A DNA stretch of 64,000 nt, taken from NCBI GenBank assembly GCA_016841965.1, contig JAEANN010000056.1:1-64000 (forward strand). The letters are read 5' to 3'. The notes under the pieces are model-generated. The model did no database searches and was not told the DNA's origin. It saw only the letters and a program-made list of their open reading frames with translations. The DNA is from Candidatus Roseilinea mizusawaensis. Lineage in GTDB: Bacteria; Chloroflexota; Anaerolineae; J036; Brachytrichaceae. Of the stretch, positions 1-64,000 are shown piece after piece. The translations under genes were made by a program, and so were the position numbers. Within the stretch, counting starts at the first letter, position 1. Each line of letters opens with the position of its first letter.

Positions 1-1
1 C

Positions 2-3000
2 GCGCCGGGCAGCTTCAACAAGACCGCACCGAGCAACGGGGCGACGGGGCAGCCGACCAACGTGACGTTGCAGTGGGGCGCGGCGAGTGGGGTGAACCAC
101 TACCGCTACTGCTACAGCACGACGAACGGGTGCACGCCGTCCATCGGCGTGGGCACGAACATCAGCGTGGCGCTGAGCGGATTGACGCCGGGCACAACCT
201 ACTACTGGCAGGCGCGGGCGTGCGCGGATAGCGGCTGCACGGTGTTCACTGATGCGAGCGGCGGGCACTGGAGCTTCACGGTGGTCGGCGCGCCGGGCAG
301 CTTCAACAAGACTGCACCGAGCAACGGGGCGACGGGGCAGCCGGCCAACGTGACGTTGCAATGGGGCGCGGCGAGTGGAGTGAACCACTACCGCTACTGC
401 TACAGCACGACGAACGGGTGCACGCCGAGCACGAATAACGGGACGAACACCAGCGTCAACCTGACCGGCCTGACGCCTGGGGCGACGTATTACTGGCAGG
501 TGCGCGCCTGCGCGGACGGCGGCTGCACAGTATTCACCGATGCGAACGGCCCTGGCGGGCACTGGAACTTCACGGTGGTCAGCGCGCCGAGCGGGAGCGG
601 CTTCAGCAAAATCAGCCCGGCCCACACCGCCACCAACCTGCCGACCAATCCGACGTTGAGCTGGGGCACAGCCGGCGGCGTAGTGGACAAGTATGAATAC
701 TGCGTGAGCACGACCACGTCGTGCAGCACGTGGACGGACGTTGGCGTGAACACCAGCGCCTCGGTTGTTGGCCTGGCGGCCGGGACGCTATATTACTGGC
801 AGGTGCGGGCGTGCAACAGCGCCGGCTGCACCGAGGCCAACAGCGGCAGCTTCTGGTCGTTCCAGACCGCGGCGACGGTGGGCAGCTTCAACAAGTTTGC
901 TCCGAGCAACGGGGCGATCAACGTCAACACCAACACGGCGCAGTTGCTGTGGACGGCGGCGGCCAACGCAAACGACTACAAGCTGTGCTTGGGCACGGCG
1001 CCCAACAGTTGCAACATCGTCGGCGGCGGGCCGGGGCAGTTCGCGAGCCTGGGCAACACCTACTTCCGCGTGCTGAACGACCTGCCGCTGCAGCCGAACA
1101 CGACGTATTACTGGCAGGTGCTGGCCACCAACGGCACATACACCACGCCGGCCAACGGCAGCACGCTGGCGTTCTGGTCGTTCACCACGCTGCCCAACGG
1201 GCCCGACCCGTTCAACAAGCTCAGCCCGAGCTTAAACGCGACCAACGTGCCGACGCAGAACGTGACGTTCCAGTGGCAGGCGGCGACCGGCGCGGTGAGC
1301 TACACGGTGTGCGTGGGGGCGTATGCGGGCGATTGCGCTTACAGCCTCTCGGTCAATAGTGGGACGAGCGCGGTGCTGGCCGGGCTGCTGCCGGCGGGGG
1401 CGACGCTGGTGTGGCAGGTGACGGCGCACAACGCGGGCGGCAGCACCGGCGCGGACAACAACACTTGGTGGCCGTTTACTACGGTGCCGAACGCGCCGCA
1501 GGCGTTCACCAAGATCAACCCGCCGAACAACGCCACCGACCAGCCGCTGGGTGTGAATCTAACCTGGCAGGACACGCCGGACGAGACGTATTACAGCGTG
1601 TGTGTTGGCGTCAACATTGGCGTGTGCAGCCTGGTCAACACTACGACGACTGTGGCCAGCTACGCGTTGACGGGGCTGGATTACGGGACGCAGTATTTCT
1701 GGCAGGTGAGCGCGTGCAACGCGGGCGGGTGCACGCCGGCCAACAACAGCGTGGCGTGGAGCTTCAAGACGCTCAACCCGCCCGTGCCCGGTCCGTTCCA
1801 GAAGACGCACCCGGCCAACGGCGCGGTTGGCGCGCCGACCAACCCGGCCGTGCTGCAGTTGACGTGGACGGCTGCTGATTCAGCGGATGGGTATGAGGTG
1901 TGCATGGGCACAGTGCCGGGCGCGTGCGACCTGAGCGGCGGTGGGTTCCAGGACGTGGGTCCTTACACCGCGCGTTACATCAACCAGTTGCCGTTCAGCG
2001 TGACGTTGCAGCCGGGTACGACGTATTACTGGCAGGTGCGCGCCTACAGCACGCTGACTGCGACGCGGACGTTTGCCGACAACGGGGTGGACTTCTACTT
2101 TGTGACGCAGAGCAGCAGCGGGCCGGCGGCATTCAGCAAGGATGCGCCGCTGAACGGCAGCTTCAACCTGCCGACGGCGAGCTTGACGCTGAAGTGGTTT
2201 GCGGCGGCCGGCGCGACGAGCTACGAGGTGTGCGCCGGGACGGCGGTCAACAGTTGCGACGCGATGCCGGGCAACGCCTGGCTGAACGTGGGCAGTGCGC
2301 TGAGCTACACGCTGAGCAACCTGGCCCCCGGGACGACCTATTTCTGGCAGGTGCGGGCGAAGAACGGCAGTGGGACGACGCCGGCTAATGGCGGCGTGTG
2401 GTGGACGTTCACGACGAAGAACGCCTACCCGCCGGCCGAATTTGCCAAGCAGTCCCCGCCACATCTGGCGACGGGCGTGGTGACCACCGGCCTGACGCTG
2501 AGCTGGGCGGCGAGCACAGGGGCGACGGGGTATCAGGTGTGCATTGGCAGCGCGCCGGGGCTGTGCGAGGCGACCGGCGGCTGGGTGAACGTGGGCAACA
2601 ACACCAGTTGGGTGGTGACGCCGGCGCTGCAGGCGGCGACGACGTATTGGTGGCAGGTGCAGGCGCTGGGCGGCACCTTCAGCGTTCAGGCAAACGGCGG
2701 GCAGTGGTGGGCGTTCACCACGCGGCCGGATGGGCCGGCAGACTTCAGCAAGCAGCAGCCGCCGCAGAGTGCGATCGGCGTGCCGACGGCGACGGCGGTG
2801 CTGAGCTGGACAACGGCGCTTGGCGCGAGCAACTATGAGGTGTGCTTGGGCACGCAGGCCGGGCTGTGCGACGTGATCGGCACATGGCTCAACGTGGGCA
2901 ACGTCACGGCGTGGAATCCGCCAGTGCTGCAGGCGGCGACGACCTACTGGTGGCAGGTGCGGGCGGTGAACAGCAGCGGCGGGCGCACGCAGGCGAACGG

Positions 3001-5296
3001 CAGCGTGTGGTGGCACTTCACCACTGTTCCCGCCTTTGGGCCGAACCCGCCGGCGCCGTTTGGCAAGGTCAGCCCGCTGAACAACGCCGCCAACCAGCCG
3101 ATCAACCTGACGCTGAGCTGGAGCGCGGCGAGCGGGGCGACGGGCTACGAGGTGTGCGTGGGGGCGCTGCCGAACGACTGCTCGACCAGCGGCGGCTGGG
3201 TGAGCGTCGCCGGCACGAGCTACGCGCTGAGCGGGCTGAGCTACGACACGACGTACTTCTGGCAGGTGCGCGCGGTGAACGCCAACGGCCAGACGTTGGC
3301 GGATAGCGGGGCGTGGTGGCGCTTCACGACGGGCAACAACCCGGGCGCGGCGGGCAGCGCCTTCAACAAGAGGCTGCCGATGCACCTGGCGACAGGCGTG
3401 CCGACGGCGACGGCGGTGCTGAGCTGGACGGCGAGCAGCGGCGCGACGGGGTATCGGGTGTGCATCGGCAGCGCGCCGGGGCTGTGCGAGGCGACCGGCG
3501 GCTGGTTGGACGTGGGCAACAACACCAGTTGGGTGGTGACGCCGGCGTTGCAGGCGGCGACGACGTACTGGTGGCAGGTGCGCGCCGTTGGCCTAGGCTT
3601 CGACATCCAGGCAGACGGTGGGCAGTGGTGGGCGTTTACCACGGCCAACGATCCGGCGCCGGCGCCGGAGGGCTTTGGCAAGTTGCAGCCGCTGCAGGGT
3701 GCCAGCGGCGTGCCGACGGGGACGGCGGTGCTGAGCTGGCAGCCGTCTGCGAACGCGAGCAACTACGAAGTGTGCGTGGGGACGCAGGCCGAGCTGTGCG
3801 ATGTGACCGGCAACTGGGTGAGCGCGGGCAGCGCTACGAGCTGGAACGCGCCGAGCTTGCAGGCGGCGACGACCTACTGGTGGCAGGTGCGCGCGGTGAA
3901 CGGCAGCGGGCAGGCGCAGGCCGACGGCGGGGCGTGGTGGTACTTCACCACGGCAGCGGCGGCGAGCGCGCCGGCGCCGTTTGGCAAGGTCAGCCCGCCG
4001 AACAACGCCGCCAGCCAGCCGATCAACCTGACGCTGAGCTGGGGCGCGGCGAGCGGGGCGACGGGCTACGCGGTGTGCGTGGGCGCGTTGCCGGGCGAAT
4101 GCTCGACCACCGGCGGTAGCTGGGTGAACGTCGCCGGCACGAGCTACGCGCTGAGCGGGCTGGCGTACGACACGACGTATTGGTGGCAGGTGCGCGCGGT
4201 GAACGCGGGCGGCCAGACGCTGGCCGACGGCGGGGTGTGGTGGCGCTTCGGCACGGGCAACAACCCGGCCTCGCCGCTGGGGACGTTTGGCAAGATCGCG
4301 CCGGCGATCTATGCGACGGGCGTGCCGACGAACACGACGCTGAGCTGGAGCGCGGCGACGAACGCGCAGCGCTACACGGTGTGCGTGGGCACGCTGCCGG
4401 GCCTGTGCGACGTGATGAACCACGTCGAGGTGCTTGCACCGGCCACCAGCCTGGTGCTGGTCAACGCGCAGGCCGGGCGGACATACTGGTGGCAGGTGTG
4501 GGCGCATGACGGCAACGGGGCGTTCCTGCAGGCCGACGGCGTGGCGTGGTGGCCGTTCACGACGGCGAACAACGCCGGCTCTGGGCCGGGCGGCGGGCCG
4601 GCGGAGTTCCAGAAGGTTGCGCCGATCAGCGGCACGTTGGTTGGCAACAGCCCGCTGCTGAGCTGGACGGCGAGCGGTGGCGCGGTCGGCTACTATGTGT
4701 GCGTGGGCAGGGCGTGGGGCCTGTGCGATGTGGTGAACAACGCGGCGACGGCCGGCCTGAGCCACGCGACGAATGGGTTGGCGCCGGGGACGTACTGGTG
4801 GCAGGTGACGGCGGTGGACGCCGAGGGCGACGCCACGCAGGCCGACGGCGAGGTGCGCTGGCAGTTCACGGTGCTGAACGACGGCGTGACCAACCTGGAC
4901 ACGAGCGGCCCGACCGGCACGCGCAAGGAGGTGACGCCGGCGCAGGTGCGGATGGGTGAGGCGGTGAGCTACACCATCGTGCTGAGCAACAGCGGCAGCC
5001 TGCCGGTGACGGCGCGGGTGACGGACACGCTGGCGGCGAACGCGACGCTGCTGAGCGCGACGCCGGGCTACGCGCAGAGCGGGCAGACGCTGGCCTGGAG
5101 CAGCGTGACGGTGCCAGCCGGCGGGACGGCGGTGCTGACGGTGACGGTGCGGGCGGGCAGCGGGCCGCTGCCGGGCGGCTACGCGCTGAACAACAGCGTG
5201 ACCATCGGCGCGCACGATGGCGAGGTCACGCGCAGCGCGCCGGCGGTGGATGTTGCGCCGTGGCGGGCATATGTGCCGGCGGTGATGAGACCGTAG
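2..5296 (+). CDS. Giant FN3-like repeat surface/secreted protein with C-terminal DUF11-like domain (5' end outside window)
   Basis: Frame open from position 2; about 16 modules of ~100 aa with consensus F-K-x-x-P...LxWxAAxGAxxYxVCxGxxPGxC...TTYxWQVRA...WWxFTT; DUF11-like segment near the C-term (EVTPAQVRMGEAVSYTIVLSNSGSLPVTARVTDTL); ends YVPAVMRP. Confidence 0.85.
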   Translation, partial: APGSFNKTAPSNGATGQPTNVTLQWGAASGVNHYRYCYSTTNGCTPSIGVGTNISVALSGLTPGTTYYWQARACADSGCTVFTDASGGHWSFTVVGAPGSFNKTAPSNGATGQPANVTLQWGAASGVNHYRYCYSTTNGCTPSTNNGTNTSVNLTGLTPGATYYWQVRACADGGCTVFTDANGPGGHWNFTVVSAPSGSGFSKISPAHTATNLPTNPTLSWGTAGGVVDKYEYCVSTTTSCSTWTDVGVNTSASVVGLAAGTLYYWQVRACNSAGCTEANSGSFWSFQTAATVGSFNKFAPSNGAINVNTNTAQLLWTAAANANDYKLCLGTAPNSCNIVGGGPGQFASLGNTYFRVLNDLPLQPNTTYYWQVLATNGTYTTPANGSTLAFWSFTTLPNGPDPFNKLSPSLNATNVPTQNVTFQWQAATGAVSYTVCVGAYAGDCAYSLSVNSGTSAVLAGLLPAGATLVWQVTAHNAGGSTGADNNTWWPFTTVPNAPQAFTKINPPNNATDQPLGVNLTWQDTPDETYYSVCVGVNIGVCSLVNTTTTVASYALTGLDYGTQYFWQVSACNAGGCTPANNSVAWSFKTLNPPVPGPFQKTHPANGAVGAPTNPAVLQLTWTAADSADGYEVCMGTVPGACDLSGGGFQDVGPYTARYINQLPFSVTLQPGTTYYWQVRAYSTLTATRTFADNGVDFYFVTQSSSGPAAFSKDAPLNGSFNLPTASLTLKWFAAAGATSYEVCAGTAVNSCDAMPGNAWLNVGSALSYTLSNLAPGTTYFWQVRAKNGSGTTPANGGVWWTFTTKNAYPPAEFAKQSPPHLATGVVTTGLTLSWAASTGATGYQVCIGSAPGLCEATGGWVNVGNNTSWVVTPALQAATTYWWQVQALGGTFSVQANGGQWWAFTTRPDGPADFSKQQPPQSAIGVPTATAVLSWTTALGASNYEVCLGTQAGLCDVIGTWLNVGNVTAWNPPVLQAATTYWWQVRAVNSSGGRTQANGSVWWHFTTVPAFGPNPPAPFGKVSPLNNAANQPINLTLSWSAASGATGYEVCVGALPNDCSTSGGWVSVAGTSYALSGLSYDTTYFWQVRAVNANGQTLADSGAWWRFTTGNNPGAAGSAFNKRLPMHLATGVPTATAVLSWTASSGATGYRVCIGSAPGLCEATGGWLDVGNNTSWVVTPALQAATTYWWQVRAVGLGFDIQADGGQWWAFTTANDPAPAPEGFGKLQPLQGASGVPTGTAVLSWQPSANASNYEVCVGTQAELCDVTGNWVSAGSATSWNAPSLQAATTYWWQVRAVNGSGQAQADGGAWWYFTTAAAASAPAPFGKVSPPNNAASQPINLTLSWGAASGATGYAVCVGALPGECSTTGGSWVNVAGTSYALSGLAYDTTYWWQVRAVNAGGQTLADGGVWWRFGTGNNPASPLGTFGKIAPAIYATGVPTNTTLSWSAATNAQRYTVCVGTLPGLCDVMNHVEVLAPATSLVLVNAQAGRTYWWQVWAHDGNGAFLQADGVAWWPFTTANNAGSGPGGGPAEFQKVAPISGTLVGNSPLLSWTASGGAVGYYVCVGRAWGLCDVVNNAATAGLSHATNGLAPGTYWWQVTAVDAEGDATQADGEVRWQFTVLNDGVTNLDTSGPTGTRKEVTPAQVRMGEAVSYTIVLSNSGSLPVTARVTDTLAANATLLSATPGYAQSGQTLAWSSVTVPAGGTAVLTVTVRAGSGPLPGGYALNNSVTIGAHDGEVTRSAPAVDVAPWRAYVPAVMRP

Positions 5297-5316
5297 GGTC
5301 TCGCCGCGTTGCGTTG

Positions 5317-5343
5317 TTGGGGCGCGCCTTGTGCGCGCCCCAA
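5317..5343. terminator. Perfect 11-bp inverted repeat between convergent genes (probable bidirectional terminator / REP-like)
   Basis: TTGGGGCGCGC-CTTGT-GCGCGCCCCAA. Confidence 0.65.
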
Positions 5344-5375
5344 GATTTAATCTTGCGCCACTTTGCAGGACTCTG

Positions 5376-6143
5376 TTAAACGCCCATTGCGCGCAGATTG
5401 TTGTAGCTGATGGCGAGGCTGTCCAGCGGGTCACGCCGGCATTCGTCCTGTTCGACGGCGTACCATTCAACCCCGGCGCTCTGACAGGCTTCCAGAATGG
5501 CCGGCCAGTTCAGATTGCCCTCTCCGACCTCGGCCATTTCCTGCTTGCCGTTCAGAATCACCATGTCCTTCAGGTGAACCACCGGCATACGCCCGATCAT
5601 CCTGCGGATCCAGTGGGCTGGGTCGCCGCCGCCGTGTTGTACCCAGTAGGTATCGATCTCGGCCTGGAGATAGCGCGGGTCGCTCTCCTCGAACAGGATG
5701 TCGAGGCCAGTGCGTTTGCCGAAGCGAACGAACTCGAAGCTATGGTTGTGATAGCTGAAGGTCAGCCCGGCGTCGTGGAGCCGACGACCAATCTCGCCGG
5801 CTTCATGGGCGAAGCGCCGGTAGCCCTCCTCGCCGGCCTCGCGGTAGGCGCCCGGCATGCTGCCAACGGCGACGTGCCGGCAGTCCCAGAGCTGATGCTG
5901 CGCGATGACTGCTGATAGATCGTTTTGCAGCCGCTCAAAGCCGATGTGGGTGTTGCAGATGGTCAGGCCGGCGTCATCCACGATCGCCTTGACCTCGGCC
6001 GGTGGTATCGGCCCGATGCCAGACACTTGCACAGCAGTGTAGCCGATGGCGCGCAGCCGGCGCATCGTTTCGGCAAAATCGTGTGCGTTCTGCGTGCGTT
6101 GCCTGACTGTGTACAGTTGAGCGGCGAGGTGTGCATGTGTCAT
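5376..6143 (-). CDS. Sugar phosphate isomerase/epimerase (xylose isomerase-like TIM barrel)
   Basis: MTHAHLAAQLYTVRQ...; SYHNHSFEF and HLKDMVI motifs; GGAGG upstream of ATG at 6143. Confidence 0.8.
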   Translation of the reverse strand: MTHAHLAAQLYTVRQRTQNAHDFAETMRRLRAIGYTAVQVSGIGPIPPAEVKAIVDDAGLTICNTHIGFERLQNDLSAVIAQHQLWDCRHVAVGSMPGAYREAGEEGYRRFAHEAGEIGRRLHDAGLTFSYHNHSFEFVRFGKRTGLDILFEESDPRYLQAEIDTYWVQHGGGDPAHWIRRMIGRMPVVHLKDMVILNGKQEMAEVGEGNLNWPAILEACQSAGVEWYAVEQDECRRDPLDSLAISYNNLRAMGV

Positions 6144-6211
6144 GATTTCCTCCAGAAAAGCCTCTGACGACGACCATTCTACAGAGGTGAGGGTGTGATA
6201 AGATTCCGCCC

Positions 6212-6688
6212 ATGCGCTTTCGGCTCCACAAGCTGATTTTTGCGCCGGTAGGAACTCGCCAGGTAGAGCAACTCGACCGCGGCCCCACATGGTTGGACGA
6301 TGAGCTTCATGTGTCGTACTTGCGAGGCGAGATTACATTCACCAGAACCAACGACCGCGTACTTGTCGAAGGCGTGATCGAGACGGCGATCCAGGCGCAA
6401 TGCGCGCGTTCCCTCGAAATGTTCGAATTGCCTCTGAGAGTGCCTCTGGAAGATGTCGCTTTTTTCTTGCCCGGCCAGTACACACCCGACCCAGACCGGC
6501 GGCTGCGTGAAGATGGGCGCATTGATCTGACCGAGACGCTGCGTCAGCACATCATCATGGCGACCCCTATCAACCCTGTCAGCCCTGCCTATCGCGATGA
6601 GGCCGGCCTATCCCAACTCATCGATCACCAGGACGCCGACTGGCTTCACGTGAAGTGGGCAAGTGAAGATAGAGCAAACGGAGAGTGA
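6212..6688 (+). CDS. DUF177/YceD-like protein
   Basis: 158 aa; LDDELHVSYLRGEITFTRTNDRVLVEGVIETAIQAQCARSLEMFELPL resembles the YceD pattern; not followed by rpmF here. Confidence 0.6.
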   Translation: MRFRLHKLIFAPVGTRQVEQLDRGPTWLDDELHVSYLRGEITFTRTNDRVLVEGVIETAIQAQCARSLEMFELPLRVPLEDVAFFLPGQYTPDPDRRLREDGRIDLTETLRQHIIMATPINPVSPAYRDEAGLSQLIDHQDADWLHVKWASEDRANGE

Positions 6689-6694
6689 CCTGCT

Positions 6695-7873
6695 ATGACC
6701 ACGACCTTTGATGAGGATCAGATTGTCGCCGCATTGTTGATCAAAGCTGAGACCCAGGGTGGTGTGGTCATAGACGATATCCTTGAATTGTTGCCGGAAC
6801 TTGATGACAGCTATGAACAAGTCGATCGGGTGATTGCGTTGCTAGCCGAGGCAGGCGTACAGCTTCAGGACTTGCCGGCCGAAGACGAGGAAGCAGGCGA
6901 CAGCCTCGGCCTCGAAGACGATGACGACGACGAGGAAGACGAGGACGACACCGCCACCCTGAGCGCCGACGACAGCATCGGCTTGTACTTACGCGAGATG
7001 GCGCGCGTGCCACTGCTGACCATGGCCGAGGAGATCAAGCTTGCCAAAGCAATCGAGCGTGGAAACCGGGCCAAGTCCAAGGTGCGCTCGATTCAGAATT
7101 CGGTCAAACCCGGCGAGCTGGACAAGCTGAACGCATACATCGAGGAAGGCCGGCTGGCGCGCGAACATCTCATCAAGGCCAATACCCGCCTGGTGGTCAG
7201 CATCGCCAAAAAGTACATGGGCCGGGGGGTGCCCTTCCTCGACCTCATTCAAGAGGGCAATCTTGGCTTGATGAAGGCCGTCGAGAAATTCAACCACAAA
7301 CTGGGTTTCCGCTTCAGCACCTATGCCACGTGGTGGATTCGTCAGACGATCACCCGCGCCATCGCCGACCAGGCGCGCACCATCCGCGTGCCGGTTCATA
7401 TGAGCGATCGTATCCGCCGGCTGTACAAAACCACTCACGAGCTGGAGCAGGCGCTGGGCCGCAAACCTACCCCTGAAGAACTCGGCAGCGAGCTGGGCGT
7501 CGAATCCGACAAGGTCGAGTGGATGTTAAAGGTGTCGTGGCGGCCGCTTTCGTTGGAACAGCCCGTGGGCGAAGAGGAGGACAACGAATTCGGCTCGTTC
7601 ATCGAGGATGAGGCCACGCCATCGCCGTCGCAGACGGTGTACGACGAGTTGCTGCGCGACAAGATCGAGCAGGTGCTCTCCACACTCACCCCGCGCGAGC
7701 AGCGTATTCTGCGCCTGCGTTTTGGGCTGATCAACGGCAAGTGTTACACCCTCGAAGAGGTGGGCCAGAAGTTCGGCCTGACGCGCGAGCGCATCCGGCA
7801 GATCGAAGGCCGCGCGCTGCGCCGGCTGCGCCATCCCCGCCGCAGCCGCCAACTGAAAGATTTCCTCGATTGA
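6695..7873 (+). CDS. rpoD: RNA polymerase primary sigma factor RpoD/SigA
   Basis: Region 2 (HLIKANTRLVVSIAKKYMGRGVPFLDLIQEGNLGLMKAVEKF...FSTYATWWIRQTITRAIADQARTIRVPVHM) and region 4 (LTPREQRILRLRFGL...LEEVGQKFGLTRERIRQIEGRALRRLRHP). Confidence 0.97.
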   Translation: MTTTFDEDQIVAALLIKAETQGGVVIDDILELLPELDDSYEQVDRVIALLAEAGVQLQDLPAEDEEAGDSLGLEDDDDDEEDEDDTATLSADDSIGLYLREMARVPLLTMAEEIKLAKAIERGNRAKSKVRSIQNSVKPGELDKLNAYIEEGRLAREHLIKANTRLVVSIAKKYMGRGVPFLDLIQEGNLGLMKAVEKFNHKLGFRFSTYATWWIRQTITRAIADQARTIRVPVHMSDRIRRLYKTTHELEQALGRKPTPEELGSELGVESDKVEWMLKVSWRPLSLEQPVGEEEDNEFGSFIEDEATPSPSQTVYDELLRDKIEQVLSTLTPREQRILRLRFGLINGKCYTLEEVGQKFGLTRERIRQIEGRALRRLRHPRRSRQLKDFLD

Positions 7874-7930
7874 GCCAGCGGCCATTGCGCCATTCGGCCT
7901 GACCAAATGATTGACTCCCTGAATGACCGA

Positions 7931-8911
7931 ATGAGAACAATCTCCTACAGCGAAGCGATCAACGAAGCGTTGCGCGAAGAGATGCAGCGCGACCCCAACG
8001 TGTTTATCCTGGGCGAAGATGTGGCCACGATGGGCGGCGTGTTCGGCGTGACGGCCGGCCTGCTCGAACAATTTGGCCCGGAGCGCGTCATGGACACGCC
8101 CATCAGCGAAGCCGGCGTCATCGGCGCCGCCCTCGGCGCCGCCATGATGGGCATGCGCCCGGTGGCCGAGATCATGTTCGGCGACTTTCTGGGTTGCGCC
8201 GGCGACCAGCTCATCAATCAAGTTGCCAAAGCGCGCTACATGAGCGGTGGCAAAGCGCGTGTGCCGCTCACCATTCGTGTGACAACCGGCGCCCCAGGCG
8301 CGGCAGCCGCGCAGCATTCACAAAGCCCCGAGTCGTGGTTCATGAATGTGCCCGGCCTGAAGATTGCCTGCCCCGCTACGCCCGCTGACGCCAAGGGCCT
8401 GCTGAAGACCGCCATTCGCGGCGAAGACCCGGTGTTGTTCTTCGAGCACAAAATGCTGTATGCCACCAAAGGCGCAGTGCCCGATGGTGACCACGTGGTC
8501 GAGCTAGGGCAGGCCCGCGTCGTGCGTGAAGGCGCCGATGTGACCATCATCGCCATCGGCGGCATGTTGCCGCGCGCGCTCGAAGCCGCCCAGACACTGG
8601 CCGCCCGCGATCGCGCGATCTCGTGCGAGGTGATCGACCCGCGCACGCTGGTGCCGCTCGATCTGCCCACCCTGATCGACTCTGTCAAGAAGACCGGCCG
8701 CGTAGTGATCGTTCACGAGGCGCACAAACGCGCCGGCCCCGGCGCTGAAATCGCCGCCCTGTTGGCCGAGCACGCGGTGGACTATCTCGATTCACCCATT
8801 GCGCGCGTTGCTGCGAAGAATGTGCCGTTGCCCTACGCCCCGGCGCTGGAACAATTCGTCTTGCCCAACACGCAGGACATCATCGACGCCGTGCTGCGCG
8901 TGCTGCGCTGA
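7931..8911 (+). CDS. 2-oxoacid (pyruvate/acetoin-type) dehydrogenase E1 beta subunit, without adjacent E1 alpha
   Basis: MRTISYSEAINEALREEMQRDPNVFILGEDV...; transketolase-like pyrimidine-binding and C-terminal domains. Confidence 0.9.
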   Translation: MRTISYSEAINEALREEMQRDPNVFILGEDVATMGGVFGVTAGLLEQFGPERVMDTPISEAGVIGAALGAAMMGMRPVAEIMFGDFLGCAGDQLINQVAKARYMSGGKARVPLTIRVTTGAPGAAAAQHSQSPESWFMNVPGLKIACPATPADAKGLLKTAIRGEDPVLFFEHKMLYATKGAVPDGDHVVELGQARVVREGADVTIIAIGGMLPRALEAAQTLAARDRAISCEVIDPRTLVPLDLPTLIDSVKKTGRVVIVHEAHKRAGPGAEIAALLAEHAVDYLDSPIARVAAKNVPLPYAPALEQFVLPNTQDIIDAVLRVLR

Positions 8912-8961
8912 GAGCGCCGCAGCGTCTGTGTCCGATCCCCTCTTCTCTTCTTTGGTGAAGC

Positions 8962-10125
8962 ATGACCCTGACTGCCGATAGAAAGCAACAAGTTGTTGAG
9001 ATCGCCCGCGACCTGGTGCGGGCCAAAAGTCTGGCCGGGCAAGAATCGGCTGCTGCGCAGGTGGTTGTGAACGCCATGCGCGCGTTGAACTATGACGATG
9101 TGCGCGTGGATGCGCTGGGCAACGTGATCGGCGTGCTTGCGCCCGCTGCACCGGCGCCCAATGCCGGCAGCATCTTGTTCGATTCGCACATAGACACGGT
9201 CGAGGCCGCCGGCCGCTGGACGAAGGATCCATTTGGCGGCGAAGTCAGCGATGACAAACTGTGGGGGCGCGGCGCAGCCGACATGAAAGGCGCGCTGGCG
9301 GCGTCGTTGTGCGGCGCGGCCTATGCCAAAGCCGATGGCCGGCTGCGCAGCACAGTCTTCATTTCGGCTTCGGTCAACGAAGAACAGATCGAGGGCCTGG
9401 CGCTGGCCGATGTGCTGATGACATATCGCCCGGCGCGTGTGGTGATTTGCGAATCCACCAACCTGAAGCTAAATATCGGCGGGCGTGGCCGGGCCGAGGT
9501 CTTCCTCACGGTCGAGGGCGTGCCGGCCCACGCCAGCACGCCGCACCTGGGCGTCAATGCGCTCAAGCAGGCTGCCCGGCTGATTCTGGCCGTCAACGAG
9601 TGGCAGCCGCCGCGCGACCCACTGCTGGGCGCCGGCATCTTCGAGCCAACCGAGATCATCAGCTCGCCCTATCCCAGCGTCTCGGTGTTGCCCGATCGCT
9701 GCCGCATCCGCTGTGACCGCCGGCTGCTGGTGGGCGAAAGCGAGCGCGACGTGCTCGACCCCCTCAACCAGATCATCGACCGCCTGCGCGCCCAAGACCC
9801 AACCTTCCGAGCGCGCGCAGAGATCGACACCGAGACCATCACGACCTACACGGGGGCGCAACGCACCGGCCTCAAGTTTCAGCCGGCGTGGAAGATGGAC
9901 CCGGACAGCGACTTCATCCGTGCCGCGCGGGCTGCGCTTGGCGATCCTGAGATCGGCTATTACGCCTTTTGCACCAACGCCGCGCGCAGCGCCGGCCTGA
10001 TGGGCATCCCGACCATCGGCTTTGGGCCGGGGCGCGAGGAGCACGCCCACATTGCCGACGAGTTCTGCGCGCTCGAACAGTTGTGGGGCGCGGCGCAGGG
10101 CTATTACGCCCTGTGTGGGATATGA
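8962..10125 (+). CDS. M20 family metallohydrolase (YgeY-like)
   Basis: FDSHIDTVEAAGRWTKDPFGGEVSDDKLWGRGAADMKGALAA; GREEHAHIADE near C-term. Confidence 0.8.
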   Translation: MTLTADRKQQVVEIARDLVRAKSLAGQESAAAQVVVNAMRALNYDDVRVDALGNVIGVLAPAAPAPNAGSILFDSHIDTVEAAGRWTKDPFGGEVSDDKLWGRGAADMKGALAASLCGAAYAKADGRLRSTVFISASVNEEQIEGLALADVLMTYRPARVVICESTNLKLNIGGRGRAEVFLTVEGVPAHASTPHLGVNALKQAARLILAVNEWQPPRDPLLGAGIFEPTEIISSPYPSVSVLPDRCRIRCDRRLLVGESERDVLDPLNQIIDRLRAQDPTFRARAEIDTETITTYTGAQRTGLKFQPAWKMDPDSDFIRAARAALGDPEIGYYAFCTNAARSAGLMGIPTIGFGPGREEHAHIADEFCALEQLWGAAQGYYALCGI

Positions 10126-10274
10126 CAGGCGCCAGGCTGTCATCCAGGTCAGAGCGGCAATCCATCCGAAAAACAAGCTGCCCCTGTCATGGCTAGCCGG
10201 CCAGTGGCAGAGACATTCGTCTGGGAAGGCAAAGTAGGCGCTGCTGCGCTAAGTGATCGGGTAACATGTGCGCT

Positions 10275-11261
10275 ATGCGCGCGCTTGTACTGTCCGATCA
10301 ACTGACATTCAACCCGAACTACCCGGCCCCCACACCCGCGCCGGGTGAAGCCATTATTCGCGTCACCCGCGCCGGCATTTGCAACACAGACCTGGAGCTG
10401 ATCAAAGGCTACATGGGTTTTCGCGGCGTGCTCGGCCACGAGTTTGTCGGCGTCGTCGAGTCCATCACGCCCGCTCCTGCCGGCCCGCTGCCCATCATCC
10501 GCCCTGGCGAGCGCGTTGTGGGCGAGATCAACGCAGTGCCGCTTGCCTCGCCCTCGCGCGACTGGCATCAGCGCGCCCAGGACCCGGCCCGCACCACCCT
10601 GGGCATCGACCGACGCGATGGCGTGTTTGCCGACTACACCCGCCTGCCGCTGGTCAATCTGCATCGCGTGCCGGACGCTGTCTCGGATGACGAAGCCGTG
10701 TTTGTCGAGCCGCTGGCCGCCGCCTGCCAGATTGTGCAGCAGGTTCATCTCAAGCCAACCGATCGCGTGGCCGTGCTGGGCGATGGCAAACTGGGCCTGT
10801 TGTGCGCGCAGGTGCTGGCCACAACAGCTTGCGATCTGACCGCCATCGGCAAACATGCTGCCAAGCTGGATATCCTGAAACAGCGCGGCATTAGGACGAT
10901 GCAGGTGTCTGAAGCCGGCAGTATTGAAGCGCGCCGCTTTGATGTGGTGGTCGAATGCACGGGTTCGCCGGCCGGCTTCGATCTGGCGCGCCAGCTCTTG
11001 CGCCCGCGTGGGACGCTCGTGCTGAAGAGCACCTACGAAGGGCTGCCGCAGGCCAACCTGACCATGATCGTCGTGGACGAGATCACGGTGGTCGGGTCGC
11101 GCTGCGGGCCTTTCGAGCCGGCGTTGCGCTTGCTGGCGCACAAGCGCGTCGATGTCACTTCGCTGATCCATGCTCGTTATCCCCTGCACGAGGGTGTGCG
11201 CGCGCTGGAACATGCCGGCCGGCCGGGTGTGCTGAAAGTCCTCCTCGACATTGTTTCTTGA
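10275..11261 (+). CDS. Zinc-type alcohol dehydrogenase (MDR family)
   Basis: [29 protein letters not shown]; Rossmann segment [15 protein letters not shown] 10275 is 7 nt after TAACAT. Confidence 0.82.
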
Positions 11262-11295
11262 CCCAGGGGGTACACTTACAGTTGGGCGTGCATCT

Positions 11296-11333
11296 CACGC
11301 GCCGCGTATCACGCGCCGCGTATCACGCGCCGC
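11296..11333. repeat. 14-bp tandem repeat (CACGCGCCGCGTAT)x~2.7 in the tdh leader
   Basis: Two full units at 11296-11309 and 11310-11323 plus a 10-nt partial unit. Confidence 0.85.
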
Positions 11334-11349
11334 CCCAGGTGAAGCAACC

Positions 11350-12390
11350 ATGATTACCGGAACGATGAAAGCCCTGGTCAAGAAATATCCCCGCGAGGGC
11401 CTGTGGCTGGACGAAGTGCCCATCCCACAGCCCGGCATCAACGACGTGCTGATCAAGATTCACAAGACCTCGATCTGCGGCACCGATGTGCATATCTGGA
11501 ACTGGGACGCCTGGTCACAAAAGACCATCCCGGTGCCGATGGTGGTGGGACACGAGTTTGTCGGCACGGTGGCGGCGATGGGATCGAACGTGCGTGATCT
11601 GAACATTGGCGATCTAGTGTCGGGCGAGGGGCACATTGTGTGCGGGCGCTGCCGCAACTGCCTGGCCGGCCGGCGGCACCTGTGCAAGGACACCCAGGGC
11701 GTGGGCGTCAACCGTCCCGGCGCGTTCGCCGAGTATCTGTGCATCCCGGTCACCAACGTCTGGCACGCCGACCCTTCAATCCCCACCGACATTCTGAGCA
11801 TCTTCGACCCCTTTGGTAACGCCACGCACACGGCGCTCTCGTTTCGCGTGCTGGGCGAGGATGTGCTGATTACAGGAGCCGGGCCGATCGGCGTGATGGC
11901 GACGGCGATTGTGCGGCACGCCGGCGCCCGCTATGTGGTGACCACCGACCTCAACCCCTACCGGCTTGAACTGGCGCGCAAGATGGGCGCCACACTGGCC
12001 GTGGACCCGCGCGAGAAAAGCCTGGCTCAGGTGCAGAAAGAACTCGGCATGAAAGAAGGCTTCGATGTTGGCCTGGAGATGTCGGGCAGCGGCGCGGCTT
12101 TTCGCGATATGCTGGCTAACATGTGCCACGGCGGTCGCATTGCCATGCTGGGCATTCCCACTGCCGATCTGGCCATCGACTGGAACACCGTGATATTCAA
12201 CATGCTGACCATCAAGGGCATTTACGGGCGCGAGATGTACGAGACGTGGTACATGATGCAGTCGATGCTGCAATCCGGCCTCGACATCAGCCCGGTCATC
12301 ACGCACCGCTTCCACTACACTGAATTCGAGCAAGGCTTCGAAATCATGCGCTCTGGCAATTCGGGCAAGGTGATCCTGAACTGGGTGTGA
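11350..12390 (+). CDS. tdh: L-threonine 3-dehydrogenase
   Basis: [34 protein letters not shown]; adjacent to kbl. Confidence 0.92.
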
Positions 12391-12453
12391 CCGGCGGGCT
12401 GTTCAGGTTCTTCAGGTTTGTAAGGTTTGTAGAGTTCTACAGGCGGAACACAC

Positions 12454-13638
<1,185 letters not shown>

Positions 13639-13660
13639 TGCTGCCTGATAAAATCAACGC

Positions 13661-14167
13661 ATGGCCCCGTCAGACGTTGTGCTAGACCGGTTGCTGCGCG
13701 CCGAGGAAATAGGGGTGCGTCTCGAAATTGTCGCCGGCCTCCCCATCTGGGAAGCGCAACCACTGCTTCGGCATCAGGAGGAGGTCGATCGGATTCGCGC
13801 CTCCATCCATTCGCGCACGCCCTCGAATCAGGCCGGCTGTGGTTGTTTCCACATCGCGGATATCTACATTCAGTTCCCGGATGGATCGCTGAAACGCCCC
13901 GACATCTCGGTCTTCTGCAGCCGCCCAACAGACGAAGATGTCGCTGTGACCACTGTGCCTGAAGCTGTGGTTGAGGTGATCAGCAAAGGCTATGAAGCAA
14001 AAGATCTGGAGATTGGGCCGCGCTTCTACCTGTCCCAGGGCGTGAAGGATGTCGTTGTCTTCGACCCCTATACGCTGGTTGTGCTACACGTACGGCGCAA
14101 CGGTGCGACGCGCCTTGTGTCGCCTGCCCATCTCCAGCTCGAGTGCGGCTGCGATCTCATGGTGTGA
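13661..14167 (+). CDS. Uma2/DUF820 family putative endonuclease
   Basis: YIQFPDGSLKRPDISVFCSRP...PEAVVEVISKGYEAKDLEIGPRFYLSQGVKDVVVFDP (PD-(D/E)xK-type core). Confidence 0.78.
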   Translation: MAPSDVVLDRLLRAEEIGVRLEIVAGLPIWEAQPLLRHQEEVDRIRASIHSRTPSNQAGCGCFHIADIYIQFPDGSLKRPDISVFCSRPTDEDVAVTTVPEAVVEVISKGYEAKDLEIGPRFYLSQGVKDVVVFDPYTLVVLHVRRNGATRLVSPAHLQLECGCDLMV

Positions 14168-14183
14168 CGCGCTGGATGTCACT

Positions 14184-14675
14184 ATGCCTGCTGTCTTGTT
14201 TGTCTGCACCGGCAATATCGCGCGCTCGCCGCTGGCCGCGGCGATGTTTCGCCAGCGTTTGAAGGCTCGCGGCCTGGAGGGTGACTGGGTGGTTGAGTCC
14301 GCCGGCACGTGGGCTTACGACGGCGAGTCTTCGCCCGATTCCGTCCAGCAGGTTGCGCGCGAGTATGGGCTGGATGTCAGCGCCCATCGCGCCCGGCGCG
14401 TGTCGGGCGACTTGCTGGCGCCGTTCGACCTCATCCTCACCATGGAGCGCGGCCACAAGGAGGCGATTCAGGTCGAGTTCCCGCGCGTGGCTGCGCGCAC
14501 TTTTTTGCTGAGTGAAATGGTTGGGCAGCGTTACGATGTGCCAGACCCCTATGATGCGCTCGACGAAGTGCGCCAGGCGGCGCGCCTGATCGATGCGTTG
14601 TTGAGCGAAGGACATGCTCGCATTGTGGCGCTGGCCCAGGCCGGCAGTGGGAATACGCCGAAGACATCGCAATGA
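14184..14675 (+). CDS. Low molecular weight protein-tyrosine/arginine phosphatase
   Basis: MPAVLFVCTGNIARSPLAA (CX5R P-loop) and VPDPYD. Confidence 0.9.
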   Translation: MPAVLFVCTGNIARSPLAAAMFRQRLKARGLEGDWVVESAGTWAYDGESSPDSVQQVAREYGLDVSAHRARRVSGDLLAPFDLILTMERGHKEAIQVEFPRVAARTFLLSEMVGQRYDVPDPYDALDEVRQAARLIDALLSEGHARIVALAQAGSGNTPKTSQ

Positions 14676-15325
14676 ACACGATCCCACATCACCCCGCTGC
14701 CCCTGCCCGGCGGCCCATGGTCGTGGGCGTGGCCGGCGGCACCGGCTCGGGCAAAACCACCCTAGTGCGCAACATCGTCGAGGCTGTCGGCGCGGACAAC
14801 ATCGTCGTGTTGCAGCACGATTCGTATTACCGCGATCACAGCGACCTGCGCTTCGAAGAGCGCACCCGGCTGAACTATGACCATCCCGATGCGCTGGAAA
14901 CCGAGTTGTTTGTGCAGCATTTGCAGCAGTTGATCGCCGGCCAGCCGGTCGACGTGCCGGTGTACGACTTTGTGACGCATACGCGCCGGCGCGAAACCCT
15001 GCGCGTTGCGCCGGCCCGCGTGATCCTGGTCGAGGGGATTCTGGTGCTGGCCGAGCCGGGCCTGCGCGCCTTGATGGACATCAAGATTTTTGTGGACACC
15101 GATGCCGATGTGCGCTTCATTCGCCGGCTGCAACGCGATATTCAGGAGCGCGGCCGCTCGGTCGAGTCGGTCGTGCAGCAGTACCTGAACAGCGTCAAGC
15201 CCATGCACGAGTTGTTTGTCGAGCCGAGTAAACGCTATGCCGACATCATCATCCCCGAAGGCGGGCACAACACCACCGCGCTCGATATGGTGATTGCCCG
15301 CCTGCGCATGGCCGGCGACACTTGA
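14672..15325 (+). CDS. udk: Uridine kinase
   Basis: VGVAGGTGSGKTT; QHDSYYRDHSDL; YDHPDAL; overlaps the previous stop (ATGA). Confidence 0.93.
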   Translation: MNTIPHHPAAPARRPMVVGVAGGTGSGKTTLVRNIVEAVGADNIVVLQHDSYYRDHSDLRFEERTRLNYDHPDALETELFVQHLQQLIAGQPVDVPVYDFVTHTRRRETLRVAPARVILVEGILVLAEPGLRALMDIKIFVDTDADVRFIRRLQRDIQERGRSVESVVQQYLNSVKPMHELFVEPSKRYADIIIPEGGHNTTALDMVIARLRMAGDT

Positions 15326-15349
15326 GCCAAATGTCGGGCAGGTAGAAAA

Positions 15350-15390
15350 CGCAAACGCCCCCGCCCAAGACGCAGGCGGGGGCGTTTGCG
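15350..15390. terminator. Perfect 16-bp stem, 9-nt loop, between convergent udk and MFS genes
   Basis: CGCAAACGCCCCCGCC-caagacgca-GGCGGGGGCGTTTGCG. Confidence 0.75.
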
Positions 15391-15429
15391 TGCGCGTTTG
15401 CGCGCGCGTTTGCGTGCGCGTTCGCGTGC
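15382..15429. repeat. 12-bp tandem repeat x4 (GCGTTTGCG[TC]GC)
   Basis: GCGTTTGCGTGC / GCGTTTGCGCGC / GCGTTTGCGTGC / GCGTTCGCGTGC; first unit overlaps the right arm of the hairpin. Confidence 0.9.
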
Positions 15430-15435
15430 GTAGGA

Positions 15436-16767
15436 TCAGCGCGCCGGCATGCCGCCACCGGTGTCGGCAGTCATGCCGGGCAGGATAGCGCCGGCCTGAG
15501 CCGAGACAGATTCAGCGCGGCGTGGTCGGCCATACCAGGCCGCTGCCAGCGCAGCCGCCGCGATCCACAGCCCGCCGCTCCAGTAGGGGGCGCCGGCGCC
15601 CAATGTGTCGAACGTCGCGCCGGCCCACAGCGGCCCGGTGATGCGCGTGAGGCTGCCCACCGACTGAGTTGTGCCCAGCACCGCGCCCTGTTCGCGCGCG
15701 CCGGCCTGTTTCGAGACCAGGTTGGTCAGGGTCGGCGTCGCCAGCGCGTTGCCAATCGACACCAGCGCCATGGTGGGGTAGAGCACCCACACTGCCGGCG
15801 CAAAGGCAATTGCCACAAAGCCGACCGTCATGATGAGCAGCCCCGTCACCGCCAGACGCTGATCGCTGAAGCGGTTGACCAGCCGGCGCACCAGGAAGCC
15901 CTGCATGAACACTCCTACCACGCCCAGGAAGGTGAACAGCACGGCGTTCTCCTGTGGGCCAAGCCCAAAGCGCTGCAAGGTGAACACGCCAAAATTGCTT
16001 TGCAGGCCGGCAAATGCAAAGTTCTGCGCGAAGATGGCCGCCAGCACCGGCCGCAGCCCTGGCCGTTGCAACGCATCGCCGATCTGACGAACCGGATTCA
16101 CCTCTGCAAAGGTGATGGCCCCGCGCTTGCGCTGATGTGTCGGCAGGGATTCGGGCAGCACGAAGAAACCGAAGGCCGCCGTGACCAGCGACAGGAACGC
16201 TGCGGCAAATGCCGGCGCTTGCAGGCTGATCTGGCTCAGCGCGCCGCCCAGGGCCGGCCCCATGATGAAGCCCAGCCCAAACGCCGCCCCAATCAATCCA
16301 AAGTTCTTGGCGCGATCTTTGGGCGGGGTGACATCGGCAATGTAAGCCTGGGCGATGGAGATGTTGCCGCCGGTGAAGCCATCCACGATGCGCGCTACAA
16401 ACAACATCGCCAACGAGCCGGCCAGCCCGAACAGAATGTAGCCCACGCCAGACCCCAGCACGCTCAACACCAGCAACGGCCGCCGGCCATAACGATCTGA
16501 CAACGCTCCCAGCACCGGCGCGGCCACAAATTGCGCCGCGGCATACGACAGCGACAGCAGTCCAACCGCCAGCGCGTCGCTGCTGTATTGCTGCACGAGA
16601 TAGGGAATCACCGGGATCAGGATGCCGATCCCCAACAAGTCCAGGAAAACGGTCGCAAAAATGAAGGCGATCGGGCGCTTCCCCCGCGCGCCGTCCTCTT
16701 GATGCATCTGATGATGCAGGCGTTCCGAGAATGTCTCTTCGCTCCCCAATGGTGTGTGTTGCGTCAT
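15436..16767 (-). CDS. MFS transporter (TetA-like)
   Basis: 12-TM pattern; GALSDRYGRRPLLVLS motif A; FIFATVFLDLLGIGILIPVIPYL. Confidence 0.9.
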   Translation of the reverse strand: MTQHTPLGSEETFSERLHHQMHQEDGARGKRPIAFIFATVFLDLLGIGILIPVIPYLVQQYSSDALAVGLLSLSYAAAQFVAAPVLGALSDRYGRRPLLVLSVLGSGVGYILFGLAGSLAMLFVARIVDGFTGGNISIAQAYIADVTPPKDRAKNFGLIGAAFGLGFIMGPALGGALSQISLQAPAFAAAFLSLVTAAFGFFVLPESLPTHQRKRGAITFAEVNPVRQIGDALQRPGLRPVLAAIFAQNFAFAGLQSNFGVFTLQRFGLGPQENAVLFTFLGVVGVFMQGFLVRRLVNRFSDQRLAVTGLLIMTVGFVAIAFAPAVWVLYPTMALVSIGNALATPTLTNLVSKQAGAREQGAVLGTTQSVGSLTRITGPLWAGATFDTLGAGAPYWSGGLWIAAAALAAAWYGRPRRAESVSAQAGAILPGMTADTGGGMPAR

Positions 16768-16979
16768 ATTTAAATCCAACTCCAACACTGATCCCTGTCT
16801 GGGCACTGAAAAATACATTGCCCGTCTAAGGTTTGGCGGGACTTTGCAAATGTAGACCCCGCGCATAAACAGCGCATCAGGCGCGGCTGAGAATTTACTG
16901 AAGGCATCACGGAGCGGTGTGGGACAATCGCGCTGACGGCCTGGCCGTATATCAACACATAAACACAAAAAGGAGAGAG

Positions 16980-18065
16980 ATGAATCGTCGAGAAATACAC
17001 CTGCTGCGGCAGATCAAGGGATATCCATGCGTGACCATCACGCTGCCCACGCATCGCACGTCGCCGGATAACCGCCAGGATCCGATCCGGCTGAAGAATC
17101 TGGTCAAACAGGCTGCCGAGCGGCTGTTGGCCGAGTTCAACAAGCGCGAGATCGAGCCGGTGTTGACGCGCCTGGAACAGGTCGCCAACGACATTGACTA
17201 TCCGCACACGCTGGACGGGCTGGCGATCTTCGTCAACCGCGATGTTGGCCGGGCGGTGTATCTGCCTTTCAGGCTGAAAGAGCGCGTGGTTATTGATGAA
17301 GACTTCTTCACGCGCGATCTGGTGTTTGCCATGAACCGCACGCCGCGCTACTGGGTGCTGGCATTGAGCGAGAAGCCGACCCGCCTGTACGAAGGCACGC
17401 GCGATGAACTGGTCGAAATTCAGGACGGCGGATTCCCGATGACACACGAGGGGCCGGGCGGCGAGCTGCCGCTGCCGGGCGGCGAAGGCATCAACAAGTC
17501 GGCCTATCGTAACGAGCGCCATCGCCAGTTCTTCCGCCAGGTGGACGGCGCGCTCAAGCCGTTCATGGCCGGCGATCCGCTGCCGCTGGTTGTGGTGGGC
17601 GTGGATCGCTTTCTGGCCCTTTTCAACGAAGTCACCGCCCATAGGAACGCCATTCTGACCACGCTCACCGGCAGCCATGACAAAACGCCGGCCCACGAGC
17701 TGGCGAAGCTGATCTGGCCGCTGGTGCAGGTGAATCTGGCCGAGCAGCGCCGGCAAATTCTGGCCGAGCTGGAAAAGGCGGTCGGCGAGCGCCGCTTCGC
17801 TTCGACCATTGGCGAGGTGTGGCGCTATGCCAGAGAAGGGCGCGGCCGGCTGTTGCTGGTGGAAGAGGATTTGCACTTCCCGGCCCGCGTGGACGAGAGC
17901 GGCATGCATATCACGCCGGCCGAGGATGCCGGCGCGCCGGGCGTCATCGATGATGCGGTGGATGAGATTATCGAGACCGTGCTGGACAAGCAGGGCCAGG
18001 TGGTGTTTGTGGACAACGGTTCCTTGCGCGCGCACCAGGGTATTGCGCTGATTTTGCGCTACTAA
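16980..18065 (+). CDS. baeRF (bacterial archaeo-eukaryotic release factor-like) family protein, baeRF3-like
   Basis: LRQIKGYPCVTITLPTHRTSPDNRQDPIRLKNLVKQA...LVVVGVDRFLALFNEV; SD AGGAGAGAG. Confidence 0.7.
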   Translation: MNRREIHLLRQIKGYPCVTITLPTHRTSPDNRQDPIRLKNLVKQAAERLLAEFNKREIEPVLTRLEQVANDIDYPHTLDGLAIFVNRDVGRAVYLPFRLKERVVIDEDFFTRDLVFAMNRTPRYWVLALSEKPTRLYEGTRDELVEIQDGGFPMTHEGPGGELPLPGGEGINKSAYRNERHRQFFRQVDGALKPFMAGDPLPLVVVGVDRFLALFNEVTAHRNAILTTLTGSHDKTPAHELAKLIWPLVQVNLAEQRRQILAELEKAVGERRFASTIGEVWRYAREGRGRLLLVEEDLHFPARVDESGMHITPAEDAGAPGVIDDAVDEIIETVLDKQGQVVFVDNGSLRAHQGIALILRY

Positions 18066-18153
18066 CCGGCGCGCGGTGCAGATAATTTCATAAGGCTTAG
18101 AGCATTGCAAAAGCGCAAGAACACACCGGCAAAACGGATATCGTGGGGCTGGG

Positions 18154-18177
18154 CCTTGCGCCCGCCCTTGCGCCCGC
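18154..18177. repeat. 12-bp direct repeat CCTTGCGCCCGC x2
   Basis: Exact copies at 18154-18165 and 18166-18177. Confidence 0.85.
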
Positions 18178-18186
18178 CCCCGTCCC

Positions 18187-18211
18187 AGGGGCAACCACAA
18201 GGGTTGCCCCT
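18187..18211. repeat. REP-like palindrome
   Basis: AGGGGCAACC-ACAAG-GGTTGCCCCT, perfect 10-bp stem in intergenic DNA. Confidence 0.8.
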
Positions 18212-18371
18212 GCGGTTGGCGATATTGTTGGCGCGTTCAAATCCGTCACCACGGTTTTGTATATACGCCATGTCAAACAATCCGGCTGGCGTATCGCGCA
18301 TGGGTTGGACATTACGCCCGACACGCTCGCCGTCGCGCGCACCAACTATTGTCTTTGCGCTTGTGTTTGCG

Positions 18372-19694
18372 CTATTGATCCCAGCGCTTGTCCGGCTGCC
18401 AGAACGCCAGTTTGGGCGTGTCCCAGTAGCTGGTCTCCTCGAATAGGCCGCTGGGCGGGCGCAAGTTTTCTTTGATCGCGTCGTAGTTCAGATCGACGCC
18501 CAGGCCCGGCTTGTCCGGCACGCTCACATAGCCGTCCTCGATATAGTTTTGGGGCAGGCCGGTGACCAAGCTTTCCCAGAAAGGCAGGTCGAGGCCATGA
18601 TGTTCGAGCGCCACGAAGCTGGGAATGGCTGCTGCGGTATGCAGGTTGGCCATGAAGGCGATGGGCGAGCCGGCGAAGTGTAGCGCTGTTGGAATGCCAT
18701 AGCGTTCGGCGTAATCGGCGATGCGCTTGGTTTCGGCCATGCCGCCCGAGGTGAGCAGGTCGGGATGAATGATATCGATGGCGCGTTGCTCGATAAAAGG
18801 CCGGCAGCCGTCGAGTAGATACCACTCCTCGCCGGCGGCAATCGGCACGTTGACTGCGTCGCGGACTTCTTTGTGGCCGGCTACGTCCCACCACTGCACA
18901 GGGTCTTCCATCCACGCCAGGCCGTATGGTTCCAGCGCGCGGCCAAGCTTGATGACCTCTTTGGTGGTCATCATGCCGTGGCCGAAGTGGTCAATGCACA
19001 ATGAAGTCTCCCAGCCCACAGCCTGACGCACTGCCGCCACGACCTCGGCCATGCGCGCGATGCCCTTGTCGGTGACGTGCACGCCGGTTCCCGTGCCGGG
19101 GGCGTTGTGCCAACTGCCGGTGTGATACTCGTGCTGCGTGGGCCGGCCAATGCGCGTGTCGGGGATGCCTTCCAGCAGGTGCATGCCGATGTCGAATTTG
19201 ATGAACGTCAGGCCCAGCTTCTTGCGGCCCATCACCCGTTCGACGTAGCTTTCGGGCCGGGCGTCACGGGCGGCCGGCGTGTCGGCGTACAGGCGCACCT
19301 TGTCGCGGTATTTGCCGCCCAGGAACTGCCAGCACGGCACGCCGTACACCTTGCCGATCAAGTCCCACAATGCGATCTCCAGGCCGCTCACGCCGCCGCC
19401 TTCGCGTCCAGGGTTGCCGAAGCGCCGGATGTCGCGGAAGATCATGTCGATGTTGAGCGGGTTCTGGCCCAGCAGCCGGCTCTTGAACTGCAGGGCGTTC
19501 TCCTTGTGGCCGGCGTCGCGCACTTCGCCGATCCCATACACGCCCTGGTTGGTGTCCAGGCGGATGATCGGGTAGTCGTAGTTGCTGGCGACGACGGCGA
19601 TGCGCATGTCGGTGATCTTCAGTTGCGACGGACTGGAAAAGGTGTTGACCTTGTCCAGGGCGCGCTCGACGAAATCATTTTGCTGCTCGCTCAT
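18372..19694 (-). CDS. Mandelate racemase/muconate lactonizing enzyme family (enolase superfamily, sugar-acid dehydratase-like)
   Basis: GVSGLEIALWDLIGKVYGVPCWQFLGGKYRDKVRLYAD; FIKFDIG; DHFGHG; WMEDPVQWWD. Confidence 0.88.
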   Translation of the reverse strand: MSEQQNDFVERALDKVNTFSSPSQLKITDMRIAVVASNYDYPIIRLDTNQGVYGIGEVRDAGHKENALQFKSRLLGQNPLNIDMIFRDIRRFGNPGREGGGVSGLEIALWDLIGKVYGVPCWQFLGGKYRDKVRLYADTPAARDARPESYVERVMGRKKLGLTFIKFDIGMHLLEGIPDTRIGRPTQHEYHTGSWHNAPGTGTGVHVTDKGIARMAEVVAAVRQAVGWETSLCIDHFGHGMMTTKEVIKLGRALEPYGLAWMEDPVQWWDVAGHKEVRDAVNVPIAAGEEWYLLDGCRPFIEQRAIDIIHPDLLTSGGMAETKRIADYAERYGIPTALHFAGSPIAFMANLHTAAAIPSFVALEHHGLDLPFWESLVTGLPQNYIEDGYVSVPDKPGLGVDLNYDAIKENLRPPSGLFEETSYWDTPKLAFWQPDKRWDQ

Positions 19695-19823
19695 GTGTGT
19701 GTGAACCTCCGGGTTGACATGGTAGGGCAGGATGCCCGATGGCGCAAGTAAAAACGGCGCGGCCATGGCCTGTTTGCCATGACCGCGCCGGCGCAGACAA
19801 GTTGCTGCGATCCGATTCAAGCA

Positions 19824-21632
19824 TCACATGTTCTTGATATAGGTGGTGGACAGGAAATCGCCGAGCACAAAGTCGCCATCGGGCCAGTGTGGGCCGCGCA
19901 CGCCGTTGCGATCTGGCTCCATGCCCGCCCCGCCTACCTGCGGCTTAACCAGGTACGGAATGCGCTCGTGGTAGAGCGGGCAGATGACATACTCGGACAG
20001 CACCATCTTTTCTGCCTCATAGAACATGGCGTCGCGCTCTTGCTTGTTGCCGGTCAGGCCGGCGGCCTTGTTGAACATCTCGTCGTAGGTCGCGTTGTTC
20101 CAGTTGGTCAGGCGGTTCGAGGTGAAGATGCCCAACATGTTGGACTGGTCGAGATAGTCCATGCCATAGGAGTCGACCCACACCGGCACAATGCGATTGG
20201 TGCGCACGTCATCGATGAACACGCGCCACTCCTTGTTGACCACTTCGGTTTCGATGCCGAGTTGATTCTTGACCTCGGCGGCGAAGCCTTGCGCGATCAG
20301 AGAGGCCACCTGGCCGCCGATGGGTGTGACGGGGATTTCCAGTTTGGGGAAGCCCGCGCCATTGGGATAGCCGGCTTCTGCCAGAAGCTGTTTGGCCTTT
20401 TCCACGTCGAACGGCTGGATGGTCTTGGCTTCGTCGGTGTTCTCCCACGAGCCGGGGAAGCCGGCAGCAAGGAAGGTATACGCCGGGACGCCGCCCCGGC
20501 CGGCGACAGCCTGCACGATCGGCGCGCGATCGAAGCACATGCTGAGCGCCTGGCGCACGCGAATGTCGTCAAACGGTTTGATGCCGAAATTGAAGCCAAC
20601 GTAGTAGGTGCGGAAGTCGCCGTACATCCAGTACACCTGGTCAACCAGCGTGGGGTCAGCCTCGGCCACACGCCCGGTGGTGGCGTCGGTGCGCATGTAC
20701 GTCACATCGCTGGACTGATAGGCTGTGACGGTGTCGATGGCAGCCGGCACCTGGCTGATCAACTTGGTGTAGTAGGGGACCAGTTCGGCCGGGCCGGTGT
20801 ACTGCTCGTTCAGCTCAAGCACAAACTGCTTGTCCTTCGACCACTCTGTCAATTTGAGGGGCGAGCAGGTCACGGAGGTGGCGACGTCGTTGTTGTACAG
20901 CTTGCCGTGCTTTTCCATGGCTGCCTTGCTCAACGGCACCGACCAGATGAGCTGGTACGGCAAATAGGGCGCCGGCGAAGTCGTCTCGAATTCAAGCGTG
21001 TAGTCGTCCAGCGCTTTGACGCCGATCTCGCTCACCGGCACGCTGCCGCTGGTGGCCTCAGCCCAGTTCTTCAGGTTCAGGTAATACCAGGCGAAGTCCC
21101 AGGCGTGCTCGGGGCTGGCGCCGAGTTGGAAGGTGGCGACGTAGTCGTGGGCGGTTAACTCATTGCCGTCAGACCACTTGATGCCCTTGCGCAGCTTGAA
21201 GGTCCACTTCAGGCCGTCTTCCGAGACGCTCCAGCTCTCGGCGCCGGATGGCAGCACGTCAAGTTCCTTGTTAAAGCGCACCAAACCGAGGCTAAAGGGA
21301 GAGACGATGCCACCGGATTGGTACATGGAGATGAAGCGATCGAGGGTGTACGGCGTGCCGCCGAATGTGATCATGACCTGCTTGTCCAGCGGGGCCGCGT
21401 CGGCGGGCAGCGCCTTGCCCAGTGCGTTGACGTTGGCGGGGGGCGCTGTGGGGGCGGGGGTTGGCTCTGGCGTGCTGGTTGGCGCAGCTGCAGCCGGCTG
21501 CGTGGGGCTTTCAGGCTGAGCCGGCGCCGGCGGGGTCTGGGTGGCCGGGGCCGCGCAGGCTGCCAGGCCGCCGGCTACGCTTGCGCCGGTGAGCGCCAGG
21601 AACGTTCTGCGGTTGATGACTCGCTTGCTCAT
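19824..21632 (-). CDS. ABC transporter substrate-binding protein, family 5 (peptide/opine/oligosaccharide type)
   Basis: Tat-like RRTFLALTG + lipobox LAACA; SVSEDGLKWTFKLRKGIKWSDGNELTAHD. Confidence 0.92.
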   Translation of the reverse strand: MSKRVINRRTFLALTGASVAGGLAACAAPATQTPPAPAQPESPTQPAAAAPTSTPEPTPAPTAPPANVNALGKALPADAAPLDKQVMITFGGTPYTLDRFISMYQSGGIVSPFSLGLVRFNKELDVLPSGAESWSVSEDGLKWTFKLRKGIKWSDGNELTAHDYVATFQLGASPEHAWDFAWYYLNLKNWAEATSGSVPVSEIGVKALDDYTLEFETTSPAPYLPYQLIWSVPLSKAAMEKHGKLYNNDVATSVTCSPLKLTEWSKDKQFVLELNEQYTGPAELVPYYTKLISQVPAAIDTVTAYQSSDVTYMRTDATTGRVAEADPTLVDQVYWMYGDFRTYYVGFNFGIKPFDDIRVRQALSMCFDRAPIVQAVAGRGGVPAYTFLAAGFPGSWENTDEAKTIQPFDVEKAKQLLAEAGYPNGAGFPKLEIPVTPIGGQVASLIAQGFAAEVKNQLGIETEVVNKEWRVFIDDVRTNRIVPVWVDSYGMDYLDQSNMLGIFTSNRLTNWNNATYDEMFNKAAGLTGNKQERDAMFYEAEKMVLSEYVICPLYHERIPYLVKPQVGGAGMEPDRNGVRGPHWPDGDFVLGDFLSTTYIKNM

Positions 21633-21755
21633 CTCAGGGTTTCCTCCTCATTCTTGTCGTTTCAAATCAAACCAAATCAGACTCTGTGTGCTTCGCATTC
21701 AACAAATCTCAAACTATAGGATGCCTGTTCGGGTTGGATTATCTGACTGCTGGTA

Positions 21756-22661
21756 TCACCTCCGGATGTTGCTGGGGTCGAGCGCATCCCGCAAGGCGTC
21801 GGCCAGGAACATGAAACTGAGCGTGGTGATCGACAGAGACAGCAGTGGAAACACGATGAGGTGCCAGAACAGACGCAGTGTGGGGATGCCGTCGCTGATC
21901 ATCTTGCCCCAACTTGGGATAGGGTCGCGGATGCCCAGGCCCAGGAAGCTGAGGCCGGCTTCGGCATAGATGGTGCCGGGGATGCCTAGCGCGATGGCGA
22001 TGATGAGCGCCGTGAGGGCATTCGGCAGCAGATGACGCACCGATATATGCCACAAGTCGGCGCCCAGGGCCTGCGACGCGATCACAAAATCACGGTTGCG
22101 CAAGCGCAACACCTCGGCGCGCATGATGCGCGCGTAACCGATCCAGGTGGTTACGGCAAGCGCAAAGATGAGCTGGGAAATGCCGGCCCCAAACGCCGTC
22201 AACAGAAACAGCGAAAAGAGAAAGCCGGGCAGGGCGGTGAAGATCATCACGACCATGTTCAGCGCGTTCTCGATAAGCCCGCGCTTCAGGCCGGCCAGAA
22301 ACCCAAACGGCACGCCGACCAGCAGCGCCGACAATTGCACGGCAAATGCAACCAGAATCGACGAGCGCGTGGCGTAGATCAGCCGCGAGAGCAGGTCGCG
22401 GCCCAGCAGGTCGGTGCCCAGCAGGTGTTTGGCGTTGGGGAACTGGCCGGCATCCTGGATGATCGACTGGTCGTAGCCATAGGGCGCCAACACCGGCGCG
22501 AACATCGCCACCAACATCAGCAGGATGACGATGATGGCGCTCACGGCGGCCGGCTTGTTGTGCTTCAGTCGCCGCCACACCGCGCCGAACGTGCTGGTCG
22601 GTTTCACCAGACTCAGCACGCTGGGTGTTGGGGCGTTGCTTGCGGATGCGGTGGATGCCAT
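21756..22661 (-). CDS. ABC transporter permease (DppC/OppC-like)
   Basis: HLLGTDLLGRDLLSRLIYATRSS; EAGLSFLGLGIRDPIPSWGKMI. Confidence 0.93.
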   Translation of the reverse strand: MASTASASNAPTPSVLSLVKPTSTFGAVWRRLKHNKPAAVSAIIVILLMLVAMFAPVLAPYGYDQSIIQDAGQFPNAKHLLGTDLLGRDLLSRLIYATRSSILVAFAVQLSALLVGVPFGFLAGLKRGLIENALNMVVMIFTALPGFLFSLFLLTAFGAGISQLIFALAVTTWIGYARIMRAEVLRLRNRDFVIASQALGADLWHISVRHLLPNALTALIIAIALGIPGTIYAEAGLSFLGLGIRDPIPSWGKMISDGIPTLRLFWHLIVFPLLSLSITTLSFMFLADALRDALDPSNIRR

Positions 22662-22665
22662 CTCG

Positions 22666-23583
22666 TCACAACTCCACGCGCGGGTCCAGCCTGGCGTACA
22701 GCAGGTCTGTCACCAACAGCGTGATGCCCCAGATCACAGCAGTGATGAGCGTTAGCGCCATGACCATGGGGTAATCCCGGTTGACCGAACTGCTGACGAG
22801 ATACTGCCCCAGGCCTGGGATGCGGAAGGTGGTCTCGATGAAGACCGAGCCGGTCAGGATGAGCGGAATGGTTGGGCCGAACACGGTGATGAGGGGGATC
22901 ATGAGGTTCTTGAATACATGTTTCGGGATGATCAGGCGCTCGACCAGCCCTTTGGCGCGCGCCGTGCGCACATAGTCCATCCCCAATTCGTCCAGCGTCA
23001 AGCCGCGAATGTAGCGGATCAAGGTGGACATCGGCCCCAGGCAATAAGCGATCACAGGCAGCACCAGATGTTCCGGCCCGCCCCAGCCACCCGAAGGCAG
23101 CAGCCGCATGCGCGCCGAGAATACGATGATCAGCGCTACGGCGATGACGAAGCCGGGAATTACCGTCATCGCAGTGGCGAAGGTGTTGATTACGATGTCA
23201 ATGATCGAGCCTTTGCGTTTGGCCGCCTGGATGCCGAGCCACACGCCAAGCGGAAAACTAATGACAATGGTGATGAGGCCGAGGATGATGGTTGGCCCCC
23301 ACACCCGCGCGATCAAGTCTTGCACGCGCTCGGTCGGGCTGAAGAATGAGTAGCCGAAGTCGCCTTGCAAGGCATTGCTGACATAGGCGATGTAGCGCTC
23401 GAAGATCGAGCCTGTCATGCCGTACTTGCGCAGGATGTTCTCGCGCTGCGCGCCCTGCAACGGCATCTGGCGTTCTTCAAACGGACCGCCGGGCACACTG
23501 TACATGATGATGAACGTGAGCACCGAGATGATGAAAAGGACAAAGCCCAGGCTGAGCAGTCGGCGGATGGTGTAGGCCAGCAT
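22666..23583 (-). CDS. ABC transporter permease (DppB/OppB-like)
   Basis: LAYTIRRLLSLGFVLFIISVLTFI; DYVRTARAKGL; FRIPGLGQYL. Confidence 0.93.
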   Translation of the reverse strand: MLAYTIRRLLSLGFVLFIISVLTFIIMYSVPGGPFEERQMPLQGAQRENILRKYGMTGSIFERYIAYVSNALQGDFGYSFFSPTERVQDLIARVWGPTIILGLITIVISFPLGVWLGIQAAKRKGSIIDIVINTFATAMTVIPGFVIAVALIIVFSARMRLLPSGGWGGPEHLVLPVIAYCLGPMSTLIRYIRGLTLDELGMDYVRTARAKGLVERLIIPKHVFKNLMIPLITVFGPTIPLILTGSVFIETTFRIPGLGQYLVSSSVNRDYPMVMALTLITAVIWGITLLVTDLLYARLDPRVEL

Positions 23584-23641
23584 GATCAGTGTCTATCGTG
23601 CAACAGCAAGTGTTCTTTCACACGCTTGTGTGAGCGCATGA

Positions 23642-24361
23642 TTACCCTGCCAGGGTGCTCGCCAATTTGATGTGCTGTTTCAGGCGCTTTTCCAGTACCT
23701 GGTAATGGGCGAGCATTGCCTCCCTTGCGGCCGCAGCGTCGCGATGCCGCAGCGCCAGCAGGATCGCACTGTGCATCGCATACGAATTGTCGAATTGCTG
23801 CCAGTCGTACACAGAATAGGCTCTTTCCTTTGCTTGCCAGGCGATCTCAAAGAGTTGGGTCGCAATAGGGTTGCCGCTGCGCTCGATCAGCAGGCGATGA
23901 AAGGCGTAGTCTTCGTCTTCGATTTTATGCTCGCTGGCCTGCTTGTTCTGCATGTGTGCCACAATCTGGCTCAGATCGTCCAGATCCTTCTCCGACAGGT
24001 TGCGCACCATAGCGTCGACGAAATGCAAATCCAGCGCTTTGCGAATCTCGTTCATGTGCAGCATGCTGTTGTTGTGGAAGGCAAGGGAGTAAGACAGGTT
24101 GCTTAGGATCGTTTCAAAGTCAAAGTCGCATACAACGCGCCCCACTCCCTGGCGCGCCTCGACAATCCCCAGGCTTTCCAGGCTGCGCAATGCTTCGCGC
24201 ACGGCTGCGCGGCTGACCCCAAAAGACTGCGCCAGAGTTTCCTCGGTGGGAAGCTTCTCGCCGGGCTGCAGGTGATTTTGCAGGATGTAGTTCTTGATCC
24301 GCTCCTGGAGTTGTTCGGTAAGCGTGATATCTGTAACCGGCTGTAAATTAACTGCAACCAT
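23642..24361 (-). CDS. GntR family regulator, FadR/FCD subfamily
   Basis: LQPGEKLPTEETLAQSFGVSRAAVREALRSLESLGIVEARQGVG plus C-terminal FCD-like helices. Confidence 0.92.
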   Translation of the reverse strand: MVAVNLQPVTDITLTEQLQERIKNYILQNHLQPGEKLPTEETLAQSFGVSRAAVREALRSLESLGIVEARQGVGRVVCDFDFETILSNLSYSLAFHNNSMLHMNEIRKALDLHFVDAMVRNLSEKDLDDLSQIVAHMQNKQASEHKIEDEDYAFHRLLIERSGNPIATQLFEIAWQAKERAYSVYDWQQFDNSYAMHSAILLALRHRDAAAAREAMLAHYQVLEKRLKQHIKLASTLAG

Positions 24362-24407
24362 ATCAATCGGTCAGCCCAATCAACTCGCTGGCCCTCGCAT
24401 GTCCAGG

Positions 24408-24426
24408 TTGTCTGACAACCAGACAA
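24408..24426. promoter_or_regulatory. Candidate GntR operator upstream of the gntR-like gene
   Basis: TTGTCTG-ACAAC-CAGACAA (7-bp arms) containing TTGTC-T-GACAA. Confidence 0.6.
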
Positions 24427-24662
24427 TACCATATAACCTCCCGTAGGTCAATGTGATCTGTGCACGCCCAGACGTTCTGGCCCGATCACGGTAATGTCTG
24501 CGTACGGTCAGCCTCGCGCTATCTGGTGTATGTGGCCCACGGCTGGCTGTGCCAAAGGAGAGCGCACCCTGTTCGGGCCGGACACGCCGGTACTGCCGAT
24601 TGAGCGCAGCATGTGTATGGCTTCCGCTCTTTGCACTTTGTACTTTCGACAAGGCTGTCGGT

Positions 24663-24691
24663 TTGCATTTTCTCGAAAGGAATCGTAAAAT
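24663..24691 (+). promoter_or_regulatory. Candidate sigma-70 promoter for the DeoR gene
   Basis: TTGCAT-17 bp-TAAAAT ~37 nt upstream of ATG 24728. Confidence 0.5.
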
Positions 24692-24727
24692 GGCAAAAGA
24701 CCGATATCAGCTTTATCCGAGCGTAAG

Positions 24728-25516
24728 ATGAGCACACGAAGCGTCATGAAAGATTTGTTCCTGGAGGAGCGCCGGAAGGAGATTCTGCGGCGCGTCAATG
24801 AACTGGGTCGCGTGTCTGTGGGCGATCTCAGCCAGGAGTTTTGCGTGTCTGAAGTGACCATTCGGGCGGACTTGCAAGCGCTCGCCGATAGCAATCTTGT
24901 GGTGCGCACACATGGCGGCGCGGTGACGGCCAGTCGCGTGTTGCCAGACATTTCTCTGGCCGCGCGCCTGAAGCAACAGGTGCGCGAAAAGGATCGCATT
25001 GGCGAAGCCGGCGCGGCCATGGTGGTGGACGGCGATTCCATTTTCCTGGATTCGAGTAGCACTGCGCTCGCCATCGCCCGCCAACTGAAAGATCGACGTG
25101 ATGTGACCATCATCAGCAACAGCCTGGCTGTGGCTCAGGAGATGCTCGACGCGCCGGGTGTAACCGTCGTCATGCCTGGCGGCACCCTGCGGCGCGAAAC
25201 GGCTTCACTGATTCGCGCGGATTCGCTGGATGTCCTGCGCCGGTTCAATATCCAGAAGGGCTTCTTTGGCGCGCATGGCCTAAGCGTGCCAGAAGGATTG
25301 ACCGATGTCAGCGCCGACGAGGCCGATATCAAGCGCCCACTTGTTGAAATGTGCCGGCAGGTGATCGCGATTGTGGACGCAACCAAATGGGGCCGCGTGG
25401 GGCTAGCCTCATTTGCCCGGCTGGATCAGATTCACCGCGTGATCACCGACAGCCACGTCTCGGCTGACTTGATGAATCAAGTGCGCATGCAGGGGATTGA
25501 TGTAGTGGCGGTGTGA
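24728..25516 (+). CDS. DeoR/GlpR family transcriptional regulator
   Basis: [52 protein letters not shown]; sugar-phosphate sensor core. Confidence 0.93.
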
Positions 25517-25597
25517 ATGCGCCGGCCTTGTGGCATGTCACAGACTTCGCTGTGCATTCCGTTGTTTGCAAATGACCATTAGATGAGGGAAACCAGT

Positions 25598-27700
25598 ATG
25601 GCAGTGGCAGAACATCCAACAATGACCCTGGCCGAGAAAGTCTCGGCAATGATCGAAGAGCAGGAGCTAACGCGCGATGAGGTTTTGGGCTATCTGCGTC
25701 AGATGATGGAGATCCGGGCGCTGGAGAACCAGATCGCCGAATTTCTGGGTAAGGCTGTGCTGAAGGGCGCGTCGCATCTGTATGCCGGCCAGGAAGCCGT
25801 CGCCGTTGGCGCAATCGGCGCGATTGAAACGACCGATCTCATCACCAGCACCCATCGCGGCCATGGTCATGGCCACGCGCATGGCGATAAGGTTGCCGCG
25901 ACCCCTGAGCTGAAGCAAGAGCACTACAACAAGATGATGGCCGAAGTGCTCGGCAAAGCCACCGGCTACTGCAAGGGCAAGGGGGGGTCGATGCATATCG
26001 CCGATGTGATACATGGCAACCTGGGCGCCACCGGCATCGTTGGCGGGAACATCGCCGTCGCCACCGGCGCAGCGCTGGCCGAGAAGATGAAAGATTCCGG
26101 CAAGGTGGTCATTTGTTTCTTTGGCGATGGCGCAGTGAACGAAGGCAGTTTCCACGAGTCGCTCAACATGGCCAGCATTTGGGATCTGCCGGTTGTGTTT
26201 GTGTGCGAGAACAACATGTATGGCATGTCAGTGCCGTGGGCGACAGTGACCAAGCTGCCCGACGCTGCTGCCCGCGCCTGCGCCTATGGAATGCCGGGCG
26301 AAGTGGTCGATGGCATGGACGTGCTGGCCGTTCGCGGCGCCGTCAAGAAGGCAGTTGATCGCGCGCGTCGCGGCGAAGGCCCGACCCTCATCGAGTGCAA
26401 GACCTATCGCTACTATGGCCATTCTCATTCTGATCCGCGCGCATACCGCACCAAAGAAGAAGAGGCAGCCTGGAAGGCGCGCGACCCGATCAACGCGCTG
26501 CGTGATGGTCTGATTGCTATCGGCTGGCTCACCGAAGCAGAGTTCGACAAGATGGACGAGGCCGTGCAGGCCAAACTCGAAACAGCGGTTCAGTTTGCGC
26601 AGGTCTCGCCCGAACCCAGCCCAGATGAGCTGACAACCGATGTGTATGCGCCGGCCAAATTTACCCAGGCCGACTACGACACCGATCGGCGCCTGCGCGC
26701 AGCCATCAAAGAGAATCCTGCCCAGTTCAAGCAGGTGACCTATGCGCAGGCCATCGCCGACGCGCTGCGCGAAGAAATGACCCGCGACGAGCGCGTGTTC
26801 TGCCTGGGCGAGGACATCGGCCTGTACGGCGGCGCCTATGGCGCAACACGTGGCCTATATGCCGAATTCGGCAAATGGCGCGTGCTCGATACCCCCATCT
26901 CCGAGGCCAGCATTGCCGGTGCGGCCGTCGGCGCGGCAATGGCCGGTATGCGGCCCGTCTCGGAGATCATGTATGTCGACTTCACGCCGCTGGCGATGGA
27001 CCAGTTGGCCAACCAGGGCGCCAAGAACCGCTATATGTTCGGCGGCAAGACTACCGTGCCGATGGTGGTGCGCACCGAGGGCGGCGCCGGCCGCGCAATC
27101 GCCGCGCATCACTCACAAAGCCTTGAGTCCCTGTGGACGCACTTCCCCGGCATCTACGTGGTCATGCCCTCCACACCCTACGACGCCAAGGGATTGCTGA
27201 AGGCTGCCATCCGTGACGACAACCCGGTCATGTTCATCGAGCACAAGATGCTCTACAAAGAGAAGGGGCCGGTGCCCGATGAGGATTACATCATCCCCTT
27301 CGGCGTCGCCGACATCAAGCGGGCCGGCAAGGACATCACTCTTGTGACCTACTCGCGCATGGTTCACCGCGCTCTGGAAGCTGCCGACGTTCTGGCCAAA
27401 GAAGGCATCGATGTCGAAGTCATCGACTTGCGCACCCTGAAGCCCCTTGATCTGGAAACCATCGTCGCTTCCGTCAAGAAGACCGGCCGGCTGGTTGGCG
27501 TGACCGAGTCCTACGAAAACACCAGCTTCATCAACGAAGTGATGATGCAAGTCAACGAGGCTGCCTTCGATTATCTCGATGCCCCCATGGTGCGCGTGGC
27601 TTCGGCCAACGTGCCCGTGCCGCGCGCCGAGATTTTGGAAGACTTGGCTATTCCCAACACCGGCCGTATTGTGGCAGCCTGTCGCAAAGTGATCAGCTAG
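25598..27700 (+). CDS. Fused E1 alpha-beta 2-oxoacid/acetoin-type dehydrogenase
   Basis: N-half: THRGHGHGHAHGDK...GKATGYCKGKGGSMHIADVIHGNLGATGIVGGN (AcoA-like); C-half: E1 beta (VTYAQAIADALREEMTRDERVFCLGEDIG...). Confidence 0.9.
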   Translation: MAVAEHPTMTLAEKVSAMIEEQELTRDEVLGYLRQMMEIRALENQIAEFLGKAVLKGASHLYAGQEAVAVGAIGAIETTDLITSTHRGHGHGHAHGDKVAATPELKQEHYNKMMAEVLGKATGYCKGKGGSMHIADVIHGNLGATGIVGGNIAVATGAALAEKMKDSGKVVICFFGDGAVNEGSFHESLNMASIWDLPVVFVCENNMYGMSVPWATVTKLPDAAARACAYGMPGEVVDGMDVLAVRGAVKKAVDRARRGEGPTLIECKTYRYYGHSHSDPRAYRTKEEEAAWKARDPINALRDGLIAIGWLTEAEFDKMDEAVQAKLETAVQFAQVSPEPSPDELTTDVYAPAKFTQADYDTDRRLRAAIKENPAQFKQVTYAQAIADALREEMTRDERVFCLGEDIGLYGGAYGATRGLYAEFGKWRVLDTPISEASIAGAAVGAAMAGMRPVSEIMYVDFTPLAMDQLANQGAKNRYMFGGKTTVPMVVRTEGGAGRAIAAHHSQSLESLWTHFPGIYVVMPSTPYDAKGLLKAAIRDDNPVMFIEHKMLYKEKGPVPDEDYIIPFGVADIKRAGKDITLVTYSRMVHRALEAADVLAKEGIDVEVIDLRTLKPLDLETIVASVKKTGRLVGVTESYENTSFINEVMMQVNEAAFDYLDAPMVRVASANVPVPRAEILEDLAIPNTGRIVAACRKVIS

Positions 27701-27727
27701 GGCGCTGCGCGCATGGGGTAGGCAGGC

Positions 27728-29152
27728 ATGGCGAAAGAACTTTTTATTCCCAAATTGGGGCAAACCGTTGAGGAAGTGCGCTTGGTGCGCTGGCTGGTCG
27801 AAGACGGCGCGCGTATCGAACAGGGCCAGGAAGTCCTAGAGGTCGAGACTGACAAGGCGATCTTTGCAGTCGAGTCGCCGGCCAAAGGGTATCTGCACAA
27901 AGGTCCGTTTGCAGAGGATGCTGTCTTACCCGTGCTGACGGTCGTGGCCGTTGTGGGCAAGCAGGACGAGAAGTTCCCGGCGGCCGGTGCGCCGGCCGAG
28001 GCAGCCTCGCCGGCGCAGCCGGCTGACAGCGCCCCGGCTGCACATGCTGAATCGAGCGCGTCAGCGCAAGCGCAGACTGCCGAAGCCGGGCGCATATTTG
28101 CGTCGCCACGCGCGCGCAAACTCGCCGCAGAAGAGGGCGTCGATCTGTCCAAAGTGACGCCTACCGGTGGCGGCGGCGCGCGGGTGGCCGAACGCGATGT
28201 GGTGGCTTATCTGCAATCTGCGCCAAAGGCCACGCCAATTGCCGAGCGCATGGCCGCCGAAGCCGGCATCGACCTGCGCTTGATCCAGGGCACAGGTGCG
28301 AACGGGACGATTACCAAAGAGGACGTGCAGCAAGCTGTTGCCCAACGGGCCGAGTCTCTCAAGGCCAAGGACGCCCAAGAAGCGCTTGCGCCGGCAGCAG
28401 CACAGGCGCCGTCGCCCTCTGCCGCGCCTGCCGCTCCATCTGTGCCGGCCTCACGCGGCGAGATTCTAGAGCGTGTGCCGTTGAAAGGCGTGCGCGCCGT
28501 CATTGCCGACCGCATGGCGACCAGCACCCGCACCGTGGCCCGTGTCACGCTGGTCATGGATGTAGATGCGACCGAGTTTGTCGCAGTCCGCGAGCGGCTG
28601 AAGGCCCGTTTCGCCGAGCAGTGGGGCTTTGCCCCTGGCTACAACGACATGCTGGTCATGGCGGTGGCGCGGGCGTTGCGCAAGTTCCCGTATATGAACG
28701 CGCGCATGACTTCGGACGCAATCGAATATCTGGCGCGCATTGATATCGGCATGGCCGTCGATACCGATCGCGGGCTGACCGTGCCGGTGGTGCGCAACGC
28801 CGATCAGAAATCCCTACGACAAATCGGGGCCGAGTTGCGCGAGCTGGTGGATCGGGCGCGCAAGGGACGCTCGCTGCCGGATGATTTCGGCGGCACATTC
28901 ACTATCACCAGTCTCGGCCCGCTCGATATAGACGCTTTCACGCCGGTTATCAACTATCCAGAGGCCGCCATTCTGGGCGTCGGACGCATCGCGGCGAAAG
29001 CTGTGGTGTTAAACGATCAGATTGTGGCGCGCAAGATGATGACGTTGAGCCTGGCGTTTGACCATCGGATTACCGATGGCGCGCCGGCAGCGCGGTTCCT
29101 GAAGTACATCAAGGAACTGATCGAGGAGCCGTTCCTGCTGCTGGCCGAATAA
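27728..29152 (+). CDS. Dihydrolipoamide acyltransferase (E2) with one lipoyl and two peripheral-subunit-binding-like segments
   Basis: Lipoyl motif VETDKAIFAVESPAKGYL; PSBD-like FASPRARKLAAEEGVDLSKVTPTGGGG and AERMAAEAGIDLRLIQGTGANGTITKEDV; catalytic LAFDHRITDGAPAARFL. Confidence 0.92.
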   Translation: MAKELFIPKLGQTVEEVRLVRWLVEDGARIEQGQEVLEVETDKAIFAVESPAKGYLHKGPFAEDAVLPVLTVVAVVGKQDEKFPAAGAPAEAASPAQPADSAPAAHAESSASAQAQTAEAGRIFASPRARKLAAEEGVDLSKVTPTGGGGARVAERDVVAYLQSAPKATPIAERMAAEAGIDLRLIQGTGANGTITKEDVQQAVAQRAESLKAKDAQEALAPAAAQAPSPSAAPAAPSVPASRGEILERVPLKGVRAVIADRMATSTRTVARVTLVMDVDATEFVAVRERLKARFAEQWGFAPGYNDMLVMAVARALRKFPYMNARMTSDAIEYLARIDIGMAVDTDRGLTVPVVRNADQKSLRQIGAELRELVDRARKGRSLPDDFGGTFTITSLGPLDIDAFTPVINYPEAAILGVGRIAAKAVVLNDQIVARKMMTLSLAFDHRITDGAPAARFLKYIKELIEEPFLLLAE

Positions 29153-29218
29153 CTTTGGTGGGCACGCGGGCCGTCTGGGCAACGGCTCGCGCGTTCATGG
29201 TCCTTTCTATCTCCTGAA

Positions 29219-29258
29219 GGTCGAAGCCGCTCTGGTGAAGGGCGGCTTCGGCCTTTTT
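29219..29258 (+). terminator. Rho-independent terminator
   Basis: GGTCGAAGCCGC-N11-GCGGCTTCGGCC-TTTTT; 12-bp stem (one G-T) with T-tract. Confidence 0.85.
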
Positions 29259-29387
29259 CGGGGCCGGCTAAAAACTTGCGCGATCCGGCAACCCGTGTAG
29301 AGTTTCCTGTAGAACTGGCCACACGTGCGCCCTGTGAGTAAACTACACAACACGCGCAAATACTCAGAGGTAAAGGAGAACCAATCC

Positions 29388-31004
29388 ATGCAAACCGTCT
29401 ATCTTGTCGCAAGCGGCGACTTGCGTTTGTCAGCCAATCAGGTGTGCTGGCCTGCGCAGGAAGCCATGGAAAATCAAATCTTTGAAGCAGTCAAGCGCGA
29501 AGGCGTCAAGATCAAGCGCGCACATCCTTACATCGACGAGAAGAAGCATGGCTTTATTGACAGTCAGAAGTACGGCATCGAAGTCTTCCGCAAGATTCCA
29601 GCCGACGCGCCCGTGATCGTAGCCGAGGCGGTCTGGCAGTACAGCCATCATGTGCTGCCCGGCCTCATCACGCACAAAGGCCCCATTTTGACGTTGGCCA
29701 ATTGGAGCGGCCAGTGGCCGGGGCTGGTCGGTATGCTGAACCTGAACGGCTCGATGACCGCTGCCGGCGTGAAGTACAGCACGTTGTGGAGCGAGAATTT
29801 CACCGATGATTTCTTTGTCAAAGGACTGCGCGCTTGGCTGAACAAGGGCAAAGTCGTTCACAAGACTGATCATGTCAAGCCCTATGACGCAGTCGAAGTG
29901 CCGAGCGCGGCAGCCGCCATCGGCGAGAGGTATGCCCAGGACCTGATGAAGAACAAGGCCATCATGGGCGTGTTCGACGAAGGCTGCATGGGCATGTACA
30001 ACGCCATCATCCCCGATGCGCTGTTGATGTCTACCGGCGTGTACAAGGAACGCCTCAGCCAGTCCGCGCTTGTGGCCAAGATGCGCACCGTCAGCGACGC
30101 TGAAGCGCGTGGCGTGTACGAGTGGCTGCTGAACAAGGGGATGAGGTTTCACCTCGGAACCGATGAAGCCACAGAACTGACCGAGCATCAGGTGCTAGAG
30201 CAGTGCAAGATGTACATCGCCGCGGTGCGCATTGCCGCCGAATTCGGTTGCGCTACGATCGGCATCCAGTATCAACAGGGTCTGAAGGACATGGCGCCGG
30301 CGTCAGACCTGGTCGAGGGGCTGCTGAACAATGTGGATCGCCCGCCCGTGTACGACGAGAAGACCGGCGAAGAATTGTACAAAGGGCAGGCTTTGCCGCA
30401 CTTCAACGAAGTGGACGAATGCGCCGGCCTGGATGCATTGGTGACCAACGGCCTGTGGACGCGCATGAAAATGTCGCCAGAGACCACATTGCACGATGTG
30501 CGCTGGGGGCGCTGGTACAGCGGGCCGGCTAACGACAATGGCCGCCATGTCGATGACTTCGTATGGGTGTTCGAGATTTCAGGGGCTGCGCCGCCAGAGC
30601 ATTTTATCGATGGCTATGCCGGCGCAGTGAGCGAGCGCCAACCGCCGATGTACTTCCCGCTGGGCGGCGGCACGCTAAAGGGCGTGAGCAAGCCGGGCTG
30701 GGTTGTGTGGAGTCGTGTGTGGGTGCAACCGGGTAAGCTCAACTTCGACACCGGCATTTGCGAAGCGGTCAAGTTGCCCGATGCCGAAACGCAAGAGCGC
30801 CTAAAGCTGACCACCGAGCAGTGGCCGATCATGAGCGCTATCACACCCGGCATCACCCGTGATCAGCTTATGGCCCGCCACAAGGCTAACCATATCAATG
30901 TCGCCTATGCGCCCACCAAAGCGGCAGCAAAGAAGGCTATGTTTGCCAAGGCTGCCGCGATGAAGGCGCTCGGTCTAGATGTGTCTTTCTGCGGCGAGTT
31001 CTGA
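29388..31004 (+). CDS. L-fucose/arabinose isomerase-like protein
   Basis: Long two-domain protein resembling fucose-isomerase family (VFDEGCMGMYNAIIPDALLMSTGVYKERLSQSALVAKM); SD AAAGGAGA. Confidence 0.6.
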   Translation: MQTVYLVASGDLRLSANQVCWPAQEAMENQIFEAVKREGVKIKRAHPYIDEKKHGFIDSQKYGIEVFRKIPADAPVIVAEAVWQYSHHVLPGLITHKGPILTLANWSGQWPGLVGMLNLNGSMTAAGVKYSTLWSENFTDDFFVKGLRAWLNKGKVVHKTDHVKPYDAVEVPSAAAAIGERYAQDLMKNKAIMGVFDEGCMGMYNAIIPDALLMSTGVYKERLSQSALVAKMRTVSDAEARGVYEWLLNKGMRFHLGTDEATELTEHQVLEQCKMYIAAVRIAAEFGCATIGIQYQQGLKDMAPASDLVEGLLNNVDRPPVYDEKTGEELYKGQALPHFNEVDECAGLDALVTNGLWTRMKMSPETTLHDVRWGRWYSGPANDNGRHVDDFVWVFEISGAAPPEHFIDGYAGAVSERQPPMYFPLGGGTLKGVSKPGWVVWSRVWVQPGKLNFDTGICEAVKLPDAETQERLKLTTEQWPIMSAITPGITRDQLMARHKANHINVAYAPTKAAAKKAMFAKAAAMKALGLDVSFCGEF

Positions 31005-31120
31005 GTTGCAGTGCGCAACGCCGGCTGCCTGAAAGACGCCTTCTTCTTTTATTGCAGCAAATATTGCAGCAAATGATTGACTGACCGGCGCAGAATTGAG
31101 TGCACAACTTGCCGCGATCG

Positions 31121-31149
31121 AATCCCGGCTTTGCAGAAAAGCCGGGATT
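31121..31149. terminator. 12-bp perfect hairpin between the isomerase-like gene and E1-beta
   Basis: AATCCCGGCTTT-gcaga-AAAGCCGGGATT. Confidence 0.55.
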
Positions 31150-31207
31150 ATTTGTTACACTTAATGCCCTGAAGCTCGACGCCAGCCTGGTGGGTCGGGT
31201 TTTAATC

Positions 31208-32230
31208 ATGGCAAGAGGGTTCAACACAGTGGCAAACAGAGAACTGACTTTTGCGCAAGCATTGCGCGAAGCGCTGACCGAGGAGATGACGCGCGACCCC
31301 AATATCATCTTGATGGGCGAGGATATCGGCCACTATGGCGGTGTCTTTCGCGTGACCGAGGGATTGCTGGCGAAGTTCGGCCCGCAGCGGGTCAAAGACA
31401 CGCCGATCAGCGAATCTGCCTTCGTGAGCATGGGGGTGGGCATGGCCATGACCGGCAAACGTCCTGTAGTTGAGCTGATGTTCATGGACTTTGCGCTTGT
31501 CTGCGCCGACTCGATTTTCAATCAGGCGGCCAAGATGCGTTCGATGAGTGGGGGCAAAGTACAGGTGCCACTGGTGATTCGCGCGCAGCAGGGCGGCGGG
31601 CGCGGCAACGGTGCGCAGCATTCACAAAGCTTTGAAACCCTGTTCACACACATCCCCGGCATCAAGGTGGTGATTCCTGCCACCCCCTACGATGCCAAAG
31701 GTCTCTTGAAAAGTGCGCTGCGGCAGAATAACCCGGTCATGTTTATCGAGCACAAATTGCTCTATCCAACCAAGGGCATGGTGCCCGAAGAGGAATACAC
31801 CATCCCGCTAGGACAGGCCGACGTCAAACGCCCTGGCGCCGATCTGACGATTGTTTCTTACTCGCGGCAACTTCTGTTTGCTCTGCAAGCTGCCGAGATG
31901 TTGGAAAAGGAACACGGCGTTTCTGCCGAGGTGATCGACCTGCGTTGTACCGTGCCGATGGACATTGACACGGTGATTGCCTCGTTGAAGAAGACACATC
32001 GTCTGTTGGTGACTCACGAAGCTCACGCGGCCTGCGGGGTTGGCGCAGAGGTGGCCATGCGCGTGATGGAGCGCGCTTTCGATGAACTGGACGCGCCGAT
32101 CGCGCGTGTTGCCGGCCTTGATCTGCCTATTCCGGTTGCCCGCTCCCTGGAAGAGGAAGTGCTGCCTCAGCCGCGCCACATCGTCGAGGCTGCAGTGGAA
32201 CTGATGCAGGGTCGCGTCAAAGCACGCTGA
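31208..32230 (+). CDS. 2-oxoacid dehydrogenase E1 beta subunit (second stand-alone copy)
   Basis: ELTFAQALREALTEEMTRDPNIILMGEDIGHYGGVFRVTEGLLAKFGPQRVKDTPISE; alternative GTG start at 31229. Confidence 0.9.
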   Translation: MARGFNTVANRELTFAQALREALTEEMTRDPNIILMGEDIGHYGGVFRVTEGLLAKFGPQRVKDTPISESAFVSMGVGMAMTGKRPVVELMFMDFALVCADSIFNQAAKMRSMSGGKVQVPLVIRAQQGGGRGNGAQHSQSFETLFTHIPGIKVVIPATPYDAKGLLKSALRQNNPVMFIEHKLLYPTKGMVPEEEYTIPLGQADVKRPGADLTIVSYSRQLLFALQAAEMLEKEHGVSAEVIDLRCTVPMDIDTVIASLKKTHRLLVTHEAHAACGVGAEVAMRVMERAFDELDAPIARVAGLDLPIPVARSLEEEVLPQPRHIVEAAVELMQGRVKAR

Positions 32231-32232
32231 AG

Positions 32233-32288
32233 GTGAGTGCTGGGTAGTGAGTGCTGAGCAATGAGTGCTGGGCAGTGAGTGCCGAGCG
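32233..32288. repeat. 14-bp tandem repeat x4 (GTGAGTGCTGGGCA-like)
   Basis: gtgagtgctgggta / gtgagtgctgagca / atgagtgctgggca / gtgagtgccgagcg. Confidence 0.88.
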
Positions 32289-32312
32289 CGGCATACGCAA
32301 CCAGCACAGTCT

Positions 32313-32335
32313 GAAATCTAAAATCCAAAATCGGC
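32313..32335. repeat. Heptameric repeat (family A) abutting the VOC start codon
   Basis: GAAATCTAAAATCCAAAATCGGC then ATG 32336. Confidence 0.75.
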
Positions 32336-32833
32336 ATGGTGCAGGGTTTCTTTCATGTCTCGTTCACAGTGCGGGACCTCGACGTCAGCGTGAAGTGGTA
32401 CACCGAAGTGCTGGGGCTGGAATATGTGCGCAGCCAGGAGCAGCACAATGAATACACCGCCCGGCTGGTAGGGTTCCCCGGCGCGCACCTCAGAGTCGCT
32501 CAATTGCGGGTGCCCGGCCAGCCGTTGGCCCCGCGCGCCAATCACCACATCGAGCTGGTTGAGTATGTGCATCCGCAGGGGCGGGACGATCTTGATCTGT
32601 CCACCAACAACACCGGCTCTGGCCACTGGGCGTTCATCGTGGACGATATCCACGCTGAGTTCGCGCGCATGAAATCGCTGGGGGTGCGTTTCAAAGCCGA
32701 TGCACCCGTGGCCATCGAGGCCGGCGTCAACAAGGGCGGCTACACTGTCTATTTCTTTGATCCCGATGGCATCACCATGGAGCTGATTCAGCCCCCGCCG
32801 CCTGAACAGGCGGCTTTGAATCAACCATCGTGA
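32336..32833 (+). CDS. VOC superfamily protein (glyoxalase/dioxygenase-like)
   Basis: FFHVSFTVRDLDVSVKWYTEVLGLEYV...GSGHWAFIVDDI...GYTVYFFDPDGITMELIQ. Confidence 0.85.
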   Translation: MVQGFFHVSFTVRDLDVSVKWYTEVLGLEYVRSQEQHNEYTARLVGFPGAHLRVAQLRVPGQPLAPRANHHIELVEYVHPQGRDDLDLSTNNTGSGHWAFIVDDIHAEFARMKSLGVRFKADAPVAIEAGVNKGGYTVYFFDPDGITMELIQPPPPEQAALNQPS

Positions 32834-32839
32834 AGCGTG

Positions 32840-34180
32840 TTAGGGAAACAGCACGGGCGAGAGTTCGGGCGTATGCCGGCGCACAATCTCGCTGCTGAGC
32901 GCGTTGGCTTTGGCGATGTCGCGGTATAGCCACGCGCTGTTGCGCGGTTGGCGCGCTTGTGTCTGTGGATCAACTGCGTACAGCCCAAATTTCATGCGCC
33001 AGCCCTGGCCCCACTCGAAGTTGTCGATCAATGACCAGTGGTAGTAGCCCTGAATCTTGTAGTTGAACTGGGCTGCCGTCCATAGCACGCGCAGGTGGCG
33101 GACGATAAAAGCCGGGCGCTGGTTGTCATCGTCGTCGGGCAGGCCGTTTTCTGTGATGTAGATCGGCAGGCGATAACGGGCCAGCCGGCGCAGGCAATGC
33201 ATCAAGCCGTCGGGATAGATCTCGCCGTAGCCATGATCGCTCATCTCGCCGTCCGGAGTGTCGGCGATATTGCTGAACAGCAGGTCATGTCGTTTGGGGT
33301 CGAAATAACTGCGCGTGCGCGAGTAGTAATTTAGCCCAAACCAATCTAGCGTGCCGCGAACGGCGCGCGCGCTTTGTGACGCGCCGCGCCCCAGAATTGC
33401 GCCCCACCGCCCGCGCGTCAGGGCTTCGAGGATGCTCTGATTGAAAGCATAGTCTTGCAGGCGGGCGACGACTCGATCGAACACGTTGTTTGGGCGCAGC
33501 GCTTGAAACGCGCGCATGTGGTGGGCAATGCCAACGCGAGCCAGCGGCTGATGCGCATGGAGCGTCTGGTAGGCTGCCGCATGACCCAGCAGCATGTTGC
33601 GGATAACGCGCAAGGTCAGGTTGAAATCGCCAGGCCGGCCCGGCGGCATGTGACCGTCATCCGTCAGATAGCCCATGATGGCGTAGATGTTCGGTTCGTT
33701 GATGGTGCACCACATGTCGCACAGATCGCCCAGCGACTGCACAACTTTGGCCACAAACCGTTCAAATCTCGGCACGACGGCCTCGGATTCCCAGGCGCCC
33801 TGTTCTTCAAGCCAGATTGGGTTAGTGAAGTGATGCAGGGTGACCATCGGCTCGATGCCGCGCTGTCGCAGACCCAGCAGCATCTGTCGGTAGCGGTCGA
33901 TGGCAGCGCTGTCGAAGTAGCCCTCGCGCGGCTCGATGCGACTCCACTCCACAGACAAGCGATGGGCGTTCAAGCCGAGATCGACCATGCGGTCGAAGTC
34001 GGCCTCGGCGTTGCGCCACCAGTCGCAGGCCAGGCCGGCTTTGTCGCCGGTGCGAATATTGCCGGGCGTCTGTTCCCAGAGCGCCCACTGGTTGTTGTGG
34101 CTGTTGCCTTCGACCTGGTATGCGGCCGTGGCGGTGCCCCACTTGAAGTCTTTGGGGAAATAGTGAATGGCGTCTGACAT
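32840..34180 (-). CDS. Glycoside hydrolase family 1 (beta-glucosidase-like)
   Basis: FPKDFKWGTATAAYQVEG; TINEPN; YITENGLPD; HWSLIDNFEWGQG. Confidence 0.95.
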   Translation of the reverse strand: MSDAIHYFPKDFKWGTATAAYQVEGNSHNNQWALWEQTPGNIRTGDKAGLACDWWRNAEADFDRMVDLGLNAHRLSVEWSRIEPREGYFDSAAIDRYRQMLLGLRQRGIEPMVTLHHFTNPIWLEEQGAWESEAVVPRFERFVAKVVQSLGDLCDMWCTINEPNIYAIMGYLTDDGHMPPGRPGDFNLTLRVIRNMLLGHAAAYQTLHAHQPLARVGIAHHMRAFQALRPNNVFDRVVARLQDYAFNQSILEALTRGRWGAILGRGASQSARAVRGTLDWFGLNYYSRTRSYFDPKRHDLLFSNIADTPDGEMSDHGYGEIYPDGLMHCLRRLARYRLPIYITENGLPDDDDNQRPAFIVRHLRVLWTAAQFNYKIQGYYHWSLIDNFEWGQGWRMKFGLYAVDPQTQARQPRNSAWLYRDIAKANALSSEIVRRHTPELSPVLFP

Positions 34181-34225
34181 GCAGAGATGCTGACAAGCTA
34201 ACACAAGAGCGCAGGGGAGATGCAG

Positions 34226-35323
34226 TCAGCCGCTCAGGCCGTTGGTTTTGCGCAGCCGGCAAGCCTGTTGGTACAGCCACCAGCGCGCCGGCGAGAATAC
34301 TTGCCCCCATGCACCGATGTGGCGCACGATCTGTCCGCCGAAGCCGCGCTTGAAGCGGTAAACGCCCCACAAGCCATCGTTGCGATCTTTGAAGTTGGCT
34401 TCGAGCGTGGCTTCATCTTCATCCGGCACGCCCCACAGGTCATAGGTGCGGCAGCCACGTTCGCGCGCCCAACGCATGGCTTCCCATTGCAAGAGGTAAG
34501 TTGGCATCAGCTCACGGTCTTCGTTGCTGCTGGCCCCATACAAGTAGGTGGCGCGCTGGCCGAACGCGACGACGACCAAGCCGGCTAGCGTGCGCCGGTT
34601 GTGCTCGGCGATCAGCAGGCGCGCACGATCAGCGTTGAGCGGGCCAAACAGATTCAGAAACGATCGGTAATACGATTCCGGGTAGATCGAAAAGGCGTTG
34701 CGCTCGGCTGTGGTTTGTGACAGGCTGTAGAAAGCGGCTATGTCGTTTGACCCGCCTTCGCGCACAGTCACACCCTTGCGCCGAGCCAAGCCGATGTTGT
34801 AGCGCGTTTTCTGTTTCATGCTGGAGAGGATGTCCACTTCCTCTTCCACGTCCAGATTCACCCATATGGTACGCCGAGGTTGCACGTGTAGGTCGAGCGG
34901 GAATAGTCCGCAGCCGGCCAGGGTGCGCCGGTCAGAGGGGGTATCGAGTAATTCCGGCTCGACGATCAGGCCGATGGCGCCCCGGCTGTGGGCTGTTTTC
35001 GCAGCGATTTTGATGACGGCTGCGGCTGTATCGCGATTATCCCAGTTGACAACAGGCCCACGCGGCACATAGGCAAGCATGCCCAGGCCGAATGGCAGAC
35101 GTCGAAACAGAATGATCGAGCCGCCGATTAACTCTGCTTCGGCGTTGACGACAGTCGAGCGCACATATTGCCAGCCATGCTGAGATTTCAGCTCGCCCCA
35201 CTTGCTGGTTTGCAGCAAATGCCCGTAAGCGTGTTGTTCGACAAAAGCATCCCAACGGGCTGCCGGGAACACAGCGGCTTTCTTTTCTTTACGAGCGCGG
35301 ATCGGTTCGTCGGGGGTCAGCAT
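34226..35323 (-). CDS. FemAB/FemX-type peptidoglycan bridge aminoacyltransferase-like
   Basis: HLLQTSKWGELKSQHGW; KTRYNIGLARRKGVTVREG; LLQWEAMRWARERGCRTYDLWGVP. Confidence 0.88.
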   Translation of the reverse strand: MLTPDEPIRARKEKKAAVFPAARWDAFVEQHAYGHLLQTSKWGELKSQHGWQYVRSTVVNAEAELIGGSIILFRRLPFGLGMLAYVPRGPVVNWDNRDTAAAVIKIAAKTAHSRGAIGLIVEPELLDTPSDRRTLAGCGLFPLDLHVQPRRTIWVNLDVEEEVDILSSMKQKTRYNIGLARRKGVTVREGGSNDIAAFYSLSQTTAERNAFSIYPESYYRSFLNLFGPLNADRARLLIAEHNRRTLAGLVVVAFGQRATYLYGASSNEDRELMPTYLLQWEAMRWARERGCRTYDLWGVPDEDEATLEANFKDRNDGLWGVYRFKRGFGGQIVRHIGAWGQVFSPARWWLYQQACRLRKTNGLSG

Positions 35324-35324
35324 T

Positions 35325-35364
35325 GCGATTTTGGATTCTGGATTTTGGATTTCGGATTTGCAAT
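35325..35364. repeat. Heptameric repeat (family A) abutting the femX-like start codon
   Basis: Plus strand cgattttggattctggattttggatttcggatttgcaatc; minus strand reads ...CAGAATCCAAAATCGCA-ATG. Confidence 0.8.
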
Positions 35365-35395
35365 CGCCGTGTGGCGGTGCATGGATCCAAAGTCG

Positions 35396-35420
35396 CAAGT
35401 CACAAATCGCAAATCCAAAA
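35396..35420. repeat. Heptameric repeat (family A) flanking the tRNA-Pro gene
   Basis: CAAGTCACAAATCGCAAATCCAAAA. Confidence 0.65.
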
Positions 35421-35429
35421 TGGCTTCAA

Positions 35430-35504
35430 TCGGGGAACCGGGATTTGAACCCGGGACCTCACGGACCCGAACCGTGCGCGCTACCAGGCTGCGCCACTCC
35501 CCGA
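35430..35504 (-). tRNA. tRNA-Pro (CGG anticodon)
   Basis: Reverse complement TCGGGGAGTGGCGCAGCCTGGTAGCGCGCACGGTTCGGGTCCGTGAGGTCCCGGGTTCAAATCCCGGTTCCCCGA; anticodon loop TTCGGGT; CCA not encoded. Confidence 0.95.
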
Positions 35505-35624
35505 AGCGGGAGCTATGTTACCACACTTCGGGTTGGACGGGTGCATTACGTTGGTCGCGTGCTGCGCTGGGTCAGCCTGAGACACCTTAACAACCCGAAG
35601 AACCCAAAAAAGAACCTCAAACGC

Positions 35625-36335
35625 TTAGGCCACACCGAGGTATGCGGCCTTCACCTGCGGATTCTCGCGCATTTCTTGGGCGCTGCCCTGCAAGACGATG
35701 TTGCCGGTCTCAAGCACATAAGCGCGGTGCGCCACCGATAGCGCCATCAGCGCGTTCTGCTCCACCAGCAGAATGCTGGTGCCCTGTGCGTTGATCTCTT
35801 TGATGATGCGGAAGATTTCTTCGACTAATAGAGGGCTGAGGCCCATGGATGGCTCGTCGAGCAGCAGCAGATTGGGCCGGCTCATCAGCCCGCGCCCCAT
35901 CGCCAGCATCTGCTGCTCGCCGCCAGATAGTGCGCCGCCAAGCTGGTTGATGCGTTCTTTAAGACGGGGAAAGCTGGCAAACACGCGCTGCATGGTCTTG
36001 TCGATCTCGGCTTTGTCTTTGCGCGTATATGCGCCCAGTTCCAGATTTTGGCGCACGGTCAGCGGCGCAAAGATGCGCCGGCCCTCTGGCACGTGGCATA
36101 CACCCAGACGGACAATTTCTTCAGCCGGCATCGATGTGATATCGCGCCCTTTATAGCGGATGGTCCCCCCGCGCGGCGTGAGCAGGCCAGAGATGGCGCG
36201 CAGCGTGGTGGATTTGCCGGCGCCGTTTGCACCGATCAGCGTCACGATTTCACCTTCGTTGACGCTAAACGAGACACCTTGCAGCGCATGAATTGCGCCG
36301 TAGTACACATGTAAATTGTTGATCTCAAGCAGCAT
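35625..36335 (-). CDS. livF: Branched-chain amino acid type ABC transporter ATP-binding protein (LivF-like)
   Basis: GANGAGKSTTLRAISGL; ALSGGEQQMLAMGRGLMSRPNLLLLDEPSMGLSP. Confidence 0.92.
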   Translation of the reverse strand: MLLEINNLHVYYGAIHALQGVSFSVNEGEIVTLIGANGAGKSTTLRAISGLLTPRGGTIRYKGRDITSMPAEEIVRLGVCHVPEGRRIFAPLTVRQNLELGAYTRKDKAEIDKTMQRVFASFPRLKERINQLGGALSGGEQQMLAMGRGLMSRPNLLLLDEPSMGLSPLLVEEIFRIIKEINAQGTSILLVEQNALMALSVAHRAYVLETGNIVLQGSAQEMRENPQVKAAYLGVA

Positions 36336-36345
36336 AGGTGTTTTC

Positions 36346-37044
36346 TCAGTGCGCGCCCTTGCCCAAATACGCTTCGATCACGCGCTCGTTGCTCTGGATT
36401 TCTTTGGGTGTGCCGCGCGCAATGACCTCACCGAAATCCATCACGGTGATCCGCTCGCAAATGCCCATCACGACCCGCATCTGGTGCTCGATCAGCAGAA
36501 TGGTCAGATTGAATCGCTCGCGAATCAAGCGGATCAGTTCCATCAGATTGAGGATCTCGTTGGGGTTCATGCCCGCGGCCGGCTCGTCGAGCAGCAGCAA
36601 GCGCGGGTTAGACGCCAATGCCCGCGCAATCTCGACGCGGCGCTGCTCGCCGTAGGGCAGGTTGACGGCCAACTCGTCCTGCACGCGGTCAAGTTTGAAG
36701 ATGGCCAGAAAATCCTGGGCCCGCTCGGTCAGCTCCTGTTCCTGGTGTTTGAAGCGTTTGTTGCGCAATATGCCGTCGAATAGGCCGTAACCGGCGTGGA
36801 AGTGATACGCGATGCGCACGTTGTCCAGCACGGTCAGATTTGGCAACAGTCGGATATTCTGAAACGTGCGCGCGATGCCGCGTTGGGTAATCTCGAAAGG
36901 TTCAAGCCCGGCAATGGATTGGCCCACAAATCGAATGTCGCCACTCGACGGCGTGTGCAGCCCGGTGATCAAGTTGAACACAGTTGTCTTGCCGGCGCCG
37001 TTAGGGCCGATCAGGCCGATCAGCTCGCCCTGATGAATGGTCAA
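36346..37044 (-). pseudogene. livG: 5'-truncated LivG-like ABC ATP-binding protein
   Basis: Walker A GPNGAGKTTVFNLITG and downstream intact, but the N-terminal ~25-30 aa are missing; in-frame TAG at 37069-37071; residual SD+ATG at 37076 reads into a stop after 11 codons. Confidence 0.7.
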
Positions 37045-37392
37045 GCTGAAGTCATTTTGATCGACCGACTATTCATCTTCTCCTCCGTTTAATTTGTTTG
37101 GTCTCACGATTTCTATCAGATTGCTGAGCAAGTCGGCATGCCATTGGATTCTGTTTCCGAATCGTTTGCACTCCTCTTTCTGTGATATTGTGATGCCCGA
37201 TCATGCCGATGTGCTGGCATACAATCACCCAGAAAGCAGGGCAGGAATCACCTCCTTGCGCCAGAAGGCGGGAGTGACACAGTTACCGTGCGTAGGTAAT
37301 GGCACCCCTCCGATGTCTGGACAGCTTTTCATCCCGGTTTGAGCCGGCTTACAGAAGACGGTGTCTTGGTCGATGGGCGCACATCTGGGTGA

Positions 37393-39132
37393 ATGCGTCT
37401 GTCGTTGCCGGCAAATCCACTGTCAATTACGGCTGACTTCGTGACTTCTATGCGACCGCGATCTATGGCCCGCGCCGCGCTCAGTGTGGGCGCCATCTAT
37501 GTCGTCGGCAGCTTGATTGGCTTTGTCCAGCGCCTAGTAGTGACATCACAGTTTGGGGCCGGCCTCGAATACGATGCGTTCAACACTGCCTTTCGCGTCC
37601 CAGACCTGCTGTACAGCCTGTTTGCGAGCGGTGCGCTGGCTTCGGCATTCATCCCGGTTTACATGAGCCACCTCGCACAGGAGCGCCGGCGCGCTGCCTG
37701 GCGGCTCGTTCGCGCCGTCGCAGTGCTGGTGTTTGTTGTGCTGTCTGTGTTTGCTCTGGCAGCCAGTGTGTTCGCGCCGCTGCTCATCCGCGCGATCATT
37801 GCCCCCGGCTTCAGCCCCGCTCAAGTCGATTTGACCGTCTCGCTGATGCGCATCATGCTTGTGGCGACGGTTGTCTTTGGTGTAAGCGGCCTGCTCATGG
37901 GGGTGTTGCAGTCAAACGGATCCTTCATCGCCCCGGCCATGGCGCCCTGGCTGTACAACCTCGGCATCATCTTCGGCGCGCTGGTGTTGCGCGGATGGGG
38001 GGCCTATGGCCTCTCGGCCGGCGTGGTGATTGGCGCATTATTGCATCTGGCGATCCAACTGCCGGCGCTGGTGCAGGTTTGGCGCGCCTCGCGCGCTGCT
38101 CCACACACAGACCACCCGACCGCGCTCATCCCCCATCCCCCATCGGCCAATCTGCCACACGCCCCGTCTGCTCGTCCCCCGGCATCGATGGATGTGCGCG
38201 GCGATGTACGCGGCGATGTACGCGGCGATGTACGCGGCGATGTGCGCCAGATCGTTCGGTTGATGTTGCCGCGCATGATCGGTTTGGGCGCGGTTCAGAT
38301 CAACTTCATCGTCAACACCAATTTGGCGTCGGGCATGGGCGAGGGGGCTGTGTCTGCCCTGGCGATTGCTTTTGCCGTCATGTTGCTGCCACAAGTGGCC
38401 ATTGCACAAGCCGCGGCCACAGTGCTGTTCCCCGCGATCAGCGCCCATGCGGCCAGAGGCGAGCGCGCCGAATTTGCCCGTCTAGTGGCGCGGGCCATTG
38501 GCGTGATGTTTATGCTCAGTCTACCCGCTTCGATCGGGCTGATCCTCCTCGGCCAGCCGCTCATTCGTCTTCTGTTCGAGCGTGGGGCGTTTGACTGGCG
38601 CGACACTCAAGCGGTCAGTTTTGCGCTGATGTGGTACGGCGCCGGCCTGGCCGGCCATTCTGTGCTGGAGGTCGTCACGCGCGGCTTCTATGCGCTGAAG
38701 GACACGATCCGGCCGGTTGTGTTGGGTGTGGCCGGCATGCTGCTCAACGTCATCCTCAGTCTCTGGTTGAGCAGTGTCTTTCGCGCTGCCGGGGCGTTTC
38801 CCTTTGGCGGTCTGGCGTTGGCAAACACCCTTGCCACGGCTGTTGAGACAGCCGTATTGCTTGGCCTGCTGACTGCGCGCGTGCCCGAGTTGTCGGCCGG
38901 CAAAATGCTCGCCGCTGCAGGCCGTAGCGCCCTTGCTGCGCTGGGTATGGGGGTGATCGTGTGGGTATGGATGACGCTGCTTGGTGATGGCCCGCTGGCC
39001 ACAGCATTGGCCGTGCCGGTCGCAGCCGCTGCATACTTTGGCTTGGCCTGGCTTGTGCGCAGCGAGGAAGCACGCGACATGATTGGCTACGCGCTGCGCT
39101 TGGCAGGTTCTGCCCGCTCCAGATCGGCATAG
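37393..39132 (+). CDS. murJ: MurJ/MviN lipid II flippase
   Basis: Polytopic; GFVQRLVVTSQFGAGLEYDAFNTAFRVPDLLYSLFASGALASAFIPVY; alternative ATG at 37450. Confidence 0.93.
   Translation: MRLSLPANPLSITADFVTSMRPRSMARAALSVGAIYVVGSLIGFVQRLVVTSQFGAGLEYDAFNTAFRVPDLLYSLFASGALASAFIPVYMSHLAQERRRAAWRLVRAVAVLVFVVLSVFALAASVFAPLLIRAIIAPGFSPAQVDLTVSLMRIMLVATVVFGVSGLLMGVLQSNGSFIAPAMAPWLYNLGIIFGALVLRGWGAYGLSAGVVIGALLHLAIQLPALVQVWRASRAAPHTDHPTALIPHPPSANLPHAPSARPPASMDVRGDVRGDVRGDVRGDVRQIVRLMLPRMIGLGAVQINFIVNTNLASGMGEGAVSALAIAFAVMLLPQVAIAQAAATVLFPAISAHAARGERAEFARLVARAIGVMFMLSLPASIGLILLGQPLIRLLFERGAFDWRDTQAVSFALMWYGAGLAGHSVLEVVTRGFYALKDTIRPVVLGVAGMLLNVILSLWLSSVFRAAGAFPFGGLALANTLATAVETAVLLGLLTARVPELSAGKMLAAAGRSALAALGMGVIVWVWMTLLGDGPLATALAVPVAAAAYFGLAWLVRSEEARDMIGYALRLAGSARSRSA
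38193..38246 (+). repeat. In-frame 12-bp tandem repeat inside murJ encoding (DVRG)n
   Basis: (gatgtacgcggc)n giving MDVRGDVRGDVRGDVRGDVRQIVRLMLPR. Confidence 0.93.
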
Positions 39133-39191
39133 GCAAGCTGATATGGGCCGGCGCAGACACCCCAAAACCTGCGCCCCAACAGCCCGCTGTG

Positions 39192-39197
39192 TATAAT
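39192..39197 (+). promoter_or_regulatory. -10 element TATAAT upstream of pyrG
   Basis: gctgtgTATAATttagtgg, ~220 nt before the pyrG start. Confidence 0.45.
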
Positions 39198-39291
39198 TTA
39201 GTGGTGCACGCGCGTTTGGCGGTATGGCGGTGCGCCGTTTTTATTGTCGTGACAACGGGCTTCGACCGTCCCTTGATTTCCCGCCCCTTGA

Positions 39292-39326
39292 AGTAGGGAG
39301 CATCAAAAGTGCTCCCTACTTTTTTG
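39292..39326 (+). terminator. Intrinsic terminator in the pyrG upstream region (possible attenuator)
   Basis: AGTAGGGAGCA-tcaaaag-TGCTCCCTACT-TTTTT, perfect 11-bp stem with T-tract. Confidence 0.85.
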
Positions 39327-39419
39327 TGCCTGCACTGAGATTGCTGCCGTTCGGCGCCGGCGTTGATGTGTCGGCTGAGCATCTTTCAAAATCCTTTCAA
39401 AATCAAGGAGGAGTGCAAC

Positions 39420-41108
39420 ATGGCGAAGTATATTTTCTGTACCGGCGGCGTAGTCAGCTCCGTTGGAAAGGGTGTCACTGCGGCTGCCATTGGCCGTGTG
39501 CTCAAGTCTCGCGGCTTGCGCGTCTCGATTCAGAAACTAGACCCCTACCTGAACGTTGACCCGGGCACGATGTCGCCCTATCAGCATGGCGAAGTGTTCG
39601 TGACTGAAGATGGCGCCGAGACCGATCTGGACCTCGGCCACTACGAGCGTTTCATCGACGAAAACCTGACCCGCGCCTGCAATGTGACCACCGGCCAGGT
39701 GTACAACGAGGTGATTACCCGTGAGCGGCGCGGCGATTTTCTCGGCAAGACGATCCAGGTTGTGCCGCACGTCACCAACGAGATCAAGCGCCGTATCGGC
39801 CTGGTCGCCAAGAGCAGCACAGCCGATGTTGTCATCGTCGAAGTGGGCGGCACGGTGGGCGATATTGAAGCCATGCCCTTCCTCGAAGCGATACGTCAGA
39901 TGCGCCGCGATGTTGGACGCGATAGCACTTTCTACGTACATGTCACGTTTCTGCCCAAAGTCGGCGCCACCGACGAGATCAAGACCAAGCCCACCCAGCA
40001 CAGCGTCCGCGATCTGCGCGGCGCCGGCATCCAACCCGACGCCATCATCGCCCGCAGCGACTACCCTGTGGATGATGACACGCGCGACAAGATTGCTCTG
40101 TTCTGCGATGTAGAGCCGCGCGCCGTGCTGCCCATGATCACCACCAATTACTTGTACGAGGTGCCGCTGCTCCTCGAAGATGCGGGTTTTGGCGACTATT
40201 TGTGCGAGCGCCTGCAACTCAACTGCGCAAAGGCCGATCTGTCAGATTGGCGCAACCTGTGCGCCGAGATTCGCAAACCGCGCCCGCCTCTGCGCATTGC
40301 CATCGTCGGCAAGTATGTTGAACTGCACGATGCCTATATCAGTGTGCGCGAGTCGCTCTATCACGCCGGCGTGGCCTGCGGCCGCGATGTCAAAGTGTCC
40401 TGGGTGAATAGCGAGGAAGTCGAGCGCGCCGATGATTTGTTCATGTTCGATGATGTGGCCGGCATTGTCGTCCCCGGCGGGTTCGGCTATCGGGGCATCG
40501 AGGGAAAGATCCGCGCCGCGCAGTACGCGCGCGAGAATAACGTGCCCTATCTGGGCCTGTGTCTGGGCATGCAGGTCATGTGTATCGAGTTCGCCCGTGC
40601 TGTGCTGAACAGCCGCGAGCCGAATAGCACCGAGTTTGACCACAGCACGCCATATCCGGTGATTGATCTGATGCCCGATCAGCGCTACATTCAGGACATG
40701 GGCGGCACGATGCGCTTGGGCGTCTACCCCTGCCAGTTAATGCCGGGCACACACGCGCATGCCGCCTATGCTGCGCAGCTCGCTGGGGGCGTGCAGGGTG
40801 CGTTTACGGTTCACGAGCGTCACCGCCACCGCTTCGAGTTCAACAATGAGTTCCGCGAGATGCTAGGGAACGCCGGCCTGGTGTTCAGCGGCCTGTCGCC
40901 CGATGGCCGGTTGGTCGAGATTGCCGAATTGCGCGACCATCCGTTTATGCTGGGCAGTCAGTTCCACCCCGAATTCAAGAGCCGCCCGAATCGTCCGCAT
41001 CCATTATTCAAGGCGTTTATTGATGCGGCAGCCAGCTATGCCGGCGGCGCGCCCTTGTTCAAGCCGACGCTGCGACTGGACAGCGAACGCAAATTAGAGC
41101 ATTCCTAA
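39420..41108 (+). CDS. pyrG: CTP synthase
   Basis: [65 protein letters not shown]; GATase class [18 protein letters not shown]. Confidence 0.98.
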
Positions 41109-41182
41109 GCAACGTCGATGACAGCGAATCCGGCTCTGCGCCGGCTTCATCACATGTCACAGGCGGCCCCGCGACTGCTGCG

Positions 41183-41740
41183 CTATGCCATGACCGAGAG
41201 AGTCTGTGCCAGTTCTGCCCCTCGCCGCAAGGCCAGCTTATTCGTTTCGAGCATATCGCGCCGGTGCGCCGGCAGATGCGCTTCCAGCGACTGCTCGACT
41301 GCCTCCACCGGCAACACGCCGGTGATCTGGAGCAGCGCGCCCAACATCACCATGTTCAGCAGCTTGGGGGTGCCCAGTTCGGCCGCAGTGTCGCTGGCCG
41401 GGATCGGCACACAGCGAATATCGGTGCGCTCCGGCTGGCGCAACGTCAGGGACGCGTTATAGAGCAGCAGCCCACCCGGCGCAATCAAAGGTTCATACTT
41501 TTGCACCGACGGATAGTTCAGCGCCACCACAGCACTGGGCCGGCGCATCAGCGGCGCCCCGATTTCTTCATCTGAGATCACCACGGTGCAGTTCGCAGTG
41601 CCGCCGCGCATTTCCGGGCCATAGGAGGGAATCCACGTCACCTGCAAGCCGGCCTCCATAGCTGCATACGCCAGCAACTGGCTTCCGAACAGCACACCCT
41701 GCCCCCCGAATCCGCTAAATACCACGTCGTAGTGCGTCAT
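41183..41740 (-). CDS. 2-oxoacid:acceptor oxidoreductase gamma subunit
   Basis: [26 protein letters not shown]...[17 protein letters not shown]. Confidence 0.9.
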
Positions 41741-41769
41741 GGCACACCCTCCCGATTTCGGGCTTTGGA

Positions 41770-41790
41770 TTGACGATTGACGATTGACGA
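41770..41790. repeat. Heptameric repeat (family B) (TGACGAT)3
   Basis: ttgacgattgacgattgacga, ~30 nt upstream of the minus-strand gene starting at 41740. Confidence 0.85.
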
Positions 41791-41819
41791 ACGAGATTGG
41801 CCTTCGTAATCCTTAGCCC

Positions 41820-42596
41820 TCAGCTCTCAACCCTTGTCTTGTAGTCGCCCAACGGATAGATCGGCACCATATGGGTCTCGATCCATTTTAGTGCATCCAC
41901 GGGTTTCATGTCCCAGTTGGTCGGGCAACTGGCGAGCAACTCGACCATCGAGAAGCCCCGGCCTTCGATCTGAGTCTTGAAGGCTTGGACGATAGCCTTT
42001 TTGGCTTTGCGAATTTCTGCCGGGCTGTGCAGGCTGCGCCGGGCGATGAAGGCGGCGCCATCCAGTTGTGACAACAACTCGCACATCTTGATCGGATGGC
42101 CCATTGTGCGGGTATCGCGCCCAAGCGGCGATGATGTGGTTTTCATACCCGGCAGGGTCGTTGGCGCCATCTGGCCGCCGGTCATGCCGTACACAGCGTT
42201 GTTCACAAAGATGACGGTCAGGTTTTCACCCCGCCCGGCGGCGTGCAAAATCTCGGCGATGCCGATAGAGGCCAGATCCCCATCGCCCTGATAGGTGAAA
42301 ACAATCTTGTCGGGCTGCACGCGCTTGAGGCCGGTGGCCATGGCCGGCGCTCGCCCATGCGCTGCTACCACGCTGTCGATATCGAAGTAGTTGTAGGCAA
42401 ACACAGAGCATCCCACCGGCGCCACCAGAATGGCGCGCTCGCGGATGCCCAGTTCGTCAATCGCCTCGGCCACCAGCCGATGTGCGACGCCATGCATGCA
42501 ACCGGGGCAATAGGTGGTGGGCGCCCCAGTCATGGCGCGTGGGCGTTGGAACACCACCTGCTCGGTGAAGGGTTCTACTGCAATCATAGTGCACAC
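41820..42596 (-). CDS. 2-oxoacid:ferredoxin oxidoreductase beta subunit (TPP-binding)
   Basis: [66 protein letters not shown]. Confidence 0.93.
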
Positions 42597-42626
42597 TTCC
42601 CCTGGAATTGGGCTTGCTTTGAGCTG

Positions 42627-43799
42627 TCAATTCCGACTTGTCCGGCTTGTCTCTTGCCGGCGCGCCGGCCTGTCCACCGGCCGCAACGCCACCGGCCCCT
42701 CGATCTTGTGGTCAAGCGGATGGCCGGTCATCTCATCCAGTTTCTCGATTTCCAGCGCAATATCGTCGGGCATTGGCACCTGTCCGCCCGTGCGCCCGTA
42801 AAATCGCACCGGCGCCTGCCCCCCGACCGACAGTTTCACGTCCTGCAGCATCTGGCCGGCGTTCATCTCGACTACCAGGAAGCCACGCGCCTCATCGGCC
42901 AGTTGCGACAGGCGTTCGTCGGGGAATGGCGACAATGTGATGGGCCGGTGCAGCCCGACACAGATGCCCTTTTGCCGGGCCGCTTTGACCGCGCTCAGCG
43001 CCACGCGCCCGGCTGTGCCGAACGCTACCACGATCAGCTCTGCTTTGTCTGTGCTGCCGCTGGTTGTGTCGATGAGATATTCCTTGAAGCGCACTTCGCG
43101 CCGCGCAATCTCGGCGATCTTGCGCTGCAACTCGAGATTGAGCGCCTCTAGATCATCGGCCTGCATGCGGAAAGGGACCACGCTGTTTTTGGCTCGCCCG
43201 GCTGCGCCGGTGATGGCCCAAGCCGGCGGTGTGGTGGGCAGCGCGCGCATCGCCGGAAGTTCCACCGGCTCCATCATCTGCCCCAACACGCCATCCAGCA
43301 ACACGGTGGCAATCGTGCGATAACGCTCGGCCAGATCAAAGGCCAGCGCCGTTAGATCCACCGCCTCTTGGACAGTAGCCGGCGCGAGCACAATCGGCTT
43401 GTAGTCGCCGTGGCCGGCCATCTTCACCATCTGGAAGTAATCGCTCTGTGAGGGGGCGATATTGCCCAGCCCCGGCCCGCCGCGCATGACATCCACGATC
43501 ACCACGGGCACATGCGAAGCGGCGATATAGCTCAAACCTTCCTGCATCAGGCTGATGCCGGGGCTGGAGGACGAGGTCATCACCCGCCGGCCGGCGCAGG
43601 CGGCCCCATACACCATGTTGATGGCCGCCACTTCGCTTTCGGCTTGCAGAAAGACGCGCCCCAATTCGGGCATGCGTTTCGACATGTATTCGAGCAGTTC
43701 GGTTTGCGGGGTGATCGGATAGCCGAAGTATGCTTCGACGCCGGCGCGAATGGCGGCCTCGGCGATCGCCTCGTTCCCTTTCATCAGTTGCTTAGCCAT
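42627..43799 (-). CDS. 2-oxoacid:ferredoxin oxidoreductase alpha subunit (VorB/KorA-like)
   Basis: [54 protein letters not shown]. Confidence 0.93.
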
Positions 43800-43811
43800 A
43801 CAGCCTCCCTA

Positions 43812-44072
43812 TCAGTTGCTCGCGGCGTTGGCAGCCCCCACGCGCGGCACGACTTCGCGATAGACGGCGATGGCGGTGTCGGGGCATACCAGCGCGCACA
43901 GGGCGCAGCCGGTGCACGCGCCATCTGGGTTAACCCAAACGGCAGTCCGGTAGCCTTTGGCGTTGAACCCCTCGGACATGTGTATGCTCCCTTTCGGGCA
44001 AACGCCGATGCAGAGTTCGCAGCCTTTGCAGCGTTCCGAATCGACGACGACATGACCTTTGGCCATATACAT
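43812..44072 (-). CDS. 2x[4Fe-4S] ferredoxin subunit of the 2-oxoacid oxidoreductase
   Basis: CKGCELCIGVCP and CTGCALCALVCP. Confidence 0.93.
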   Translation of the reverse strand: MYMAKGHVVVDSERCKGCELCIGVCPKGSIHMSEGFNAKGYRTAVWVNPDGACTGCALCALVCPDTAIAVYREVVPRVGAANAASN

Positions 44073-44426
44073 GCTCCTGAGGTTCGGTCGGGGGCCACGG
44101 TAGACGTGTTGTGTAGGGTGTGCGCCGGCCGTGGATGCCCGTGTCGAACCTGCGTACTGGGCCGGCAGACGGGCGCGCTGTCGGCCTCGAGTGACACGAT
44201 GTCAAGCCGTTCGTATCATCAGCATACGCCTTTTTGTCGTGCCTGGGCAGTGTCGTATGTCATGTGACCCGGCTGTCGTCACGCGCGCGTTGCGTGAACT
44301 TTGTCACCCGCTGAATGTCGGGCCGCTGCCGGCTGCTTTTGGCGCAAGCAGGCGAAAGAGGTTAAAAGCAAACACTCAGAGAGGGTGTCGAGACGACAGG
44401 ATGCCTGTGTTGCCCCTGCGCCGGCG

Positions 44427-44813
44427 CTACACAAGCGGCACAGCCCGCCGGGCGAGTTGAATCGCCAGGCCCCAGGGATCGCGCAGCATACACAACTGGT
44501 CGCCGGCCGGGGTGAGGGTGATCTCGCCTACGGGGGTGCAGCCGGCTTCGATCAACCGTGCGCGCGTCCCCGCCATGTCATCGACCCTGAAAGCGATGTG
44601 CAACAACAACGGATCCATGGCGGCGTAATCGGGCAACGGAGCAGCCGGGTTGTGATAGATCTCGATCAGCGTGCAGGTGTTGTCGTCTCCCAGAAACCAG
44701 GTGCGCGACGACCCGCCGACATGTCGCACCACTGTCATGCTGAGATGGTTGACATACCACTCGGCCACAGCGTCAGGATCGTTCACTTGCAGGGCGATAT
44801 GTTCGATTCGCAT
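44427..44813 (-). CDS. VOC superfamily protein
   Basis: IEHIALQVNDPDAVAEWYVNHLSMTVV...LHIAFRVDDMAGTRARL; SD GGAGG. Confidence 0.82.
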   Translation of the reverse strand: MRIEHIALQVNDPDAVAEWYVNHLSMTVVRHVGGSSRTWFLGDDNTCTLIEIYHNPAAPLPDYAAMDPLLLHIAFRVDDMAGTRARLIEAGCTPVGEITLTPAGDQLCMLRDPWGLAIQLARRAVPLV

Positions 44814-44853
44814 GATAGGTTTGCGCCTCCGGGTCTGATATGTTTTTGGGGCT

Positions 44854-46620
44854 TCAACTGGCCGCGCCCTGCGTCCGCGATGATGCCCACGTGAGCAGTT
44901 TGCTCAGCGGCCATGTGTTGATGACGACCGCAGGCTCCACCCAGGCTCGCCGGGCAATCCCAACGCCATACACAATGTTGTTGAACTGCTCTGGCGCGTG
45001 GGCGTCTGTGCTGATGCTCAACAGACAGCCCAGCTCGAGCGCCCGCCGGGCGTGTGTTTCATTCAGATCGAGCCGGGCCGGGTCGCAGTTGATCTCTAAC
45101 GCTACACGATGTTGGGCTGCCTCGCGGAACAGCGCCTCCCAGTCAAAGTCGCCGCCTTCGCGTTCGTTGATCAGCCGGCCGGATGGATGTCCCAGGATAT
45201 CCACATGCGGGTTGCGGATGGCGCGGATGGCGCGCGCAGTCAATTTCTCGCGCGGCTGCGATAACGAGGTGTGCACCGAAGCCTGCACGATGTCGAGTTG
45301 CGCCAGCACCTCATCCGGCAGGTCGAGCGACCCGTCTGATTTCACTTCCACCTCCACCCCGTGCAACACGCGGAACCTGCCCTTGAGTTCGGCGTTGACC
45401 TGCTCGATCTCGCGGCGCTGCTGAGCGATGCGTTCGGCGGTCAGGCCGTTGGCGACGGCCAGACTCTGCGTGTGATCGGTGATGAGGATATAAGCATAGC
45501 CGCGCGCCATGGCTGCGCGCGCCAATCCCATCACGTCGGTCGCGCCGTCGCTCCAGGTGGTGTGCATTTGCAGGTCGCCCTTTAAATCATCGAGGGTGAT
45601 CAGGTGGGGGAGTTGGCCGGCCAGCGCCGCTTCGATCTCGCCGCGATCTTCGCGCAGCTCTGGCGGGATGAAAGGCAGACCGAGCGCGTGGTACACGCCT
45701 TCCTCTGTCTCGAAAGTCAGCTCGCCGGCTCCGCCTTTCTTGCTCTCGGTGGACAGGGGGCGCAGCGCGTATTCATTCAGCGATAGTCCCTTTTGTTGGG
45801 CCAGTTCGCGCAGGCGGATATTGTGGGCTTGACTGCCGGTGAAGTATTGCAGCGCCGTGCCCCAGCGCGCCGGCTCGATGGCGCGCAGATCGGCTTGCAA
45901 GCCGTTGTTCAACCGCACACTGGTTTTGGCGTCGCCACTGCCCAGCACTTCCTGCACCACAGGGAGCGATCGCAGGGCCTGCATCAACGGGGCCGGTTTG
46001 AGCGTTGCCGCCAGGATGTCGAGATCGCCGATGGTCTCGCGGCCCCGGCGCAGCGAGCCGGCATACGTGATCTGTTGCACGCCATCCACCCCGCGCAGCG
46101 CCGCGATCAGTTCCAGGGCCGCCGGCAGCGCATCGCCGATACGCATGCGGCCGGTGGCGCGGCGACGCAGCGACGCAATGCCGGCCAAAATCTTCTCTTC
46201 AGTCTTCGCGCCGAATCTAGGCAAATCACGCAACTTGCCGGCCTGGGCTGCTGCTTCCAGCGCCTCGATGCTGGTGATGTTCAATTGCTCCCATACGGTT
46301 TTGACCCGTTGCGGCCCCATGCTTGGCACTTGCAGCATAGCGGCGACGCCATCCGGCACTTGCTCGCGCAGCCGCTCGTAGAATTCCAGCCGGCCCGTGC
46401 GCAACAACTCGTCGAGCTTGCGCGCGATCTCCTTGCCGACGCCCGGAATCTCATCCAGTTTGCCTTCCTGCCACAGTTCGACGATCGGGCGCGGGCAATT
46501 CAGGATGTTCTCAGCGACTGTGCTGTAGGCGCGCGTCTTGAACACGACTTCGCCTTGAATCTGAAGTCGCTCGGCAATATCGGTGAAAATCTCGGCGAGT
46601 CGCCGGTTGGTGAAGGCCAT
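44854..46620 (-). CDS. polX: Family X DNA polymerase with PHP domain (PolX)
   Basis: HhH-containing N-term, GSLRRGRETIGDLDILAA (pol X active site), C-terminal PHP (LQMHTTWSDGATDVMGLARAAMARGYAYILITDHTQSL). Confidence 0.95.
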   Translation of the reverse strand: MAFTNRRLAEIFTDIAERLQIQGEVVFKTRAYSTVAENILNCPRPIVELWQEGKLDEIPGVGKEIARKLDELLRTGRLEFYERLREQVPDGVAAMLQVPSMGPQRVKTVWEQLNITSIEALEAAAQAGKLRDLPRFGAKTEEKILAGIASLRRRATGRMRIGDALPAALELIAALRGVDGVQQITYAGSLRRGRETIGDLDILAATLKPAPLMQALRSLPVVQEVLGSGDAKTSVRLNNGLQADLRAIEPARWGTALQYFTGSQAHNIRLRELAQQKGLSLNEYALRPLSTESKKGGAGELTFETEEGVYHALGLPFIPPELREDRGEIEAALAGQLPHLITLDDLKGDLQMHTTWSDGATDVMGLARAAMARGYAYILITDHTQSLAVANGLTAERIAQQRREIEQVNAELKGRFRVLHGVEVEVKSDGSLDLPDEVLAQLDIVQASVHTSLSQPREKLTARAIRAIRNPHVDILGHPSGRLINEREGGDFDWEALFREAAQHRVALEINCDPARLDLNETHARRALELGCLLSISTDAHAPEQFNNIVYGVGIARRAWVEPAVVINTWPLSKLLTWASSRTQGAAS

Positions 46621-46728
46621 ACCCAGGGCGCATTCTAACCCTTACCTGGGCGAGCTGCCGGGCTTGTTGGCGCCCTGATTCACCGACCGGCGGCCTGTCT
46701 AACCCTGCCCTGTTACACTAACACCCCG

Positions 46729-47778
46729 ATGGTGGAAATCGTCGCCAACATGCACATACACACGCCGTACTCAGACGGCGAACTGTATCATCGCGATATC
46801 GCCGACGCCGCATCCGCCGCCGGGTTGGATGTCATCATCGTCACCGATCACAACGTGTGGGTGTGCGGGCCGGCCGGCTATCACGGTGGTGTGCTGGTGT
46901 TGATCGGTGAAGAGGTGCACGATTGCCAGCGCGACCCTCAGCGCAGCCACCTGCTGATCTACAACGTCGCAGAAGAGCTATCCCCCTTCGCCGACAACCC
47001 GCAGGAACTGATCAATCACGCTCGGCGGCGTGGTGGGCTGACCTTCCTCGCCCATCCGGTGGAATACCGCAGCCCCCTGCACCCAGACTTGGAGGCGATT
47101 GTCTGGGATGACTGGCGCGTCAAGCATTTCACCGGCATCGAACTGTGGAACTACATGTCTGAGTTCAAGGCGCGGCTATGGAGCGCGCCGGCGGCAGTGT
47201 TCGCTGCATTCTTCCCATCGTGGGTCATTCGTGGGCCTTTTAAGGCTGCGCTGCGTAAGTGGGATGAGCTATTGATTGCCGGCGAGCGCGTGGTAGCCAT
47301 CGGCAACGCCGACGCGCACGGCGCGACATATCGGCTGGGGCCGTTACGCCGGGTGCTGTTTCCCTACAGACACTTGTTTCAGTGTGTCAACACGCACCTG
47401 TTGATCGACAGGCCGCTGACCCGCGATGTGAAAACTGACCAGGACTTGGTGTACAGCGCGCTGCGCGCCGGTCACTGCTTTGTGGGCTATGACCGCGCCG
47501 GCTCCACGCGCGCTTTTCGCTTTACGGCGCGCAGCGGCGCGGCGCTGGCGATCATGGGCGATGAGATCGCGCGGCGCGGCGCTACCAGGCTGGAAGTGGT
47601 GTGTCCTGACGCCGGCGACATCCGCCTGTTGCGCAACGGCGTCGTTGTGGCGCAAAACAATGGTCACACGCTTGAGCACTTGACCGTCGATCCCGGCGTG
47701 TACCGCGTCGAGGTCTATCGCACTTTCCGCCTGCTCAAACGCGGCTGGATTTTCAGCAACCCCATCTACGTGCGCTAG
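46729..47778 (+). CDS. PHP-domain phosphoesterase-like protein
   Basis: NMHIHTPYSDGELYHRDIADAASAAGLDVIIVTDHNVW; FLAHPVEY; GNADAHG. Confidence 0.85.
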   Translation: MVEIVANMHIHTPYSDGELYHRDIADAASAAGLDVIIVTDHNVWVCGPAGYHGGVLVLIGEEVHDCQRDPQRSHLLIYNVAEELSPFADNPQELINHARRRGGLTFLAHPVEYRSPLHPDLEAIVWDDWRVKHFTGIELWNYMSEFKARLWSAPAAVFAAFFPSWVIRGPFKAALRKWDELLIAGERVVAIGNADAHGATYRLGPLRRVLFPYRHLFQCVNTHLLIDRPLTRDVKTDQDLVYSALRAGHCFVGYDRAGSTRAFRFTARSGAALAIMGDEIARRGATRLEVVCPDAGDIRLLRNGVVVAQNNGHTLEHLTVDPGVYRVEVYRTFRLLKRGWIFSNPIYVR

Positions 47779-48158
47779 GCCGCTTTGACAGCGATGGCCT
47801 CGATCTCGACCAGCGCACCCTTGGGCAACTTTGCCACTTCGATCGTGGAGCGCGCCGGCGGCGTGCCGGTGAACCAGGTTGCGTATACAGCGTTCATGGC
47901 CGCGAAGTCATTCATGCTTTGCAGGAATACGGTGGTCTTGACCACATGCTGCAGATCGCTGCCGGCAGCCTGAAGCACTGCGCTCAAGTTCTGCAAGACG
48001 CGCTGCGTCTGGGCGCTCACGTCGCCCTCGATCAAGTTGCCGGTGGCCGGGTCGATCGCAATCTGGCCGGAGCAGAACACCAGGTTATCAAGCGCGATGG
48101 CCTGTGAATAGGGGCCAATTGCTTTGGGGGCTGCGTCTGTGTGAATGGCAGTTAACAT
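47775..48158 (-). CDS. ridA: RidA family imine/enamine deaminase
   Basis: AIGPYSQAIALDNLVFCSGQIAIDPATGNLIEGDVSAQTQRVLQNLSAVLQAAG. Confidence 0.95.
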   Translation of the reverse strand: MLTAIHTDAAPKAIGPYSQAIALDNLVFCSGQIAIDPATGNLIEGDVSAQTQRVLQNLSAVLQAAGSDLQHVVKTTVFLQSMNDFAAMNAVYATWFTGTPPARSTIEVAKLPKGALVEIEAIAVKAA

Positions 48159-48177
48159 CTCTGTGTCCTGGACTGTG

Positions 48178-48203
48178 GATTTTAGATTTCGGATTTTGGA
48201 TTA
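48178..48203. repeat. Heptameric repeat (family A) upstream of ridA
   Basis: ggattttagatttcggattttggatt. Confidence 0.75.
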
Positions 48204-48244
48204 AGGCTGGTGTGCGCGGAATGCGCAACACCAGTCGCGCCACA

Positions 48245-48409
48245 TCACGGGATGGCAGTTGCGATGACTCGCGGTGTTGGGGTGGGTGGCGTGTTTGGCG
48301 CTGGGCTGGTGAACAGGGTCGCAAAAGCGCTAATGATCATGCTGATGACGATGAAAATGCTCAGCACGTAAAAGATGATTTGGTTACGGGATAGCTTTCG
48401 CGTTCTCAT
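48245..48409 (-). CDS. 54-aa single-TM small protein with Pro/Thr-rich tail
   Basis: MRTRKLSRNQIIFYVLSIFIVISMIISAFATLFTSPAPNTPPTPTPRVIATAIP. Confidence 0.55.
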   Translation of the reverse strand: MRTRKLSRNQIIFYVLSIFIVISMIISAFATLFTSPAPNTPPTPTPRVIATAIP

Positions 48410-48447
48410 TGCTCTGATTATCACTCGCGCGCCGGCGGATGGCGTGT

Positions 48448-49548
48448 CTATCTCAAATCTCGAATGATGGTTCGGATCTCGGTCTCGTGCGCCTCGATGC
48501 TTTCGGCCACCTTGAACTGCACCAGCGCGCGCACCAGATTGTGCTGACTGTGGCGGGCTTTGAAGTACACGTTGCCTTCCAGGTAGTCTGTGAAGAAGCG
48601 CAGTCCCAGCTCGAATGCGATCAGCCGCGCGCACTCGTACAGGTAATCGTAGTCGGGCGGGGTGAAGAAGCTGCGCGCCACCGGCAGGTAGCCGGCCAAT
48701 ATCTCACGGCACAAGTCGGTGTCGAATTGCACTTGCTCTATCTTGTCTGTTTCCTCGCCGAGTGGGTTGCAGCACGAGCGCAGACAATCGCCGATGTCGT
48801 AATGCACCAGGCCCGGCTTCACTGTGTCCAGGTCGATGATGCTGACGGCCTGGCCGGTTTGGTCATCGATCATGATGTTATCGACCTTGGGGTCGCCGTG
48901 AATCGGGCGCACGCGCAACCGGCCGGCTTCTTTTGCCTGCTCCAGCACCGACGCCCATGCTTCTCGCTGGGCCACAAAGCGCATCCCGTACCGCACCTCT
49001 GGCGAATCGATAGGCGCTTTGGGGTGCGCGATCACTTCGTGGTAGTGCTGGAGATAGCCTGGCGTGATGTGAAAGCCCTGCAATGTGTCGTGGAGAGTGG
49101 TGATGTCCATGTCGCTAATCAGGCTTTGAAACCGCCCCAGGGCGTAGCCGGCTTCGCGCGCATGGGCGCTGTCGCGGATGCGGGGGTAAGCTTGAGCGTG
49201 GTCGATGAAGCTGAGGGCGCGCCAAAAACCACCCTCCTCATCCACCCAGTGGGTCTGGCCGTCTGCTGTTAGTCGCACGCGTGGCGTGTCCCACCGCCGG
49301 CTGGGGTCTGCCGCGCCGTTGCTCAAGCGCCTGCGCACATGCTCGGTAAAGGCGCGCATATTGACCATGATGAGTTCAGGTCGGCGGAACACGCGCTGGT
49401 TGATGCGCTGAAGGATGAAATGGGTCTCGTCGCTTCCGCTGACCGTGACCAGGTAGGTGTCGTTCACATTGCCCGTGCCGTATTCCAGCACGGTTTCGAC
49501 ACCTCCCTGGGCAGTGAATCGTTGTGCGGCTTCGGTGTGGCGCGTCAA
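48448..49548 (-). CDS. Phosphotransferase (APH / N-acetylhexosamine kinase-like)
   Basis: GTGNVNDTYLV; RPIHGDPKVDNIMID; ISIIDLDTVKPGLVHYDIGDCLR. Confidence 0.82.
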   Translation of the reverse strand: MTRHTEAAQRFTAQGGVETVLEYGTGNVNDTYLVTVSGSDETHFILQRINQRVFRRPELIMVNMRAFTEHVRRRLSNGAADPSRRWDTPRVRLTADGQTHWVDEEGGFWRALSFIDHAQAYPRIRDSAHAREAGYALGRFQSLISDMDITTLHDTLQGFHITPGYLQHYHEVIAHPKAPIDSPEVRYGMRFVAQREAWASVLEQAKEAGRLRVRPIHGDPKVDNIMIDDQTGQAVSIIDLDTVKPGLVHYDIGDCLRSCCNPLGEETDKIEQVQFDTDLCREILAGYLPVARSFFTPPDYDYLYECARLIAFELGLRFFTDYLEGNVYFKARHSQHNLVRALVQFKVAESIEAHETEIRTIIRDLR

Positions 49549-49588
49549 GGTTTGTTTCGCCTTCCTATTGCGTGGTTGTGCTGCCAGC

Positions 49589-50611
49589 TCAGGCGCGTAG
49601 CTTGCGCAATGCTAGTTCCATTAACTTCACCGTGTTGCGATAGTCGCGCAGGTCAAGCACTGCCACAGGCGAATGAATGTAGCGGCACGGCACCGACACC
49701 GGCGCGCTGGGCACCCCCTCGCGCGTGAGATGGATCGCGCCGGCATCTGTTCCGCCGACGCCGGGTTGCTTGAACTGATAGGGGATGCCATGCGTCTCGG
49801 CGGTGGTCACCAGATGGTCAACCAGTTGCCGGTCGGCAATCACCTTGCGATCCAGCACGCTGAGCGCCGGCCCTTTGCCCAACTGTGTGGTCGGGCTTTG
49901 GTCCTTTTTCTTGGGTAAGTCGTCGGCAATGGTGCCCTCCAACACAAAGGCGTGGGTGGGGTTGATGCGGTAAGCGGCAATGCCGGCGCCGCGCAGGCCG
50001 ACTTCCTCTTGTACAGTGAACACGCCGTACACATCGAACGGGTAGGCTTCTTTTTGCAGCAGGTCCACCAGCGCCGAACAGCCGGCCCGGTCGTCGAACG
50101 CCTTGCCGCTGACCAGGTTGCCCAGCCGACGGTACTCGACTAGGAACGTGCCATAGGTCCCCAGCGGCGCCAGTGCTTCTGCTTCGCTCTTGCTGGTTGC
50201 GCCAATATCAATCACCATCGATTCCACACCGATTGCTTTCTCACGCTCGCTGCTTTTGGTGTGATGGATTGCCTTCAGCCCGATTACGCCCGGTACGCGG
50301 TCTTTGCCCAGTTGCACGCGCAGGCCCGGCATCACGCGATCGTCTATGCCGCCCACGTATCGAAACTTGATTCCGCCATCGGCGGTGTGCCCGGTGACCA
50401 TCAGTCCCACTTCGTCCATGTGCGCTGCGATCATGACGCGCGGGCCGGCCTGACCATTCTGACGGCGCCCTGCCTTATGGGCGATCAGGTTCCCCATTGA
50501 GTCGATCGTCACCTCATCTACATGTGGCTTGATGGCTTCAAGGATGATTTCGCGCACGGCGTCTTCGTTGCCCGAAACGCCGACTGCGCTGGAGAGCTTT
50601 TCCAGAATCAT
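49589..50611 (-). CDS. M42 family metallopeptidase
   Basis: VMIAAHMDEVGLMVTG; FDDRAGC; FTVQEEVGLRGA. Confidence 0.92.
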   Translation of the reverse strand: MILEKLSSAVGVSGNEDAVREIILEAIKPHVDEVTIDSMGNLIAHKAGRRQNGQAGPRVMIAAHMDEVGLMVTGHTADGGIKFRYVGGIDDRVMPGLRVQLGKDRVPGVIGLKAIHHTKSSEREKAIGVESMVIDIGATSKSEAEALAPLGTYGTFLVEYRRLGNLVSGKAFDDRAGCSALVDLLQKEAYPFDVYGVFTVQEEVGLRGAGIAAYRINPTHAFVLEGTIADDLPKKKDQSPTTQLGKGPALSVLDRKVIADRQLVDHLVTTAETHGIPYQFKQPGVGGTDAGAIHLTREGVPSAPVSVPCRYIHSPVAVLDLRDYRNTVKLMELALRKLRA

Positions 50612-50661
50612 GGTGTTGGTCTCGTTGTACCGATCGGATCAATACCCAGGTGGCTTTGTGA

Positions 50662-50702
50662 CACAATCGCTCAATTGCTCAATCGCTCAATCGCTCAATC
50701 GA
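50662..50702. repeat. 8-bp tandem repeat (CGCTCAAT)n between tandem M42 genes; contains the stop codon of the downstream-coordinate gene
   Basis: acaatcgctcaattgctcaatcgctcaatcgctcaatcg; minus-strand stop TGA at 50695-50697. Confidence 0.85.
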
Positions 50703-51759
50703 ACACTTTGTCGTCCAGGCCGGCCGCGAAATGAGCCATTAGCCGGCCAATGCGTTCGACATCTTTCACGTGTACCGTTTCGACCGGCGAGTGCATGTAG
50801 CGCAGCGGCACGCCGATCAACACAACCGGCACACCATCGCGGCTGACCTGAATCGGCCAGGCATCGGTGCCGCCTCCGATGTCCGGTTCGATCTGGTAAG
50901 CCATCTCCAGCCGTTTGCACGTGTCGATCAGTCGCTGCGTGAGTTTGGGGTGGTAATTTGGGCCAACGGTGATGACGGGGCCTTTGCCCAGCTCGATGTG
51001 CGTTGTGTAATCATGTTGCGCGGCAAAGGTCACGTCGATGGCAATCGCCGCGTCGGGGCGCAGTTCGTAGGCGGCGGTTTTGGCGCCGAGGAAGGAAGTC
51101 TCTTCGCCCACGGTGGCCACAGCCACCACGTCCCAAGTGTGCTTGAGCCGTTGTAGCTCGTTCAGGCATATCACTTCGGCGGCGACGGCTACCCGGTTGT
51201 CCATGGCTTTGCCGGTCAGCCGGTCGCCTTTGAGTTTCGTGGTCTGTGTGTCGAACGACACCAGATCGCCCACCTGGATCAGGCGCTCGACCTGCCGCGC
51301 CGGCAGCCCGACGTCGACGAACAGATCGTCAAACTGAACTACATTCTGACCCTCTCCTGGCGGCAGCACGTGTGGCGGGCGCGAGCCGATCACGCCGGGG
51401 ATGGGCGCCGGCTTGTTTTTGCCGTTGCCGTCTCCCTGCGGGTGTACCAGCACGCGCTGACCCAGCATGTGTCGGGCGTCTGTCCCGCCCACGCGGGTGA
51501 CCCGCAGGAAGCCCTTCTCGATGCCGCTCACAATCAACCCAATCTCGTCCATGTGCGCGGCCAGCATCAACCGTTTCGCCGGACTGTCGCCCGCAGGCGC
51601 GCTACGTTTCCAGGCCATGACGCTGCCCACTTTGCTGATGCGCACTTCGTCCGACACAGGCTCAAATCTGGATTGGATCAGTTGATGGATCGAGGATTCG
51701 TAGCCGCTGAGGCCAACAGCATTCGTGAGGGTTTGGATGAGTTCCTCGGTTTGAACCAT
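50695..51759 (-). CDS. M42 family metallopeptidase (second copy)
   Basis: LMLAAHMDEIGLIVSG; MDNRVAVA; VATVGEETSFLGA; GGGTDAWPIQ. Confidence 0.9.
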   Translation of the reverse strand: MVQTEELIQTLTNAVGLSGYESSIHQLIQSRFEPVSDEVRISKVGSVMAWKRSAPAGDSPAKRLMLAAHMDEIGLIVSGIEKGFLRVTRVGGTDARHMLGQRVLVHPQGDGNGKNKPAPIPGVIGSRPPHVLPPGEGQNVVQFDDLFVDVGLPARQVERLIQVGDLVSFDTQTTKLKGDRLTGKAMDNRVAVAAEVICLNELQRLKHTWDVVAVATVGEETSFLGAKTAAYELRPDAAIAIDVTFAAQHDYTTHIELGKGPVITVGPNYHPKLTQRLIDTCKRLEMAYQIEPDIGGGTDAWPIQVSRDGVPVVLIGVPLRYMHSPVETVHVKDVERIGRLMAHFAAGLDDKVFD

Positions 51760-51827
51760 GCCGGCTAGTATATCCAACGGTCAGGCCGCCCAGCGATCCT
51801 TCTGCAACACCCCGTCGGCCCTGTTTT

Positions 51828-52931
51828 TCAGGGACGTTGGGTCAGCGGCAGATAGATGACATGTACCGGCACAACCGGATGTGCCAGATGCGCCACAGTG
51901 CCCAGTGCAGCTTTCACAAACGCTGTGAAGTAATCCAGGTCTAGATATTCGAGCCTGTCAGACACGGTGTGATAACGCGGGTTGAAGTCGCGCGTCGAAC
52001 CGTAGTAATCCTCGATCAGCAGCAGGGCCGGGTAGCCCTGCTGCCAGAACGAAGCATGATCGCTGGCCCCGATCCACAGCGGATAGATTTCAGGGATCAA
52101 CTGGCCGGCCAACCCATAAGCCGCGACGACATGGGTGAATATGCCTGCGATGGTCAGGTCATCGGTGTATCCGGCGCTGGTGGTCGGGCGAATGAACACA
52201 TCCAGGGTGGGGAGCGAGCCGGGCGTGTTCCAGGCGATCATGTCCATGTTGACCACTGCAACGATGTTGTCGCCGCGCGCGCGGGCTGCTGCGGCGTACA
52301 CGTTGCTGCCCAGCAATCCCTGTTCCTCGCCGCTGAAAAGCGCCAGCCGCAGGGTGCGGCTGAATGAATACTGGCTGAAGATGCGAGCCATGCTCAGCAC
52401 TGCTACCGATCCGCTGGCGTTGTCGTCTGCGCCGGGCGCCAGCGTCATGCGGGTCTCTGCCGGCGACAGGCTGTCCAGGTGCGCCACGGCCATGATGATC
52501 TCGTCTGGCCTGATCGTGCCGGTAATGACGGCCACGACATTGCGATTGCTGTAGCCGCTTGCGCTCCACGGGTGATAATCGACTGCGACGCCTGCGCCGG
52601 CCATCCACTCGTAGGCATATTGAGTGGCTTTCTGAATAGGCGTGATCGAGCCAGTGAAGCGTGTGCTGATGGTGTATGGCTCACCCCCGACGATAGCCGG
52701 CCATTCGCCGGTGAGTTCGGCGGTTAGGCTGTACAAGCGCGCAGCCTGTACCTCGGCGATCATGCCGGCGATGATCGGGCTGGCTTGGAAGCCATTCGCT
52801 TGCAAGGCCGGCGCTGCTCGCACGCTTGACTCTGGCTGCGGCCCGTCGTGTCGGGCGCCGGCCGGCTGCAACTCGTTCGTATGCCACAGGATGGCACATG
52901 CCACACACAAGGCTGCAAGTCCATAGCGCAT
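51828..52931 (-). CDS. Secreted M28 family peptidase
   Basis: N-terminal hydrophobic segment; VAHLDSLS, PGADDNASG, FSGEEQGLLGS; C-term VHVIYLPLTQRP. Confidence 0.88.
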   Translation of the reverse strand: MRYGLAALCVACAILWHTNELQPAGARHDGPQPESSVRAAPALQANGFQASPIIAGMIAEVQAARLYSLTAELTGEWPAIVGGEPYTISTRFTGSITPIQKATQYAYEWMAGAGVAVDYHPWSASGYSNRNVVAVITGTIRPDEIIMAVAHLDSLSPAETRMTLAPGADDNASGSVAVLSMARIFSQYSFSRTLRLALFSGEEQGLLGSNVYAAAARARGDNIVAVVNMDMIAWNTPGSLPTLDVFIRPTTSAGYTDDLTIAGIFTHVVAAYGLAGQLIPEIYPLWIGASDHASFWQQGYPALLLIEDYYGSTRDFNPRYHTVSDRLEYLDLDYFTAFVKAALGTVAHLAHPVVPVHVIYLPLTQRP

Positions 52932-52940
52932 AGAAGTGAG

Positions 52941-53930
52941 TCAGCCGCGGAAAAAGGTCACGATGACGGCCACAACAGCCACAATCACGGCCAGCGCCAA
53001 CCATGCTAGGTTGCTGCGCACCACATCGCCGGCTGTCTCTTGCCGGACGACAGGCGGCATGCGCGCCGATGCGCTTTCGGGGGCTTTGTGGCTGAAAAGC
53101 ATGTCGCGCAGCTCGGCAACCGTAGAGGGCCGGTCGTCAGGGTGCATGGCGATCGCAGCCATAATGGCCTGCTCGACGGCTTCTGAGACTGCCGGGTTCA
53201 GCGCGCGCACCGGTGCCAGTGATTCCGGCTTGAGGAAGCGCTGTTTGGCCTCGGCCGGCGGTTGGTTGGTGAACAGGTGGTATAGGGTTGCGCCCAGCGC
53301 GTAAATATCTGAACGCACATCGGTATGAGTGTCATCCTCGCCATATTGTTCGAGCGGCGTGTAGGCGGCTGTGCCGCGCCCCTGTAGCACCGTCACTGTG
53401 CGCGAGTCGTCCTTTGCCATCAACTTCACCAGGCCGAAGTCAACCAACTTGATCAGACCGCTGGGTGCGAGCTTGATGTTGCTCGGTTTGATGTCGCGAT
53501 GTAACACCGGCGGTTCCTGCGTATGCATGTACTCCAATGCATCGCATAACTGGCGCGCCCAGGTGAGCACTTCCACCTCGGTCAGGAACCGGCCTGCGCG
53601 CCGCGCTTCATCCACAATCTGCTTCAGATTCTTGCCCGACACATAATCCATCACCAGGTAATCCAGGTCGTTCTCGGTGAAATAGTCAGACACCTTGGGC
53701 AGATTAGGGTGGTCGAGCCGGGCCAGCACGCTTGCCTCGCGGGAGAACTGGTGCTGCAGCTCTCCTACCATCTCCTCGCCCACGTTGGGGTCGATACGCA
53801 CAGCCTTGATGGCGCACTTGCGCCCTTCCAGGCGCAAATCCTCGGCCAGGTACACAGCGCCCATGCCACCCTGGCCGATGGGTTCAACAATTCGATAGCG
53901 ATTGCGCAATGTGGTTCCGCGCCCCAGCAT
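52941..53930 (-). CDS. Membrane Ser/Thr protein kinase (Hanks-type)
   Basis: GQGGMGAVYLAEDL; LHRDIKPSNIKL; DFGLVKL; C-terminal TM (LAWLALAVIVAVVAVIVTFF). Confidence 0.95.
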   Translation of the reverse strand: MLGRGTTLRNRYRIVEPIGQGGMGAVYLAEDLRLEGRKCAIKAVRIDPNVGEEMVGELQHQFSREASVLARLDHPNLPKVSDYFTENDLDYLVMDYVSGKNLKQIVDEARRAGRFLTEVEVLTWARQLCDALEYMHTQEPPVLHRDIKPSNIKLAPSGLIKLVDFGLVKLMAKDDSRTVTVLQGRGTAAYTPLEQYGEDDTHTDVRSDIYALGATLYHLFTNQPPAEAKQRFLKPESLAPVRALNPAVSEAVEQAIMAAIAMHPDDRPSTVAELRDMLFSHKAPESASARMPPVVRQETAGDVVRSNLAWLALAVIVAVVAVIVTFFRG

Positions 53931-54015
53931 GTCGTCATTTTAATTGAGTCGTGGGCCTTTTCAGCCCAATGCGTTATCGGCTCAATGCCAGAATGACTCA
54001 ATTACAATTGCAGCG

Positions 54016-54681
54016 ATGATCCAGGACTCTCCGATGCTGATTATCGAGAACGGCCAGATGGCAGGTCAGCGCTGGCTGATCGACAGCGACTGTGTCATCA
54101 TTGGCCGCGAGGCACAGGCAGTTCATCTGCTCTTGCCAGAGCGGCAGGTGTCTCGCAAGCATGCCAAGATCGAGCGAACGCCGAATGGTTTCGTGTTAAC
54201 TGACCTTGACAGTAAAAACGGCACCTACCTCAATGGCAAGCAAGTCCGCGAGCCACAGGTGCTACAGGATGGCGATGAAATTCAGATCGCGTTGTGTGTC
54301 AAGATTGCTTTCGTGGGGAGTGATGCGACTGCCCCGCTTAATGCGCGTCCTATCAGCCAGGGTATGCGCGCGATCACGCGCGGCATCCGGCTGGATAAGG
54401 AGCGCCGGCGTGTATTTATGGCCGAATACGAACTGGAGCCGCCTCTCTCTGTGCAGCAATATCGCCTGCTCGAACTGCTGATTGACGCCGATGGCGCCCT
54501 GGTCAGCCGGCAGGAAATCGTCGAGCGCGTGTGGGAGGGTGAAAACGCCTACGGTGTGAGCGAACAAGCTATCGACGCACTCGTGCGCCGGCTACGCGAT
54601 CGCCTCGCCGAACGCGACCCCGACCACGAGTACATCGTTACCGTGCGTGGCCACGGCTTGCGTTTTGAAAACCGTTATTGA
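54016..54681 (+). CDS. FHA domain fused to OmpR/PhoB-type winged-helix DNA-binding domain
   Basis: FHA: VIIGREAQAVHLLLPERQVSRKHAKIERTPNGFVLTDLDSKNGTYLNGK; wHTH: LSVQQYRLLELLIDADGALVSRQEIVERVW...EQAIDALVRRLRDRLAERDPDHEYIVTVRGHGLRFE. Confidence 0.93.
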   Translation: MIQDSPMLIIENGQMAGQRWLIDSDCVIIGREAQAVHLLLPERQVSRKHAKIERTPNGFVLTDLDSKNGTYLNGKQVREPQVLQDGDEIQIALCVKIAFVGSDATAPLNARPISQGMRAITRGIRLDKERRRVFMAEYELEPPLSVQQYRLLELLIDADGALVSRQEIVERVWEGENAYGVSEQAIDALVRRLRDRLAERDPDHEYIVTVRGHGLRFENRY

Positions 54682-56713
54682 TCTTCTGCTACGCCGGGAG
54701 CGGCCCCCGTTGTGGTTCACCCTGGGCCTGCTGCTTGTGCTGGCTGCTGCGCTCGTCTTGCGCCTGCACCGGCTCGACGCGCAGTCGTTCTGGTACGACG
54801 AAGGCAACAGCGCGCGCATTGCCGAGCGCCCTGTGCAGCTCATCATCGCGGGTGCAGCCGGCGACATCCACCCGCCGCTGTACTACCTGGCGCTGCATGT
54901 CTGGCGCGCGCTGTTCGGCGAGAGCGAGGCGGCGCTGCGCAGCCTGTCGGTTGCCTGCGGGGTGGGCCTGGCGCTTTTGGCTGGCCTGACCGCCCACGCG
55001 CTTTTCGGCCCGCGCGCCGGCCTGGTGGCTGCTGTGCTGTTGGCTGTGTCTCCCTTTGCCATCTACTATAGCCAGGAAGCGCGCATGTATGCGCTGCTTG
55101 CCCTCGAAGCGGCTGCCTCCACTTATGCCCTGCTGCGGATTTTGGGTTTTGGATTGGGGACTTTGGATTCGCCCACCCAATCGTCAATCGTCAATCCTTC
55201 AATCGTCAATTCTTCAATTGCCAGTCGTCAATCGTCAATCGCCCTGTTTGTCCTGTCCACTGCCGCCGGCCTCTACACGCACTACGCCTATCCCTTTGTC
55301 ATGATTGGGCAGGGTGTGGGTGTGCTCATCTGGTTTGCGGCCTGGGCTGCGCGCTGCGCTGTGCGCGGGCCGGCCTGGGGGGCGCTGGCTGTTTTCGCCG
55401 GCGGCAACCTCGCGGCCATTGCGCTGTTCCTACCCTGGCTGCCGACTGCCATTCACCAGCTCACTGCGTGGACGGTAGCCCGGCCAGACTACGTGCTGGG
55501 GCCGGCTCTGCTCGACGCCTGGCGCTGGGTTGTGGTGGGGCGCACGCTGCCGCTCGATGAAGCCGGGCCGGCCATGCTGATACTGAGCGCGCTGGCGCTG
55601 ATCGGGCTATGGCCGGCTGCTCCATCCAATCCTCAGTCGTCAATCAGCGCCCGGCGGTTCCTGCCGGCTCTGTTCATGGCGCTGATGGCGCTGGCGCCGT
55701 TTGCCCTGCTGTTTGCCTTCAATCTGTATCGAGAGTCGTATCTCAAGTTTTTGCTGGTTGTCGTGACGCCGCTGTGTGTGTTGGCTGCGCGTGGCATAGC
55801 CGGCCTGTCTGCCGCCTGGCTCCCTGCGCAAGCCGGGCGCACAGGGCGGCTGCTTTCTGCCGGCCTCGCTATCGCCCTCACGAGCGGCGTCGTTGCGCTG
55901 CTGTGGCCCGCGCTCAACAATTTGTATGACAACCCGGCCTATGCCCGTGACGACTATCGCGGCATCGCCCAACTGATCCAGGCTGACGCGCGTCCCGGTG
56001 ACGCCGTGTTGTTCAACGCCCCGAATCAATGGGAGGTGTTCACCTACTATCATCGCCCAGAGCGCCAGTTGGCCCCGGCGATCGCGCTGACCTATCACCC
56101 CGCAGACGATGCCGTGGTCGATGCGCAGATGAGGCCGATCCTTCAGCAACACAGCCGCTTGTTTGTGCTGTACTACGGCGAGCGCGAATCTGACCCTGAG
56201 GGCCGCTATGAACGTTGGCTGGCGGGCAACGCGTTCAAGGCCGATGAGCAATGGGTGGGGCACATTCGCCTGGCGGTGTATGCAACCCGGCTTGCCTCGA
56301 CCAGGTCGGCGCTTGCCGCCACGTTCGGTGATGCCATCCGGCTCGAAAGCGCCGTCGGTGCGCTCGACCCGCAGTCAGCGGGTGGCTTGGTGCCGCTGGA
56401 ACTGCGCTGGCGCGCGCAGACGACGCTGGACACGCGATACAAGGTGTTTGTGCATATCGGTCTGCCCGATGCGCCGCCGGTCGCACAAAACGATTCCGAG
56501 CCGCAAGCTGGCCTGCGCCCAACCGACACCTGGCAGCCTGATGAGGTGATCGTTGATCGCCGCGCGGTCTGGTTGAAGCCTGGCACACCGCCGGGGCGCT
56601 ATGGCGTCTACCTGGGTTTGTATGACGGCGCAACCGGCCAGCGCCTGCCGGTGACTACTGCCGGCGCCCCGCAAAGCGACCGCCTGTTGCTTGGCGAGAT
56701 CGAGGTGCGGTAG
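54647..56713 (+). CDS. GT39/ArnT-like polytopic glycosyltransferase
   Basis: FWYDEGNSARIAERP; YYLALHVWRALFGESEAALRSLS; many TMs; GTG start overlapping the previous gene. Confidence 0.87.
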   Translation: MATACVLKTVIDLLLRRERPPLWFTLGLLLVLAAALVLRLHRLDAQSFWYDEGNSARIAERPVQLIIAGAAGDIHPPLYYLALHVWRALFGESEAALRSLSVACGVGLALLAGLTAHALFGPRAGLVAAVLLAVSPFAIYYSQEARMYALLALEAAASTYALLRILGFGLGTLDSPTQSSIVNPSIVNSSIASRQSSIALFVLSTAAGLYTHYAYPFVMIGQGVGVLIWFAAWAARCAVRGPAWGALAVFAGGNLAAIALFLPWLPTAIHQLTAWTVARPDYVLGPALLDAWRWVVVGRTLPLDEAGPAMLILSALALIGLWPAAPSNPQSSISARRFLPALFMALMALAPFALLFAFNLYRESYLKFLLVVVTPLCVLAARGIAGLSAAWLPAQAGRTGRLLSAGLAIALTSGVVALLWPALNNLYDNPAYARDDYRGIAQLIQADARPGDAVLFNAPNQWEVFTYYHRPERQLAPAIALTYHPADDAVVDAQMRPILQQHSRLFVLYYGERESDPEGRYERWLAGNAFKADEQWVGHIRLAVYATRLASTRSALAATFGDAIRLESAVGALDPQSAGGLVPLELRWRAQTTLDTRYKVFVHIGLPDAPPVAQNDSEPQAGLRPTDTWQPDEVIVDRRAVWLKPGTPPGRYGVYLGLYDGATGQRLPVTTAGAPQSDRLLLGEIEVR
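55137..55242 (+). repeat. Heptameric repeats (families A+B) embedded in frame in the GT39-like CDS
   Basis: gattttgggttttggattggggactttggatt... caatcgtcaatcgtcaatccttcaatcgtcaattcttcaattgccagtcgtcaatcgtcaatc, encoding ILGFGLGTLDSPTQSSIVNPSIVNSSIASRQSSI. Confidence 0.9.
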
Positions 56714-56717
56714 ACGC

Positions 56718-57872
56718 ATGGCGCGTATAACGATTGACTGCACGCCGGCCATTCATCAATCGGCCGGCATTGGCCGGCTGACCCGCGAAATCGTGCGCGC
56801 CCTGCTTCAGCGCGAATCGCGCCATCACTTCACTCTGTTTTGCATGGGGCGGGCCGGCCCCTCTGCAATGGCCGAACTGGCGCGATTGGCCGCGCGCTCG
56901 CCGCGCGCGTCTGTGGCTGTGACGCCGTTGAATGATCGCTGGCTGTACCGGCTGTGGCATCGCGCCCGGCTGCCGTTGCCGGTCGAGCTGTTTGCCGGCC
57001 AGAGCGACCTCTATCACGCCACCGATTTCGTGTTGCCGCCTGTCATGCCGGGCCGGCGCACCGTGCTGACCGTGCATGACCTGACGTTTGAGCGCGCGCC
57101 CGATGCCGCGCCACCCCAGTTGTTGCGTTTTCTCAAAAGAGTTGTGCCGCAGTCGGTGCGCCGGGCGCATCATCTCATCGCCGATTCGCAGGCCACTGCG
57201 CGCGACCTGATCACCCTGTACGCAGTGCCGCCAGAGCGCATCACAGTGATCTACAGCGGGGTCGAGGCGCGTTTCCATCCGCTCGATAGATCTGCGCCCG
57301 GCGTTGCGCCTGACAAGCGTGTCTGGGGCGACGCCCCGTTTGTGCTGACGGTTGGCACGCTGCAACCGCGCAAGAATCATCTGACGTTGGTGCGCGCTTT
57401 TGCGCAGGTGGCGCGCCAGTTGCCCGATCTTCAACTGGTCATCGCCGGCGGCAAGGGCTGGATGTACGAGGCTGTAACGGCGGAAGTCGCCCGCCTCAAC
57501 CTGGCTCAGCGTGTGCGATTCATCGGCTTTGTCGATGACGCCGGTTTGCCCGATTTATATCGCGCCGCGCGCGTGTTTGCGTTTCCATCGCTGTATGAGG
57601 GCTTTGGCCTGCCGCCGCTGGAGGCGATGGCCTGTGGTGTGCCGGTCGTTGCATCGAATGCCTCATCGTTGCCGGAAGTAGTGGGCGATGCCGGCCTGCT
57701 GGTCGATCCGTTGGATGTGGATGGTCTGGCCCAGGCGCTGACGCGCGCCGTTGCAGATGAGACATGGCGCGCCCAGGCCATCGCGCGCGGACTGGCGCGC
57801 GCCCGCCAATTCACCTGGACACGCGCCGCCGAACAACTGCTGGCCGTCTACAACGCAACACTGACTGTGTAA
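56718..57872 (+). CDS. Glycosyltransferase family 4
   Basis: [63 protein letters not shown]. Confidence 0.94.
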
Positions 57873-57891
57873 TCGCAATCGTCAATCGTCA
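57871..57891. repeat. Heptameric repeat (family B) overlapping the GT4 stop codon
   Basis: AATCGCAATCGTCAATCGTCA. Confidence 0.8.
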
Positions 57892-57898
57892 GTTCGGT

Positions 57899-58077
57899 TC
57901 ACCATTCCCCCGCATACGCCACCTGATATGGCTGGACTGTGCGGACGATCCACGCGTAGTGCAGCTCCACAAGCTGGCGCAGATGCAGCGCGTCGTGAGC
58001 CACCCAGGCGGCCATCACGTCGCCGGCAGTGATCTGACCCCATGGCGCCGCGCGCACAATCTGCCAATCCGACGACT
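57899..58077 (-). pseudogene. C-terminal remnant of a DinB-like family protein
   Basis: Minus-strand frame DWQIVRAAPWGQITAGDVMAAWVAHDALHLRQLVELHYAWIVRTVQPYQVAYAGEW-stop; in-frame TAG just upstream and no start. Confidence 0.6.
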
Positions 58078-58223
58078 ACAACCCGCGCAGCCATGCTGCG
58101 GGCGAGTTGACGATTGCATGGCTTGTGTCTGGATTGTGGCGCCACGTTTGCGTTGCAGCCGGTTGTACAATCCGGGCACTTGCCGGCGTTCTGTTTGCGA
58201 GCATTGTGCCGGTGTGATGATCC

Positions 58224-59534
58224 ATGACCAACCAATCCCTTCCCAAACTGCGTGATGTGCCGGCCCAGGACCGGCTGGCGATTCTGGCCCAAATGGCCAA
58301 CCTGGGTGAAGTTGATACCGCAGCCTTGCGGAACGGCTTGTCGCTCGATCAGGCCGACCACATGATCGAAAACGTGGTCGCCACTTATGCGTTGCCGCTG
58401 GGCATCGTCACCAACCTGGTGGTTAACGGGCGCGAGGTGCTTGTACCGATGGTCATCGAAGAGCCGTCGGTGGTGGCCGGGTGTAGCTTTGCTGCAAAGC
58501 TGGCGCGGGCCGGCGGTGGTTTCATTGCCAGCAGCGACGAGCCGATCATGATTGGCCAGATTCAAGTCCTGGACGTGCCGGACATGGACGCTGCACGGCG
58601 GGCGATTGATGATGCCACGCCGGAGCTGATCGAGTGGCTAAATGTGCTGAACCCGCCCACGCGCGATCCGTATACTCGCTCGGTCGGCATCGAAACGCGG
58701 GTCGTCGCCGGCGAGTTCGAATCGACAATTCAAAATCCCAAATCTAGGATTGAGATGCTGGTGGTGCATGTGCTGTATCACGCCGGCGATGCCATGGGCG
58801 CCAACATGGTCAACACTGCATGCGAAGCACTGGCGCCGAAGATCGAGATGCTCACCGGCGGGCGGGTCAATCTGCGCATTTTGTCCAACCTGGCCGATCG
58901 TCGGCTGGCCCGCGCGCGCTGCACGATTCCTGCCGCCGCGCTGGAGGATGAGCGCCGGCCCACCGCTGCAACTCCAGGCGCCCGTATCCAGGATCGCATC
59001 GAAGAGGCCTCATTGTTTGCCGAGCTGGACCCGTATCGCGCTGCGACCCACAACAAGGGCATCATGAATGGCATCGATGCGGTGGCCCTGGCGACCGGCA
59101 ATGACTGGCGGGCCATCGAGGCCGGCGCCCATGCCTATGCGGCGCGCAATGGCCGCTATACCTCGCTCACGCGCTGGCGCGTGAACGCACAGGGCGATCT
59201 GAACGGCGAGATCGAATTGCCCCTGGCAGCCGGGATGGTGGGCGGGGCGACGCGGGTGCACCCGTCGGCGCGCGCCGCGCTCAAGATCATGGGGGTGAAG
59301 ACTGCGCGCGAGCTGGCCGAGGTGATGGCGTGTGTGGGGTTGGCGCAGAACTTTGCGGCGATTCGCGCGCTGGCTAACGAAGGCATTCAACGTGGTCACA
59401 TGGCGCTGCACGCGCGACAGGTCGCGCTGGCTGCCGGCGCGACCGGCGAGCAAGTCGCGCGCATCGCGCAGCAACTGGTTGCCGAGCGCAATTTTAAGGT
59501 TGATCGCGCAAAGGAATTGCTGGCCGGCCAGTAG
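58224..59534 (+). CDS. mvaA: Class II hydroxymethylglutaryl-CoA reductase
   Basis: IEEPSVVAGCSFAAKLAR; HAGDAMGANMVNTACEALAPKIEMLTGGRVNLRILSNLADRRLARA; THNKGIMNGIDAV. Confidence 0.93.
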   Translation: MTNQSLPKLRDVPAQDRLAILAQMANLGEVDTAALRNGLSLDQADHMIENVVATYALPLGIVTNLVVNGREVLVPMVIEEPSVVAGCSFAAKLARAGGGFIASSDEPIMIGQIQVLDVPDMDAARRAIDDATPELIEWLNVLNPPTRDPYTRSVGIETRVVAGEFESTIQNPKSRIEMLVVHVLYHAGDAMGANMVNTACEALAPKIEMLTGGRVNLRILSNLADRRLARARCTIPAAALEDERRPTAATPGARIQDRIEEASLFAELDPYRAATHNKGIMNGIDAVALATGNDWRAIEAGAHAYAARNGRYTSLTRWRVNAQGDLNGEIELPLAAGMVGGATRVHPSARAALKIMGVKTARELAEVMACVGLAQNFAAIRALANEGIQRGHMALHARQVALAAGATGEQVARIAQQLVAERNFKVDRAKELLAGQ

Positions 59535-59572
59535 CGATTGACGGTTGGCTGCTCATGCGCGCCGAGTGCCGA

Positions 59573-60298
59573 TCAGGTGTTGGGCGATGGCGTTTTCTCG
59601 TACACGCCCAGGATGTGCACACGCGCGCGCTGGAGCGCCGGCCAGTCCAGTGCGCGTTCGATAGCGCAGGCAATGGCAAACAGGGGGCGATTGACGCCCA
59701 GATAGGTCGGATCGCCGTGCAGGATCACTTCAACCCGGCGAAAGCCAATCGGCAACAACACCTGTTCGATGCGCCCGACGGTGTTGATGCGATACCGCAC
59801 GGGGTAGGTGTCGCCGGCCTGCCGGCCATGCAGCCGGCGCGCCAGCCGGTCGCGCAGCCGGTGAGGGGTAGCGCGGATGATCCACGTGTTGTAGTTCCAG
59901 GCGTTGGGGGTGAGGAAGATCGTTTTGCCGCCCGGCTTCAACACGCGATGGATTTCGCGGAAAGCGCGCGCCGGCTGCTCCAAGTGTTCCAGCACAAAGA
60001 CCAGCACCGCTGTGTTGAACTGCGCGTCGGCGAATGGCAGATCATCGGCCAGGCCGGCGGCGCGCTTGGCAATGGTGGTGTTCAAAAGCAACGCGCCGGC
60101 GTCGGGGTCGCATCCTATGACATGCGGTGTTTTGGCGTAGATCGGTTGTAGAAAATCGGCATGACCGCAGCCGATGTCGAGGATGCGCGCGCCGGCTGCA
60201 GTGTGCCGATTCACCAGCTCACGCAAGACGAACAGACTGTGCCGCCAGCCAGGCTTGCGCCGGGCATATTCGCGGCGAAAATGCTCCTGAACACCCAT
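59573..60298 (-). CDS. Class I SAM-dependent methyltransferase
   Basis: ILDIGCGHADFLQPI; ADDLPFADAQFNTAVLVFVLEHLEQPARAFREIHRVLKPGGKTIFLTPN. Confidence 0.93.
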   Translation of the reverse strand: MGVQEHFRREYARRKPGWRHSLFVLRELVNRHTAAGARILDIGCGHADFLQPIYAKTPHVIGCDPDAGALLLNTTIAKRAAGLADDLPFADAQFNTAVLVFVLEHLEQPARAFREIHRVLKPGGKTIFLTPNAWNYNTWIIRATPHRLRDRLARRLHGRQAGDTYPVRYRINTVGRIEQVLLPIGFRRVEVILHGDPTYLGVNRPLFAIACAIERALDWPALQRARVHILGVYEKTPSPNT

Positions 60299-60316
60299 GA
60301 CGATTTTGGATTTTCG
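60299..60316. repeat. Heptameric repeat (family A) abutting the methyltransferase start codon
   Basis: Minus strand GTGCGAAAATCCAAAATCGTC-ATG. Confidence 0.7.
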
Positions 60317-60354
60317 CACGTGTTTGCCGACGCGCACAATGAGCTTGATATCGC

Positions 60355-60727
60355 CGCCGGCTTTGCCTGTCCGCACTTTCACCTGCAGGCCAGGCCGGTT
60401 GGTGATGAGGGCGTGGCCGAGAATGCCACCCAGTTGTTTGCGCTGTGCCGTGAACGGGGGATCAACCATCTCATCTACGCCGGCTTTGCCATCAACTGGT
60501 GCCTGCTCATGTCGCCGGGCGGCATGCTGGACATGAGCCGGCGCGGCTTCATGTGTTCGGCTTTGCGCCAGGCGGTCACGGCGGTTGAGAATCGCGAATC
60601 GGCGCGCCTGGAATTGCACAAAGAAGAAGCATTGTGGCGTGTGGCGCTGGCGTTTGGCTTTGTGTTCGATGTGGATGAGTTTGTTCGGGCTGTGGCAGCA
60701 CAGCCGGGCCGGGAGGAAGCGCGATGA
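60355..60727 (+). pseudogene. C-terminal remnant of an isochorismatase-like cysteine hydrolase
   Basis: AGFACPHFHLQARPVGDEGVAENATQLFALCRERGINHLIYAGFAINWCLLMSPGGMLDMSRRGFMCSALRQAVTAVENRESARLELHKEEALWRVAL; N-terminal half absent. Confidence 0.65.
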
Positions 60728-62501
60728 GTTACACGCATGTCGGGCACAGCCTTGTCGCAACTTTAACATTCTCGGGCTTGTCACCATAATCGATCCGCGC
60801 GATGGCCGCGAGAAGGTTATCCTGTCGAACTTTGCCTCGGGGACGACCGGCAATCTGGTGCTCGTCGATCCAGATGCAGCGGATGAAGCGGCACGCGCCG
60901 GTGAGTCTATCCCCTTGCCGGGCGATGAGGGCGCCTGGGCGTTGCTCACGCTGAACGATGGCCGCCTGCTGGTGGGAACCTGTCCGCGCTTTGGTTATCT
61001 GCACAGCCTCGATCTACGTTCGCGCACCTGGGCCGAGCCTTTGCGCGACCCGCACGAGTTGTACATCTGGAACCTTGCGCCGGGTTCGGATGGCATGGTG
61101 TATGGCGGCACCTGGCCCGGCTGCGCGTTGCTGCGCTATGACCCGGCTGCGCATCGGCTCGACAACCTGGGCTGCGCCTCCGACAACCCCGACAACGCCT
61201 ACACCCGCACCGTGTATGCGCTGCCCGGCCGGCTGCTCATCGTCTGCGGCTATGCTGATCCCCATTTGACGGTGTGGGATCTGGGCACGGGCGAGCATCG
61301 CCGGTTTGGTAAGCCCGGCGCGACGGTGCGCCAGGTGAACGCCCGTTTTGTATGCCTTGAAACGGGCGGTGACCTGGAGTTCTATGACGCGCACACCCTC
61401 GAACCCCTGGCGGATGATCTGCGCGACGCCTTGACGCCGCAACGCCGATCGGTGTTGCCATCTGCCAACTGGTCGGTCGGTCTACGAGATGGCCGGCTGT
61501 TTGTGGTGCGCGGGCAGGAGTACGCCATTGCAGCTGCGCCAGGCCGGCCCCAGACGCAGCCCGCGCTGACGCCTATTCCGACCGAGCGACCCGGCACCCG
61601 CATTCACACGCTGATCTCCGACACGCAAGGCCGGCTGTGGGGATCGTCCGCCTTCGGCCAAACCATCTTTCGCTACGACCCGGCCAGCAGCGAGGTGTGG
61701 AACTCGCAGGTGGTGTGCGATGCCGGCGGCGAGGTGTATGGGATGGCTTTCGTTGGCGGCCGGCTGTTCATGGCTGCCTATGCCGGCGGCGATCACATCG
61801 TATACGACCCGACCCAACCGTGGAACCAGATCGACAACGTCAATCCGCGCGCATTGGAGCCGGTGCGCCCGGCGCTGATTCGTCCTTCAGGCCGCAGCGT
61901 GATCGGCCCGGATGGCGCGTTCTGGACCGGCTGGATGGCTGCCTATGGCATGTATGGGGGCGGGCTTTCGCGCGTCGATCCTGTCGCCGGGGTGGTGCAG
62001 TGCTGGCGCGATCCAATTCCTGCTCAGGCGATCATCGGCCTGACGGCGGGCGCGCACTGTCTGTACTTCATCACCGGCGGGCAGGCCAATGGGCTGCCGG
62101 AGAAAACGGAACCGTTTCATTGCGTAGCGTGGAGCGTCGAGGGCCGCATCTTGCATGAGCGGGTGTATGAAGCCGGCGCCCACCTGCGGGCAATTTGCGC
62201 CACACCGGCCGGCGTGGCGCTGGCCGTCGATCGGCGTCTGGAACTGCTCGACCCCCAGACGTTGGAGGTGCTGAGCGCGATGACGTTGCCGGCGGCATGT
62301 CAGACGGTGCTGGCGTGGGGGGATGACGACCTGGCTATATTCTGTGGCGCGCAGGTGTTGCGCGCGCAGCCGGCGACCGGCAGGCTGACGCCGGTGTGCG
62401 ACTTGCCCGGCGACGTGTATGCCGCCACGTTCACGCCGGCCGGCGATTTGTATTTTGCTCACGAGCGCGACCTGTATCGGTTGCCGGCAGGGGCAGGGTG
62501 A
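60724..62501 (+). CDS. Beta-propeller-like protein, probable frameshift near its 5' end
   Basis: Good SD (GGGAGGAAGCGCG) before ATG 60724 reads MSYTHVGHSLV; the conserved-looking body (NFNILGLVTIIDPRDGREKVILSNFASGTTGNLVLVDP...) is in a different frame from ~60750 onward. Confidence 0.65.
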
Positions 62502-62602
62502 ACGCATTGGACTATCGGGTCGAAAGTTGACGCGCTAGAACACGCAGCTCACTTGCCGATGAGTAGCCGGTCAGCATCGCTGGATCAACACAACTCTGGC
62601 GC

Positions 62603-62968
62603 CTAAAAGCGAACCCGATTCGCGGTCCTGCCAAAGATTGGCAACAGTGCCACACGCCCACGTATGGCATTCGCAATCCCGATGATCCAGGCAAACACGC
62701 CGAACACATAGGCAACGATGACCAGAGCAAAAAGCGCGTTGCTGATAATGAACGTATACGGAATCCAGCCTGATAACCATGCGATCGCTGACCAGCCGAT
62801 GAACGTCGCGATTAAAAAGACAACCAGTCCAATGCCTTGCTTCAAGTGAAACACCGCGAAAGCGTCTTTTCGTCGTGCCAAGAGCACGTAGAGCCAACCG
62901 ATAATAGGGACGTAGGCGAGTGCGCCTGCTGCGCGCGATGATCCGTCTATCATCGGAGCATTTGGCAT
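62603..62968 (-). CDS. Small polytopic membrane protein (DUF4870-like)
   Basis: ALAYVPIIGWLYVLLARRKDAFAVFHLKQGIGLVVFLI; SD GGAGGGTAAACC. Confidence 0.72.
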   Translation of the reverse strand: MPNAPMIDGSSRAAGALAYVPIIGWLYVLLARRKDAFAVFHLKQGIGLVVFLIATFIGWSAIAWLSGWIPYTFIISNALFALVIVAYVFGVFAWIIGIANAIRGRVALLPIFGRTANRVRF

Positions 62969-62971
62969 GGT

Positions 62972-63988
62972 TTACCCTCCGATCCCTTTCAAGTGCAGCT
63001 CTTCGGCAAAGTGGCAGCTCACCAAGTGCCCGGGCTCCACCTCACGCAAATCCGGTACACTGACCCTGCATTCTGGGCGCGCGTAGTTGCAACGCGGGTG
63101 GAAGATACATCCCGTCGGTGGGTTGACTGGACTGGGCACCTCGCCTTGCAGCTTGATGCGGTTCGGTTGAATGTCAGGGTCCGCTGGTGGAATAGCTGAT
63201 AACAGGGCCTCGGTGTAAGGGTGCAGCGGGTTATGCAACAGCTCCTCAGTTCTTGCCATCTCGACGATCTTGCCCACGTACATCACGGCGATGCGGTCGG
63301 AGATGTGTTCGACCACAGATAGATCGTGCGCGATAAAGATCAGAGTCAGGCCCAGTTTTTCTTTCAACTCTTCAAGCAAGTTGAGCACTTGCGCCTGCAC
63401 CGACACGTCCAGAGCGGACACCGGCTCGTCGGCGATAACCAAGCGCGGATTGAGGGAGAGGGTGCGCGCTAAACCGATGCGTTGCCGTTGGCCGCCAGAG
63501 AATTCATGCGGATAACGGTTCATGTAGTTCGGGTCGAGGCCGACTGCGTGCATTAACTCGGCCACACGCGCCTCAGCTTCTTTGCCGTGCGCGACGCCGT
63601 GAATCTCCAGCGGCTCACTGATCAAATCCTTGACAGTTAAACGCGGATTGAGCGAGCTGAACGGATCCTGGAAGATCATGCGCATCTCTTGCCGAATCGG
63701 TTTCATCTCTCTGTTACTGATGCGCGCGATATCCACCCATTCGCCGGTCTTGCGTCGGAAGCGAATCTCGCCGCCGCTTGGGTCATACAAGCGCAGGATT
63801 GTCCGACCTACAGTGGTTTTTCCGCACCCACTTTCTCCCACTAGGCCGAGCACTTCGCGTTCGCGCAAAAATAGGCTGACGCCATCGACTGCCTTTACAT
63901 ATCCGACCACGCGCTGCAAAAGACCGCGGTAGAGCGGGAAATACATACGCAGGTTGCTGACTTCCAGGATTAAGTTCTGTCTGTCCAC
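62972..63988 (-). CDS. Oligopeptide/dipeptide ABC transporter ATP-binding protein (OppF/DppF-like)
   Basis: [90 protein letters not shown]. Confidence 0.95.
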
Positions 63989-64000
63989 TGTGATCGTCTA

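Follow-up and report, generated by a model that had tools for sequence, protein, structure and literature searches.

In-frame heptamer arrays of a genome-wide dispersed type within a putatively cytoplasmic loop of a GT-C transferase from Candidatus Roseilinea mizusawaensis

The window analyzed here, i.e., the whole stretch of 64,000 nucleotides, contains an open reading frame for a polytopic protein with two oppositely oriented heptamer arrays in its interior (Table 1). The protein matched the Pfam profile PMT_2 (PF13231) with 41.5 bits, above the curated cut-off of 26.1, and its AlphaFold2 model (mean pLDDT 91.1) displayed the GT-C fold with ArnT (PDB ID: 5ezm) as the best PDB fold match (E = 2.3e-9), so that both the profile and the fold placed it among the GT-C/PMT_2 proteins. 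The host protein shares with ArnT and other GT-C transferases not only this fold but also an acidic motif that is conserved in the first loop on the catalytic side, and differs from them in that a search of the PDB with the transferase sequence returned no relative at the sequence level. With regard to a place in CAZy GT39 proper, the protein O-mannosyltransferases, none of the NCBIfam equivalogs scored above its own cut-off against the transferase, and the top fold match was ArnT and not a PMT; judged from profile and fold, the protein is designated as PMT_2-like only.

Table 1. Coordinates of the transferase gene and of the heptamer arrays in the window.
Feature	Position	Strand	Description	Basis
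Host gene, PMT_2 GT-C transferase ORF	54647..56713	+	688 aa, polytopic	
First arm	55137..55176	+	GATT-strand heptamers GATTTTG GGTTTTG GATTGGG GACTTTG GATTCGC	sequence
Second arm	55177..55241	+	AATC-strand heptamers (CAATCGT)n, about 9 units, decaying, opposite orientation	Tandem Repeats Finder
Second degenerate trace	55619..55660	+	encodes residues 325-338, APSNPQSSISARRF, in frame, in another loop on the same side as the main array	sequence; L069 17/21
Decayed in-frame heptamer array, HMG-CoA reductase gene	58713..58770	+	FESTIQNPKSRIEM	

The first-pass annotation had described two repeat families as lying back-to-back in this gene and being translated in frame within a polytopic glycosyltransferase, and the sequence, frame, and peptide all bore out the latter statement, with bases 55139-55240 encoding ILGFGLGTLDSPTQSSIVNPSIVNSSIASRQSSI (residues 165-198). 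Both families were indeed present back-to-back, but they proved to be variants of a single heptamer, GATTNNN (a GATT core plus three variable bases), arranged head-to-head, i.e., convergently, and not separate repeats. Tandem Repeats Finder reported the second arm at 55178-55241 with a period of 7, 8.9 copies, and a score of 75, and GATTGAC appears within it as GTCAATC on the plus strand. The smaller insertion that had been noticed near 55619-55650 was also recovered, as a degenerate heptamer trace. As had been claimed, the frame continued intact through the arrays, and the ORF was under purifying selection when compared with that of the nearest relative, G001 (dN 0.11, dS 0.56, dN/dS about 0.2), while substitution was relaxed in the array loop (pN 0.21 vs 0.10 in the remaining gene). 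The AlphaFold2 model likewise agreed with the proposed position of the peptide between transmembrane helices, residues 167-190 forming a block of low confidence (pLDDT about 56) flanked by the confident helices H148-166 and H191-211; residues 322-332 formed a second low-confidence loop (pLDDT 72-76). What the earlier reading had missed was the common core, the phylum-wide recurrence, and the restriction to one side of the membrane.

The GATTNNNGATTNNNGATTNNNGATT pattern (GATTNNN in four successive units) gave 93 matches in the 3.86-Mb host genome and 0 for the reversed control. Tandem periods were assessed in 20-kb stretches, comprising 400 kb of the host genome plus the window, and 400 kb from each of two relatives. 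At a fixed threshold, 26 period-7 arrays were found in 464 kb of the host genome and 44 in 400 kb of G021, a complete, single-contig, Roseilinea-like genome, as opposed to 0-5 arrays each at lags 4-6, 8-11, and 13 in both, and autocorrelation over the 464 kb identified lag 7 as the sole strongly enriched tandem period. Because period 7 alone was enriched and the pattern matches stood at 93 vs 0, the focal array is not a product of chance; it is one member of a set of 7-nt arrays spread across the genome. Besides GATTNNN, this set contained GAGTNNN, CAGANNN, GATCAGN, AATTGAN, and more, and thus the unit length is conserved and the unit sequence is not.

The two families had been regarded as otherwise intergenic, which did not hold strictly: array density in the host genome was 0.26/kb in intergenic DNA vs 0.025/kb in coding sequence, and in-frame copies also occurred in other genes, including the HMG-CoA reductase gene in the same window, whose G001 orthologue carries about five clean AAAATCC-type units (LDSQSQIQNPKSKIEM). 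Between divergent genes, 4 arrays were observed vs 12.6 expected by length. A convergent in-frame heptamer pair was also seen at L155:10919-10988 in a 1060-aa protein, just before the motif VFTTRPD; from this motif, the protein is likely a class I aminoacyl-tRNA synthetase, and the pair is probably an insertion in its editing region. In-frame arrays were seen in still further proteins. The only RNA family detected within the window was a tRNA at 35430-35503, with none at the array; a convergent GATTNNN-type pair (35315-35426) adjoins the 3' side of this minus-strand tRNA gene, and short arrays of the GATTGAC, GATTTTN, and AAATCCA types lie at 41767-41795, 48161-48213, and 32308-32348.

G001, which belongs to the same genus (82% identity), possessed both arms, with GATTTTG GATTTTG GATTGGG GATTTTG GATTCGC as the first arm, more CAATCGT units, and an extra duplication, and it had an intact CAATCGT array of about four units at the equivalent of the second trace (55619-55660). 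No array was evident in the third congener, G002, the loop of which was 14 residues (42 nt) shorter; the loop region of residues 152-212 measured 61 aa in the focal protein, 78 aa in G001, and 47 aa in G002. No repeat-free orthologue of equal length was found among the nearest taxa.

Lag-7 arrays were further detected at four loops and with many different units in 35 of 90 non-redundant homologues, mostly from metagenome assemblies, these genes having 80 lag-7 segments in all, and the median length of the loop region was 41 without and 49 with such arrays. The lag-control segments in the same 90 homologues numbered 7, 2, 5, 0, and 0 at lags 4, 5, 10, 11, and 13, respectively, and 14 at lag 8. 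This homologue set was not chosen for arrays, because the query patterns that fetched the named loci sit outside the loop. The units included GATTGGN (Roseilinea), AATTGAA (G020), AATTCAC, AGTGCGG, GTCGTGC, CAAACGT, TCATTTG, TTCATCC, and others, and the recurring peptides also differed by lineage (SSIVNRQ, GIGDWRL, SKIEKAA, and ECGVRSA); unrelated heptamers have settled in the same transferase loops in other lineages. When the loop columns were left out of the tree, the arrays at three loops required a minimum of 14, 12, and 5 changes between presence and absence. In transferase loop 1, the close relatives L117 and L138 shared array length and register but had different units (CGGTAAT vs CAGTTTT), which suggests in-place, concerted turnover of the units. 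The arrays of G017 and G021 were identical in the loop; a recent transfer of the loop alone between these genomes was rejected, since identity was patchy over the whole gene and the identical loop was not special.

The array-bearing loops comprised residues around 167-190, 237-241, 322-332, and 391-397, with single cases also at the N-terminus and near residue 121 (helix labels assigned to array positions are smeared by a few residues through the alignment), and all of these loops lay on one side in the AlphaFold2 model. All 61 strong arrays fell in or next to loops of the non-catalytic side, and the catalytic-side loops and the C-terminal domain (34,076 aligned residues) were never hit by a strong array (0/61). 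The opposite side presents, in its first loop, the conserved acidic pair D51/E52, which we take to mark the catalytic side as in the ArnT/PMT architecture. By analogy with the GT-C architecture, the array-bearing side would be cytoplasmic.

The transferase family contained 61 arrays in 157 kb (0.39/kb), whereas the other coding sequence at the same loci contained 8 in 287 kb (0.028/kb) and the intergenic DNA 0.28/kb. When arms were merged into array loci and gene ends were excluded, the density was 0.267/kb in the transferase, 0.050/kb in other polytopic genes (a set that still includes the G017 and G021 orthologues), and 0.014/kb in the remaining genes, with the gene calls outside the transferase made by a simple codon-score script. 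This excess, 5- to 19-fold relative to other genes, is large if nothing but tolerance is at work; tolerance does not fully explain the difference from other membrane proteins, and room is left for a function.

The unit type followed the repertoire of the host genome. A transferase locus was present in 30 genomes, 12 of them GATT-rich (at least 40 genomic matches); 8 of these 12 had GATT arrays in the gene, as opposed to none of the 18 poorer ones (Fisher p = 8e-5, not phylogeny-corrected). The association was not strict, as the GATT-rich genomes G022 and G005 had no array in the transferase gene. G020, with one GATT match and 99 AATTGAR matches, carried AATTGAA-type arms in its transferase. 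This match between unit type and genome repertoire favors copying from resident arrays over purely local expansion.

With respect to orientation, the arms were convergent with the G/purine-rich strand first: for opposite arrays within 60-120 nt of each other, genic and intergenic, this strand took the leading place in 25-27 pairs, as against 0-2 pairs with the reverse arrangement, and the order reads alike from either strand. Arms at one site shared 5.0 of 7 bases on average, as compared with about 4.0 for shuffled partners, and several convergent pairs had plainly different units in their two arms. Since the arms are only moderately alike, full complementarity and hairpin selection do not explain the rule; this degree of likeness fits both independent copying and decayed palindromes. 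The sole clean filled/empty pair was that of G021 and G017 at a stop codon, these genomes sharing only about 25 kb within the stretches sampled and few empty sites being readable; the two shared TAGAG at the edge and there was no clean target duplication. The TAGAG edge fits priming on an existing array and, as a single case, is no proof of break repair.

The explanation that we favor, with a probability of roughly 0.72, is that a cytoplasm-facing loop of the GT-C transferase acquired a copy of a heptamer repeat dispersed in the host genome, which is translated there in frame, and that arrays of this kind spread by copying. Existing arrays would serve as the source of new ones at DNA ends or at stalled forks; if both 3' ends at a gap or break gain the like strand and are then joined, a convergent G/purine-first pair would result; slippage and quasipalindrome correction may then alter, homogenize, or erode the units. 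Since 7 mod 3 = 1, a tandem heptamer encodes one and the same cycle of seven residues whichever frame is read, and a stop-free unit is therefore safe in every frame; GATTGAC, which has a stop, is borne in the gene only on the opposite strand (peptide VNRQSSI). To survive in a gene, an array would then need nothing more than an overall length that is a multiple of 3 and a functionless loop. Neutral dispersal of DNA, tolerated where the protein is indifferent, is most likely, and the array peptide itself probably does nothing specific. Much more tentatively, and with doubt prevailing, one 7-nt-stepping copying process that adds the G/purine-rich strand to 3' ends, hence the convergent pairs, may give rise to bacterial heptamer arrays of many sequences and, in Chloroflexota, keep rewriting the cytoplasmic loops of a GT-C enzyme with genome-specific heptapeptides; if true, such a process would continually supply new protein sequence in frame.

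Instead of being neutral, the array could be a repeatedly selected element acting at the level of RNA or translation, for example one that introduces a pause or a structure between transmembrane helices and so aids co-translational insertion. The recurrent hits in four loops of one family at the 5- to 19-fold density given above, the location of all arrays at loops of one side, and the perfect or near-perfect heptamer palindromes of some Roseilinea-group copies would all suit such an element, but the folding of the focal array did not surpass that of shuffled sequences, either as RNA (z = +1.42) or as DNA (z = +0.79), more than half of the homologues, including G002, had no array, and unit sequence, length, and position vary freely among lineages, which makes this explanation unlikely. 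The same folding results led us to reject a hairpin formed by the focal array, in RNA or in DNA, and a MITE/RPE with a stable palindromic fold. MITE, RPE, or REP elements with fixed ends were rejected as well, there being no common ends and the unit, length, and position differing by lineage. A G-quadruplex was rejected for want of the four tracts of at least three G residues, only two such runs (GGG and GGGG) occurring in the first arm and none in the second.

Glycosyltransferase genes are commonly phase-variable, and gain or loss of a 7-nt unit, not being a multiple of three, could in principle shift the frame of a surface-glycan enzyme; the unit number does differ between G000 and G001. If unit numbers were random, however, two of every three states would break the frame, and yet the ORF was continuous across the loop in 90/90 homologues, none having been set aside as broken, so that no unit-number change with alternating frame was seen at the species level among the homologues compared. 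The identical loop arrays of G017 and G021 and the heterogeneous units, which disfavor slippage, also speak against a switch, and we consider phase variation very improbable. The prospects are just as poor for the inserted peptide being a selected cytoplasmic linker, e.g., an interaction site: conservation of the gene and retention of the loop between G000 and G001 speak in its favor, but the peptides are wholly different among lineages, the loop is modeled with low confidence, and its substitutions are relaxed. An assembly or binning artefact of this metagenome-assembled genome can be dismissed almost entirely. Repeats are easily misassembled, and the genome consists of 59 contigs, but the same arms recur in an independently assembled orthologue (L010/L069), the loop is also occupied by arrays in Roseilinea homologues of other independent assemblies, among them the single-contig G021, and the frame is intact everywhere.

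The arrays described here have their closest counterpart in the GGGAATC and GGGGA(C/T)T heptamers of Xanthomonas and Nostoc, which are heterogeneous, genome-wide, and mostly intergenic with some intragenic, rare between divergent genes, and frequently paired convergently, with 70 such cases for the 186 repeats of Xcc (Rehm et al., 2015; PMC4692102); that paper dates the over-representation of heptameric arrays in bacteria to a 2007 study. Genome-wide 7-nt tandem units, convergent pairs (the focal array included), and intergenic enrichment with avoidance between divergent genes were all found here too, and even the GATT core is shared, since on the other strand or in another register GGGAATC of Xanthomonas corresponds to GATTCCC and the unit of Nostoc to GATTGGG/GACTGGG (PMC4692102). 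The quadruplex class is defined by four G-tracts, whereas the focal units are mostly not G-rich (GATTTTG, GATTGAC); the host here is a member of the Chloroflexota, and recurrent in-frame settlement in one protein family is not described in the sections available (PMC4692102). The focal arrays are a coding, loop-restricted, recurrent form of the known heptameric arrays. The TAACTGA direct repeats of Beggiatoaceae and Cyanobacteria, for which frame-dependent stops were discussed as a coding limit, are also dispersed heptamer arrays, but consist of a fixed single unit, lie mainly upstream of start codons, and are direct and not convergent (MacGregor, 2015; PMC4679880). The (GATAGRA)n satellites of Chloroflexus aurantiacus represent a scattered heptamer-derived family in the same phylum, with another unit, and in-frame coding arrays are not a subject there (PMC6749651). 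The Rickettsia palindromic elements (about 150 bp, with conserved sequence and peptide) are likewise dispersed repeats tolerated in frame in protein genes (Ogata et al., 2000, as reviewed in PMC10969869), but here there are no defined ends, only heptamers that change with the lineage. The literature on Chloroflexi heptamers and in-frame repeats offered little beyond these four sources.

The transferase family, with arrays in defined loops of 35/90 homologues, empty relatives, and full frames, constitutes a natural record of array origin, and the purine/G-first convergence together with the match between unit and genome places testable constraints on the copying mechanism. For annotation, peptides such as NRQSSIV, QNPKSKI, DWRLGIR, and SAECGVR signal translated DNA repeats and not conserved domains. 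Transferase loop 1 also held an inverted CGCAGAGA-type repeat in L036 (G028) and an inverted purine-run repeat in L031 (G044), and thus non-heptamer dispersed repeats occupy this loop too. A longer repeat lies at the start of the window (1-589), where a 288-bp unit is present in two tandem copies that are 85% alike.
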